DNA from: Candidatus Woesearchaeota archaeon
Lineage (GTDB): Archaea > Nanobdellota > Nanobdellia > Woesearchaeales > J110
Reading direction: 5' to 3'
NCBI GenBank assembly: GCA_003694805.1
Contig: RFJU01000027.1
Location: forward strand, 1 to 45,110
Length of the DNA stretch: 45,110 nucleotides
A program made the position numbers and the translations under genes. Of the stretch, positions 1-45,110 are shown piece after piece (the stretch's first letter is position 1; the number at the start of each line of letters is the position of its first letter). The notes under the pieces were generated by a model. The model made no database searches. It had not been told where the DNA came from and worked only from the letters and a program-made list of their open reading frames with translations.

Positions 1-2
1 GT

Positions 3-77
3 CACGGATATATTAATCCCTCTGAAGCAAACAGGGTTAATGAATTAGCAGAAGCATTTTTTACCGCCAATCTTTAA
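3..77 (+). CDS. 3' end of an unidentified gene (partial)
   Basis: An open frame enters from the left edge and ends at a TAA at 75-77. The 24 visible residues begin HGYINPSEAN and end FFTANL. A His-Gly followed by an amphipathic helix resembles the C-terminal end of alpha/beta hydrolases, where the catalytic histidine sits shortly before the last helix, but this is too little to assign a function. It converges on the minus-strand SLOG-like gene, with only 7 bases between the two stops. Confidence 0.4.
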   Translation, partial: HGYINPSEANRVNELAEAFFTANL

Positions 78-84
78 TATCTAC

Positions 85-780
85 TTACGGGCAGGCGCCA
101 GGAGAAATCTTCTCAAGTAGCTGTTTAATCTCTGCAGGAGATTTGACGTAATAAAGTTCTCCTTTTACCTTGCGAATATACGCTTCAATTTCATAATTCA
201 ACGTTCCTTTCAAGAACGGTGCATAAGCAATAACCGAAAACGGAATTGCTTGACCTGCCCTGACCTCTGGATGGATGGCGTTTTTCTTTGCCTGGACCTC
301 AGGCTTCTCCCCTACAAAAAGTTTATACAGGTAAAATCCATACACTAACTCGCCAAGAGCACCCAAACTATTTCCTAACATCAAAACAACATCTCCAAAA
401 ATGCAGTGCGTTAGGTCTTGCTTATACCAGTTTTGAGTATCAATTACTTTATCAAAAACGTGCTTACCATTCACTTGTGCATCCAGGTATGGTTGCAAAT
501 GTTTTATGCCAAAATCAGTATCGGAAAGAGGAACCGTTCCATAAACGTGTTTCCCACCGAATTCCTTATACTTTTTAGCAACTTCAAATGAAACGCCCCT
601 ATCGGGAAGAAGAACAATCTCAACGTTTGATTGCTGCAACGCTTTTGCAATTTCTTCTATTTGTCGACGAAACGAGCTTTCTGGAATCTTCAGTAAAGAA
701 AAGTAATGAAATTTCAAGTCCCCTGCTCCGATGAGGCATACCCGCAAAGGAGAGGGGCATGCAGAATCCGGCGTTGCCAA
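85..780 (-). CDS. SLOG/LOG-like Rossmann-fold protein
   Basis: 231 residues. Near the N-terminus RVCLIGAGDL looks like the first strand and glycine turn of a Rossmann-like fold. Near residue 135 DVVLMLGNSLGALGELVYGF resembles the SLOG/LOG signature, in which a glycine-rich turn is followed by a Glu (PGGxGTxxE in cytokinin-activating LOG enzymes). By family this would bind a nucleotide or a nucleotide-derived ligand; the substrate cannot be read from the sequence. The start is a TTG only 18 bases after the TFE stop, so the two genes are probably cotranscribed; an internal TTG 11 codons later is an alternative. The family call is tentative because the canonical PGG is not exact. Confidence 0.55.
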   Translation of the reverse strand: MATPDSACPSPLRVCLIGAGDLKFHYFSLLKIPESSFRRQIEEIAKALQQSNVEIVLLPDRGVSFEVAKKYKEFGGKHVYGTVPLSDTDFGIKHLQPYLDAQVNGKHVFDKVIDTQNWYKQDLTHCIFGDVVLMLGNSLGALGELVYGFYLYKLFVGEKPEVQAKKNAIHPEVRAGQAIPFSVIAYAPFLKGTLNYEIEAYIRKVKGELYYVKSPAEIKQLLEKISPGACP

Positions 781-798
781 CGTTCCAACCCTGTCGTT

Positions 799-1356
799 TC
801 AGCCTTCTCGCTTGAGCTCTTCAATGCGCTGCTCAATAAATTCAAGCGTGCGCGTATTGTCCTGCTCGTGCATGAGGCTGCTGCACTCTGGACACGTGAA
901 ATTGAACTCGACCGCCTTATCAAAATTCATGCGCAAACAGGCATTCTTGCACATGAAATACGTGTTAGCCTCTTCGTTCCTTTTTCGCTCTTCAAGCTTT
1001 TGGATCTTGGCGAGTCGAATTTTCTCGGCCAGGTATGGGATCATGTGTTCATTGAAGTCCCAGTAGCAAATGTACCAGCCCTTAATCTTATCCTTCTTTC
1101 TTAAGAACTGGACAATGTTGTGTTCTAAGAGCTTGTAGAGCAGATGCCTCGTCTTGTTGATTTCCAAGTCGAGCTCTTCTGCAATGATGAACTCGGAAAT
1201 ACGCTTCTTTCCTCGCAAGTAGAAGACAATGTCAAGCGCTTCTTCCCCGACGAGTTCAGTAACTACCTTGGTGATCTGCTCCTTATTTGTTTCTTTCTTT
1301 ACCTTCGCAGCGTCTTGCTGGACGGTGACATCGTATAGGCTGTATTGGTTTGGCAT
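799..1356 (-). CDS. tfe: Transcription factor E, alpha subunit (TFE/TFIIE-alpha)
   Basis: 185 residues, the usual archaeal TFE length. Residues about 25-105 form the winged-helix part (LVGEEALDIVFYLRGKKRIS is the typical opening), a charged linker follows, and a C-terminal zinc ribbon is visible with C136, C140, C155 and C158. Spacing in the first knuckle is C-x3-C instead of the usual C-x2-C. TFE assists TBP/TFB-dependent promoter opening by RNA polymerase. ATG start preceded by GGGGGAT as a Shine-Dalgarno-like element. A TATA-like box at 1491-1500 implies a 5' leader of about 100 nt. Confidence 0.93.
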   Translation of the reverse strand: MPNQYSLYDVTVQQDAAKVKKETNKEQITKVVTELVGEEALDIVFYLRGKKRISEFIIAEELDLEINKTRHLLYKLLEHNIVQFLRKKDKIKGWYICYWDFNEHMIPYLAEKIRLAKIQKLEERKRNEEANTYFMCKNACLRMNFDKAVEFNFTCPECSSLMHEQDNTRTLEFIEQRIEELKREG

Positions 1357-1490
1357 AGGTATCCCCCCACGGCATAAAGCTCACTACTACTTGCATAGCT
1401 GAGCCTTTCTCTCAACAAATTTGCTTCCGAACGCGAAATGATGCGTCCGGGCAAAACCCCCGTTGACTAACTCCTTTTCTGCAACTGCCC

Positions 1491-1500
1491 CTTTATAAAG
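1491..1500 (-). promoter_or_regulatory. TATA-like box for tfe
   Basis: The palindromic CTTTATAAAG lies 135 bp upstream of the TFE start. The intervening stretch 1357-1490 has no convincing gene on either strand and would be the mRNA leader. Confidence 0.5.
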
Positions 1501-1597
1501 TTTTCGGTTGTTTGCAAGAAAAAAATATACTAAGCATGAGGAAAAAACGCTACCAATAGTGGAAAAAAACCATTCGCTAAAGATTTTTTGGCAACGC

Positions 1598-1822
1598 TCA
1601 AATAAGACGTTCACCAGTTTCTTTGTTCACAATATGAATAACGTTCACCGGGCACGCCTTTGCCGCCTCCATATTTGCCTCCAGCGCGTCATCATCAAAC
1701 TCAGGAATCTTCACAATAGGCTTCCCATCATCCTGAATTTCCCACACTTCTGGCAGAACTGCAGCACACGCAGCAGCACCAATACACGCCTCCCTATCAA
1801 ACTCAATTTTGTACTTTCCCAT
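1598..1822 (-). CDS. Small ferredoxin, probably [3Fe-4S]
   Basis: 74 residues, cytoplasmic. Only three cysteines are present: C13, C19 and C57 (in CPV). The pattern C-x5-C with Ala at the position of the usual second cysteine, then CP near the end, is that of single-cluster ferredoxins that carry [3Fe-4S] or an exchangeable [4Fe-4S] cluster with a non-Cys ligand. DDGKPIV between the halves matches this family. It should act as a soluble one-electron carrier; its partner is not encoded beside it. ATG with the Shine-Dalgarno GAGGTGG a few bases upstream and a TATA-like box at 1864-1874. Confidence 0.85.
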   Translation of the reverse strand: MGKYKIEFDREACIGAAACAAVLPEVWEIQDDGKPIVKIPEFDDDALEANMEAAKACPVNVIHIVNKETGERLI

Positions 1823-1863
1823 AACGGTACCACCTCAAATAAACAAAAGAGACGCCATCACCC

Positions 1864-1874
1864 AGTATATAAAC
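1864..1874 (-). promoter_or_regulatory. TATA-like box for the ferredoxin gene
   Basis: GTTTATATACT on the minus strand, about 45 bp before the ferredoxin ATG, leaves room for a short leader carrying GAGGTGG. Confidence 0.55.
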
Positions 1875-1995
1875 TTTTTGATGAATGGAGAGAACCATGC
1901 GCACCAAGCAAGACAAAAAAGAAGAAAGAAGATACTAACAAAGCACAGTTGTTCTAAAAATGCCAAGAACATAAACAACCAAGAAAAAAAACAAC

Positions 1996-2070
1996 TGCCC
2001 CGTCCGGGATTTGAACCCGGGTCGCCGCCTCGAAAGGGCGGAATGATTGGCCGGACTACACCAACGGGGC
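1996..2070 (-). tRNA. tRNA-Glu (UUC)
   Basis: A 75-nt cloverleaf without intron. Acceptor stem GCCCCGT/ACGGGGC, anticodon stem CCGCC/GGCGG around loop CTTTCGA gives anticodon UUC. The T-loop is TTCAAAT and the discriminator is A; CCA is not encoded. A TATA-like box (TATTTAAAAA, 2121-2130) lies about 50 bp upstream. Confidence 0.95.
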
Positions 2071-2120
2071 CTGCAAGAACAACCTGCAACGAATAACGCC
2101 TCGCTTCAGAGCTTCTGTAG

Positions 2121-2130
2121 TTTTTAAATA
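2121..2130 (-). promoter_or_regulatory. TATA-like box for tRNA-Glu
   Basis: TATTTAAAAA on the minus strand upstream of tRNA-Glu, in a stretch with no gene. Confidence 0.45.
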
Positions 2131-2173
2131 GGTTTCTATTCCATTACCTCTCTTAAGAGCTCAGGAAAAATAA

Positions 2174-2303
2174 TGGGCCTGCGGGGATTTGAACCCCGGA
2201 CCACTGGCTCTCCTGCGAACACCAACCAACGACGCGTGAAGCGAAACGAATGGTTGGAGGGTCATATAAGACCAGCGCTCAAACCAGGCTAAGCTACAGG
2301 CCC
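2174..2303 (-). tRNA. tRNA-Ile (UAU) with a 55-nt intron
   Basis: Acceptor GGGCCTG/CAGGCCC, D-arm GCTT/GAGC, anticodon stem CTGGT/GCCAG, a five-base variable region and T-stem CGGGG/CCCCG with loop TTCAAAT. The anticodon loop is interrupted; placing the intron at the canonical 37/38 site (2210-2264) leaves loop CTTATAA, anticodon UAU. Other intron placements that keep a seven-base loop give Leu or Ser anticodons, which the short variable region excludes. The intron has a 7-bp stem (CCAACCA/TGGTTGG). The 5' half closely resembles archaeal tRNA-Ile. The bulge-helix-bulge is relaxed: I find three of four central pairs. Confidence 0.8.
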
Positions 2304-2488
2304 TGAGCAAGAATCCTCTTGGGTGGACGCGTGTTTTTAAGCGTTTCGACAAAAAGAGTGATTGCCGCCCCGCACCCTAAGCACCAGTCAACCTTGCTTG
2401 TGCAAAGGCGTGAAAAATTCTTCTGCCTCCGCGGCAAGATCATGACGTACATCGCGAAGTACGCGCCCTCGCGCTCAACAAGCACGCT

Positions 2489-3949
2489 TCAGCAGTACCC
2501 CCGCCACACAAACTCTTCGGGCCGAGGACCCGTGGACACGCCAACAACCCGGCCGTTCGTTATCTTTTCAAAATCAGCAATGGCCTTCTGTAATGAATAA
2601 GGAAGCTCGTTTTCTTCCTGAACTCCTGCAATACGCTCAAAGCCACGATACGTCCTTACTTCTGGGACCAACGAATTCAAATAATCAGGGTCGGGGTCAA
2701 ATACTTCCCGTAAGTGACCGTCCGGTGTTCGGTACGCTGTCGCAATAGAAAACGAGTCCAAGCCCCCTGCACAATCAACTTTGGTGAGAATCATTGCACG
2801 ACCATTCACCATGACCGCGAACTTAGCAGCAGGAGCGTCTGTCCGACCAATCCTCCTCGCCCGACCGGTCGTGGCGCCATACTCCTTCATGTGAAGGCGA
2901 AGCCCGATGTTTTGCTCAAGAGGGTCTTTGCTCGAAACGAGCGCAAGAATGTTCGGATGGTAAGAATCGAACCGGACGCGTTCCCTGCCCGTCACGCGGT
3001 CACGTTCACGCTCATAAGGAACACCTGCACGCTCGAGCTCGTCAACAACTCGAGGAACAGGATCGCTCGTGCAATACTCTTTGGAAATGACACCGCCAAT
3101 CTCTGTTGGAAAAGGGCCATTCCCCACCCGCGTCATGAACGGAAATTTTACAAGACCCAAACAAACATCAATTGCTTTCGCAGAAATGCCCAAACCAGAA
3201 GCGGTGCCGTTGATAGACGGATCTGAACTGGTCACGTACGGATGCGTGCCAAACAAAACACTCAAGAGAAACCCCTGCGCTCCTTCAATCACAACTCGCT
3301 TCCCCTCACTCAACGCAGAATGCAAAAATTCATCAGTGTTGCAGACGATTCCCTCCAGCCGCTCTCTCATATCAACAAGTCGCTCGTACAAGGCTGACGC
3401 GTCCCTGGTCAACCCGCTTTCCTGCGCGCGCGAAAGCTTTCTCCAAAGTGTATTCGGCACGACCAAATCTCCTATGCGAAAGGTGTGGTGCCGCGAGGTC
3501 AGCGACGTGTAGCAAGGACCAACACCCTTCCCTGTTGAGCCAATCCCGTTATCTTGCTGCGAAACGTTACCCTTGTCTTGCTCTTTATGCCAAGGCATAA
3601 TCATGAGCGCATCCTTCGAAACGCGAATCCCGCTTATAGGAATGTCATTATTCACAACATCTTCAAGTTCTCTAACAAGCTTTTCAGGATCAATCGCCAT
3701 CCCCCTTCCTAAAATGAACTGCTTCCCCTCTCTCAAGGACGGAACAGGACTGGGAAGAAGATTTTGCACGACCTCACGGCCGCCCCACCAGGTCGTGTGC
3801 CCAGCATTTGGCCCGCCTGTTCCCCGTGCGATAATGTCAGCCCAGCCGGACAACATGTGAACGACCTTGCCTTTCCCCGTATCTCCCCACTGGTTGCAAA
3901 GAACAGCCACAACTTGTTTGTCCTTCAAAAAAGCGTCTATTGATTTCAT
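2489..3949 (-). CDS. purA: Adenylosuccinate synthetase (divergent, long form)
   Basis: 486 residues from the ATG at 3949. PurA joins IMP and aspartate with GTP, the first committed step to AMP. Visible motifs: QWGDTGKGK at residues 20-28 (usually GDEGKGK; catalytic Asp23 kept, the next Glu is Thr), GTGGPNAGHT ending at H51, GTHPYVTSS, TRVGNGPFPTEI, ATTGRARR and TKVD. It is much longer than typical archaeal PurA (about 340) and longer than bacterial PurA (about 430), with insertions in the C-terminal half. An upstream in-frame codon at 4003 would add 18 residues with no family resemblance, so the later start is preferred. Purine-pathway neighbours are absent. Confidence 0.88.
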   Translation of the reverse strand: MKSIDAFLKDKQVVAVLCNQWGDTGKGKVVHMLSGWADIIARGTGGPNAGHTTWWGGREVVQNLLPSPVPSLREGKQFILGRGMAIDPEKLVRELEDVVNNDIPISGIRVSKDALMIMPWHKEQDKGNVSQQDNGIGSTGKGVGPCYTSLTSRHHTFRIGDLVVPNTLWRKLSRAQESGLTRDASALYERLVDMRERLEGIVCNTDEFLHSALSEGKRVVIEGAQGFLLSVLFGTHPYVTSSDPSINGTASGLGISAKAIDVCLGLVKFPFMTRVGNGPFPTEIGGVISKEYCTSDPVPRVVDELERAGVPYERERDRVTGRERVRFDSYHPNILALVSSKDPLEQNIGLRLHMKEYGATTGRARRIGRTDAPAAKFAVMVNGRAMILTKVDCAGGLDSFSIATAYRTPDGHLREVFDPDPDYLNSLVPEVRTYRGFERIAGVQEENELPYSLQKAIADFEKITNGRVVGVSTGPRPEEFVWRGYC

Positions 3950-4160
3950 CCTTGTCCATCTCTTCTCTGTCAACACCTCTCTTTCCCGGCTCAACCCACG
4001 CAAAAGCTCGGATGAAGAGAGCTTCCATATTATAAAAACATATCGCTACGTGGGACGAGAGGAAGACGGGAGCTAGGCGAGGGGGGAACAACGCTCACCA
4101 ATAACTTTAAAAAAAAGCGCTTGTTTTTTTTGCTGCGATAGAACCCAACAACTCAGCAAT

Positions 4161-4231
4161 GCACCCATGGTTTAGTGGTAGAACGCGAGCTTGCCAAGCT
4201 CGAGACGCGGGTTCGATTCCCGCTGGGTGCA
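4161..4231 (+). tRNA. tRNA-Gly (GCC)
   Basis: A 71-nt cloverleaf without intron: acceptor GCACCCA/TGGGTGC, anticodon stem CGAGC/GCTCG around TTGCCAA, T-arm GCGGG-TTCGATT-CCCGC, discriminator A. Its promoter is probably the A/T-rich CTTTAAAAAAAA near 4104-4115. Confidence 0.96.
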
Positions 4232-4314
4232 TCCACTGTTCCAAAGAGAAAAGCAGGCAGAAAAAGGCAGAATACTTAATTGCCGTACCACATTGCCGTA
4301 CCACCACTCAACGC

Positions 4315-4869
4315 TTAACGTTGTGAACGATGCTGTAAAACTTCTTGCTGCACGTCTTCCAACAAACACTGCAACCCTCCTTCGAGTTGAGGCGTGTACA
4401 CATCAACATCACCGTGCGAGAGACTGTCTTTCAGCACTCGCCCGACGGTGAGGCGCTCACGATACCTTGCTCCGCTGAGCATCCTCATCTCCAATCCCTC
4501 CGTTGTCATGCGATTGAGCAAGGGAGTTAAGCGCTGCAAGGCGGAAAGAAAAGGATCTGGATTATGCGTCTTCCGGTACTCCAGAAAAGAAGCATTCACC
4601 TGCTCATATCCTTGTTCGTGAGCAGTACCTTTCATTACATGAAGCAAGAACGATCGAAGTGCGTCCGTAGCAGGCCAATCAGACTCCTCCCGCGTTCCTC
4701 GAACACCACCCCCCTCAAGATTTTTTAAAAATTCTTCAAACGCGTCATCAACCCGCACTATGAGGTTTGAAATTGCTTCCCCCTCGTTTTTACCATAAAA
4801 AAGGTAACTGTATGCGTCTTCACTTCCTGCCGGCTTACAATACGCCTCGTAGTCAAAGAGAAAAGTCAT
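4315..4869 (-). CDS. Hypothetical protein, 184 aa
   Basis: Not recognised. The predicted product is acidic, soluble and mostly helical, with no signal peptide, membrane segment or cysteine cluster. The N-terminus starts MTFLFDYEAY and the C-terminal third (LEGGLQCLLEDVQQEVL) looks amphipathic. It stands alone on the minus strand, divergent from the DUF5654 gene; a TTTAAGAAT element about 30 bp upstream may be its promoter. No catalytic motif is evident. Confidence 0.7.
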   Translation of the reverse strand: MTFLFDYEAYCKPAGSEDAYSYLFYGKNEGEAISNLIVRVDDAFEEFLKNLEGGGVRGTREESDWPATDALRSFLLHVMKGTAHEQGYEQVNASFLEYRKTHNPDPFLSALQRLTPLLNRMTTEGLEMRMLSGARYRERLTVGRVLKDSLSHGDVDVYTPQLEGGLQCLLEDVQQEVLQHRSQR

Positions 4870-4911
4870 GCAAAGCAGGTAGTGGCGTGGAATTCTTAAA
4901 TCATTTGCAAA

Positions 4912-4922
4912 GTTTTTAAAAA
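4912..4922 (+). promoter_or_regulatory. TATA-like box for the DUF5654 gene
   Basis: GTTTTTAAAAAG, about 50 bp upstream of the ATG at 4973. The leader carries the strong Shine-Dalgarno AAAGGGGGGTG. Confidence 0.5.
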
Positions 4923-4972
4923 GAAAGAAGCTTCTCGTCAGGTAGGATAACTACCGCAAAGGGGGGTGTATT

Positions 4973-5212
4973 ATGAAAAAAGACGTTATTGAAAAGTTAG
5001 CTGCATTGGTCACTGCCGCGTTCGGCCTCGTCGCGGCACTCGCGTGGAACGACGCAATAAAAGCGCTCTTTAAAGGGCCGTGCAATACAGAAGGTGCAGG
5101 AGCGCTCTGCATGCTTTCCAGCGGGGGCCCATGGCTGTATGCCATTCTTGTCACCATCCTCGCCGTCATTGCGACGATCTGGATTGGCAAAATTGCAGAA
5201 AAAGCGAAGTAA
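4973..5212 (+). CDS. DUF5654-like small membrane protein
   Basis: 79 residues. Two membrane segments are visible: residues about 8-30 (LAALVTAAFGLVAALAWNDA) and about 54-72 (WLYAILVTILAVIATIWIG), joined by a loop with two cysteines (GPCNTEGAGALC). The AALAWNDAI motif in the first helix is typical of the archaeal DUF5654 family, whose function is unknown. Strong Shine-Dalgarno just upstream and a long T-tract just downstream suggest a monocistronic, well-translated gene. Confidence 0.75.
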   Translation: MKKDVIEKLAALVTAAFGLVAALAWNDAIKALFKGPCNTEGAGALCMLSSGGPWLYAILVTILAVIATIWIGKIAEKAK

Positions 5213-5274
5213 GCCCCTCTTAGCGCAGTTAGCGCACGTTTCCTTTTTGGGCTTGCTTTTTTAGAACCCCTGAA

Positions 5275-5316
5275 TTTTTTGTTTTTTTTCTTTTTTTCTT
5301 TTCTTTTTTTTTATTT
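5275..5316 (+). terminator. T-rich transcription terminator
   Basis: An almost uninterrupted run of T with a few C lies 60 bp after the DUF5654 stop, in the convergent gap with the agmatinase gene. Oligo-T tracts are sufficient for intrinsic termination by archaeal RNA polymerase. It reaches the last codons of the agmatinase gene on the opposite strand, where it encodes part of the lysine tail. Confidence 0.6.
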
Positions 5317-6195
5317 CTTCTGCGATGCCAAAACACAAAGAGCATACACCAGCTTCGCAACGAAGTACGCATCGCCATGTACTTGCAAAGAAGGAGAAAA
5401 CTCAACAACATCCGCGCCAAGAACGTTCTTTTCCTCAAAGACGACGCGCAGCGCGTTCAAAGCCTCAAACCAAGACAAGCCGCCAGGCTCAGGCGTTCCC
5501 GTGCCCCGCACCACAGCAGGATCAAGCACGTCAACATCAAAAGAAAGATATACCTCGCGCTTCAACTTCTTGAGCTCGGCACGAAACTGCTCAAGATACG
5601 CGCTGTTCAAACCCTTGCTGGCACGGAAAGGAAGTGCACGTGCGTTCTTGCTTTTCTGCAATAACGAAAGCTCGTCACTATCGGCGCTGCGAACGCCAAA
5701 AACCAAGACGTTATGATGGGCAGAGCAACGCCTTGCAACACACGCATGATTAACAAACGATCCTTGCCATGAATACCTAAAATCTGCATGCGCATCAAAA
5801 ATCACAACATCAAAGCACTTGCCAGCGTCCCGGAAACCATCTGTTATCCCGATGGTGATTGCGTGATCGCCACCAAGAAAAAGAGGAAAGACACCGGGCG
5901 ATACTTCAGCAGCACGTCTGGCAACCGACGCGATTTTTAGCATAGCCGCCTTTGGCGCTAACGAAGAAACAGCAAGAACGTCTTGGGTTGCAATCCCTTC
6001 GTTCGCTGGCAGCGCGCCAAGCTCCACATCAAAGTCCTCAAGGTGAACAGACGCTTCAAGCACCGCCTTCCACCCGTCTTTTCCCCCCTTCCCAAAAGAA
6101 GGAGCAGACTCCCACGCGATAGGGATGATGTTGAAACGAGCATCCGCATCTGACCGCCCCATGAACTGAAGGCGGCGACCTTCTTTGTTCGTCAC
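5311..6195 (-). CDS. speB: Agmatinase / ureohydrolase family enzyme
   Basis: 294 residues, arginase/agmatinase fold. All binuclear Mn2+ ligand motifs are present: GGDH at 108-111, DAHAD at 134-138 and SFDVDVLDP at about 218-226, followed by GTPEPGGLSW. The family hydrolyses guanidino compounds to urea and an amine; agmatine to putrescine is the expected reaction in archaea, which usually make polyamines from arginine through agmatine. Its ATG overlaps the stop of the upstream deoxyhypusine synthase gene by four bases (ATGA), so the two are translationally coupled, and polyamine is the donor for deoxyhypusine. The exact substrate is inferred from context. Confidence 0.88.
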   Translation of the reverse strand: MTNKEGRRLQFMGRSDADARFNIIPIAWESAPSFGKGGKDGWKAVLEASVHLEDFDVELGALPANEGIATQDVLAVSSLAPKAAMLKIASVARRAAEVSPGVFPLFLGGDHAITIGITDGFRDAGKCFDVVIFDAHADFRYSWQGSFVNHACVARRCSAHHNVLVFGVRSADSDELSLLQKSKNARALPFRASKGLNSAYLEQFRAELKKLKREVYLSFDVDVLDPAVVRGTGTPEPGGLSWFEALNALRVVFEEKNVLGADVVEFSPSLQVHGDAYFVAKLVYALCVLASQKK

Positions 6196-7238
6196 GACGA
6201 TCCCCCCTCTTCTGCGAACGCTCCGCTAGCAACCAGGAGAGGAAAAAGAATTGTTGCATCTCCCACGACTTTAGCAAACGCGCCGTTCGTCTTCAATTTC
6301 CCCCACGTCATTGCTTCTTGATGATTCGCCCCCGCATTTGACCCGTCCTCCTCTTGAGCAGTAGTGATGTACACAGAAAATTCCCCTCCATCTCGAAAGA
6401 TGAACGCATTCGCAATATGGTGCTTGGGTACGCTACCTCCCAGGCAGACCATGCCTGCTTGCTCGGCGCCCAAAGCAAGGTCCGTTATTGCAACCACGTC
6501 ATCAGAAATGTCAATGGCAAACGACGGCTCTTGCTTTTTAAAAAAATAAATGAGGTCGCCCAAGGAACCATCGGTTAATGCAGGACAAAAAATAGGAATC
6601 TTGTTTTTAGCGCACCAATACACAAAAGAAGACTCACAACCATCGACGCCTTCGAGAGCAAGACCTGCCTCTTTACAGAACTGCGAAGGCGTTATAGGTT
6701 TGTTCTGTTCTCTTTGTTTGCGAAAGAGCTGAACCAATAACGGCCGAGTAAATCGCTCAAGTGCCAGGTATCGATCAGCAGGAATGAAAATATTCCCAGC
6801 ACGCATGACGCCAGAGTCAAAAAGTTGCTTTCCAGGAACATCAAAATGGCCAAGAACAAACGGCTTGAAGACTTTAATAAGATCCTCCTCGACCCCACCG
6901 GCAGTCGCGACTACCACGTCAACCAATTTTTTTTTGCACAAATACGTCACCGCTTCACGAACACCGGACGTGATCATGTTGCTCGTAAACCCAAAAAACA
7001 CTCTTGCTCTTGCTCGTTTCATCTTCCGTACAACCTCGGCTGCACGGAACAACTCAGTCGCTTGAAACCCCGAACTCCCCAACGATGCAAAAAAAGAAGC
7101 AAGATCGCCGCCCCGTTCATAGTCAAATCCTCTAACTTTAGGCCACCCATCAAGCGTGACTGTCTGCTCAACCTCGCCAACGCTTTTCTTTCCTTTCTTA
7201 AACAAGTCCAAATCCGAATATCGTTTGTGCACACTCAT
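6192..7238 (-). CDS. dys: Deoxyhypusine synthase
   Basis: 348 residues. DHS transfers the aminobutyl group of spermidine to a lysine of aIF5A using NAD+. Diagnostic segments: FGFTSNMITSGVRE (NAD site), DVVVATAGGVEEDL, FDSGVMRAGNIFIP, CPALTDGSLGD and the active-site LGGSVPKHHIANAF, in which Lys272 corresponds to the lysine forming the imine intermediate. Catalytic residues look intact. First gene of a two-gene unit with agmatinase. ATG preceded by GGAAGGTG; a TTTAAGG element about 70 bp upstream may be the promoter. Confidence 0.95.
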   Translation of the reverse strand: MSVHKRYSDLDLFKKGKKSVGEVEQTVTLDGWPKVRGFDYERGGDLASFFASLGSSGFQATELFRAAEVVRKMKRARARVFFGFTSNMITSGVREAVTYLCKKKLVDVVVATAGGVEEDLIKVFKPFVLGHFDVPGKQLFDSGVMRAGNIFIPADRYLALERFTRPLLVQLFRKQREQNKPITPSQFCKEAGLALEGVDGCESSFVYWCAKNKIPIFCPALTDGSLGDLIYFFKKQEPSFAIDISDDVVAITDLALGAEQAGMVCLGGSVPKHHIANAFIFRDGGEFSVYITTAQEEDGSNAGANHQEAMTWGKLKTNGAFAKVVGDATILFPLLVASGAFAEEGGSS

Positions 7239-7419
7239 ACAACAACACCTTCCTCACATCACCTTGGACACGTGCCAAAGCGACAAGACCAAGGCTCACG
7301 TTAAAAACCTTAAATGATGCAAAGCTGCAATGACATACTTAACAATGAAGAAACAAACGGAGTTCAACTCCCACTCGCCCTGACCGAATCAAGAACATTC
7401 ACTGTTCAACACACCTCGC

Positions 7420-10302
7420 TCACACAGCATTATGAGCATACAGGTGAGAAGCGCCGGATTTATTAGTGTTGTGGTCTGCTGTTTGACCATCAGGGTTATC
7501 GTGTTTTCCATCTTCCCGCAAAGCAGCCCTCGCCTCCCGACGAGACCGGACACCCAATTCTTGCCTGCAATACTTACTGATGGTGGAAGTAGACATGCTC
7601 ACGCCAAACAAGGCTTCCGCCTCTTTTTTAATATCCTTCAACGATTGGGGAGACGAACAGTACATGCTTGTAAGGAATTCTTTTAACGTTCCACCCCAAA
7701 GCTCGTTTCGAAACCGGTTGATACCGACTCGACCGAGCCGCTCTTTTGACAAGGAGGGCAGCGATGAATACACTTCCGTGTAGCCTCTTAGCACGTTCTG
7801 CTCATCCTTGCTCAACGTTGCACGAGGATTAGCGTTTACGCGAAGGACAACAGGAAGGGCTTGCTGCAAGTACGTTTCAGCAGAATCCTGCACTGCTCCT
7901 GTGTATAACGAGTTGCTAACGCTGCTCAGGACCGTTTCTAAATCAGAAGCCTCAGCCGTCTTACCGTGCTCTGAGCGGTTGTTTTTGGCTGCGTAGCTTC
8001 CCTCTACGCCTCTTGCGCCTCCCCGATTCTTCCTGTGCAACGGCTCATCTGAACTACCGATGAGTACCGGCGTCTCATCTTGTTGTTCAAGATACGATGC
8101 AACACGCTCAGCGCTTACGCGCAACACTTGGTTTTGATACACCACATCAGGATTGTCTGGGTAGGGAAGGTGATCCCTCACCTCCGGGAGAACAACCTCT
8201 TTTAAGAACCGAGCAATGTCGCCGGCTGACGGATTGTCAATCCCCGACCAAAGAAGCATGTCTTCTGCCATGTACCACAAACACCCCTCCCGTGTCTTGG
8301 GATTCCACTTCGGCATCGTATACTCCAGCACGCCATTTCTCAGTGCAATCTTGCTTGACGCTCCCTTCAAGACATCGTCAATGCGCAACCCGGGAATGGT
8401 CATTCCGCGAACTTCTTCCCTGAAACGATCTGTAGCGTCCGTGTCCTTGGTAGCATAGTGCGTCGAGGGTGCTCGTGCGCCTTTCGAGGCGTCTTCAACG
8501 CGCGCGTTGCTCTGACAATACCACAACCCTCCGAGGGAGAGGGCAGCAATAGCAGCAATGCCGGCCAACCCACCCAGAAGCCTGCTCGCGCCACAGTCCC
8601 TTAACGAAGGAAGCGCGCGCTTTTCCATCGGATTGCTTGTGCTCGTGCCCAGCGCCGCCGCTTCTTGTTGCCGGTCTAGGCGTTCATACGCTTGCGCACG
8701 TGGCTCTTGGGAAGGGCGTTCTGTTGTGCTTGCAGCGTCACAGGTGACAGGCTGTTCACCATCCAAAGGCTCCTCTCTTGCCATTGGCAGGGTTCTTTGT
8801 ACGACGCGTTCTTCCCTCGTCGCTGCGTGACCAACGACGGCCTCGGGCTCTCCCGCTTGCTCTTCACTTACAGAAGCAGGCTCTGCTTCCCCCATCTCAT
8901 TCATCTCATGCCACGCTTGTTTGGCCTCGGAGAACCAGCGCTGAAAGGCAACACCGCCTTTCTTCAAGCGTTCTTTTAACGATGAAACAAGGTACGAACC
9001 AGAAGACGCAGCAGATGATCTAGCAGAAGCAAGGATCTCGCTTACGACGGGGGCTGCTTTCGCGTACGTTCGCGCAACTCGCTCTCTCCAAGAACTGGGC
9101 AACCCTCGACCACCTATCAGGAGGGAACGGAGTTTTTCATTATCGCAAAGCGTCATGAACGAAGGCGTGTACGAGAACACATCTGCCAATGACAAGCTCA
9201 CCGGCACAGATCTGAACCGTGAAAAGTACTCTTGGCTAAGGAAGGCACGCAAGCGCAGGTAAGACCGGGTGTCCTCGACACGTATCTCGCCTCGCTTGGC
9301 CAGCGTCTCATGGAGTTCATCAAGGGTGAGCAAGTAATCTCGAAGTGTTGAAGACAAGTGCCCAACTAACTCTTGTGTCCTGAAATTATGCGGGAATCGG
9401 TCGGCAGGATGCGTAAGCCCGCTCGTAATATCCTCATGATAGCCCAGCTCTTCTTGCTCTTCTCTGGAGAGTGATTCATACCATCCTTGAGCGCGCTTTA
9501 ATTGATCTACAAAGAGGAGGTCTAAACGATTCAGCTTGCTGGCAAGTTTTCGCTCTTTGTGCACTAAACGCTTTTTTTTCACCCACAATGCGGCCTTACC
9601 CCAACTGCTCTGTGCATCGTATTCTGCAAGCATTCGCTCATGGAAGCGTTCTGCCCGAGCTGTGTCTTCTCTGAGCAAGAGCTCCAAGTTGCCCTCTGCG
9701 CGCGGTGACGGCGGTCTTGCCAATGCGTGGCCAGACCTCGCTCCGGTGCCATGATTCACTCCAGAAACGAATCTCCCTTCACTCATTGTGTGTTCTTGCT
9801 CCTTTTCTAAAAAAACATCTTGCTCATACGCGCCCTGGCTGTTATTGCTACTGGGGAGGCGTAAATGTTTATTTAAATGTTTCTTCCTTCGACGGGTTTT
9901 TTCCAAGAACGAATCGCCACCCAACGATCCTTCCTCGCTTGCACCCCTTCTCTGGCCTGCAAGGACGCGGTGCACATCCTTCATCAAACCTGCCTTTGCC
10001 CTTTGCTCAAGGAACGCTGAAACAAGGCGATGGTCAAGTTGTTTGCCGTCAGCATTGCGAAGCTTCTTTTCAAGGAAGGAGGCCTCTTCCCCAAACCACC
10101 ACGCACGTTCTTCCACGAACCCCTTCTTCAAAGATGAAGTGATGCCTTCCCGAAGAGGATCAAGCAAAGCAAACGCTGGCAAAGAACGCTGCAAGCTCCA
10201 CGAATTTCCTTGCAGGAAACGACGAAGCCCCCTATGACGATGCCTGTTATACATTCTCCTGTTTCCTAACATCCTTCCCCCCCTTGTTCCTTTCAAAAAC
10301 AT
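7420..10302 (-). CDS. Large island protein: charged N-terminus, one membrane segment, HTH-like C-terminus
   Basis: 960 residues; no family recognised. The first 570 residues are highly charged, predominantly helical and probably coiled. A single membrane helix lies near residues 573-595 (GLAGIAAIAALSLGGLWYC), followed by about 365 residues. Near the C-terminus (about 890-935) EALFGVSMSTSTISKYCRQE has the rhythm of a helix-turn-helix (alpha-turn with ST-S-T-IS recognition helix). ATG with Shine-Dalgarno GGAAGG seven bases upstream. It is the last gene of the accessory island, 35 bp after the 219-residue protein. A DNA-binding-like domain on the far side of a membrane helix from the N-terminal region is odd. 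Function unknown. Confidence 0.75.
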   Translation of the reverse strand: MFLKGTRGGRMLGNRRMYNRHRHRGLRRFLQGNSWSLQRSLPAFALLDPLREGITSSLKKGFVEERAWWFGEEASFLEKKLRNADGKQLDHRLVSAFLEQRAKAGLMKDVHRVLAGQRRGASEEGSLGGDSFLEKTRRRKKHLNKHLRLPSSNNSQGAYEQDVFLEKEQEHTMSEGRFVSGVNHGTGARSGHALARPPSPRAEGNLELLLREDTARAERFHERMLAEYDAQSSWGKAALWVKKKRLVHKERKLASKLNRLDLLFVDQLKRAQGWYESLSREEQEELGYHEDITSGLTHPADRFPHNFRTQELVGHLSSTLRDYLLTLDELHETLAKRGEIRVEDTRSYLRLRAFLSQEYFSRFRSVPVSLSLADVFSYTPSFMTLCDNEKLRSLLIGGRGLPSSWRERVARTYAKAAPVVSEILASARSSAASSGSYLVSSLKERLKKGGVAFQRWFSEAKQAWHEMNEMGEAEPASVSEEQAGEPEAVVGHAATREERVVQRTLPMAREEPLDGEQPVTCDAASTTERPSQEPRAQAYERLDRQQEAAALGTSTSNPMEKRALPSLRDCGASRLLGGLAGIAAIAALSLGGLWYCQSNARVEDASKGARAPSTHYATKDTDATDRFREEVRGMTIPGLRIDDVLKGASSKIALRNGVLEYTMPKWNPKTREGCLWYMAEDMLLWSGIDNPSAGDIARFLKEVVLPEVRDHLPYPDNPDVVYQNQVLRVSAERVASYLEQQDETPVLIGSSDEPLHRKNRGGARGVEGSYAAKNNRSEHGKTAEASDLETVLSSVSNSLYTGAVQDSAETYLQQALPVVLRVNANPRATLSKDEQNVLRGYTEVYSSLPSLSKERLGRVGINRFRNELWGGTLKEFLTSMYCSSPQSLKDIKKEAEALFGVSMSTSTISKYCRQELGVRSRREARAALREDGKHDNPDGQTADHNTNKSGASHLYAHNAV

Positions 10303-10337
10303 GCAAATCCTTCCTTTTCAAGGAGTCATAGTCTCTC

Positions 10338-10997
10338 TTAAGTATTTGTCGCTCGTTCCGCATCTTCTTCTTGCACCTTCAGAGCGTACTTTTGGTGCAA
10401 CGTCCTTAACTCGTCCTTTGCCCAACGAATCGTGTTCTCAAGCTGAAAGACGCGCCTCTCCAACGCCGCCGAGCGCTTGAGCAGCTGCGCATACTGCTCC
10501 CTCACAGACGAGAGCCCCTGCCTCGTTGCGTAAGCAGCAAGATCCGCCAACTGCTTTGCCTTATTGACCAATAAAGCATCATGCGAGTACACTTTGCTCA
10601 AAAAGCTGCTTGCTGTTGAGAGTATTGTCAAATTCTGCACAAAAAGAACATCTTTTTCTCTTAAAAACCCGAAGTCATCGTACTGAAACACACCAACCCG
10701 CTCCCTCATTTTTTCAAACGCGTCATCATTGAGAGAACGAACCAACCCCTCGATGTTCTGGAAAAATTGGAGGCTTGCTAAATGATAGTTTTCCGAATCA
10801 GATCGCTCACTCGGCGCTGTGTCCCTGCTCGCATGCTGAACCTCTTGTGCGTCTAAAGACTGTTCTAACAAAGTAATTATTCCTATCCGTTCCTCGAAAG
10901 GACTAGCTCCCGAGCGGGTTCCCTCTTCAGCGTTACGCGCTGACGGCGCCGCTTCAAACTCGTCACGCCCCCCAGCATCTACTCTTGCCTCAACCAC
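10338..10997 (-). CDS. Island protein with C-terminal coiled coil, 219 aa
   Basis: Not recognised. The N-terminal 70 residues are acidic, Ser/Ala-rich and likely disordered; residues about 75-140 look globular and helical; the last 70 (SAALERRVFQLENTIRWAKD) form a clear heptad-type coiled coil. No membrane segment. GTG start with AAGGAGGG nine bases upstream; only 13 bp separate it from the end of the AAA+ gene, so it is in the same operon. A partner or adaptor of the AAA+ ATPase is a reasonable guess from position only. Confidence 0.75.
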   Translation of the reverse strand: MVEARVDAGGRDEFEAAPSARNAEEGTRSGASPFEERIGIITLLEQSLDAQEVQHASRDTAPSERSDSENYHLASLQFFQNIEGLVRSLNDDAFEKMRERVGVFQYDDFGFLREKDVLFVQNLTILSTASSFLSKVYSHDALLVNKAKQLADLAAYATRQGLSSVREQYAQLLKRSAALERRVFQLENTIRWAKDELRTLHQKYALKVQEEDAERATNT

Positions 10998-11010
10998 GCT
11001 AACGCCCTCC

Positions 11011-12549
11011 TTATACGCCTCCCTCCACGACCTTTTCTGGCACGACTCTCTTCTCCGCCCCGAGCCGCATTAGCTCAGCAAACAACACCTCATCTGTAAT
11101 ACTCCCCGCGAGCTCCCGGAGCCGTTTTTGACGCTCCTCCTTCGGAAGCGTTGGAACACCAATAGGAATGCACGATGGTAGCGCCTTTTGCCGGAGCAAC
11201 TTCACAATATTTTGCACTTGCCTCCCCGAGAGGCCAAGCGACTTGCTCACCATCCCCAGCCGTTTCCACGCGTGAACCCGAGCAAAACCAGACGCAATAC
11301 ACGGGGCAAGATGCACCTTCCATAACTCTTCATACTCCACAGCAGTTCTGGGACCGTGCGCCTCAACAATGGAAACACGATCCAGCACTGCGTAGTCAAG
11401 CATTTCTTTAAAATTCCCATTAAACACAAAAAACGCATTGGGATACGGCAACTGGCGGTGACCACTCAACCGATTAAGGAGCTCGTTCAACGTCTTTTCA
11501 TCCTCCTTAGTATCCCTGTCAGGGTTGCGACGGAAAAATACTGATTCAGCATCATGGCACGTCACGTAATACGCTGCCTCGCCTGATGCTATCTCATCAA
11601 AGATAGTTGCGAGCCGCCCAACAGATTCATTTACATACTTGGACTTGAACGTGTTGCTGATGTCAAGAACGCGCAACTCCCTTTTTTCTTGCTTCATAAT
11701 CTCAGCAAGCTCTCGAGCAACTAAGGTTGTTCCAAATGATTTGCCACACCCTGGAGGACCCAAAATCAGAATTGCCGGGACAGGCTCGCCAGGTTCAGCA
11801 AGATCGTTTGTTTTCGTTTCAGGATCATAAAATCTCAAATAGTTCGCTCCAGCCCAAAGAGCCCGCATCATCTCCTCATTCCCGATCATCTTCTTCTTGT
11901 ACTTGCTACTTTTTGAAGCCGCACCATCGACAGAAGCAACACAAGCGCTCGCTGAAGAACCTTCCCCAATCCCCTCCCCGAGCCGTTGCGTGTCCTTTGA
12001 AAATCCTAAAAACCGCTGGTTACCGATGAGAACTTCCAAATCATGAACGTTTTTGGCCAAGCCAGAAAAGGCCCCATTCTTCTTAGCCAGCCATCTTTGC
12101 GTATCACGAGGAAGCCAATCGAGAAAAGAGCGGCACACATCCTCTGAAGAATAGCTTTCAATCGCATTATACCTGCTCCCCTCAACGAACGAGGCCAAAA
12201 TCTTCGCGGCGAGCTGGACTTGAGGACGAAGTGGCGCCCCGCCACGAACGCTATACTCTATCGATGGAAACAATCCTTGTCTACGTACCACGCCATTCTT
12301 AGCGTACTTGGCTGCAAGACTCAAGGCAAGCACATTCTCAAAATCATTCACAACAAGACGATCCTCACTGTGCTGAAACAACTGCTCCTTTGCAAACACA
12401 GACGAGAGTGCACAGTACACCCCAAAAAAAGACTGCAAATCATTAGGAATCGTCTCGACTGGCCGATACAACGTAGCTTCCAGCAAGAGGTCCTTTGCAG
12501 CGGCAGCCCCCTGCTCAAGGTCGTTAACGGTAACTTCGAGTTTTGACAT
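11011..12549 (-). CDS. AAA+ ATPase with altered Walker B (island gene)
   Basis: About 512 residues. The N-terminal half is a helical domain of unknown type. The AAA+ module is plain: Walker A GPPGCGKS near residues 262-270, a pore-loop-like FKSKYVNESVG, the Walker B region YYVTCHDAESVFFRR, sensor-1-like FVFNGNF, and Arg in AVLDRVS as a candidate arginine finger. The Walker B region lacks the usual D-E pair. Two adjacent ATGs at 12552/12549 preceded by AGGAGAAGG are the better start; a TTG at 12618 overlapping the upstream stop would add 23 residues. By fold it remodels or unfolds a protein partner; the substrate is unknown. Central gene of the island. Confidence 0.85.
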   Translation of the reverse strand: MSKLEVTVNDLEQGAAAAKDLLLEATLYRPVETIPNDLQSFFGVYCALSSVFAKEQLFQHSEDRLVVNDFENVLALSLAAKYAKNGVVRRQGLFPSIEYSVRGGAPLRPQVQLAAKILASFVEGSRYNAIESYSSEDVCRSFLDWLPRDTQRWLAKKNGAFSGLAKNVHDLEVLIGNQRFLGFSKDTQRLGEGIGEGSSASACVASVDGAASKSSKYKKKMIGNEEMMRALWAGANYLRFYDPETKTNDLAEPGEPVPAILILGPPGCGKSFGTTLVARELAEIMKQEKRELRVLDISNTFKSKYVNESVGRLATIFDEIASGEAAYYVTCHDAESVFFRRNPDRDTKEDEKTLNELLNRLSGHRQLPYPNAFFVFNGNFKEMLDYAVLDRVSIVEAHGPRTAVEYEELWKVHLAPCIASGFARVHAWKRLGMVSKSLGLSGRQVQNIVKLLRQKALPSCIPIGVPTLPKEERQKRLRELAGSITDEVLFAELMRLGAEKRVVPEKVVEGGV

Positions 12550-12614
12550 CATCCTTCTCCTCGCCCTCTCAACACGCAAGCAATCTCCTACTGGCCCACT
12601 CACAACAAGCCGCG

Positions 12615-13811
12615 TCAAGTCAAGTACGACCGTACCGTCTCAGCGGCTTTTCGAGCACGAGCGAGCAGTTCCTTATCCGTCCTGCCCGACCTCTTGCGCG
12701 CACTATCTTCATCCTCCCCGGCCGCGAGTTTAGGAAGCACCGGGCTCACCAAAGGCCCTTCTCTATTCGCCCTGCGAACTACTTCTTCAGCACCCACAAT
12801 ATCGCCTCCAAGTGACATCATACATTTTGAGAGTGACTGAACGGATTCCAAGGTAGACTTGTACATGGAAGCGGACGTGTCATCCCCGTACAAGTCCCAA
12901 ATATCAAACAACTCTTCCTTGAGCCCTTCTAACTCACAGCAAATCTTGTACGCCAAATCCTCACGCTCTTCATGCCGGAGCTTCGGACCACGCCGGAAGC
13001 TGCACCGATGAGCCGTGCTTTCTAACTCACGGGTAACTTTGTAGAGTTCACGGCCGATATGGCGGTGCTGACGCTGACACTCCTGCAAAACCTTCGTAGC
13101 ACTGGACAAACCAGCCCTGTCGCCTTTTTTCTCTGCGAGGGCGATGTCCGCCTTTGCTTCTTCAATGAGCTTGGCGTACTCCTGCCTCTGCACTGCAAGC
13201 GACTCTGCCATTGCTTCAAGAGACTCTGCGCGGCCTACTAATTCATCAATGCCCGCCTCAAGCTCCGCGTGCAACTCGCGGTGATGGGCTTCCTCCTGCC
13301 TCATAAACGCAATGCGTTCATCAAACATCGCTGCGTATTCCTCTCTCACCCGAGGACTATAGCGCTGGATCAATGCAGCCTCAAACTGTTCTGCTCTGGC
13401 AGAAGCGGTTTTTTTCAAAAACTGAAGCTTCACCCTCTCGGTCAGGGTCAAGTACTTATCTAGTTTGGACTTCACCAAAGCATTCCCTATTTTTTCATTC
13501 ACTGTTTTGAACGCAGAATTAATTTCGTCAATGAGCGTCCCTGACAACTCATACGTTCGCTTACCTTCCTCAAACAATTCAACTTCCGACTTGTGCGCTT
13601 CCCAGTTCTCAGCCATGATTTCAGCTCGCTTTATAAGCACCTTCTTGTCAAACCCTGGATTTTTATGCTCCAAGTACTCCAAGCAGCGTTCGAGACGATC
13701 AAAAGGAAATTCAACTGCGGAATCGCCAACGCCCTCCACACAAGACGCTCTTTTGCTCAACACAGGCTCCATTTCATGCTCATCCATTGATGTCCGTTCA
13801 TCGAGACTCAT
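12615..13811 (-). CDS. Island coiled-coil protein, 398 aa
   Basis: Not recognised. Almost entirely helical and charged; residues about 170-280 form long coiled coils (EAMAESLAVQRQEYAKLIEE and following). A short disordered N-terminus and a basic Ser/Arg-rich segment near residue 370 flank it. No membrane helix and no enzyme motif. ATG preceded by AAGGAGG at ideal spacing. Its stop overlaps the possible TTG of the AAA+ gene, and its start overlaps the stop of the 263-codon ORF (ATGA), which ties it into the island operon. A structural or scaffolding role is plausible. Confidence 0.78.
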   Translation of the reverse strand: MSLDERTSMDEHEMEPVLSKRASCVEGVGDSAVEFPFDRLERCLEYLEHKNPGFDKKVLIKRAEIMAENWEAHKSEVELFEEGKRTYELSGTLIDEINSAFKTVNEKIGNALVKSKLDKYLTLTERVKLQFLKKTASARAEQFEAALIQRYSPRVREEYAAMFDERIAFMRQEEAHHRELHAELEAGIDELVGRAESLEAMAESLAVQRQEYAKLIEEAKADIALAEKKGDRAGLSSATKVLQECQRQHRHIGRELYKVTRELESTAHRCSFRRGPKLRHEEREDLAYKICCELEGLKEELFDIWDLYGDDTSASMYKSTLESVQSLSKCMMSLGGDIVGAEEVVRRANREGPLVSPVLPKLAAGEDEDSARKRSGRTDKELLARARKAAETVRSYLT

Positions 13812-14599
13812 TGACCAAAACCTCCTTCGTTGTTTTCCTCTCGTTCAACACCTGCTAGCGACGGTTGTATGGTGCACCCTGACAACCAAAAATTATGGAA
13901 TCGAGAGACTTCCTCCCTCCTCCCGAGATCAAATACTTGACAGAATCCACTATTCCTAAACGCCGGTAGTGCAGCACTTCCAGCGGCACATACTTCTTCT
14001 TCCAAAACGCTGTCGAGGGGAGCGACGCTGCAAACGCGCGAGGACCCCAAACCTGCATACGTGACCGCTCCACCACCTGCAACGCCTGAGGTGTCAATCC
14101 TGTCGTCGTTGCAACAACACCCCTTCTCGACGGGACTGCGAGGGAACGAAGCTTGCTCTCCAGCCCCAACACCTCGTCCGGACCAATACGTGCTTCTTCC
14201 CGATGCTTGCACTCCACAAAGTAGAGCTGCTGAGCTTTGGCGTTCTTTCTCGATGAGAAGCAAATGTCGATTTGCATTACTGAACGAATCCCCGATGCAG
14301 TTTGAAACGGAATACGAACATCGTGCTTCACTGTCCTGTATCCCAAGTCCCTCAGAACGTGCACCAACCAAAGCTCGAAGCGAAGCCATTTCTTCTCTCC
14401 TGCACTTTTTGTCATGCTCGACCCCTTGAGTGGTAGTATACACCAACTGCTTCAGCGAACGTTCCTCACCTCCATACGATCTCCCAGCACTAAAGCCAAG
14501 GTAAAAGATAATGCCGTACCGTACCAAGTGCCAAGCGACCCTTCCAGACGCCCGCATACACGCGAGGGATGCCCTCTGCAACGAATACGTAATACTCAT
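13808..14599 (-). CDS. 263-codon ORF enclosing the nuclease gene; N-terminal membrane segment
   Basis: Open from an ATG at 14599 to a TGA at 13808 in a frame different from the nuclease. The first 60 residues lie upstream of the nuclease and contain a likely membrane helix (WHLVRYGIIFYLGFSAGRSY). The rest overlaps the nuclease and is rich in Ser, Gly and Cys, as shadows often are. In favour of reality: it fills an otherwise unexplained 221-bp gap in the operon, it begins 37 bp after the 135-residue gene, and its stop overlaps the next ATG (ATGA). It may be a dual-coding gene, a membrane segment joined to the nuclease by a frameshift, or a chance ORF. Confidence 0.35.
   Translation of the reverse strand: MSITYSLQRASLACMRASGRVAWHLVRYGIIFYLGFSAGRSYGGEERSLKQLVYTTTQGVEHDKKCRREEMASLRALVGARSEGLGIQDSEARCSYSVSNCIGDSFSNANRHLLLIEKERQSSAALLCGVQASGRSTYWSGRGVGAGEQASFPRSPVEKGCCCNDDRIDTSGVAGGGAVTYAGLGSSRVCSVAPLDSVLEEEVCAAGSAALPAFRNSGFCQVFDLGRREEVSRFHNFWLSGCTIQPSLAGVEREENNEGGFGQ
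13855..14415 (-). CDS. Mrr-like PD-(D/E)xK nuclease (island gene)
   Basis: 186 residues. The opening EKKWLRFELWLVHVLRDLGY is the usual N-terminal helix of Mrr-type restriction endonuclease domains. Catalytic residues can be read as D50 (MQID), E68 and K70 (FVECKHREE), followed by VLGLESKLRSL and RGVVATTTGLTPQAL, the family's next strand and helix. Mrr-like enzymes cleave DNA, often modified DNA, and occur in defence loci. No methyltransferase is adjacent. The ATG has only a weak AGGGG upstream. The gene lies wholly within a longer ORF in another frame on the same strand (13808-14599). Confidence 0.85.
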   Translation of the reverse strand: MTKSAGEKKWLRFELWLVHVLRDLGYRTVKHDVRIPFQTASGIRSVMQIDICFSSRKNAKAQQLYFVECKHREEARIGPDEVLGLESKLRSLAVPSRRGVVATTTGLTPQALQVVERSRMQVWGPRAFAASLPSTAFWKKKYVPLEVLHYRRLGIVDSVKYLISGGGRKSLDSIIFGCQGAPYNRR

Positions 14600-14636
14600 G
14601 CTCTCAAAGCCCCCCTCGCCTCGTTGAATGCTGCAT

Positions 14637-15044
14637 TCAATCGTCCTCTTTCAACGATTCAATAGCCTTGTCTGCTGCCCGTGCACCTTTCACCACAATC
14701 TTTCTTCCCGCCTCCCGAAGCTTGAACGGGTGAAAACTATATTTAAGGAGCCTGGCACAGTCGCCCCATGTTGTGAATTCTCCGCCCTCCCTAACTAACC
14801 GCCCCTCACCGGTTTGTGTGTTGACTAAGTAGAGGTATACTTTATCCAAATCTCGCACCCGCTTCAATCGATACGAAAAAACATCTTCCGGAACGCCAAA
14901 ACCCGGCTTCACGTCAAAAAACGCGTACAAAGGCCTCTGAATATATTGTGGAATGACATCAAGATAGTCGCCAACCACAGCAGAGCCTGCAATGAGCGAT
15001 GAGATGAGCACGGGCTTCACTAGTCTCTCCAATGATTTCTTCAT
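14637..15044 (-). CDS. Small island protein with N-terminal hydrophobic segment
   Basis: 135 residues. Lys-rich N-terminus followed by a short hydrophobic stretch at about 9-27 (VKPVLISSLIAGSAVVGDYL), then a soluble domain including KVYLYLVNTQTGEGRLVREG, probably a small beta-rich fold. The N-terminus could be a signal peptide or an anchor; there is no lipobox cysteine. First gene of the island in transcription order, downstream of the antiporter gene. Upstream, AAAAATTAATTC is a poor TATA candidate, so the promoter is uncertain. Function unknown. Confidence 0.72.
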   Translation of the reverse strand: MKKSLERLVKPVLISSLIAGSAVVGDYLDVIPQYIQRPLYAFFDVKPGFGVPEDVFSYRLKRVRDLDKVYLYLVNTQTGEGRLVREGGEFTTWGDCARLLKYSFHPFKLREAGRKIVVKGARAADKAIESLKEDD

Positions 15045-15183
15045 GAAAACGAGAAATGAACGTGTTTTTGAATTAATTTTTCACAAACAAACCGAAACCC
15101 TTCCAACCCGAACCGAAAAAACCGGTGCAAAACAGGAGGAAACCACTAAACAAGAAAAAGCCGAAAAGACGAAACGACCGCAT

Positions 15184-16902
15184 TTACCTGTGCTTTTCAG
15201 CAGGGGGGTGTTGGTGCCCCAATTTTTTTCTCACCCGCAAATGCTCGACATGCTGTACTTGCTCACGCAAGAACTTGCTCACATCAAACTGATAATTCTC
15301 AATCATGGTAGCAATGTGCTTGCCGCCAAGAAAATGAGGCATCAAAACGTATGTAGCCCCCTCGTCGTAGAGTTTCAGTGCATCTTCAATTTGATGCGCT
15401 ACTACGATAATAATTGCACTACCCCCCTCTGCATGCACTTTATTGATGATGAGCAGGTTCGTATCAGGATCAGGAATTGTTGATATAACCATCTTGGCAC
15501 GTCCAAGGTTTAATTGATTCAACAGCTCGGGGTCTGTGGCATCGCCGTACTTGCACTCGATACTTTCTTTCGTCAACGCAACAATGGTGTCTGGGTTATA
15601 GTCAACAAGCAAATACCTCGCGCCCGCCCTCTTCAGCGCATTTAAGAGATCAAATCCAATGCGGTTATAGCCAAACATAACCACCTCATACGATTCAAAC
15701 TTCTTCATGCCATGATGCTCACGAGTTTTTCTTTTTCGCTCAAAGAGAGCAAGAAATCTTGCAAGAAAAGGGAAGGCTGACGTGCCAAACTTAATAAAGT
15801 AGGCCGACCCTGCAATCGTAATAATGCCGACGAGGGTTGTTAGTGAAAGCAAATCAGCAGGCACGTGGCCAAACCCCACTCCAATTGACAGAATAATCAA
15901 AGAAAACTCGCTGATTTGAGCCAAAGAAATTGCAGTGAGGAAACTCGTCTTTTTCGAATAACCAAGCAACCCAAGCAAGATGATAATGATGAGCGGCTTA
16001 ACCAATAAGACAAACGCACTCAATACTAGTGCTGGAAGGACATAACTGGAAACATTGGAGAAGACCATTTCTGAACCAAGAAAAACAAAGAACAAAATAA
16101 GAAAAAAGTCACGAAGCGTCTTTACTTTCGCACTAATCTCGTAGTGGAACGGAGAGACAGACAAAACAACTCCTGCAAGCAACGCACCAATCTCGAGTGA
16201 GAACCCTAAGTACTGCACCAACGCAGCCATGGCAAAACACCAACCGATGGAGAAGACAAACAAGTACTCTTGAGACCGAGCAATAAAGCGTTCAACTTTT
16301 GGAAATGTCTTATGTGCGATCAAGAACAGCATGCCAAGACCAAGAATTTTAAACAACGTCTTCGCAGCGACATCTGCAACAGCCCCCTGCTCGGTCAACG
16401 TGCCAAAAGCAACAAGCACGACAATGACGACCAAGTCCTGAACAAGAAGGACGCCCGTTGCGAGCCGACCGTGCAGAGTTTCTAAATCATGCTTGTCAGA
16501 AAGAAGCTTGAGCACGATAATAGTGCTGCTAAACGCCAATCCAAGCCCGACATACAGCGAGGGAACAAGAGAAAACCCAAGCAAAAGGCAAATCCCTGTA
16601 CCGAGCAGCGCTGTCAGAACAACTTGTACAAAGCCAACAATAAGGGAAACAACACCAATATCCCGAATAAGCCGCAAATTAAGATTTATCCCCACAATGA
16701 AGAGAAGAAACGCGACGCCAAGCTTTGAGAAAATGGCCAGCGTGTCGGAGCTCGTAACAACGCCGAGCAAAGGCCCGACAATAACGCCAGTCAAGATGTA
16801 CCCAATAATCACGGGTTGTCTGAAGAGTCGTAACAGTGTAGCCATGAACCAGGCCGAGATCAAAACCACACTAATCTCAATGAAAAGCTCGCTTCCAGAC
16901 AT
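15184..16902 (-). CDS. Kef-type (CPA2) cation/proton antiporter with TrkA-N domain
   Basis: 572 residues. Residues 1-385 contain about 12 membrane helices of the CPA2 fold: PVIIGYILTGVIVGPLLG opening, AFSSTIIVLKLL and LLVQDLVVIVV, where Gln-Asp replaces the Asp-Asp of electrogenic exchangers, as in K+-coupled Kef proteins. After a basic linker, a RCK/TrkA-N domain begins near residue 405 (VVMFGYNRIG, glycine pattern GxNRxG, ending in VDYN) and would bind NAD(H) to gate the channel part. Expected role: K+ or Na+ exchange for protons. A TATA-like box lies about 25 bp upstream of the ATG (16927-16937), consistent with a leaderless mRNA. Convergent with nothing; the island lies downstream. Confidence 0.93.
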   Translation of the reverse strand: MSGSELFIEISVVLISAWFMATLLRLFRQPVIIGYILTGVIVGPLLGVVTSSDTLAIFSKLGVAFLLFIVGINLNLRLIRDIGVVSLIVGFVQVVLTALLGTGICLLLGFSLVPSLYVGLGLAFSSTIIVLKLLSDKHDLETLHGRLATGVLLVQDLVVIVVLVAFGTLTEQGAVADVAAKTLFKILGLGMLFLIAHKTFPKVERFIARSQEYLFVFSIGWCFAMAALVQYLGFSLEIGALLAGVVLSVSPFHYEISAKVKTLRDFFLILFFVFLGSEMVFSNVSSYVLPALVLSAFVLLVKPLIIIILLGLLGYSKKTSFLTAISLAQISEFSLIILSIGVGFGHVPADLLSLTTLVGIITIAGSAYFIKFGTSAFPFLARFLALFERKRKTREHHGMKKFESYEVVMFGYNRIGFDLLNALKRAGARYLLVDYNPDTIVALTKESIECKYGDATDPELLNQLNLGRAKMVISTIPDPDTNLLIINKVHAEGGSAIIIVVAHQIEDALKLYDEGATYVLMPHFLGGKHIATMIENYQFDVSKFLREQVQHVEHLRVRKKLGHQHPPAEKHR

Positions 16903-16926
16903 TAACCTCTTCTCTTACCATAACTC

Positions 16927-16937
16927 CTTATAAATAT
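16927..16937 (-). promoter_or_regulatory. TATA-like box for the Kef-type antiporter
   Basis: TATTTATAAGG on the minus strand, ending 25 bp before the ATG at 16902. Confidence 0.6.
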
Positions 16938-16984
16938 TAAGGTTTTTCACCGTCCCAAAACGACGAACGCAACGAACGCAAAAA

Positions 16985-16994
16985 GCTTATAAAC
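16985..16994 (+). promoter_or_regulatory. TATA-like box for rpl15e
   Basis: GCTTATAAAC on the plus strand. With the L15e ATG at 17101 it predicts a leader of about 80 nt ending in GGAGGCG, long enough for translational control. Confidence 0.55.
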
Positions 16995-17100
16995 CAACAC
17001 GTACCCTCTGAGGAAAACACCAGCCGCTGGCGAGATGTGGGCGTCGCTTGCCTGAATCGCCGAGTATACAACGGCAAAAAAATGGAGGCGACAAAAGACG

Positions 17101-17655
17101 ATGGGATTGTACCAGTACTTACGAGAAGCATGGAAACGTCCAAAAGAAGCAATCCGTTCACAATACAGAGAACGGCTTATCGCATGGCGGCGAGAGCCAG
17201 TCACTGTCCGAATTACCCGGCCAACACGACTTGACCGAGCCAGGTCACTCGGTTACCGAGCAAAACAAGGCATCATTGTCGTCCGACAGCGTGTCGGAAG
17301 GGGAGGGAGGCAACGACCAACCATCCGAAAGGGACGACGATCTGCCCATTTTGGCAGGCGAAAAACCCTCCAAAAAAACTACCAAGCTATAGCTGAAGAG
17401 CGAGCAAACAAAAAATTTCCCAACTGCGAAGTACTCGGCAGCTACTGGGTTGCAGATGACGGAAAAAACTATTGGTACGAAATAATTCTTGTTGACAGAA
17501 GCCACCCTGTTGTGAAAAAAGACAAACAACTCAGCGGCATCGCGCAACAAAGAGGGCGCGCTTTCCGAGGGCTAACGTCTGCAGGAAGAAAAGCAAGAGG
17601 GCTTCGCAAAAAAGGAACAGGAAGCGAAAAAACGAGAAAGAAAAGAAGAACGTAA
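17101..17655 (+). CDS. rpl15e: 50S ribosomal protein L15e
   Basis: 184 residues, normal length. MGLYQYLREAWKRP is the conserved N-terminus of eL15, followed by RLDRARSLGYRAKQGIIVVR, and CEVLGSYWVADDGKNYWYEI in the middle. The C-terminus is strongly basic (Lys/Arg/Gly), as expected for rRNA binding in the large subunit. ATG with GGAGGCG about 12 bases upstream. It stands alone between the antiporter and DUF655 genes. Confidence 0.97.
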   Translation: MGLYQYLREAWKRPKEAIRSQYRERLIAWRREPVTVRITRPTRLDRARSLGYRAKQGIIVVRQRVGRGGRQRPTIRKGRRSAHFGRRKTLQKNYQAIAEERANKKFPNCEVLGSYWVADDGKNYWYEIILVDRSHPVVKKDKQLSGIAQQRGRAFRGLTSAGRKARGLRKKGTGSEKTRKKRRT

Positions 17656-17728
17656 GGGAGAAACGCAGCACAAGCGAGTACTCTCAGATGTATACCCGCC
17701 AAAAAAGCGGGATTGCTCCTTTACACCA

Positions 17729-18289
17729 TCAAGGCTCAGTAAACAAATACCGCTTCTCCTTGCCCATAATCTCGTCAGTAATTCGACGAGAAAACATAAC
17801 CTTCGGGTCGGGCATGAGCTTCACTCGCCTACGAATATCTTCAAAACTTTTAAAAGGCCCCTCTTCCCTTGCTTCCAAAATCTCCCACATGTGCTTCTTA
17901 CCAATCCCGGGCAACAACTCAATGATGTGCATCCTCGTATTCAAGGGTTGGGCAGTATTGAGGAAATGAACAAATTCCTGCTCTTTCTCGCTTACAATTT
18001 GCGCAACAACATGGGGCAACTCAGACTTAGCCGTCTCAGTCAACTTCCCAAAAGGCAGCCTCCCATTCACGTGACGAATCTTATCGCGCTTCTCAGCACC
18101 AATGTACACTTCCTCGTAAGGCTGAAGAAACACGCCTTTCTTTGCAACGAGTTCAAGAAGGGTAAACCGCTCCTTCCCAATAGCTTGTGCGATGGGGTTT
18201 TTCAAGTGAAGCGGACGCTTATCAAAAGGATAGCCGTTTGGCAAGAAGTCTAAAATGACAGCCACCTCTTCTCGCTTCTTCTCTGGCAT
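17729..18289 (-). CDS. DUF655 family RNA-binding-like protein
   Basis: About 186 residues. The opening EVAVILDFLPNGYPFDKRP and the helix-hairpin-helix-like IIELLPGIGKKHMWEILEAR near residues 122-141 are typical of archaeal DUF655 proteins, which usually sit between rpl21e/rpoF and the rRNA dimethyltransferase ksgA. The domain arrangement (an N-terminal beta part and a C-terminal HhH) suggests nucleic-acid binding linked to translation or rRNA maturation. The ATG at 18289 is preferred over a GTG three codons upstream; a TATA-like box at 18325-18335 means either start would be nearly leaderless. Confidence 0.88.
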   Translation of the reverse strand: MPEKKREEVAVILDFLPNGYPFDKRPLHLKNPIAQAIGKERFTLLELVAKKGVFLQPYEEVYIGAEKRDKIRHVNGRLPFGKLTETAKSELPHVVAQIVSEKEQEFVHFLNTAQPLNTRMHIIELLPGIGKKHMWEILEAREEGPFKSFEDIRRRVKLMPDPKVMFSRRITDEIMGKEKRYLFTEP

Positions 18290-18324
18290 ACATTCCACCC
18301 ACGAGAAGAGAAAAAACCAGATGA

Positions 18325-18335
18325 GTATATAAAAC
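18325..18335 (-). promoter_or_regulatory. TATA-like box for the DUF655 gene
   Basis: TTTTATATACT on the minus strand, about 36-46 bp before the ATG at 18289. It shows that DUF655 can be transcribed separately from rpoF. Confidence 0.55.
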
Positions 18336-18417
18336 TTTTCTAAGCAACCTGGCCCGCAAAGACCCCTAACAGAAAAAGAAATGAACAGGAAACAGTCAAG
18401 GAAAATACAAGAAAAAC

Positions 18418-18783
18418 CTATTTTGCAGACTTCTTCTCAGGAAGCGCTGCACGAATCGTCTTGGCAATTGCCTCCAAATGATCATTGCTGACGGTCAAAG
18501 GATACCCTTGGAGGACCAACTTCACCTCCTTTGCCGTCTTCGGCAGAACATCAACTAACTTAACGGCATACGCTTCCTTGAACCGAGGAATGTTCAATTC
18601 CAAAAGCGCCTTTTTGAGGGCTTCTGCATCTTTCTTTTTTAACGGCCCCACCGCATTCAAGTACTCCTCGGTTCTCTGAGCCCGAAAGTTAAGCTCTCCC
18701 ACGTCTTTTTTGATTTTTTGCAAAAGCAACTTCACTTCAACGAGGAGCATCGGCCTCTTCTCTAGCAATTCAGGCTTTCCCAT
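18418..18783 (-). CDS. rpoF: RNA polymerase subunit F (Rpo4/Rpb4)
   Basis: 121 residues from the ATG at 18783. MGKPELLEKRPMLLVEVKLL opens the protein; an HRDC-like helical domain follows, with AEALKKALLELNIPRFKEAY and VLPKTAKEVKLVLQGYPLTV. Rpo4 pairs with Rpo7 to form the polymerase stalk that assists initiation and termination. A TTG 14 codons upstream adds only charged residues, so the ATG is chosen. It follows rpl21e by about 60 bp in the same direction. Confidence 0.93.
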   Translation of the reverse strand: MGKPELLEKRPMLLVEVKLLLQKIKKDVGELNFRAQRTEEYLNAVGPLKKKDAEALKKALLELNIPRFKEAYAVKLVDVLPKTAKEVKLVLQGYPLTVSNDHLEAIAKTIRAALPEKKSAK

Positions 18784-18846
18784 TTGCTTTTCAACCCGCT
18801 CTTTTTTTTCTTCCTCTCTGCACAAGAGGGCTGTTGTTGCACGTAC

Positions 18847-19140
18847 CTAACGTACACCCTTCATATGTGCAGGATGGACAATGAGTTTCTTCTTCTTTGA
18901 AACATCCATTACAGCAACTTCATAACACGACCCGCACTTTCCTAACACGACACCTGTCTTTCCATGAAATCTTCGATGAAAAACACCTTCCGCAATAGAA
19001 GGCTCAAGCACCAGCGCGACCTTCTGGCCAGGCTGAAACTCCTGCAAATACTTCCGAATAGGCAACTTCCCTTTCTGCCGAATCTTTCTCGCAAGAAGCG
19101 ATCGAGTCTTCCTCCGCTGACCACCAATTCGTTGCACCAT
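18847..19140 (-). CDS. rpl21e: 50S ribosomal protein L21e
   Basis: 97 residues, standard length. Recognised by IRQKGKLPIRKYLQEFQPGQ, then FHGKTGVVLGKCGSCYEVAV and the basic C-terminus. It is an SH3-like beta-barrel of the large subunit. Located between rpl11 and rpoF with 32 bp to the former, so an L11-L21e-RpoF transcript is likely. Confidence 0.96.
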   Translation of the reverse strand: MVQRIGGQRRKTRSLLARKIRQKGKLPIRKYLQEFQPGQKVALVLEPSIAEGVFHRRFHGKTGVVLGKCGSCYEVAVMDVSKKKKLIVHPAHMKGVR

Positions 19141-19172
19141 ACGTCTTCAACCCTTTAACAATACATTCATGC

Positions 19173-19877
19173 TTATTTCTTCTCTTTCTTCTCCTCAGGC
19201 AAGAGCTTTCGAATAATCTCATCCGGGATTTCAGCTTCCACCATCTTCTTCTTCGCAGCAGCAGGATCCTTTAGTTCATCAAGAATGGCCTTTGCCTTCT
19301 CCTCCCATTCTTTGTGCTGACGCTGAACTTGCTCTTGAAGCTCTTTTCGCTCCTCCTCCAACTCAGCAAGCTCGTCTTTGGAAACCTCAGTTTTTTCACT
19401 AAGAATCTCCTTATCAAACTTGCCAAGATTCACTTCTCGAAGCGCTTCTTTGGCGGGCATCTTCTCAACCTTAACACCCATCGATCGGCACGTTCCCAGC
19501 ACTTCCCGAACTTTAGCTTTCAAGTCAGCACCGAGAAGAGCATCCTCCTTCATCTTCGCAATCTTAATGACCTGCTCAATTAAAAGGTCAGCAACGAACT
19601 CCTCCTGCGGCCTGCCAGACCCCTTGCTCAACCCGGCCTCCTTCTTAATCAACTGTGAGGTAGGCGGCGTCCCCACAGCAATGGAGAACGACTTCGTGTC
19701 TTTGTCAACTTCAACTTTGACAGGAACCTGCATCCCTTTAAATGACTCGGTCTTCTTATTAATCTCTGCAACAACTTGACCAATATTAACTCCCAAGGGG
19801 CCAAGCGCAGGCCCTAATGGCGGTGCAGCAGTAGCCTTTCCACCTTCAATCAGCACTTCAACACTTTCTGTTGCCAT
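19173..19877 (-). CDS. rpl11: 50S ribosomal protein L11 with a coiled C-terminal extension
   Basis: 234 residues. [20 protein letters not shown] and [13 protein letters not shown] are the classical L11 N-terminal domain; the rRNA-binding C-terminal domain ends near residue 155 ([20 protein letters not shown]). Some 75 further residues, acidic/basic and clearly coiled ([20 protein letters not shown]), have no counterpart in ordinary L11 and end in a Lys-rich tail. The ATG at 19877 is chosen because a TATA-like box at 19901-19910 lies only 24 bp upstream; the 68-codon upstream extension of the frame is then untranscribed. Confidence 0.94.
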
Positions 19878-19900
19878 CGCTTCCAGGCGAATCCCAAAGG

Positions 19901-19910
19901 GTTTATAAGG
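19901..19910 (-). promoter_or_regulatory. TATA-like box for rpl11
   Basis: CCTTATAAAC on the minus strand, 24-34 bp before the L11 ATG. It sets the start at 19877 and suggests a leaderless mRNA. Confidence 0.65.
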
Positions 19911-20124
19911 GTTTCGACGTGGAGAAGCAACCGTTCCTTCGCCATCAGGCGAGGTTCCCAGCGACACCTCTGGCAAGCACCGGAGCCGCAGGACAGACAG
20001 AGGATTTAAAAAACCAAGGCGAGCTCCCAAAATTGCCTGGCAACTATGACGAAGAGCAATCCAGGCAATCACGAAAAACACACCAAAAAAACGCTAAAAA
20101 ACCGCTCAGCGAGCAGCGCCTCCA

Positions 20125-21078
20125 ATGTCACGACAAACCATCATCTACAAAACCCTCCCGAGCACTGCTGAGCGCTTTGCCAAGCTCACCGAGGGGGAAT
20201 ACATGAATCCTCTTCACAAAGCGTATTTTTTCAAATGGAAACCGCCTTTTTGGAAAAAAAATACAGGCCAAGTCATACCAGGCACGCAACTCGCACGCGA
20301 CGCATACCTCTTCGCTCTTGAACGTCCGCCCTTGCCCTTCAAAGACCTCGCTCAACAAGGAATTGCCTTCGTCGCTACGTACCCTCACCCCACGCGTCCG
20401 GGAGTGCTTGCAATGCAATTGGACAGGAAAGACAATGAAACCAAAATAAGCCTTATCAACGTGCAAGGGAATGGAAAAAACGGCAAAGTCAACCTGGAAG
20501 CCATCCTCACAGCAAGCCACACAACCTCCCAGCGCCCCCCCTCAGAACGCGCATACGATCAAGATGTGAGCAGCACTAAAATGAATGCAGCCCTCCTCAA
20601 CAAATTCGACAACACCCTCCCGCCCTGGGCACAACCACCAACACACCCAGCAACGAAAACAACCACGCCAAACCCTCCGGAAACGCCCGACTACCGCGCA
20701 CTCAACCACGCATTCTACCCCTTGGCCGCAGCATTCAGGTCGGCGCTCAGACTGGTTCACCATTCCACCAAGGGGGAAGTAACCCGCATCAGGGAAGCAC
20801 ATTTGAAAACCAGGCTCGTTGAACAACAGTTTGAACTTTCAGCACGCTCCCTCCGCGCAACAAGGGAAAGCGCACGATATGAAGAAGAAACACCCTCTTT
20901 CGAAGCGCTCACGTATATCACTGAACTGCGCGAACCAAGAATGACTATCTCCACAACTCAACAAAAACAAAACAGACACGTAGAAGTGATCAGAGCCACG
21001 CTCGAAGCAAAGTCAACAATTTACCTTGAGAACTTGTATTACGGAACCGTTTCTTCAACTATCCTTTTCTCTCAATAA
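20125..21078 (+). CDS. Hypothetical protein, 317 aa
   Basis: Not recognised. Basic N-terminal third with aromatic pairs (PLHKAYFFKWKPPFWKK), a Pro/Thr-rich middle (about residues 170-195) that looks disordered, and a C-terminal helical part (RLVEQQFELSARSLRATRES). No membrane helix or catalytic motif. It is the only plus-strand gene between rpl11 and spt5, two genes usually close together in archaea. A TATA-like GATTTAAAAAACC near 20002-20015 fits a leader of about 85 nt; no clear Shine-Dalgarno precedes the ATG. The start is therefore uncertain. Confidence 0.6.
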   Translation: MSRQTIIYKTLPSTAERFAKLTEGEYMNPLHKAYFFKWKPPFWKKNTGQVIPGTQLARDAYLFALERPPLPFKDLAQQGIAFVATYPHPTRPGVLAMQLDRKDNETKISLINVQGNGKNGKVNLEAILTASHTTSQRPPSERAYDQDVSSTKMNAALLNKFDNTLPPWAQPPTHPATKTTTPNPPETPDYRALNHAFYPLAAAFRSALRLVHHSTKGEVTRIREAHLKTRLVEQQFELSARSLRATRESARYEEETPSFEALTYITELREPRMTISTTQQKQNRHVEVIRATLEAKSTIYLENLYYGTVSSTILFSQ

Positions 21079-21193
21079 AGCAAGGCACAAAAGCTCAAGA
21101 CGACGTGTTCCTTGCTACTGACCTTTTTCCTGAAGAACACGCTCAGGCAGCACGCGCTTAACAACGACCCGAATTCCGACGTCCTACGCGCGA

Positions 21194-21820
21194 TTAATCC
21201 CTGCGAATAACCTTTACCGCATCAATCTTCACCGTAATCGGAATGGGCACTGCTGCTTCGAGCAACTCTACAACGACTTCTTCTTTTGCCTGATCAACCC
21301 TCGTAATTTTGCACTTCTCGCGCTTGAACGGCCCTGAAATAATCTCGGCGATGTCATTTTTTTGAATGTTAACTTCTTTTTTGACCTGATCAAGCATGTG
21401 CTCAATTTCCTTGTAGTCAACCAAGTCCGGAAGAACGCCCTTCGTGTAAGGAATTCCAAAAACCGCCTGTTCAACGTCTTGACGAGACGCGGCCTCAACG
21501 AAGACGTACCCCCTCATGCCGTGAGGACGAATAACCGCGTAAACGTCCAGTTTTTTCCTCTCAGCATTGGAAGCAATGAACCCGACAACTTGATCCTCCC
21601 TGTTCGCTGTCGTCCGAACAGCAAAAATCTTCGCCTCCTCAGGAATATCAGCGTCCTTCGCTGCAGCTTCTTGTTCTCCAACGCGCTCCTTCGCCTCCTC
21701 ACGTGAAGCAACAGAAGACGTGCTCACTTCATCTTGCACTGTTGGTTCTGCCAAAGCACCACCCATGCTCTCCGCTGACGGCGCGGGTGGTGCGCGATTC
21801 TTATGCTCTTCCTTACTCAT
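21194..21820 (-). CDS. spt5: Transcription elongation factor Spt5 (NusG-like)
   Basis: 208 residues. Residues 65-150 are the NGN domain (KIFAVRTTANREDQVVGFIA; RPHGMRGYVFVEAASRQDVE), and 155-206 the KOW domain (AEIISGPFKREKCKITRVDQ). The first 60 residues, Ala/Glu/Ser-rich and probably disordered, are an addition to the typical 150-residue archaeal protein. Spt5 with Spt4 clamps RNA polymerase on DNA. Order ftsZ-secE-spt5 is common in archaea. ATG with GAGGTT upstream. Confidence 0.94.
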   Translation of the reverse strand: MSKEEHKNRAPPAPSAESMGGALAEPTVQDEVSTSSVASREEAKERVGEQEAAAKDADIPEEAKIFAVRTTANREDQVVGFIASNAERKKLDVYAVIRPHGMRGYVFVEAASRQDVEQAVFGIPYTKGVLPDLVDYKEIEHMLDQVKKEVNIQKNDIAEIISGPFKREKCKITRVDQAKEEVVVELLEAAVPIPITVKIDAVKVIRRD

Positions 21821-21854
21821 TGTTCTTTAACCTCTCTTCAAACAACATAGTACC

Positions 21855-22034
21855 TTACCCTAAAAAAGAACCGAAGATTCCGTAACGAATGAGATGAAGC
21901 AAAAAACCGATCAAACCAATAACGACCATCCCAAGACCCGCTACTTTCACAATCGTCTGGAACTCAAACCAGGACGGGCGCTTTGTCACTCGAAGCACAC
22001 GAATACATTGGGTAATGAACGATTTCACCTGCAT
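21855..22034 (-). CDS. secE: Protein translocase subunit SecE (Sec61 gamma)
   Basis: 59 residues from the ATG at 22034. Amphipathic helix QVKSFITQCIRVLRVTKRPS followed by WFEFQTIVKVAGLGMVVIGL, the single tilted membrane helix of Sec61-gamma. The Shine-Dalgarno GGAGG lies eight bases before this ATG; a GTG five codons upstream overlaps that site and is less likely. It associates with SecY (not in the window) and sits between ftsZ and spt5. Confidence 0.9.
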   Translation of the reverse strand: MQVKSFITQCIRVLRVTKRPSWFEFQTIVKVAGLGMVVIGLIGFLLHLIRYGIFGSFLG

Positions 22035-22091
22035 ATGCGGTTCCTCCACTCACATAAATCATTACTTTTCACAAAAACCACCTAGCACTCC

Positions 22092-23195
22092 TCAATCGAC
22101 GAACTCAATACCTAACTCGTCTTCAATCTCTCTCTTTTTGAAATCCTTCCCCTCACTTCCTCCACCGATGATCTGGGAGGAACGAACACCGGTAACGATG
22201 AGCATGACCCGAATCAATCCTTCAAGGTCTTCACTCAACTGAGCGCCCCAGATAATGCGCGCTTCCTCATCAAGCTTCTCCGAAACGGCCTCTACTACTT
22301 GACGAGCCTCTTCCAACGTCATATCGCTCCCGCCAGCAACATTAATCAACGCCCCGTTAGCTCCTGAAATATCCACATCCAACAAAGGATTGCTAATTGC
22401 CTTCTCCACCGCTTCACTCGCCCGATTTTCCGTGTCTGACTCGCCAACACCAATTAACGCGACGCCGCCATTCCCCATAACAGCTCGCACGTCGGCAAAG
22501 TCAAGATTCACCAAGCCTGCCTTCGTGACAAGCTCAGCAATTCCCTTCACTGCATTCGTCAAAATCTCATCAGCAACTTTGAAAGCGGTGTGCAAAGGAA
22601 GGTCAGGGGCGAGCTCCAAGAGTTTATCATTCGGTATAACAATGAGCGTATCCACCGAGCGCTCTAAACGCTCAAGACCCGCGACGGCGTTCTCGTGCCT
22701 GCGGTTCCCCTCCATATCAAACGGCAAGGTGACCACGCCAACGACCAACGCACCGGTCTTCTTTGCAATCTCTGCAACAACGGGAACACTGCCGGTTCCT
22801 GTCCCGCCGCCAAGCCCGCACGTTACGAAAACCATATCCGCACCTTGAAGCGCCTGCTTGATCTCGTGCTCAGACTCCCTGGCAGCCTCTTCACCAATTT
22901 TGGGGATGCTGCCTGCTCCCAACCCTTTTGTCAAGTCTTTTCCAATAAGAATCTTCTTATCGGCAGTGGTGTAAAGAAGATCTTGAGCGTCGGTGTTAAT
23001 AGCAATGGTCTCTGCCCCAACAATACCGATCTCAGTAATACGATTAATGGTGTTGTTCCCAGCACCCCCTGCTCCAACAACCTTGATAGTCGCCCTCTGC
23101 TTCGCAAGCAACTCTTCAAGCTCATCGTCAAGCTGATGCTGCTGAGGCAACCGCTTTTTCTCTGCATCTTTCGCGTTCTGAATGATTGAGTCCAC
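22092..23195 (-). CDS. ftsZ: Cell division protein FtsZ
   Basis: 367 residues. GTP-binding elements: [14 protein letters not shown] at about 39-52, the tubulin signature [14 protein letters not shown] at about 126-139 and [15 protein letters not shown] with the T7-loop Asp. The C-terminus ends [10 protein letters not shown], a short conserved tail typical of archaeal FtsZ. Forms the GTP-dependent division ring. GTG start with AGGAGGTG nine bases upstream. A TATA-like box at 23236-23245 can serve ftsZ-secE-spt5 as an operon. Confidence 0.96.
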
Positions 23196-23235
23196 GCACC
23201 AACACCTCCTACCGCTCTAACCACATGCAAAGGAA

Positions 23236-23245
23236 ATTTAAATAC
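23236..23245 (-). promoter_or_regulatory. TATA-like box for ftsZ-secE-spt5
   Basis: GTATTTAAAT on the minus strand, about 45 bp before the ftsZ GTG and next to the FKBP stop. Confidence 0.5.
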
Positions 23246-23974
23246 TTAACTCTTTTTCTCATGTGCTTTCACAGGCTTACGCGTGCTCTTGGCCTTTTCG
23301 CCAACACGTTCTTTTGCTATACCAACTTCCTCAAACGGAGTAAAGCGCCTCAGCCTGTCTTCAAGAACAGGCCTCACTCGCTCTAAGCGGGCTTTCAAGG
23401 CTTCTTCTTGGACCAAAACCCGCACCGTCTTGCCCTCAGCGCCAACAAAGGCATCCTGCAAACCAAACCAGCCAAGAACGGCCTTTGCCCGCTCAACAGC
23501 ATCGCTTACGATTTCATGAACTTCAAGCTCGTACTCGATCTCGCGACCAGCAAGGGGATGGTTGAAATCAACCAACACCCTGCCCCCACTCACGCTCCGA
23601 ACGACCCCGAACTGGTTATCAATACTCACTTCCATCCCCGGAAAGGGCGTTACTTGCTGCTTCATGAACGCCGCCTTTGGAATAAGCTGAAGCAACTTCG
23701 GAGACTTTCTCCCAAACGCTTCTTCGGGAGATAGGCGGATTTTATGCGAACCAACTGCTTTTCCAACCAATGCCTTGTCCAAGCCCGAAAGCCACTGGCC
23801 TTCGCCAACACAAATGACCTTCGGCCCAAACGTTGCTCCCTGACTGCTTACGTTCGCCTCCTGAGCGACGCGCTCCTTTGTTGTATCAACCACGCTTCCA
23901 TCATCTACGAGCCGTGCAGTAAAGTCCACCCTAATAAAATCGCCACGCGCAATGGTTTTTGCAGAGGATGTCAT
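23246..23974 (-). CDS. FKBP-type (SlyD-like) peptidyl-prolyl isomerase
   Basis: 242 residues. FKBP core in two parts: GDFIRVDFTARLVDDGSVVD and VGKAVGSHKIRLSPEEAFG, interrupted by the insert-in-flap domain (VDFNHPLAGREIEYELEVHE), as in long archaeal FKBPs. The C-terminal 90 residues form an extra alpha/beta domain followed by a Lys-rich tail. Catalyses cis-trans isomerisation at proline and acts as a chaperone. ATG preceded by GGTGGTAG. Possibly cotranscribed with ftsZ, 50 bp downstream. Confidence 0.92.
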   Translation of the reverse strand: MTSSAKTIARGDFIRVDFTARLVDDGSVVDTTKERVAQEANVSSQGATFGPKVICVGEGQWLSGLDKALVGKAVGSHKIRLSPEEAFGRKSPKLLQLIPKAAFMKQQVTPFPGMEVSIDNQFGVVRSVSGGRVLVDFNHPLAGREIEYELEVHEIVSDAVERAKAVLGWFGLQDAFVGAEGKTVRVLVQEEALKARLERVRPVLEDRLRRFTPFEEVGIAKERVGEKAKSTRKPVKAHEKKS

Positions 23975-24217
23975 TCTACCACCAAACCCCCGCTCAACGA
24001 ATCACAGCCCCTCTGAACGTGCCGTACAGTCAACATTTTTGTCACGACCTCTTCCTCACACTAGCCCACAAAAGAGCAAAGGAAGAACACAAAAAAAGAA
24101 TACTCACGCTCTTTTTAAACGTTTCGCCGCCGCTACCCACGCCCCAGAAAAACACCATCAATAAAGGATTGCCGTGCTAGCGTTGGACAACGCACTCCGG
24201 CACGAAAAACCTCATGG

Positions 24218-24227
24218 ATTTAAATAC
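24218..24227 (+). promoter_or_regulatory. TATA-like box deciding the start of the helicase gene
   Basis: TTTAAATACT ends 25 bp before the ATG at 24252, so transcription should begin at or next to that ATG. The longer frame from 24174 is then excluded. Confidence 0.65.
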
Positions 24228-24251
24228 TCAACCTGTTTTTTTACTAACACC

Positions 24252-26171
24252 ATGCAGTATAGAGATTTCACGTTAGATCCATTTCAAGAGCAAGCCATCA
24301 CCTCCATCAACAAAGGACACTCTGTTGTTGTCAGCGCCCCCACAGGATCAGGAAAAACACTCATTGCAGACTACATTATTGACACCTACCTCCACCAAGG
24401 AAAAAACGTCATTTATACTGCCCCTATTAAGGCACTCTCAAACCAAAAATTCAAAGAGTTTACCGCGCTCTTTGGAAAAGACGCCATCGGCCTCCTCACA
24501 GGAGATATTGTCATCAACCCTGCCGCTCCCGTTCTCATTATGACAACAGAGATTTACCGAAACATGTCGCTCATCAACGACCCTGTCACAAAAAACGTCT
24601 CCTATGTTGTCTTTGACGAAATCCACTACATTAACGACCGCGAACGAGGCTACGTCTGGGAAGAGAGCATCATCTTCTCAAAACCCCACGTCCGCTTCCT
24701 CTGCCTCTCAGCAACCATCCCCAACGCAAAAGAATTCGCTAACTGGATACAAACCATCCAACACCACCCTGTCGATGTCATCAAACATAACAAAAGAAAC
24801 GTACCCCTCCACCGTGCTTTTTACGACACCGAACTCGGCATAACCACCCTCGAACGCATCAAAGAACACCTTTCCATCACCGACTACTCCCGTGTTTATC
24901 GTAACAAACGACGAAGAAACCGCGTCCCGCCCCCGTCAGACGTCGAGCTCATCAAACTCATCAAAGACAAGCTTCCCTGCCTCTTCTTCACGTTCTCACG
25001 AAAAAACTGTCAGGAAAAAGCACTCAACTTGTACAAAACAAACCTTTTTCCTCCAAACAAAGCCATTCCTCCCATCATCAGACAAAAACTCTCCCAAGCA
25101 CCACCAGAAGTTCGCAACCTCAAAAGCTCAAAAATTCTTCTGCAAACCCTCCCTCACGGAATCGGCTTCCACCACGCAGGCATCCTCCCCGTCGTCAAAG
25201 AACTCGTAGAAGACCTCTTCAGCAAAGGCCTCATTAACGTCCTCTACACAACAGAAACCTTCGCGGTTGGCATCAACATGCCTGCCAAAACCGTCTGCTT
25301 TGAAAACCTCAGAAAGTATGACGGCATCAACTTCCGCTATCTTAACTCGAAAGAATACTTTCAAATCGCGGGCAGAGCAGGACGTCGAGGCATTGACAAA
25401 GAAGGATTTGCGTATGCCATGATCCACCGCAGAGACTTCAACTACGAAACCATAAAAAAAATGACAACCAAAGACGTGGAACCCATAACTTCACAATTTC
25501 GCCTCTCAATCAACACCGTCCTCAACCTTATCAAACAACACACACCCCCCGAAATTGAAGACATTCTCAGAAAAAACTTTTACACCTACCAAAAATACCG
25601 CTCGCGCATCTACGACGTACCAACACACGACATACTCAGGCGTTTCAACACAATCAAGAAAAAACTCACCATCCTCCATTTCCTTGAAGACGGCAAACTC
25701 ACGGAAAAAGGGGAATTCGCCTCTCGCATCTACTCTGACGAAATCCCCACCACAGAGCTCTTTGCTACAGACTTCTTCAAGACGTGCACAGAATACCAGG
25801 TTCTCCTCCTCCTCGCCGCCCTTGCCTACGAGTCACGAGAACGAACGGAGTTTTACCACGCCTACCCCTCAAAGGCGGTAAAACAACTCATGCACAGGAT
25901 TAGCCGTCACCCAACACTCAAAAAAGAAAAACGCTTCAAAGCCATACCGGACTTGACCGCCCTCATCAAGCCGTGCATGGACGGAGAGAGCATCTTCGCC
26001 ATCCTCAAGAACGCCAACCTTCTTGAAGGGGACATCATTCGCATCTTCAAGCAAATGCTTGACCGTATCGGCCAAATCAAGAACGCAACTCGCGAACCAG
26101 ACCTCCTCACGCTTATGGAACAGTGTCAGCACCGCATCAACTACACCCTCCAAGACATTGACCTTATCTGA
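24252..26171 (+). CDS. Ski2-like superfamily 2 RNA helicase
   Basis: 639 residues. Motifs in order: Q-like FQEQAI, Walker A SAPTGSGKT (28-36), Ia TAPIKALSNQK, DEIH (122-125), SATIPNAKEFANWI, GFHHAGILPVVKELVE, TETFAVGINMPAKTVCF and QIAGRAGRRGID. The last motif is that of Ski2/Mtr4-type RNA helicases, different from the LGRAGR of the DNA helicase Hel308. A helical C-terminal region follows; no separate arch domain is evident. A role in RNA turnover, for example with the archaeal exosome, is inferred. Probably leaderless. Confidence 0.92.
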   Translation: MQYRDFTLDPFQEQAITSINKGHSVVVSAPTGSGKTLIADYIIDTYLHQGKNVIYTAPIKALSNQKFKEFTALFGKDAIGLLTGDIVINPAAPVLIMTTEIYRNMSLINDPVTKNVSYVVFDEIHYINDRERGYVWEESIIFSKPHVRFLCLSATIPNAKEFANWIQTIQHHPVDVIKHNKRNVPLHRAFYDTELGITTLERIKEHLSITDYSRVYRNKRRRNRVPPPSDVELIKLIKDKLPCLFFTFSRKNCQEKALNLYKTNLFPPNKAIPPIIRQKLSQAPPEVRNLKSSKILLQTLPHGIGFHHAGILPVVKELVEDLFSKGLINVLYTTETFAVGINMPAKTVCFENLRKYDGINFRYLNSKEYFQIAGRAGRRGIDKEGFAYAMIHRRDFNYETIKKMTTKDVEPITSQFRLSINTVLNLIKQHTPPEIEDILRKNFYTYQKYRSRIYDVPTHDILRRFNTIKKKLTILHFLEDGKLTEKGEFASRIYSDEIPTTELFATDFFKTCTEYQVLLLLAALAYESRERTEFYHAYPSKAVKQLMHRISRHPTLKKEKRFKAIPDLTALIKPCMDGESIFAILKNANLLEGDIIRIFKQMLDRIGQIKNATREPDLLTLMEQCQHRINYTLQDIDLI

Positions 26172-26246
26172 ACGAAAAAACGTACAGCACAGCCACCGCC
26201 GCTTACGCGATCAGACGTGCAGCATCTCGAAACCAAAGCCGGCGGC

Positions 26247-26792
26247 TCATTTTTGCTTCAGTTTCTTAATTCTTGAAAGAAGCTCCCTGGCTCCCTCTTC
26301 AGGGGAAACCCCGTCTGTTTTGAACACAATATCGTACTGCGTAACATCGAGCAAGTCGACACCGTACGCCTTCAAGAACCGCCGACGGTTTTTTTCAAAA
26401 CGCTCACGAAGGAGGGCTTCTTGCTCTTCTACAGAACGAACCCGCTCTTCATCAGGCCTCGGATGCAAAAAAATCCGCCTTGCAGCGACCTCCCAACTCA
26501 CGTCCAAAAACACCTTCACCGACGAAGGGATTGCAACGAACGCAACCCACCCGTCAAACACGCCACTCCCCTCCTTTCTTGCTACTTCCGCTTGGTACTG
26601 CTCAAAAGCATGATCAAGCTCGACATGCTCTCCATGGACTGCATCAAGCTCTTCAATGCGCATACCCCGCTCCTGCGCCATTCTACCAAGCAAGTCACCT
26701 GCTGAATGAAACGGGCAACCCAGCAACGCTGCCAAGCGCTTCCCCAACGTTGTCTTCCCAGCACCGGGCTTTCCAGTAATCGTCACGAACAT
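26247..26792 (-). CDS. cmk: Archaeal (d)CMP kinase
   Basis: 181 residues, the usual length of archaeal cytidylate kinase. P-loop GKPGAGKTTLGKRLA at 7-21, then FHSAGDLLGRMAQERGM, the switch FDGWVAFVAI and a LID-like ARRIFLHPRPDEERV. Converts (d)CMP to (d)CDP using ATP. The family resembles adenylate kinase, but the HSAGD and short form favour cmk. TATA-like box at 26816-26824, 25 bp before the ATG; probably leaderless. Divergent from the thermosome gene. Confidence 0.87.
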   Translation of the reverse strand: MFVTITGKPGAGKTTLGKRLAALLGCPFHSAGDLLGRMAQERGMRIEELDAVHGEHVELDHAFEQYQAEVARKEGSGVFDGWVAFVAIPSSVKVFLDVSWEVAARRIFLHPRPDEERVRSVEEQEALLRERFEKNRRRFLKAYGVDLLDVTQYDIVFKTDGVSPEEGARELLSRIKKLKQK

Positions 26793-26815
26793 TACAACCT
26801 GCTCAGCATAAGGAA

Positions 26816-26824
26816 CTTATAAAA
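26816..26824 (-). promoter_or_regulatory. TATA-like box for cmk
   Basis: TTTTATAAG on the minus strand, 25-32 bp before the cmk ATG. Confidence 0.6.
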
Positions 26825-26870
26825 CCACTGGTTTTCCCGCCACCAACCCCCTCTAAAAGGCGGAACAAAC

Positions 26871-26880
26871 GTTTAAAAAC
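26871..26880 (+). promoter_or_regulatory. TATA-like box for the thermosome gene
   Basis: GTTTAAAAAC on the plus strand, 45-54 bp before the ATG at 26925. Confidence 0.55.
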
Positions 26881-26924
26881 ATGCTCTGCGTCCCCCGAAC
26901 AACCACGAAAACACCGTACCAACC

Positions 26925-28562
26925 ATGGCAACACCCTACCAAGACCCGTCGTCCTATCCCTTCTCAGAACACACAAAACGAACACAAGGAAGGGAAGCGC
27001 AACGCATGAACATCGCAGCAGCAAAGCTCGTTGCAGAAACTATTCGAACCACGCTCGGCCCAAAAGGAATGGACAAGATGCTGGTTGATGACGAAGGAAG
27101 CGTTATCGTAACCAACGACGGACTCACCATCCTTGAAGAAATGCAGCTGGAGCACCCTGCAGCAAGAATGCTGGTTGAGATTGCCAAAACCCAAGAAGAC
27201 GAAATTGGCGACGGAACAACAACGGCAGTGGTGCTTGCCGGAGAGCTACTCAAGCAAGCCGAAACACTTCTAGAGCAGGACGTACATCCAACCATCATCA
27301 CGAAAGGATTCCGCATAGCAAACAAGAAGGCCCAGGAGCTCCTTTCCGGGATGGCAGAACACCTTGGCCAGAACCAAGACGCCACGCTCCACGCTATCGC
27401 GCTGACGGCCATGACTGGAAAAGGTGCAGAAGCGAGTAAAGAACACTTAGCCTCCATTGTTGTTGGCGCAGCCCGTGCAGTCATGGGGAGCGAGAAAACA
27501 AGCAACCCCCACGCAACAACCACAAGCCGTACGCTTAAGGAGTGCTTAAACAACATAAAAATAGTAAGCATTCCAGGAGGAAGCGTGAATGAATCAACAC
27601 TCGTTCAAGGAATCGTCCTCGAAAAAGAACGGGTCCACCCATCAATGCCGAACAACATCAAGGATGCACGAATCGCCTTACTCGACATCGCTCTTGAAGT
27701 TCCTAGCATGGAAACAAACGCGAAGGTGTCTATCACCTCCCCAGAAAACCTGCAGGACTTTCTCTCTATGGAAGAGCGACATGTACAAAAACTTGTGAAC
27801 GACATCAGCGCATCGGGTGCAAACGTCGTCCTCTGCCAGAAAGGCATTGACAACCTCGCCCAATACTTCCTCGCCCAACAAGGCATCCTCGCAGTTAGGC
27901 GAGTTCCCAAAACAGATATGGAACGAGTTGCCAGGGCGACAGACGCCACAATTGTTTCAAGCACGAAAGATTTGAACAAAAAAACCCTTGGAAAAGCAGG
28001 GATGACTCGAGAACAAAGCTTCGGCGACCACGCCTTCCTTTTCATCGAAGCGTGCACGCACCCCCAAGCAGTCACCATTCTTATCAGGGGAGGAACTGAG
28101 CATGTCACATCAGAAGTTCGCAGAGCAGTCCAAGACAGCCTTGGCGACGTCCTCGCAGCGCACACCTCACAGCAAATCGTGCCTGGTGCTGGAGCAATCG
28201 AGGTTGAACTCTACCACCACTTGCTTGAATTTGCAAAAACACTGACCGGACGGGAACGGCTTGCTGTCGAAGCATTTGCCAAAGCAATCCTGATCATCCC
28301 TCGAACGCTCGCTGAAAATGCCGGGCTTGACCCCATCGATACCATAACAACACTCACTGCAGCCCACACGCCGCCAAACAAGAACAAAAACGCAGGAATC
28401 AACATTGAAACAGGCACACTCATTGACGCAAGAAAACATGGCATAATCGAACCACTAAAGATCAAAACGCAAGCCCTGAACTCGGCAACGGAAGTGACAA
28501 CCCTCCTGCTAAGGATCGACGATGTCATAGCACGAGGAAAAAAAGAAGACCGGCCACGGTGA
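26925..28562 (+). CDS. Thermosome subunit (group II chaperonin)
   Basis: 545 residues, full length. [20 protein letters not shown] and [20 protein letters not shown] are the equatorial-domain signatures; [15 protein letters not shown] follows near residue 95, and [19 protein letters not shown] and the nucleotide-binding [12 protein letters not shown] close the protein. ATP-driven folding chamber in the cytoplasm. The C-terminus is short and charged (KKEDRPR) without the Gly/Met repeat found in many thermosomes. No second subunit lies nearby. Confidence 0.97.
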
Positions 28563-28631
28563 CAACCCCGAAGAACGTCGCTATTCCTTCAAAAGGCGCC
28601 TCGGCACGCCTTCCTTGTGCGAAAGCAAAAA

Positions 28632-28641
28632 GCTTAAATAA
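28632..28641 (+). promoter_or_regulatory. TATA-like box for the 28.7 kb coiled-coil gene
   Basis: GCTTAAATAA on the plus strand, 37-46 bp before the 10-codon leader ORF and 66-75 bp before the main ATG. Confidence 0.5.
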
Positions 28642-28677
28642 CCTCTTCTCTGAAGGCAAGAACAAGAAAAGGATAAC

Positions 28678-28710
28678 ATGACGCAAGAAGAGGTGAGTGC
28701 GCAGCTATGA
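28678..28710 (+). CDS. Possible 10-residue leader ORF (MTQEEVSAQL)
   Basis: The first ATG after the TATA-like box opens a 10-codon frame whose TGA overlaps the ATG of the next gene (ATGA). The geometry would allow translational coupling. It could also be coincidental, because the main ATG lies only 29 bases further. Confidence 0.3.
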   Translation: MTQEEVSAQL

Positions 28711-29207
28711 ATACCCCTACTCCTGAAGGCCAAGACCCTTCTCGTTCTTCTTCAACCATGAGCAACATAGGCAGCATTGCGTCGCTCATCCAAAAAGACG
28801 ACGACCTCCTCGCAGGCATCGAGCAACTCTACCAGCAAGTCACCAGACTCATCAGGATGCTTGAAACCGCCAATGAAAGCATGCTGAAGGATTACGAAGC
28901 CAAAGAACAACGCTTCTTTGACCAAACGCAACAAATACTTGATCAAAACACGAAAATAGCCCAGGCGATACTCTCTCTGGCAAACAAATTTAGCAACGTA
29001 GAAAACACCTTCCAACAACTCATCCAAGCCCTGCAAAAACAGTCAACAAACGAGTCACCTTACGAAGGCCTCAAGCCACGAGGCACGCCCGTTGAAGACG
29101 AAACGCTGCCATGGCAGCCAAAAAAAGACACATCAGCCATTATTCACGACCCTGACCCCGAAAAAAACATTCCTGACGAGGACCCTGTCCCCAAGCCCTT
29201 CGGGTAA
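28707..29207 (+). CDS. Hypothetical coiled-coil protein, 166 aa
   Basis: Not recognised. Residues about 20-110 are a long heptad-containing helix region (QLYQQVTRLIRMLETANESM; IAQAILSLANKFSNVENTFQ) suited to oligomerisation. The C-terminal 50 residues are Pro/Asp/Lys-rich and likely disordered. No membrane segment. The ATG overlaps the stop of a 10-codon upstream ORF. The 258-residue basic protein gene follows 53 bp later in the same direction. Confidence 0.65.
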   Translation: MNTPTPEGQDPSRSSSTMSNIGSIASLIQKDDDLLAGIEQLYQQVTRLIRMLETANESMLKDYEAKEQRFFDQTQQILDQNTKIAQAILSLANKFSNVENTFQQLIQALQKQSTNESPYEGLKPRGTPVEDETLPWQPKKDTSAIIHDPDPEKNIPDEDPVPKPFG

Positions 29208-29260
29208 CACGTCAAAACAGCACGTCCTAAGGATACCGTTGTTGTAAGAACGAACAAACA

Positions 29261-30037
29261 ATGCCGCCCAACCCTTTAAAACACTACTTCTCTGTGCTCA
29301 GCACCGCCGCAAAAGCCCAGCGTCTCGACTCGCATGTTGACCGAATCATCCAACATCGCCACCAACAACACAACGCAGCGACACGCGACCAGTCAATACA
29401 GCACCCGAGAGGAAGGCACGAGAGCAGCCAAGCCTTCCAACCCAACCTACGCCTCCAAGACAGCGTCAACTTGCTCGAACAGGCACTCACCAACCCCGCT
29501 GTTATGGACGCCTTGCTCTCCTCACTCTCGCCACGCACACGAGCCAGTACGGCAGCGCCACAACCCTCAACAACACCAAAACGCCGGCGTGCAACTCGTT
29601 CTCAGGAACGCCACTCGCCACGATTAACAACCGCCATCAAAGGAAAACACCCCTCCCCTCTCAAGACGCACTCAACAACAGGCAGGGCGTCCCTCAAGAA
29701 GAAACACCAAAGGAAAACACCACCGCCCAATCCAGAGCCGCTTCTCAAAAAGGAAGAACCAAAGCAAAACCCAGAACAAACTTCAGCGCTCGTCCACCAA
29801 CAACTCCTTCAAGCAGTAGAGCAGAGCGCCCGACGAACGCAAGAAGAGAACAGCGGCCTTGAAGCGAAACCTGTGAGCCCTGCAACGCTTCACCACCTCC
29901 TCAACATTGAACGAGCACTTCTTAAAATAGAAAACAGCGTGCTTTCCCTTCACGACCCCGCCGCCAGAACCTTACTCGAGCAAGAAGTCGCCCTTATCAA
30001 AGAACTCCTTGAAAAAAAGAAAAAAAGAAAGAAATAA
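29261..30037 (+). CDS. Hypothetical basic, mostly disordered protein, 258 aa
   Basis: Not recognised. Residues 1-90 contain short helices (SVNLLEQALTNPAVMDALLS), 90-170 are strongly basic and Ser/Thr/Pro-rich, and the C-terminal 80 residues form two helices (HLLNIERALLKIENSVLSLH) before a run of lysines. Composition suggests nucleic-acid binding or a structural partner of the preceding coiled-coil protein; both are guesses from composition and position. No cysteines, no membrane helix. Confidence 0.6.
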   Translation: MPPNPLKHYFSVLSTAAKAQRLDSHVDRIIQHRHQQHNAATRDQSIQHPRGRHESSQAFQPNLRLQDSVNLLEQALTNPAVMDALLSSLSPRTRASTAAPQPSTTPKRRRATRSQERHSPRLTTAIKGKHPSPLKTHSTTGRASLKKKHQRKTPPPNPEPLLKKEEPKQNPEQTSALVHQQLLQAVEQSARRTQEENSGLEAKPVSPATLHHLLNIERALLKIENSVLSLHDPAARTLLEQEVALIKELLEKKKKRKK

Positions 30038-30050
30038 CGAAAAAGAACAC

Positions 30051-30212
30051 TTACAAGTCTTTCGCCATAACCGTTCTTCGGTTATTGCCTTCGGCTCGCT
30101 TGACTGCTGCCTTGATGAGCTCTTTGACTTTTGCATCAAGAGCGTCGGCAAAGTCGCTGGAAACGTTATATCCAGAGCACAAATCTTTAATCTTCGACTT
30201 CACTACAATCAT
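30051..30212 (-). CDS. DUF1931-like mini histone-fold protein, 53 aa
   Basis: A 53-residue gene. It starts MIVVKSKIKDL and ends RRTVMAKDL. The last part (VKRAEGNNRRTVMAKDL) matches the alpha2-L2 region of archaeal histones, where RKTIKAEDI binds DNA, and the N-terminal VKSK...NVSSDFADALD pattern matches DUF1931 proteins, usually a little longer. The strong Shine-Dalgarno GAGGTGGTAC precedes the ATG directly, and a TATA-like box lies about 45 bp upstream (30257-30265). Probably a small chromatin or DNA-binding protein; whether it forms a full dimeric histone fold with helix alpha3 missing is unclear. Confidence 0.8.
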   Translation of the reverse strand: MIVVKSKIKDLCSGYNVSSDFADALDAKVKELIKAAVKRAEGNNRRTVMAKDL

Positions 30213-30256
30213 TGTACCACCTCACAATTGGCTAATCATGAGCCAACACCCGCTAA

Positions 30257-30265
30257 TTTATAAAT
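30257..30265 (-). promoter_or_regulatory. TATA-like box for the DUF1931-like gene
   Basis: GATTTATAAA-type element on the minus strand, 45-53 bp before the ATG at 30212. Confidence 0.6.
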
Positions 30266-30380
30266 CTTTTGGTTATACGCCTTTAAACACCGAAAAACAA
30301 CGAGCATCCTAACTACTCCCCCAAAAAATACAACTCTTTTGCTAAACTCCCTGCACACAAACACCCCCCCAGTGCAGCGC

Positions 30381-30725
30381 CTACTTCTCTTTCCCCTTCC
30401 GCATAATCAAAATAAGGCTAGAGCGAAGAATTAAGTCGTGCTGCACGAGGAAGGCAAGCAAGACCAGGCCTGAGAAGATAAACTCAAAAACACGGGAAAT
30501 CAGAGAAACATCAACCCCTTGAATGCTGACAACACCCCACAAGAAAAGATTATTCAATACCTGAAACAACAAGTACGTTAAGGTAGCAACGAAGAGCAGC
30601 TCCCAAGGCCGACGCTCGCGATGATGCTTCGTGCGCACCAGGAACGCCAACGAATAAAGAAGGATGAACAACGCAATGAACACGTTAGCAATGCCAAGCA
30701 TCCCCCGAACATACTCAACCTGCAT
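30381..30725 (-). CDS. Small integral membrane protein, 114 aa
   Basis: Not recognised. Three membrane helices are readable: about 9-30 (LGIANVFIALFILLYSLAFL), 43-65 (LLFVATLTYLLFQVLNNLFL) and 78-98 (RVFEFIFSGLVLLAFLVQHD), with a basic loop HHRERRPWE after the first and a basic C-terminus. By the positive-inside rule the C-terminus is cytoplasmic. A TTTAAA element about 20 bp upstream may be the promoter. No functional motif. Confidence 0.7.
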   Translation of the reverse strand: MQVEYVRGMLGIANVFIALFILLYSLAFLVRTKHHRERRPWELLFVATLTYLLFQVLNNLFLWGVVSIQGVDVSLISRVFEFIFSGLVLLAFLVQHDLILRSSLILIMRKGKEK

Positions 30726-30834
30726 TCACTCCTCAAGCAACCGCTTGTTTAAATGCTTTTTTATTTTTTGAACCATTCGGCCAAGATGCTTGCGCGAGAA
30801 AAACCAGCATCTTTCGACAAGACCTATAAACAAA

Positions 30835-30844
30835 TTTTATAAAC
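30835..30844 (+). promoter_or_regulatory. TATA-like box for tRNA-Val
   Basis: TTTTATAAAC on the plus strand, 31-40 bp before the first base of the tRNA. Confidence 0.65.
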
Positions 30845-30874
30845 CGAACAGGAGTTCATCCCAACAGACTCAAA

Positions 30875-31054
30875 GGGCCCATAGTCTAGTGGCTAAGGCA
30901 AACGAGCACTACTCAAACAAGACGCTTTATGCCTCCACAGATGACGTCGCCTTTACACGGCGAAGGTCGCCGGTTCGAGCAAGAAGGAAAAAAACAGCGA
31001 GGGGAACACCGCTCCTGATGAATGCTTCCTTCTCCGAAAATCCGGCTGGGCCCA
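30875..31054 (+). tRNA. tRNA-Val (UAC) with two non-canonical introns
   Basis: Three exons: 30875-30894, 30941-30979 and 31041-31054. Joined, they give a 73-nt tRNA with acceptor GGGCCCA/TGGGCCC, anticodon stem TCGCC/GGCGA around TTTACAC, T-stem GCCGG/CCGGC and loop TTCGAGT. Intron 1 (46 nt) is in the D-loop; intron 2 (61 nt) is in the T-loop. Each junction pair folds into a complete bulge-helix-bulge: GTGG/CCAC with bulges CTA and AGA for intron 1, TTCG/CGAA with bulges AGC and AAT for intron 2, each backed by a 5-6 bp intron stem. The anticodon loop is uninterrupted. CCA is not encoded. Confidence 0.93.
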
Positions 31055-31095
31055 CCTCACCTTCCCTTTTCACCAGCACAACCGCCTCTACGATA

Positions 31096-31105
31096 TATTT
31101 ATAAA
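31096..31105 (+). promoter_or_regulatory. TATA-like box for scpA
   Basis: ATTTATAAAC-type element on the plus strand, about 45 bp before the ATG at 31150. Confidence 0.6.
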
Positions 31106-31149
31106 CTCGTTACCGAATAAGCAACACATAACCAACCACGAACGACGCA

Positions 31150-31986
31150 ATGACCCGCAAAGCCCAAAAAGAACAGGAACCAGAACAGGAACCTGAGCAA
31201 ATCCCCAACCCGCCAACAACACCCAACGAACGCATCGTCAGCGTCTTACTCGATCAAGGCGACATCACCTGGCAGACCATTATTAACGAACTCGTACACT
31301 CGGGAGAGATTGATCCGTGGGACGTAGACGTTTCTTATCTTTGCGAGCGCTTCATTGAGATGATACAAAACCTCAAAGAAATGAACTTTCAAATATCAGG
31401 AAAACTCGTCTTGGCCAGCGCGCTCCTCCTCAAGATGAAGAGCATCAACCTCCTCAACCACGACATCAACGCCTTTGACCAGCTCCTCCACGCCCCTGAC
31501 GGCTACGAAAGCTTTGAAGAAGACCTCGCATATGACCAAGCAACACACGAAAACAGACAACGAACAAGGAGGAACTACCCCAGAACGCTCAAACCAAGAA
31601 CTCCTCAACCACGACGAAGGAAAGTAAGCATCCTCGACCTCATCCGCGCGCTTGAAAAAGCTCTGGAAGTTGAAAGCAAGCGAAAACCTGCCATTACCAA
31701 CACCCTCTCTCGTATTAAAGCAAAAAACGATTACGACATCTCACAACTCATCGACTCGCTCTACCGCCAAATTACTGACCACTTCAAAGTCCAACAAACA
31801 GCCCTCACTTTCGACGACCTCGCCCCTTCCCCAGCAAGAGAAGACCGCGTCCTGACGTTCATCCCCCTCCTTCACCTCGACACCCAGCGAAAAATCGACC
31901 TTCTCCAAAAAGAACATTTCGGCACCATCACCATCAACCTCCTTACCGAAAATACTGCTCAGCAACCAGAGAAACCCAATCAGTAA
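31150..31986 (+). CDS. scpA: Segregation and condensation protein A (ScpA kleisin)
   Basis: 278 residues. After a Glu/Pro-rich leader, SGEIDPWDVDVSYLCERFIE and FQISGKLVLASALLLKMKSI are the ScpA/kleisin N-terminal signature that binds the SMC neck. A variable basic middle follows, then the C-terminal winged-helix part (KRKPAITNTLSRIKAKNDYD; LTFIPLLHLDTQRKIDLLQK). ScpA bridges SMC heads in chromosome condensation. Neither smc nor scpB lies in the window. Confidence 0.9.
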   Translation: MTRKAQKEQEPEQEPEQIPNPPTTPNERIVSVLLDQGDITWQTIINELVHSGEIDPWDVDVSYLCERFIEMIQNLKEMNFQISGKLVLASALLLKMKSINLLNHDINAFDQLLHAPDGYESFEEDLAYDQATHENRQRTRRNYPRTLKPRTPQPRRRKVSILDLIRALEKALEVESKRKPAITNTLSRIKAKNDYDISQLIDSLYRQITDHFKVQQTALTFDDLAPSPAREDRVLTFIPLLHLDTQRKIDLLQKEHFGTITINLLTENTAQQPEKPNQ

Positions 31987-32037
31987 GTACGAAAAGCCTT
32001 CTCCCAAAAAAAATGAGCTCGCCAGGGCACAAAAACT

Positions 32038-32047
32038 CTTATAAAAA
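32038..32047 (+). promoter_or_regulatory. TATA-like box for the aIF6-pfdA-ftsY operon
   Basis: CTTATAAAAA on the plus strand, 21-30 bp before the aIF6 ATG at 32068, implying a leaderless transcript. Confidence 0.65.
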
Positions 32048-32067
32048 CCTGCTTTCTCCCTCCCGTG

Positions 32068-32775
32068 ATGCACGTCCTCCCAACAACGCTTGCAGGAAAC
32101 CCTAATATAGGGCTTTTTGGGTTTTGTACTGACCGCTACTGCCTTATCAGCAGCCAAGTCAGTCCACAAGACAAGAAAGAATTCTCCACCATCCTCAACG
32201 TTCCCCTCATTGAACTCACCATTGCCGGAACCGACCTCCTAGGGGTCTTTCTCGCCGGAAACAAAAAATCACTCCTGATCCCCAACATCACCTTCCCCCA
32301 CGAAAGAAACATCCTCAAAACGCACAACATCCCCTTCACCGTTATCGAATCCCATCTCACCTGCCTAGGAAACACAATTGTCGCTAACGATAAAGGAGCA
32401 ATTATCAGTCCAGAATTCCCCGAAGAAACGCAAAGAGCTATTGCAGCAGCGCTCAACGTCCCTGTCAAACAGACAACCATCGCCTCGCTCCCCACTCCTG
32501 GCTCGCTCATCGCCACCAACAAAAAATACGGCCTTATCAGCCCTGACGCGACCGCTGAAGAGCGAGACATCATAACAAAGACGCTGGGCATCACACTCAC
32601 AGAAGGAACAGTAAACATGGGAAACCCCTACATAAGATCAGGCATCTTGTGCAACAGCAAGGGATTCCTCATCGGAAATAATTCTGGCGGGCCCGAAATC
32701 GTAAACGCCGACGAGGCACTCGGATTTACCAACCAAGAAAACCATCCAGAAACAAATAACGAACACCCAGCATGA
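32068..32775 (+). CDS. eif6: Translation initiation factor 6 (aIF6)
   Basis: 235 residues from the ATG at 32068 (a GTG immediately upstream is in frame and could be the annotated start). Five-fold repeated pentein units are visible: NPNIGLFGFCTDRYCLI, GVFLAGNKKSLLIPN, GNTIVANDKGAIISP, GSLIATNKKYGLISP and SGILCNSKGFLIGNNSGGPE. aIF6 binds the large ribosomal subunit and prevents premature joining. Its TGA overlaps the prefoldin ATG by four bases. Confidence 0.96.
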   Translation: MHVLPTTLAGNPNIGLFGFCTDRYCLISSQVSPQDKKEFSTILNVPLIELTIAGTDLLGVFLAGNKKSLLIPNITFPHERNILKTHNIPFTVIESHLTCLGNTIVANDKGAIISPEFPEETQRAIAAALNVPVKQTTIASLPTPGSLIATNKKYGLISPDATAEERDIITKTLGITLTEGTVNMGNPYIRSGILCNSKGFLIGNNSGGPEIVNADEALGFTNQENHPETNNEHPA

Positions 32776-33206
32776 AAGCGAACAGAATAGTACCAAAACA
32801 AAAAGGAACGCGCTTGGAAGAAGCATACGTGGAACTCAACATCCTCCAACAACAAATAGACCACGTGCAAAAATACCTTGAGTATGCAGAAGAACAACTC
32901 CGCAATATTAACAACACAATCGCCGCCATAGCGACATTCGCCAAGCAAAAAAAAGGAACCCCTGCCAAAGCCCCGCTGGCTAACGGGATTTTCTTCAGTT
33001 GCAACATCGAGGACACCAAACACCTCTTCGTAAACGTCGGCAACGACATCGTCGTCAAAAAAACACCTCAAGAATGCATATCCTTATTCACCGCTCATAA
33101 AGAAGAACTTGAACAAACCACCCAAGAAGCGTTTGCCCAACTGAGCAAACTCATCCAAAAAATGGAAGATGTAAAAGCAAAAATCAAGGCAAACCCGCCC
33201 GCGTAG
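32772..33206 (+). CDS. pfdA: Prefoldin alpha subunit
   Basis: 144 residues. Two long coiled-coil arms (LEEAYVELNILQQQIDHVQK and FTAHKEELEQTTQEAFAQLS) flank a beta-hairpin centre with APLANGIFFSCNIEDTKHLF, the order expected for prefoldin alpha. The hexameric prefoldin delivers unfolded proteins to the thermosome. Coupled to aIF6 by ATGA and followed by ftsY after 10 bp; in many archaea the same string also includes LX (L18a), absent here. Confidence 0.92.
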   Translation: MKANRIVPKQKGTRLEEAYVELNILQQQIDHVQKYLEYAEEQLRNINNTIAAIATFAKQKKGTPAKAPLANGIFFSCNIEDTKHLFVNVGNDIVVKKTPQECISLFTAHKEELEQTTQEAFAQLSKLIQKMEDVKAKIKANPPA

Positions 33207-33216
33207 GTGAAACACC

Positions 33217-34569
33217 ATGTTTGGCTTTCTCAAAAAAAAACTCTCCGGCGCTTTGAAGGCGTTCACAAAAAAGGTTGAAGAAGAAACACAGGAACCACAA
33301 CCAGAAACACAACCTGATGAACAACACCTTGAACACGAGCGCCCAATCAAACCCGCGCCAACCGCCCCTCCCCAAGCGCAAGAATCGCCACGCAAAAAGA
33401 AACGTCCCAAACCGGAAAAAACCCCGCCGCACAAAAAACAAGCCAAACAGGCACGTAAACAAGCAAGGCAGACAGAGCCAAAGCAAGAGCAGCACTCAAT
33501 CGTGCTTGACAAAGAACAAGAACAACGAAAAAAACCAACGCTTGAAGCTTCGCAAACAACCACGGCTACGCCGCGGCCGCCGCCACCAACACCGAAGAAA
33601 CCTGCGCCTTACGAACAACCTCCCAAACCACAAGAAACAACAAGCGAACCATCTCAGCAGACGAAAAGCGAGCAAGAACTCCAAGAAGAAAAAGGCACGT
33701 CATTTTTTGGAAGGCTCAAAGAAGCATTCACGCACACCACGCTTTCACCCGAAAAATTCGAAAACATCTTCTGGGACCTCGAACTCGCCCTCCTCGAAAA
33801 CAACGTAGCCGTAGAAGTCATTGAAAAAATCAAGAACGACCTCAAAGATGAACTCACCAACAAAAAACACGTAAAAAGAAACCTTGAACAAGCAATTAAG
33901 CAACGGCTAAAACAAAGCATTAGCGAACTCTTCGACGTCCCAACCTTTCAACTGGAAAACAAGATCAAGCAAAAAAAACCCTTCATCATAACCTTTATCG
34001 GCGTGAATGGCTCTGGAAAAACAACCAACATGGCAAAACTCGCACACCGCCTGCAACAACAAGGCTTCAGCGTCGTCATGGCCGCAGCAGACACCTTCAG
34101 AGCCGCAGCGATCCAACAACTCGAAGAGCATGCAACCAAACTCGGCATCAAACTCATCAAACACGAATACGGATCAGACCCAGCAGCGGTTGCCTACGAC
34201 GCAATAGCCCACGCTCGTTCAAAAAAAATAGACGTCGTCCTCATCGACACCGCAGGCAGGCTTCACAGCAACGACAACCTCATGAACGAACTTCAAAAAC
34301 TCATCCGCGTCAACAAGCCAGACCTCACCATCTTTGTCGCGGAAGCAACCACTGGCAACGACGCCGTCGAACAAGCAAGACTCTTCAACGAACGCGTTGG
34401 CATCGACGCTATCATCCTCGCAAAAACAGACGTTGACGAGAAGGGAGGCGCCGCTATTAGCATCTCCTACATCACGAAAAAACCCATCCTCTTCATAGGA
34501 ACCGGCCAGGGCTACAACGACCTTCAGCCTTTCACTCCAGAAACGATTCTGCACAGCCTCGAACTTTAA
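33217..34569 (+). CDS. ftsY: Signal recognition particle receptor FtsY
   Basis: 450 residues. Residues 1-160 are highly charged, rich in Lys, Glu, Pro and Gln, and likely disordered; this acidic/basic A-domain is longer than in most archaeal FtsY. The NG domain follows: G1 GVNGSGKTTNMAKLAH near 264-279, TFRAAAIQQLEEHATKLGI, G3 DTAGRL, and G4 AKTDVDEKGGAA. The GTPase docks SRP-ribosome complexes at the membrane. Last gene of the aIF6-prefoldin-FtsY operon. Confidence 0.96.
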   Translation: MFGFLKKKLSGALKAFTKKVEEETQEPQPETQPDEQHLEHERPIKPAPTAPPQAQESPRKKKRPKPEKTPPHKKQAKQARKQARQTEPKQEQHSIVLDKEQEQRKKPTLEASQTTTATPRPPPPTPKKPAPYEQPPKPQETTSEPSQQTKSEQELQEEKGTSFFGRLKEAFTHTTLSPEKFENIFWDLELALLENNVAVEVIEKIKNDLKDELTNKKHVKRNLEQAIKQRLKQSISELFDVPTFQLENKIKQKKPFIITFIGVNGSGKTTNMAKLAHRLQQQGFSVVMAAADTFRAAAIQQLEEHATKLGIKLIKHEYGSDPAAVAYDAIAHARSKKIDVVLIDTAGRLHSNDNLMNELQKLIRVNKPDLTIFVAEATTGNDAVEQARLFNERVGIDAIILAKTDVDEKGGAAISISYITKKPILFIGTGQGYNDLQPFTPETILHSLEL

Positions 34570-34623
34570 AACTACCACGCCAAAAACCAACTTCTAAACC
34601 GCAAGAAACAAGCGCAACCAAAA

Positions 34624-34634
34624 CTATATAAATA
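34624..34634 (+). promoter_or_regulatory. TATA-like box for the prepilin peptidase gene
   Basis: CTATATAAATA on the plus strand, 20-30 bp before the ATG at 34655; probably leaderless. Confidence 0.65.
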
Positions 34635-34654
34635 CTCTCGGCGCTCACGAACAC

Positions 34655-35503
34655 ATGCAATTCATCATCCACGCGCTAGCGCTTCTTGCTCTCTTCATCT
34701 CAACCATCACAGACCTCAGAACCAGAGAAGTTCCCGACTGGATAAGCTACGGCACCATCTTCACCGGCATCTTCATCGGCGTTGTCAAAACCATTCTTGA
34801 AGCAAGCTGGCACCCGCTCCTCACCATGGTAGCAGGACTCTCGCTCGGGTTCCTTCTCGGGACAATCATGTTCTACACTGGCCAATGGGGCGGGGGGGAT
34901 AGCAAGCTCCTCATAGGACTCGGGTCCCTTCTTGGCTTGAACATCTTCAACCTCAGAGAAAGCTTCCTCATCGGCTTCCTCCTCAACATCCTCATTACTG
35001 GCGCCCTCTACGGCCTCATTTGGATCCTTCTCCTCGCAATCAAACACAAACGCGAGTTTATCAAGACGTACAAGGCACTCAGCAAAGAACCTACGATGCT
35101 CTTCCTTCGCAAAATTCACCTTGCAACCGTCCTTCTTGGTCTCGTCCTCGCATTCTTCACGCCTCGCCCCCTCAACTCCTTTCTCTTCACCGCAACAGTC
35201 CTCATCTACCTTCTCTTCCACCTCTGGAAGCTCGTTAAATCAGTTGAGCAAACAGCAATGATCAAGAAAATTCCCCCGAGCAAACTCACAGAAGGAGATT
35301 GGGTGCTCAAAGATGTCTACTATCACGGGGAGTACCTCTGCGGACCAAAAGATCTTGGTATCAGCAAAGAGCAAATCGCCCTCCTCAAAAAACATCGCAT
35401 CACGTCAGTATGGGTAAAGGAAGGCATTCCTTTTGTTCCCAGCTTTCTCTTCGCATACCTCCTCACGCTCATAACAGGGAACTGGCTAGCCCTCATCCTC
35501 TAA
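34655..35503 (+). CDS. Type IV prepilin/archaellin peptidase (A24 family)
   Basis: 282 residues with about seven membrane helices. The two catalytic aspartates of the GxGD aspartic proteases are visible: D20 in TDLRTREVPDW and D82 in QWGGGDSKLL. The enzyme removes the signal peptide of type IV pilin-like or archaellin precursors at the cytoplasmic membrane face. The C-terminal part (residues 200-262) includes a soluble segment, EGDWVLKDVYYHGEYLCG, before a last membrane helix, so it is longer than FlaK. No pilin gene is nearby. Confidence 0.92.
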   Translation: MQFIIHALALLALFISTITDLRTREVPDWISYGTIFTGIFIGVVKTILEASWHPLLTMVAGLSLGFLLGTIMFYTGQWGGGDSKLLIGLGSLLGLNIFNLRESFLIGFLLNILITGALYGLIWILLLAIKHKREFIKTYKALSKEPTMLFLRKIHLATVLLGLVLAFFTPRPLNSFLFTATVLIYLLFHLWKLVKSVEQTAMIKKIPPSKLTEGDWVLKDVYYHGEYLCGPKDLGISKEQIALLKKHRITSVWVKEGIPFVPSFLFAYLLTLITGNWLALIL

Positions 35504-35523
35504 AAAACCAACGAGAAAAAGAA

Positions 35524-36045
35524 TCACGCAATTCTTCGAAGCGCCCTCACCAACTCGTTGTCTTCTCCACGAATCACCATCTCACCGTGCGCTTTTTCTT
35601 TCTTCTCCTGCACTCCCGTATCGCGCCCCTCAGGTGTTCCCTTCACTGAACTACTCCCCCCGCCCGCATCTTCTTTACCAATAAAAAATGTTTTCTCCCT
35701 AATCTTTTCTGCAACAGCTTTTAACTCCTCAGGACTGCCTTGTTTTGGCTGCCAAAGCAAGTTTGCCCCGTCGTTGGCACTCCGAGGAATAACTGCGATA
35801 CTTACGCCGCGCTCCCCTTCGTTCGCGATGAGGTTTGTTCCCTGCGCGCCAAGTTTCTCAAACAACAGCGTTGAAACCGTGTTCGCCACGGCAAAAAGCG
35901 CTTGGACCTCCTCAGACCGCAAATGAGAGAACTCCGTGGCGTTCTTTTCAGGCACGACAACGACATGCCCGCGAGTAACACCTTGTTCGGGAAGAAGAAT
36001 GGAGAATCCCTGGCCTGCGAACAAAACACGCTTTGATTCAGACAC
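35524..36045 (-). CDS. Degenerate HIT-fold protein
   Basis: 173 residues. GQGFSILLPEQGVTRGHVVV and the strand GTNLIANEGERGVSIAVIPR follow the HIT fold, but where the family has HxHxH the sequence reads VSIAVIPR (81-88): all three histidines are lost, so nucleotide hydrolase or transferase activity is unlikely. The C-terminal 60 residues are charged, Gly/Ser-rich, then helical. GTG start with GGGAGGTGA, which coincides with the stop of the upstream HIT gene. It may be the non-catalytic partner of that protein. Confidence 0.75.
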   Translation of the reverse strand: MSESKRVLFAGQGFSILLPEQGVTRGHVVVVPEKNATEFSHLRSEEVQALFAVANTVSTLLFEKLGAQGTNLIANEGERGVSIAVIPRSANDGANLLWQPKQGSPEELKAVAEKIREKTFFIGKEDAGGGSSSVKGTPEGRDTGVQEKKEKAHGEMVIRGEDNELVRALRRIA

Positions 36046-36052
36046 GCATCAC

Positions 36053-37231
36053 TCACCTCCCACCACGCAAGAACAAAGAAGAAATGGCGTCAAGATCCAT
36101 TGCCTTCTTCTTGTTCGCTTCTGTTTTTTCTGGCTTCATGCTGCCGGCCTTGCTCCGTTCGTTCTCCCCTTCTCTTTGTTCCGCTATCTCCTCTCGTCCT
36201 GCCTGCGAACCTGCACCCTCCGACGTAGCACTCCCCCTGGGTTCTTGTGTTTCAACACGAGGTCTTTCCTCTCTTCCTGGCGGTTCTCCACGGCTGCTCC
36301 CTTCCGCACCCTGCTCTTTAGGAAAGAGCTTGATTTTTTTCAGGCGATCTGAGAGGGCGTTAATATCAATCCCTTCAAAGAGCTCGGCCAGTTTAGGATC
36401 TGCAGGGATCAGTTCTTTAATCTTTTCTGGGTGCTCTTTGAGCACCTCAGCAATCTCAGGATTGTCATAGAGCAATTCTGCCAGCAGAACGTGCCGCTCG
36501 TGAACACTCGCAGGAATGGGGATGTCATCACTTCCAAGCCCTGACCCGTGAGCTAGGGCGTCAGATCCTTGAGCCGGAGGGGCGTGCGAGGTGGACGCAC
36601 CCGTAGGCGCTCCCTGACGCTGAGCTTGGTGCTCAGGCGCCGCAGACGCTTTTTCACCTGCAAGCGCCGCGCTCGAAGCTGCGCCTCCCTCGCCTTCACG
36701 CTTGCCGGGCACCATCCCATCTTCCCTCCTTGCGAGAGGCGCCAGCGCCTTTCCAAAAAGAGAAGAGAGCGCCTCCTCCAATGCTGACTGGTCAAAACTC
36801 CCCGTCTCCACGTCCAAGTGGGAAAGCGCGTCCCCCTCTTCCCTTGGAAACAAGTGCATAAGAAAATGAGGACTTTGCTGACCTGCAACTGCGCCGTTGG
36901 CTACGAAGAGCGTTACTCTCTGCACAAGCAGCGCCTCTCGCAAAGCGTTCATCAAGTCAACGCTTCTCATGAACAAATGCTGAAACACGTCCGGCGGCAG
37001 CAGCGGAAGAATGGGATAATGCTCCTTTGGCAAGAGCAGGGTGTGCCCGCGAACAGCGGGATTAATATCAAGAATAGCAAGAACCTGCTCATCCTCAAAT
37101 ACTTTTTGAGAGGGTATCTCTCCTCGAACAATCTTGCAAAAAATACAATTCTTCTTGATTTCTTCAAATTCCTCAGCAGATAATTGTGTATCGGACACGC
37201 AGCACACACCTTCAAACTTCTCGTTTTTCAC
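36053..37231 (-). CDS. HIT-domain protein with long C-terminal extension
   Basis: 392 residues. The HIT domain spans residues 28-150: CIFCKIVRGEIPSQKVFED, INPAVRGHTLLLPKEHYP, and the active-site strand QQSPHFLMHLFPREEGD. The triad reads H122-F-L124-M-H126: the middle, nucleophilic His is Leu. The two-cysteine CxxC (29, 32) is kept. Residues 175-245 are low-complexity; a helical part (NPEIAEVLKEHPEKIKELIP) and a charged tail follow. GTG start; a TATA-like box at 37251-37260 suggests a leaderless mRNA. First of two tandem HIT genes. Confidence 0.85.
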   Translation of the reverse strand: MKNEKFEGVCCVSDTQLSAEEFEEIKKNCIFCKIVRGEIPSQKVFEDEQVLAILDINPAVRGHTLLLPKEHYPILPLLPPDVFQHLFMRSVDLMNALREALLVQRVTLFVANGAVAGQQSPHFLMHLFPREEGDALSHLDVETGSFDQSALEEALSSLFGKALAPLARREDGMVPGKREGEGGAASSAALAGEKASAAPEHQAQRQGAPTGASTSHAPPAQGSDALAHGSGLGSDDIPIPASVHERHVLLAELLYDNPEIAEVLKEHPEKIKELIPADPKLAELFEGIDINALSDRLKKIKLFPKEQGAEGSSRGEPPGREERPRVETQEPRGSATSEGAGSQAGREEIAEQREGENERSKAGSMKPEKTEANKKKAMDLDAISSLFLRGGR

Positions 37232-37250
37232 GGTGCTTCTTGCAAAGTAA

Positions 37251-37260
37251 ATTTATAAAC
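37251..37260 (-). promoter_or_regulatory. TATA-like box for the HIT gene pair
   Basis: GTTTATAAAT on the minus strand, 20-29 bp before the GTG at 37231. Confidence 0.6.
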
Positions 37261-37285
37261 CTTCCCATCCAAGAATGACGACGAA

Positions 37286-37295
37286 GTTTTAAATA
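37286..37295 (+). promoter_or_regulatory. TATA-like box for the Ca2+-type ATPase
   Basis: GTTTTAAATA on the plus strand. Transcription from about 37320 excludes the upstream TTG at 37300 and supports the ATG at 37375. Confidence 0.55.
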
Positions 37296-37374
37296 CGGAT
37301 TGGGAAGAAACACGACATACCAAAACACAGAAAACAGCAGAGAAGGTCACTCGCAAAAAAAATCATTCGCCACC

Positions 37375-40206
37375 ATGGAGCAGAGAACATCTCAACAAGC
37401 GCTGCCAACGATCATTCACAATCCGTATCAAGAAGGCGTTTCTGCCGTTCTAGAACGCCTTCAAACGTCACAGAACGGCCTCTCAACACCCGTCGCGGAA
37501 GAGCGCCTCAGAAGTTTTGGACCTAACAAGATCGAGGCAAAAAAACAAGAACCGCTCTGGAAAGTATTCTTGAGACAATTCAGCGACGTCATGGTCATCA
37601 TCCTCATCCTCGCAAGCATCATCTCTTTTGGCATCACGTGGTTCACCAACAACGTCCAAACAGGAGGAGAGCACGAAAGCTACGTTGACGGCATCGTCAT
37701 TCTCATCATCGTCTTCCTCAACGCCGTCATCGGATTCATTCAAGAATACAAAGCAGAAAAATCCCTCGAAGCGCTCCAAAAAATGATTTCTCCCCGCGCC
37801 GTTGTCATTCGAGACGGCGAAGAAACAGAAATTGACGTGGCGGACCTCGTCCCCGGAGACATCATCCTCCTTGAAGAAGGCGCAGCGGTGCCAGCAGATA
37901 CGCGACTCATAGAAGCCACCAACCTCCAATGTATCGAAGCCGCCCTGACGGGCGAGAGCACGCCTGTCCAGAAACACACGGACCCTATCAAGGAGGCGGC
38001 TGCAATTGGTGACAGGAAGAACATGGTTTTTATGGGAACTATTGTGAGCGCAGGAAGAGGCGTTGCCGTCGTCACCGCAACAGGCACATCAACGGAATTT
38101 GGGAAAATAGCCAAGCTCACCCTCGATGTTAAAGAGGAGAAGAGCCCTCTTCAAAAAGAACTCGCAAAGGTCGGCGCCTTCATTGCAAAAGCAACGCTCC
38201 TCATTAGCGCGATAATCTTCGTGTTCGGCCTCATCGAAGGAAAAAAGCTCCTCCACATGTTCATCTACGCAGTCAGCGTAGCAGTCGCGGCGGTTCCGGA
38301 AGGCCTCCCCGCAACGATAACCATCGCCCTCGCGTTTGGCGTGCGAAGAATGGCTAAGAAGAAGAGCATCATTAAAAAGCTCTCATCTGTCGAAACCCTC
38401 GGGAGCACAACCGTTATTTGCTCTGATAAAACAGGCACGCTCACAAAGAACCAAATGACCGTTCGCGAAGCATACACGCATGCAGGCAACGTCACCGTAA
38501 CAGGAACAGGGTACTCTGCTGACGGAAAATTTGTTTCAAAAACCAACGATTCAGCAACAAGAGCGCCGGAACTCAAGCACATGCTCATTGCAGGAGCACT
38601 ATGCAACAACGCCCACTTTGACAAGACGACCAACCACGTCATAGGAGACCCTACGGAAGCCGCCCTTCTTGTTTCTACAGAAAAATTTGGCATAGACACA
38701 CAAGCCCTCCGCCATGCCAACAAGCGTATCAAAGAATTCCCGTTCGACAGCAAACGCAAACTTATGTCCACGATCAACCAAACACCAGACGGCACCATGC
38801 TCTTCGTCAAAGGAGCGCCCGACATCATCCTCAGCAAGTGCACTCATATTCTCAAAGGCGGCAAGCCCACACGCCTCACCCAACAAGAGCGAGAACACAT
38901 ACAAACACAAAACCTTGACATGGCGTCGCGCGCCCTAAGAGTCCTCGGATTTGCCTACAGAACACTGAGCAACGAAGAAACCAAACACGCAATCAAGAAA
39001 CAAGAACCAGAAACGCTTGAAGACCACCTCGTCTTCATAGGACTGCAAGGCATGATCGACCCTCCGCGAGAAGAAGTCATTCCTGCGGTCGCTGCATGCA
39101 AAAGAGCAGGCATCAAAATATACATCGTCACCGGAGACCACGGCATCACCGCACGAGCAATTGCGGAAAAAATAGGAATAGCAAGCCACAAGACAAAAGT
39201 CATCACTGGCCAAGACCTTGCAAAACTTCGCGATGAAGAACTCAAGGAAGAACTCAAAAATCCTGTTATCTTCGCCAGAGTAAACCCTGAGCACAAGCTC
39301 CGCGTGGTCAGCCTTCTCAAAGAGCAGGGAGAAATCGTCGCTGTCACCGGCGACGGCGTGAACGACGCACCAGCACTCAAGAAAGCAGACATTGGCGTTG
39401 CAATGGGCATCACCGGAACCGACGTCAGCAAGGAAGCAAGCGACATGATACTCCTCGACGACAGCTTCGCAACCATTGTTTCAGCAATCAAGGAAGGAAG
39501 AACCATCTACGATAACATCACCAAGTTTATGCGCTTCCTCTTCACCAGCAACCTGGGAGAGCTCGTGACCGTCTTTTTAGGGCTCTTCATCATACCCTTC
39601 CTAAGCCTCCCTAAAGAAACGCTCATCGTCACTGCCGTTCAAGTCCTTTGGATAAACCTGCTCACGGACGCCCTCCCCGCCCTCGCTCTTGGCGTCGAGC
39701 CACCTGAAAAGGACGTAATGGAAAAACCGCCTCGAAACCAAAAACAGCGGCTCGTAACAAATAAGATCTTCCTAAGCTGGCTCTTTACCGGACTCGTTAT
39801 CGGGGCTGGCACGCTTTTTAGCTTCCTCTACTCACTAACCATCACTGGCGCGCCAATGGAAAAAGCAACAACAGTAGCCTTCACCACCCTTGTCCTCTTC
39901 CAACTCGTCAATGTGTTCAACTGCAAATCAAAGACGAAGAGCATCTTCAAAACGAAAATTCGCGACAACCTCTTCCTCATCAAAGCCGTTCTTGTCTCGT
40001 TCCTCCTCCAACTGCTCGTCATCTACGAACCAACCATCATGCAATACTACTTCAAAACCACCAGCCTCTCCCTGCAAGACTGGCTACTCATCCTCCCCAT
40101 TGCTCTTTCAGTTCTTGTTTATGAAGAGCTTCGAAAAGCCCACCTCCGGTACGCTGAACGAAAAAAGGCTGCAAAAGCGTCCACGCCTTCTCCCAACCTT
40201 GTTTAA
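37375..40206 (+). CDS. P-type Ca2+-transporting ATPase (P2A-like)
   Basis: 943 residues from the ATG at 37375. All P-type modules are present: A-domain TGES, M4 motif PEGLP (VAAVPEGLPATITIALAFGV), phosphorylation site CSDKTGTLT with the aspartate near residue 351, KGAPDIIL and the hinge TGDGVNDAPALKKADIGVAM. About ten membrane helices. Motif spacing and length match SERCA/PMCA-like and bacterial P2A pumps; the transported ion is inferred to be Ca2+. Divergent from the HIT pair. No regulatory partner is visible. Confidence 0.94.
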   Translation: MEQRTSQQALPTIIHNPYQEGVSAVLERLQTSQNGLSTPVAEERLRSFGPNKIEAKKQEPLWKVFLRQFSDVMVIILILASIISFGITWFTNNVQTGGEHESYVDGIVILIIVFLNAVIGFIQEYKAEKSLEALQKMISPRAVVIRDGEETEIDVADLVPGDIILLEEGAAVPADTRLIEATNLQCIEAALTGESTPVQKHTDPIKEAAAIGDRKNMVFMGTIVSAGRGVAVVTATGTSTEFGKIAKLTLDVKEEKSPLQKELAKVGAFIAKATLLISAIIFVFGLIEGKKLLHMFIYAVSVAVAAVPEGLPATITIALAFGVRRMAKKKSIIKKLSSVETLGSTTVICSDKTGTLTKNQMTVREAYTHAGNVTVTGTGYSADGKFVSKTNDSATRAPELKHMLIAGALCNNAHFDKTTNHVIGDPTEAALLVSTEKFGIDTQALRHANKRIKEFPFDSKRKLMSTINQTPDGTMLFVKGAPDIILSKCTHILKGGKPTRLTQQEREHIQTQNLDMASRALRVLGFAYRTLSNEETKHAIKKQEPETLEDHLVFIGLQGMIDPPREEVIPAVAACKRAGIKIYIVTGDHGITARAIAEKIGIASHKTKVITGQDLAKLRDEELKEELKNPVIFARVNPEHKLRVVSLLKEQGEIVAVTGDGVNDAPALKKADIGVAMGITGTDVSKEASDMILLDDSFATIVSAIKEGRTIYDNITKFMRFLFTSNLGELVTVFLGLFIIPFLSLPKETLIVTAVQVLWINLLTDALPALALGVEPPEKDVMEKPPRNQKQRLVTNKIFLSWLFTGLVIGAGTLFSFLYSLTITGAPMEKATTVAFTTLVLFQLVNVFNCKSKTKSIFKTKIRDNLFLIKAVLVSFLLQLLVIYEPTIMQYYFKTTSLSLQDWLLILPIALSVLVYEELRKAHLRYAERKKAAKASTPSPNLV

Positions 40207-40262
40207 AAATACACAAGAGCCCGTGTCCGACGAGCACTGCCTTTGATGAAACCTAAACAAAG

Positions 40263-40272
40263 GCTTTTAAAA
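40263..40272 (+). promoter_or_regulatory. TATA-like box for elp3
   Basis: GCTTTTAAAA-type element on the plus strand, 24-33 bp before the ATG at 40296. Confidence 0.55.
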
Positions 40273-40295
40273 AACATGTAGCTTCTCGCCCTGCC

Positions 40296-42071
40296 ATGAC
40301 CGACAAAAGAGTAAAGGCGTTCGCTCAAGCCCTCTATCAAGAATTGACAACCCATACAAGAACAAAAAAAACACTGGAAAACGCCTTCCAGGCAGACAAG
40401 CTCGCGCCGCCACGCCTCCAAAAACTCAAAGAACGCCTAGCAAAACAGCTCAACCTCGCCACGCTCCCGTCCAACGCAACAATCTTGCTCAACCTCACCC
40501 CCGGACAAGCAAAAAACGCCAAGCACGTTCTCTCAACAAAGCCGGTGAGAAGCATCAGCGGCGTCAACATCGTCGCAATCATGACCTCCCCTGCCCGATG
40601 CCCCCACGGAAAATGCACCTACTGCCCGGGAGGGCTTTCCTCCAGTTTTGGCGATGTTCCTCAAAGCTACACAGGAAGAGAACCTGCGAGCCAACGCGGC
40701 GCGCGACTCTCCTATGACGCCTATCTCCAAGTTATGAACCGCCTAGCACAATACCTCATCGCAGGGCACGAACTCTCAAAAACAGAAGTCATTGTCATGG
40801 GCGGCACGTTCCCCTCCCGCCCCGTAGAGTACCAGCAACGATTCATTGCAGACGCGTTCCAAGCACTCAATGATTTCTCATCCCTCTTCTATGATGCAAA
40901 AGGAAACATTACCATTTCAAAACTCAAAGACGTTTTCAAACTCCCCGGCGCATTCTCAAACAAAGAACGCCAAAGAACCGTCATAGAAACCCTTAAACAC
41001 ATCCAGCAAACGAGTTTGAACACATCCGGCCTTGCCAACGACCTCGAAAGCGACAAGCGCGTCGCGTACGAACACGAACGCAACGAACGTGCCAAAGTGC
41101 GATGCGTCGGGCTTACCGTCGAAACTCGACCATCACCTGACATTCTTGAACAAGCAAACCTCGCACTTGCATACGGCGCCACACGCATTGAACTTGGCGT
41201 GCAAACACTCTCCGAAAACGTTCTTGCCTACGTCCACCGCGGACACACCCTTGAAGATACGAAAAACTCCCTGCGCGTCCTCAAAGACCTCGGGTTCAAG
41301 ATAAATGCGCACATGATGCTCGGCCTCCCCCTCACAACACCTGAAGAAGACGTCCGCCACCTCAAACAACTCTTTGCAGACCCGCACTTTCGCCCGGACA
41401 TGCTGAAAATTTACCCGACACTCGTCCTCAAGGGAACGCACCTCTACCAACTCTATCAACAAGGACACTACCGCCCGCTCACGACGATGCAAGCAGCTGA
41501 AATCATTGCCCGCGCTAAACCACACGTTCCGCGATGGTGCCGCATCATGCGCGTTCAGCGAGACATCCCCTCAACCCTCACAGAAGAGGGGCCGAGCACC
41601 AACCTGCGCCAAGTCGTCAAATCCCTCCTTGCGCAAAGAGGAACATCCTGCCAGTGCATTCGATGCAGAGAAATCAAAGACGAGACACCAACACAACCCC
41701 GCCTAGAGGTAACCACGTACCAAGCTCAAGAAGGAACAGAATTCTTCCTCGCACTCAACAACAAACCCACTGACAAGCTCATCGGCTTTTGCCGACTACG
41801 CTTCCCATCACAATGCCTCCGACCAGAAATAACGCCGTCAACCGGGATCATTAGAGAACTCCACGTCTATGGCAAAGCAACACCACTTCAGAAAACAGGC
41901 GACGTTCAGCACCGCGGCTTTGGCAAAACACTTCTTCAAGAAGCAGAACGCATCTGCAAAGCCAACAACAAAACAAAAGTGCTCGTCATCGCCGGCATTG
42001 GCGTCCGCTCCTACTACGCCAAGCTCGGCTACCACAAAGAAGGACCCTACATGGCAAAACACCTCACCTAA
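40296..42071 (+). CDS. elp3: Elp3: tRNA uridine(34) acetyltransferase
   Basis: 591 residues. Radical SAM cluster motif CPHGKCTYC with C102, C107 and C110 (C-x4-C-x2-C), GGTFPSRP, VETRPSPDILEQANL, ELGVQTLSENVLAYVHRGHT and MLKIYPTLVLKGTHLYQLY. The C-terminal GNAT domain starts near residue 490, with HRGFGKTLLQEAERI for acetyl-CoA. It makes the cm5U-type base at wobble position 34 using acetyl-CoA and SAM. Followed by an NSUN-type RNA methyltransferase 26 bp downstream; both modify RNA. Confidence 0.96.
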   Translation: MTDKRVKAFAQALYQELTTHTRTKKTLENAFQADKLAPPRLQKLKERLAKQLNLATLPSNATILLNLTPGQAKNAKHVLSTKPVRSISGVNIVAIMTSPARCPHGKCTYCPGGLSSSFGDVPQSYTGREPASQRGARLSYDAYLQVMNRLAQYLIAGHELSKTEVIVMGGTFPSRPVEYQQRFIADAFQALNDFSSLFYDAKGNITISKLKDVFKLPGAFSNKERQRTVIETLKHIQQTSLNTSGLANDLESDKRVAYEHERNERAKVRCVGLTVETRPSPDILEQANLALAYGATRIELGVQTLSENVLAYVHRGHTLEDTKNSLRVLKDLGFKINAHMMLGLPLTTPEEDVRHLKQLFADPHFRPDMLKIYPTLVLKGTHLYQLYQQGHYRPLTTMQAAEIIARAKPHVPRWCRIMRVQRDIPSTLTEEGPSTNLRQVVKSLLAQRGTSCQCIRCREIKDETPTQPRLEVTTYQAQEGTEFFLALNNKPTDKLIGFCRLRFPSQCLRPEITPSTGIIRELHVYGKATPLQKTGDVQHRGFGKTLLQEAERICKANNKTKVLVIAGIGVRSYYAKLGYHKEGPYMAKHLT

Positions 42072-42097
42072 CAACGAACAAAAAAAGAGTACGACCT

Positions 42098-43090
42098 ATG
42101 AACGCGACAACCCTCAACCACGACATCACGCCTATTCCGGACACAGAAGAACTCCTCATAAAACCAACATTTCAAGAGCGCTACGAACAACTCCTTGGCA
42201 AAGAAGGATGGAAACGCTTCCTTCAGTACTCTTTCTCCTACCTCAGAAAATGCATACGCGTCAACACCATAAAAATAAGCGTTGAAGCACTCACGACGCG
42301 CCTGAGCAAAGACTGGGACCTCACACCCGTGCCGTGGTGTAAAGAAGGATTTTGGATCAAGCACAAGAGACTTCCACGCTTCGACTTAGGAAACCTCCCT
42401 GAACACCAACTCGGCTATTTCTACATCCAAGAAGCAGCCAGCATGATCCCTCCCGTTGTTCTTTCACCCCAACCAGAAGAGATTGTTCTCGATCTCTGCG
42501 CGGCGCCGGGATCAAAGACCAGCCAGCTAGCCCAATACATGCACAACAAAGGCGTTCTCGTCGCGAACGACGCTGACGGGCTTCGCCTCAAACCCCTCGG
42601 CATGAACCTACAACGCTGCGGCACCTACAACACCATCCTCACCCGCCACTATGGACAAGCATTTGCAAAAAAAACACTCGCCTTCGACCGCGTTCTCTGC
42701 GACGCGCCGTGTTCAGGGACGGGAACCATTAGACGATCACTCAAAACACTCACCCTCTGGTCACCAGGAGGCGTTCGCAGGCTTGCAGGGCAGCAACGCC
42801 AACTCCTCAAAGCAGCCTATGCCGCACTGAAACCCGGTGGCACACTTGTCTACAGCACGTGCACCTGCGAACCAGAAGAAAACGAGGGAAACATTAGCTG
42901 GCTCCTCCAAACCTACCCTGATCTCCAAACAACACCCATCAACCTTCCCATCAACGCTTCCAAACCCATAATGGCATTCGAAGGGCAAACGTACCACGCC
43001 GGCGTCAAAAACTGCCTGCGCATCTGGCCCCAAGACAACGACACAGAAGGGTTCTTCATCGCAAAAATCTACAAGTCAAACACGACGTAA
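42098..43090 (+). CDS. NSUN/RsmB-type RNA m5C methyltransferase
   Basis: 330 residues. SAM-binding motif I VLDLCAAPGSKTSQLA (130-145), then ANDADGLRLKPLGMNLQRCG, DAPCSGTGTIRRS with C205 (product-release Cys) and YSTCTCEPEENEG with C255 (catalytic nucleophile). This is the NOL1/NOP2/Sun family; archaeal members act on tRNA or rRNA. The N-terminal 100 residues form the RNA-binding part (CIRVNTIKI). No PUA domain is evident. Likely cotranscribed with elp3. Confidence 0.93.
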   Translation: MNATTLNHDITPIPDTEELLIKPTFQERYEQLLGKEGWKRFLQYSFSYLRKCIRVNTIKISVEALTTRLSKDWDLTPVPWCKEGFWIKHKRLPRFDLGNLPEHQLGYFYIQEAASMIPPVVLSPQPEEIVLDLCAAPGSKTSQLAQYMHNKGVLVANDADGLRLKPLGMNLQRCGTYNTILTRHYGQAFAKKTLAFDRVLCDAPCSGTGTIRRSLKTLTLWSPGGVRRLAGQQRQLLKAAYAALKPGGTLVYSTCTCEPEENEGNISWLLQTYPDLQTTPINLPINASKPIMAFEGQTYHAGVKNCLRIWPQDNDTEGFFIAKIYKSNTT

Positions 43091-43095
43091 CCCTT

Positions 43096-43812
43096 TCAAC
43101 GCTTCGTCAAAGGACAGCGCTGGTATGCTTCATCAATCGCCTCAGCAACACGCAACTCCACCGTGTCTCTTCGCAAGTTATCAAGCGCAAACCAACTAAG
43201 CCGAACAGCCAAGCCGATACCCTCATACACCTTCTGTTTGCTGAAATATGCAAGAGAACGATTCAGCCGATCCTCCACTTCAAAGCGTTTTTCTTCAGGA
43301 ATTTTGGGGAAAGGCAAGACGACCAACTCATCACCGCCCCAGCGAACCAGCAAATCCGTCCTCCTCAATTCTCTTGCCATGCACTGCTCAACACCGTCCC
43401 CGTAACGAACTGGAGAACTGATAGCAGAATTAAGCGCCCTGCTCACATCAGCAAGCGCCTTATCCCCCTGCTTGTACGAGTGAGCATTATGCCCCTTCAA
43501 GTTCACCACATCAACAACAAAGCCGTCAGTAGCGTACCCCTGCGGAAGCCACTCCAACACTGCAAAACACGCAGCTCGCGTAAGAAACCCTGTTCTTGGG
43601 TCGACACCCAAGCGCTTAGCCAACGATCGCAACTCGTCACTGCCAAGCTGTTGAAGATACGCATCAAGAACGCTCGGCGCCCGGCGATCCAGCACAGAAG
43701 TGCTATTTTGATACTGAGCCAGGCGTGATTTAAGCGCCTTATTCTCCCGCACGATCTGCAAAATACGTCTGTCACGCGCTGAAAAGCCACCAAGACGCTC
43801 TGATAAGGACAT
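43096..43812 (-). CDS. GGDEF-domain protein (putative diguanylate cyclase)
   Basis: 238 residues from the ATG at 43812. An N-terminal coiled coil (RENKALKSRLAQYQN) precedes a GGDEF domain that starts near residue 71 (DPRTGFLTRAACFAVLEWL). Metal Asp101, guanine-contact Asn109 and RWGGDELVVLPF (signature at 159-163; GGDEL for GGDEF) are present, as is the inhibitory RxxD site R150-D153 five residues before it. It has no sensor domain or membrane helix. Activity would make c-di-GMP from two GTP; unusual for an archaeon. A TATA-like box at 43837-43846 lies 25 bp upstream of this ATG; the upstream alternative start is less likely. Confidence 0.85.
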   Translation of the reverse strand: MSLSERLGGFSARDRRILQIVRENKALKSRLAQYQNSTSVLDRRAPSVLDAYLQQLGSDELRSLAKRLGVDPRTGFLTRAACFAVLEWLPQGYATDGFVVDVVNLKGHNAHSYKQGDKALADVSRALNSAISSPVRYGDGVEQCMARELRRTDLLVRWGGDELVVLPFPKIPEEKRFEVEDRLNRSLAYFSKQKVYEGIGLAVRLSWFALDNLRRDTVELRVAEAIDEAYQRCPLTKR

Positions 43813-43836
43813 GCCCGGGAAGAGTACACACAACCC

Positions 43837-43846
43837 TTATAAATAT
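43837..43846 (-). promoter_or_regulatory. TATA-like box for the GGDEF gene
   Basis: TATTTATAAG on the minus strand, 25-34 bp before the ATG at 43812. Confidence 0.6.
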
Positions 43847-43877
43847 TTCGTCATTGTAGAGTAGTTATTGATGGTTT

Positions 43878-43926
43878 TGCCATTAACGGATTCGAACCTT
43901 AAGCCCTTCTATTTTGTCTCAATGGC
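43878..43926 (-). other. tRNA-like mini-hairpin or operator in a divergent promoter region
   Basis: Minus-strand GCCATTG and TAATGGC can pair over 7 bp like an acceptor stem, enclosing GGTTCGAATCC, an exact T-arm consensus. At about 49 nt there is no room for D and anticodon arms. A TTTAAATA element lies about 30 bp upstream on the same strand. The same bases include an imperfect palindrome (43883-43902) that could be an operator. Either reading is unproven. Confidence 0.35.
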
Positions 43927-43953
43927 TTCTCCCTCAAAGGTCTTTTTGCCAAG

Positions 43954-43963
43954 TATTTAAAAA
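43954..43963 (+). promoter_or_regulatory. TATA-like box for the NADH dehydrogenase gene
   Basis: GTATTTAAAA on the plus strand, 40-49 bp before the ATG at 44003. The near-palindromic core could also drive minus-strand transcription. Confidence 0.5.
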
Positions 43964-44002
43964 CAACTACTTTAAAAAGGAAGGAAGGTTTCACAACCAA
44001 CC

Positions 44003-45110
44003 ATGACACGACAAAGGACGAACAAAAAACCCCGAATCGCAATCATAGGAGGAGGATTTGCCGGAATCACCTTCCTCACCACTCTCTACAACCACGCAAG
44101 AAAACAACCCCCCCTCCAATGCACCCTCTACGACCCTTCTCCTGAATTCAGCTTCACACCCCTCCTCGTAGGCGCCGCAGCGGGAAGCAGAGCCATCACC
44201 GACGCCTGCATACCCTTCAAAGACCTTGCAAAAGCCCTCGGCTTCACGTACACCCAAGCCCGCGCCACCCGCCTCGACCCCAACACGAACCATGTCACCG
44301 TCAAGCACCCCACGGGCACAATAACCAAAGAACAACACGACTACTTCATCCTCACCACCGGCGCCGAAACACAATTTTACCAAACACCCGGCGCCAAACA
44401 ACACACCCTCTCATTACGATCAGCCAAAGACGCAAAAAACATCCACCAAGCCCTCACACACCAAAAAAAAGCCAAACAACCAGGCGTCATTATCATCGGA
44501 GCCGGCCCGACCGGCGTTGAACTCGCCGGAGACATCTCCGTCTTCTACCAACAAAACAACCTCCCCACCCACATCACCCTCATCAGCCACGCACCCACCA
44601 TCCTCCCACGTTTCAATCAAAAAATCCAGCAAAGCACGCAAAAGACCCTACAAAAAAGAAACATCACCATTCTAACGAACACAACCGTCACCAAATGCAA
44701 GAAGAGTGCAGTCACCATTCAAGAAGGCCAGAAACAAGAAAAAACACTCACCTCCCCCCTCCTCATCTGGGCAGGCGGATGCAAACCAGTCACGATCCCA
44801 CTACGAACACAAAACAACGTCACGGAACGCGGCCGGTACATCGTCACGCCAACACTTCAACTCAAGGGCCACCAAAACATATTCGCTTTCGGCGACAACG
44901 CCCAAATCGAAGGCGAACAACCCCTCCCCCTCCTCGCCCAAGTAGCAGAACAAGAAGGCACCCACGCCGCAAAAAACATACTCCGCCTCCTGAACAACAA
45001 ACGACCCAAACCATTCACCTTCCACGATAAAGGACGCATGGTAAGCCTCGGACCAAAAAAAGCCAGCATCACCATCAACACCCCCGCAGGCACCATCCAC
45101 TTCAACAACA
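44003..45110 (+). CDS. Type II NADH dehydrogenase-like flavoprotein (partial at right edge)
   Basis: 369 codons are visible before the window ends. The N-terminal FAD-binding motif IAIIGGGFAGITFL, a second, NAD-binding Rossmann motif VIIIGAGPTGVELAG near residue 170, and FAFGDNAQIEGEQPLPLLAQ with the FAD-contacting Asp near residue 295 are in the order of NDH-2/FAD-dependent pyridine nucleotide-disulfide oxidoreductases. It would transfer electrons from NADH to quinone or another acceptor at the membrane without proton pumping; the C-terminal membrane-binding part lies outside the window. No redox-active cysteine pair is seen. Confidence 0.88.
   Translation, partial: MTRQRTNKKPRIAIIGGGFAGITFLTTLYNHARKQPPLQCTLYDPSPEFSFTPLLVGAAAGSRAITDACIPFKDLAKALGFTYTQARATRLDPNTNHVTVKHPTGTITKEQHDYFILTTGAETQFYQTPGAKQHTLSLRSAKDAKNIHQALTHQKKAKQPGVIIIGAGPTGVELAGDISVFYQQNNLPTHITLISHAPTILPRFNQKIQQSTQKTLQKRNITILTNTTVTKCKKSAVTIQEGQKQEKTLTSPLLIWAGGCKPVTIPLRTQNNVTERGRYIVTPTLQLKGHQNIFAFGDNAQIEGEQPLPLLAQVAEQEGTHAAKNILRLLNNKRPKPFTFHDKGRMVSLGPKKASITINTPAGTIHFNN

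What the first reader, a model, noticed from the sequence alone, without database searches (positions are those of the whole stretch)
7420..15044. Six-gene AAA+ / Mrr-like nuclease / coiled-coil / membrane island with no recognised counterpart
Seen: six minus-strand genes with near-zero spacing (ATGA and TTGA overlaps, gaps of 13, 35 and 37 bp), strong Shine-Dalgarno sites, an AAA+ ATPase, a PD-(D/E)xK nuclease, two coiled-coil proteins, a membrane-anchored small protein and a 960-residue membrane protein. Known: AAA+ ATPases combined with Mrr-type nucleases occur in defence loci. Inference: the set may be a membrane-associated nucleic-acid sensing or defence system in a DPANN archaeon. I recognise no named system with this gene order.
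Basis: partly seen in the sequence, partly recalled or inferred. Interest (0 to 1): 0.78.

Follow-up and report, generated by a model that had tools for sequence, protein, structure and literature searches.

The report
Membrane-linked ATPase and nuclease operon
A single-transcript gene cluster in an uncultivated Woesearchaeota-group archaeon encodes a Cdc48-like ATPase, coiled-coil proteins, a DNA-cutting-type enzyme and membrane anchors; its ATPase core recurs in the same gene order in many related archaea and in some bacteria, so it is a real and apparently undescribed system, but what it does (defence, or work on the cell envelope) is not proven.

Summary
The island is real and is a conserved gene system. 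It has seven genes, not six. The PD-(D/E)xK nuclease is 13855-14415; the ORF starting at 14599 is a separate small membrane protein in another frame. The ATPase probably starts at 12552, so the reported TTGA overlap is doubtful.

The ATPase belongs to a fast-diverging single-domain classical AAA family found in 51 of 353 genomes of the order (Woesearchaeales by inference from named relatives) and in seven genomes of other orders of the class. In 45 of 51 loci a 267-649 aa gene, usually helical, lies directly upstream. The nuclease family occurs in 13 loci and the 135-aa membrane protein family in 12, always upstream and on the same strand.

A homologous operon (coiled coil, ~375-aa protein, AAA, DUF6638) sits in Vibrio and rhizobia. 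The set is therefore not DPANN-specific, and I found no named counterpart. Relatives carry interchangeable neighbours: transglutaminase, YkuD, MoxR/vWA, kinase/PP2C, E1/JAB.

Most likely it is a membrane-associated AAA remodelling machine controlling a nuclease, i.e. an NTP-dependent conflict system. This is inferred. Known defence genes are not clearly enriched nearby, and an envelope or housekeeping role stays open.

The parts
15071..15081 (-). AT-rich element AAAAATTAATT, possible archaeal TATA box of the island (leaderless first gene)
   Evidence: Sequence; 27-37 nt upstream of the g135 ATG and no Shine-Dalgarno before g135. Inference only.
14637..15044 (-). g135: small single-pass membrane protein (N-in/C-out predicted), motif GDxxDV after the membrane helix, then a short ...YLYLVNxxTG... 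segment
   Evidence: Profile hits (14 hits, 12 loci), all upstream of the AAA gene and co-oriented; membrane segment residues 13-31.
14416..14599 (-). Unlisted seventh gene: start of a membrane microprotein (MSITYSLQRASLACMRASGRVAWHLVRYGIIFYLGFSAGRSYGG...). The frame stays open to 13808 (263 aa) across the nuclease; the overlapping part is probably not real protein
   Evidence: ORF. Similar small membrane genes at the same place in L071 (13238-13423), L024 (13708-13965), L031 (6692-7003) by eye. Codon score lower in the overlapping part than in the nuclease frame.
13855..14415 (-). g186: PD-(D/E)xK nuclease, Mrr_cat; QIDICF...YFVECK catalytic core intact
   Evidence: PF04471 E 1e-8; family present in 13 of 51 loci, always upstream and co-oriented.
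12615..13811 (-). g398: helical/coiled-coil protein, the conserved partner gene directly upstream of the AAA gene
   Evidence: 45 of 51 loci have a co-oriented gene of 267-649 aa there; sequence homology detectable only inside subgroups; a relative of the partner is modelled as a long helical hairpin.
11011..12552 (-). g535: single-domain classical AAA ATPase with a ~220-aa family-specific N-domain; Walker A GPPGCGKS, Walker B VTCHDAE, sensor-1 N402, R414, sensor-2-like SGR466 (residues numbered from TTG 12618)
   Evidence: PF00004; profile score 473 bits against about 80 for Cdc48-type ATPases; motifs; start correction.
10338..10997 (-). g219: small helical protein with C-terminal coiled coil; no detectable homologue, but several relatives also have a 110-200 aa gene in this position
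7420..10302 (-). g960: orphan bitopic membrane protein; about 570 residues inside, one helix (575-593), about 365 residues predicted outside
   Evidence: no match in Pfam or PDB even for the C-terminal part.

Best explanation
The island is one transcription unit for a membrane-associated AAA machine. A ring of the classical AAA ATPase (g535) uses ATP to remodel or release the coiled-coil partner (g398). Small N-in/C-out membrane proteins (g135, the 14599 microprotein) and the bitopic g960 tie the complex to the membrane. The PD-(D/E)xK nuclease (g186) is the output enzyme, cutting nucleic acid when the machine is triggered. The most likely purpose is conflict with viruses or mobile elements, using a fixed ATPase/coiled-coil core with exchangeable effector modules. 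Shown: the gene set, the ATPase family, the conserved order, the catalytic motif of the nuclease and the membrane segments. Inferred: ring formation, physical contact between the proteins, nuclease control, and the defence purpose.
For: Conserved pair of upstream gene plus AAA in 45 of 51 loci. Nuclease family in 13 loci and g135 family in 12, always upstream and co-oriented, in several branches of the ATPase tree. Same operon logic in other orders of the class and in Vibrio and rhizobia, where coiled coil (profile P 94%), ~375-aa protein (P 96%), AAA (E 1e-54 to 1e-62) and DUF6638 (P 99.8%) all match the archaeal L029/L067/L068 type. Patchy: 51 of 353 genomes. Fast divergence: the window ATPase is 17-22% identical to homologues while ribosomal protein L15e is 55-64% identical between many of the same genomes. 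Different subtypes, only about 24% identical in the AAA, occur within one genus, and one subtype lies at different places in sister genomes. Exchangeable neighbours of kinds known from conflict systems: E1/JAB, MoxR/vWA, transglutaminase, kinase/PP2C.
Against: No island protein gives a convincing PADLOC match. Flanks show few, scattered defence models and no baseline was run. The nuclease is found in only a quarter of loci and was not seen in the Vibrio operon (a small endonuclease-domain gene of unknown relation lies beside the Sinorhizobium one). Some members are plain two-gene units in a stable position (L085/L086/L090), which looks vertical. Relatives carry YkuD, an envelope-type enzyme. 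The window's Walker B has His in place of the first acidic residue, so ATP hydrolysis may be weak. The upstream partner's homology between subgroups cannot be shown by sequence.
Confidence: 0.45

Rival explanations
1. A trans-envelope machine: the cytosolic ATPase and coiled-coil protein power assembly or movement of single-pass membrane proteins whose domains lie outside, for cell-surface remodelling, secretion, or uptake of nucleic acid from a host; the nuclease would process imported or exported nucleic acid.
For: Several single-pass proteins with predicted outside domains (families); a pair of YkuD-type proteins recurs downstream of the AAA gene in L025 and L079; tandem arrays of six paralogous small membrane proteins in L076 and L097; DUF2333 membrane protein behind the Sinorhizobium operon.
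Against: No pilin, secretin, channel or transporter component was recognised in the island; E1/JAB and MoxR/vWA neighbours do not fit simply; fast replacement of subtypes within a genus is unusual for such a machine.
Confidence: 0.25
2. A housekeeping or stress chaperone: a Cdc48-like unfoldase with a coiled-coil adaptor that maintains membrane proteins, with accessory enzymes joining by chance of operon shuffling.
For: Closest solved AAA domains are Cdc48/p97, AFG2 and VPS4; the bacterial operon lies in ordinary gene surroundings; a minimal two-gene version is syntenic in L085/L086/L090.
Against: Present in only 14% of genomes of the order; far faster divergence than a ribosomal protein; nuclease fixed in position.
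Confidence: 0.2
3. A fragment of an integrated virus or mobile element.
For: A phage protein family of unknown function (phrog_3757) is the best-scoring profile for the AAA domain (E 4e-13); orphan genes g219 and g960.
Against: Five scans of 2.9 million viral contigs and the phage records gave no relative; no integrase or capsid gene was recognised; flanked by chromosomal genes; GC like its surroundings.
Confidence: 0.07

Closest known systems
Unnamed bacterial AAA/DUF6638 operon (Vibrio parahaemolyticus NZ_CP062152.1; Sinorhizobium meliloti CP090106.1)
   Same: Homologous AAA ATPase with a co-oriented upstream gene; coiled-coil gene in the operon; membrane protein downstream in Sinorhizobium
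   Different: The window lacks DUF6638 and the ~375-aa gene; it has the Mrr-type nuclease, g135 family, g219 and g960. The window AAA matches the Vibrio one only weakly (E 6e-5).
MoxR-vWA ternary conflict systems, above all the FtsH class (Kaur et al. 2020, PMC7159879)
   Same: Classical-AAA protein plus helical proteins plus variable effectors; in relatives also MoxR and vWA (L027/L028 type) and E1/JAB (L022), as that paper describes for the FtsH class
   Different: The window has neither MoxR nor vWA; the AAA has a single domain and is not FtsH-type with an inactive second copy.
IetAS anti-phage system
   Same: AAA ATPase; weak hits to the IetA models (19 and 18 bits)
   Different: Far below the curated cut-off of 510 bits; no subtilisin-like partner in the island.
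Type IV restriction, McrBC and CoCoNuTs (PMC11090510)
   Same: ATPase, coiled coils and a PD-(D/E)xK nuclease
   Different: Classical AAA (PF00004) rather than the McrB GTPase type; Pfam names no McrC; coiled coil and nuclease are separate genes.
Type III CBASS (TRIP13/HORMA)
   Same: AAA with an SGR sensor-2-like motif; weak TRIP13 model hits
   Different: No HORMA protein and no CD-NTase in the island.

Membership tests
Fast-evolving AAA / upstream-partner operon family (defined here) | AAA profile score well above Cdc48 background | tested here: met
   473 bits against about 80 for Cdc48-type proteins
Fast-evolving AAA / upstream-partner operon family (defined here) | Gene of roughly 290-460 aa directly upstream and co-oriented | tested here: met
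   g398 directly upstream; same in 45 of 51 loci, extremes 267 and 649 aa
Fast-evolving AAA / upstream-partner operon family (defined here) | Upstream partner homologous across subgroups | tested here: inconclusive
   Profile-profile comparison links only members of the same subgroups
AAA/DUF6638 operon (bacterial type) | DUF6638 protein next to the AAA | tested here: not met
   No DUF6638 match in the window's genome, though the search rang in no control either; g219 and g960 have no Pfam match
MoxR-vWA ternary conflict systems | MoxR ATPase and vWA protein | tested here: not met
   No Pfam match to either among the island proteins; present only in relatives
MoxR-vWA ternary conflict systems | Exchangeable effector domains around a fixed NTPase core | tested here: met
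   Variable neighbours across loci
IetAS | IetA above curated cut-off plus S8 protease | tested here: not met
   19 of 510 bits; no protease match
McrBC / CoCoNuT | McrB-type GTPase with McrC nuclease | tested here: not met
   AAA is PF00004; nuclease is Mrr_cat, standalone
Mrr-like PD-(D/E)xK nucleases | Fold match and D...ExK catalytic residues | tested here: met
   PF04471 above gathering score; QID...VECK
Any defence system | Protection against virus or plasmid | not testable with these tools
   Needs an experiment
TelA / tellurite-type coiled coil | Match to PF05816 at the coiled-coil gene | tested here: not met
   No match near the island in 11 archaeal genomes and two bacterial records

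The most novel reading that the evidence does not exclude
A previously undescribed class of multi-gene, membrane-spanning AAA machine shared by Woesearchaeota and some proteobacteria, with a fixed AAA/coiled-coil core and swappable outputs (nuclease, transglutaminase, L,D-transpeptidase, E1/JAB, kinase/phosphatase), used in conflict with viruses or with host and partner cells.
Probability: 0.35. Interest if true: 0.85.

Novelty: new variant of a known kind. Interest (0 to 1): 0.6.

Why it matters
If right, it defines a widespread gene system that current defence and protein-family libraries name only in pieces, in archaea that cannot yet be grown, and it points to a homologue in tractable Vibrio and Sinorhizobium strains where the function can be tested. 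It would also extend 'fixed ATPase core, changing effectors' systems into DPANN archaea, where Kaur et al. reported few archaeal cases.

Tried and rejected
TelA-like identity of the coiled-coil protein: suggested by eye for the bacterial version, not supported by the PF05816 search; the follow-up hhalign used the longest ORF of L122, which may not be the TelA ORF, so it adds little. LysM-like domain in the g960 C-terminus: suggested by eye, no support in Pfam or PDB. Viral origin: five viral-contig scans and the phage records gave nothing. Direct genome-contig scan with the window ATPase: nothing; a closer subgroup alignment gave five named Woesearchaeota/archaeon contigs. The AlphaFold model of a relative's coiled-coil partner is a helical hairpin of modest confidence (mean pLDDT 60); its PDB matches were generic elongated coiled coils with E above 0.001. 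The AAA model was confident only in the AAA domain and returned p97/Cdc48, leaving the N-domain fold unresolved. Defence-island test by PADLOC on 103 flanking genes: no clear enrichment, no baseline available. Patchiness inside S. meliloti could not be judged, because the records holding the operon look like chromosomes filed as plasmids. A fused membrane-nuclease gene by frameshift was considered; relatives keep the two genes separate, so overlapping genes is preferred. Papers: no mention of DUF6638, one irrelevant mention of DUF2333.
Full report
What is there. The window lies in a 1.21-Mb genome (96% complete). Named relatives of the ATPase are Candidatus Woesearchaeota (four records; a fifth is titled only 'archaeon'), so the order is taken to be Woesearchaeales (inference). 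On the minus strand, between a Na+/H+ antiporter gene (15184-16902) and genes read as deoxyhypusine synthase and agmatinase (6192-7238 and 5311-6195, by inspection only), lie seven genes: g135 (14637-15044), a membrane microprotein starting at 14599, g186 (13855-14415), g398 (12615-13811), g535 (11011-12552), g219 (10338-10997) and g960 (7420-10302). Only g186 (Mrr_cat) and g535 (AAA) match Pfam above cut-off. GC content equals the surroundings.

The nuclease is not the 263-aa ORF that overlaps g398 by ATGA; it is the 186-aa ORF in another frame. The 263-aa frame begins with a membrane helix like the separate small genes beside the nuclease in L071, L024 and L031, and its downstream part reads like an out-of-frame nuclease. 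The AAA gene most likely starts at ATG 12552 behind GGCGAGGAGAAGG. g960 has one membrane helix. g135 has no Shine-Dalgarno and an AT-rich box at the right distance for a leaderless transcript.

The ATPase family. A profile of ten relatives separates this family (above about 113 bits) from Cdc48-type ATPases (about 80-86 bits, with three proteins at 93-100 bits left undecided) and finds it in 51 of 353 genomes of the order (my count from the listed matches). A second profile, used in an even draw from the class, adds seven genomes outside the order. Some genomes carry two copies (G132, G251). Members share Walker A, sensor-1 Asn, an arginine and mostly an SGR motif. The window's nearest relative is L071. 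Divergence is fast: the ten seed ATPases are 17-22% identical to the window's, whereas L15e is 55-64% identical between many of the same genomes.

The neighbourhood. Directly upstream of the AAA there is a co-oriented gene in 45 of 51 loci; most are 286-459 aa, the extremes are 267 aa (cut by a contig end) and 649 aa. Sequence similarity is detectable only within subgroups. In the loci examined the gene is usually highly helical; in the L028/L029 type it is instead the ~375-aa protein, with the coiled coil one gene further up. A model of one subgroup is a long helical hairpin. A nuclease profile finds 13 loci and a g135 profile 12 loci, every one upstream and on the AAA strand; the nuclease occurs in several branches of the AAA tree. 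Downstream genes vary: DUF6638 in 11 loci (cluster; L029 identified), transglutaminase-core proteins, YkuD pairs, MoxR-like and vWA-like proteins, PP2C and protein kinase, E1, JAB-like and two small paralogous proteins, and tandem arrays of small membrane proteins. g219 and g960 have no detectable homologue in any locus.

Bacterial relatives. tblastn of two archaeal queries, DUF6638 and AAA, against 72,556 plasmid records returned the same ten records for each (Vibrio, Sinorhizobium, Shinella, Rhizobium), with the two genes a few kilobases apart or less. The Vibrio and Sinorhizobium loci are operons of coiled coil, ~375-aa protein, AAA, DUF6638 (in Sinorhizobium with an endonuclease-domain gene and a transposase between the last two), followed in Sinorhizobium by DUF2333. 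All four components match archaeal L029/L067/L068, and L123 from another order of the class carries the same series. The window is a divergent, nuclease-bearing branch of this larger family.

How it may work. By analogy with Cdc48/p97-type AAA proteins the ATPase should form a ring that pulls on a partner; the constant neighbour is the upstream coiled-coil protein. Charge distribution puts the small membrane proteins N-in/C-out, so the machine probably sits on the inner face of the membrane with outside sensors or anchors. The nuclease keeps its catalytic residues and is the likeliest output. Fast divergence, patchy occurrence, subtype mixing within one genus and exchangeable enzymes of the kinds listed for NTP-dependent conflict systems (PMC7159879) point to conflict, most likely with viruses or mobile elements. 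This step is inference. Against it, known defence models are not clearly enriched in the flanks, YkuD-type neighbours suggest the envelope, and some members look stably inherited.

Verdict. Real, conserved, apparently undescribed as a unit; function open. I put about 0.93 on 'conserved gene system', 0.45 on the conflict reading, 0.25 on an envelope machine and 0.2 on a housekeeping chaperone.

Noticed in passing
L022:419-7601 (minus strand): Downstream of the AAA gene: a JAB-like protein (weak Prok-JAB match), a ThiF-type E1, two related ~400-aa proteins and two small paralogous proteins (132 and 148 aa) that might be ubiquitin-like modifiers; a possible archaeal conjugation cassette.
   Followed up: partly
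L076:1932-6610; L097:3495-7440: Tandem arrays of six paralogous ~200-aa membrane-anchored or lipoprotein-like proteins directly behind or near the AAA gene.
   Followed up: no
L087:8537-8770, L095:13326-13559, L096:13325-13561: A conserved 77-78 aa protein with two hydrophobic stretches, holin-like by eye, next to the nuclease gene; a possible membrane effector.
   Followed up: no
L028:3398-7792 and L027, L062, L064, L065: MoxR-like 766-aa ATPase, a ~230-270-aa protein and a vWA-like 469-aa protein conserved beside the AAA/DUF6638 genes in Woesearchaeota.
   Followed up: partly
L098:11107-15377, L092, L095, L100: Behind the transglutaminase gene: an opposite-strand TrmB-type regulator, a ~710-865 aa protein of unknown function, a PP2C phosphatase and a protein kinase, largely syntenic in these loci.
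   Followed up: partly
L085, L086, L090: A minimal two-gene version (coiled coil plus short ~399-aa AAA) in a stable, syntenic position, which looks vertically inherited.
   Followed up: partly
L025:2393-4743, L079:4716-8284: A pair of proteins, one or both with a YkuD L,D-transpeptidase domain, recurs behind the AAA gene in archaea that are thought to lack peptidoglycan.
   Followed up: partly
window 13808-14599: 263-aa ORF overlapping the whole nuclease gene in another frame and ending in an ATGA overlap with the next gene; only its first ~60 residues look real.
   Followed up: partly
window 1996-2070 and 4160-4235: tRNA-Glu (ttc) and tRNA-Gly (gcc) genes near the left end of the window.
   Followed up: no
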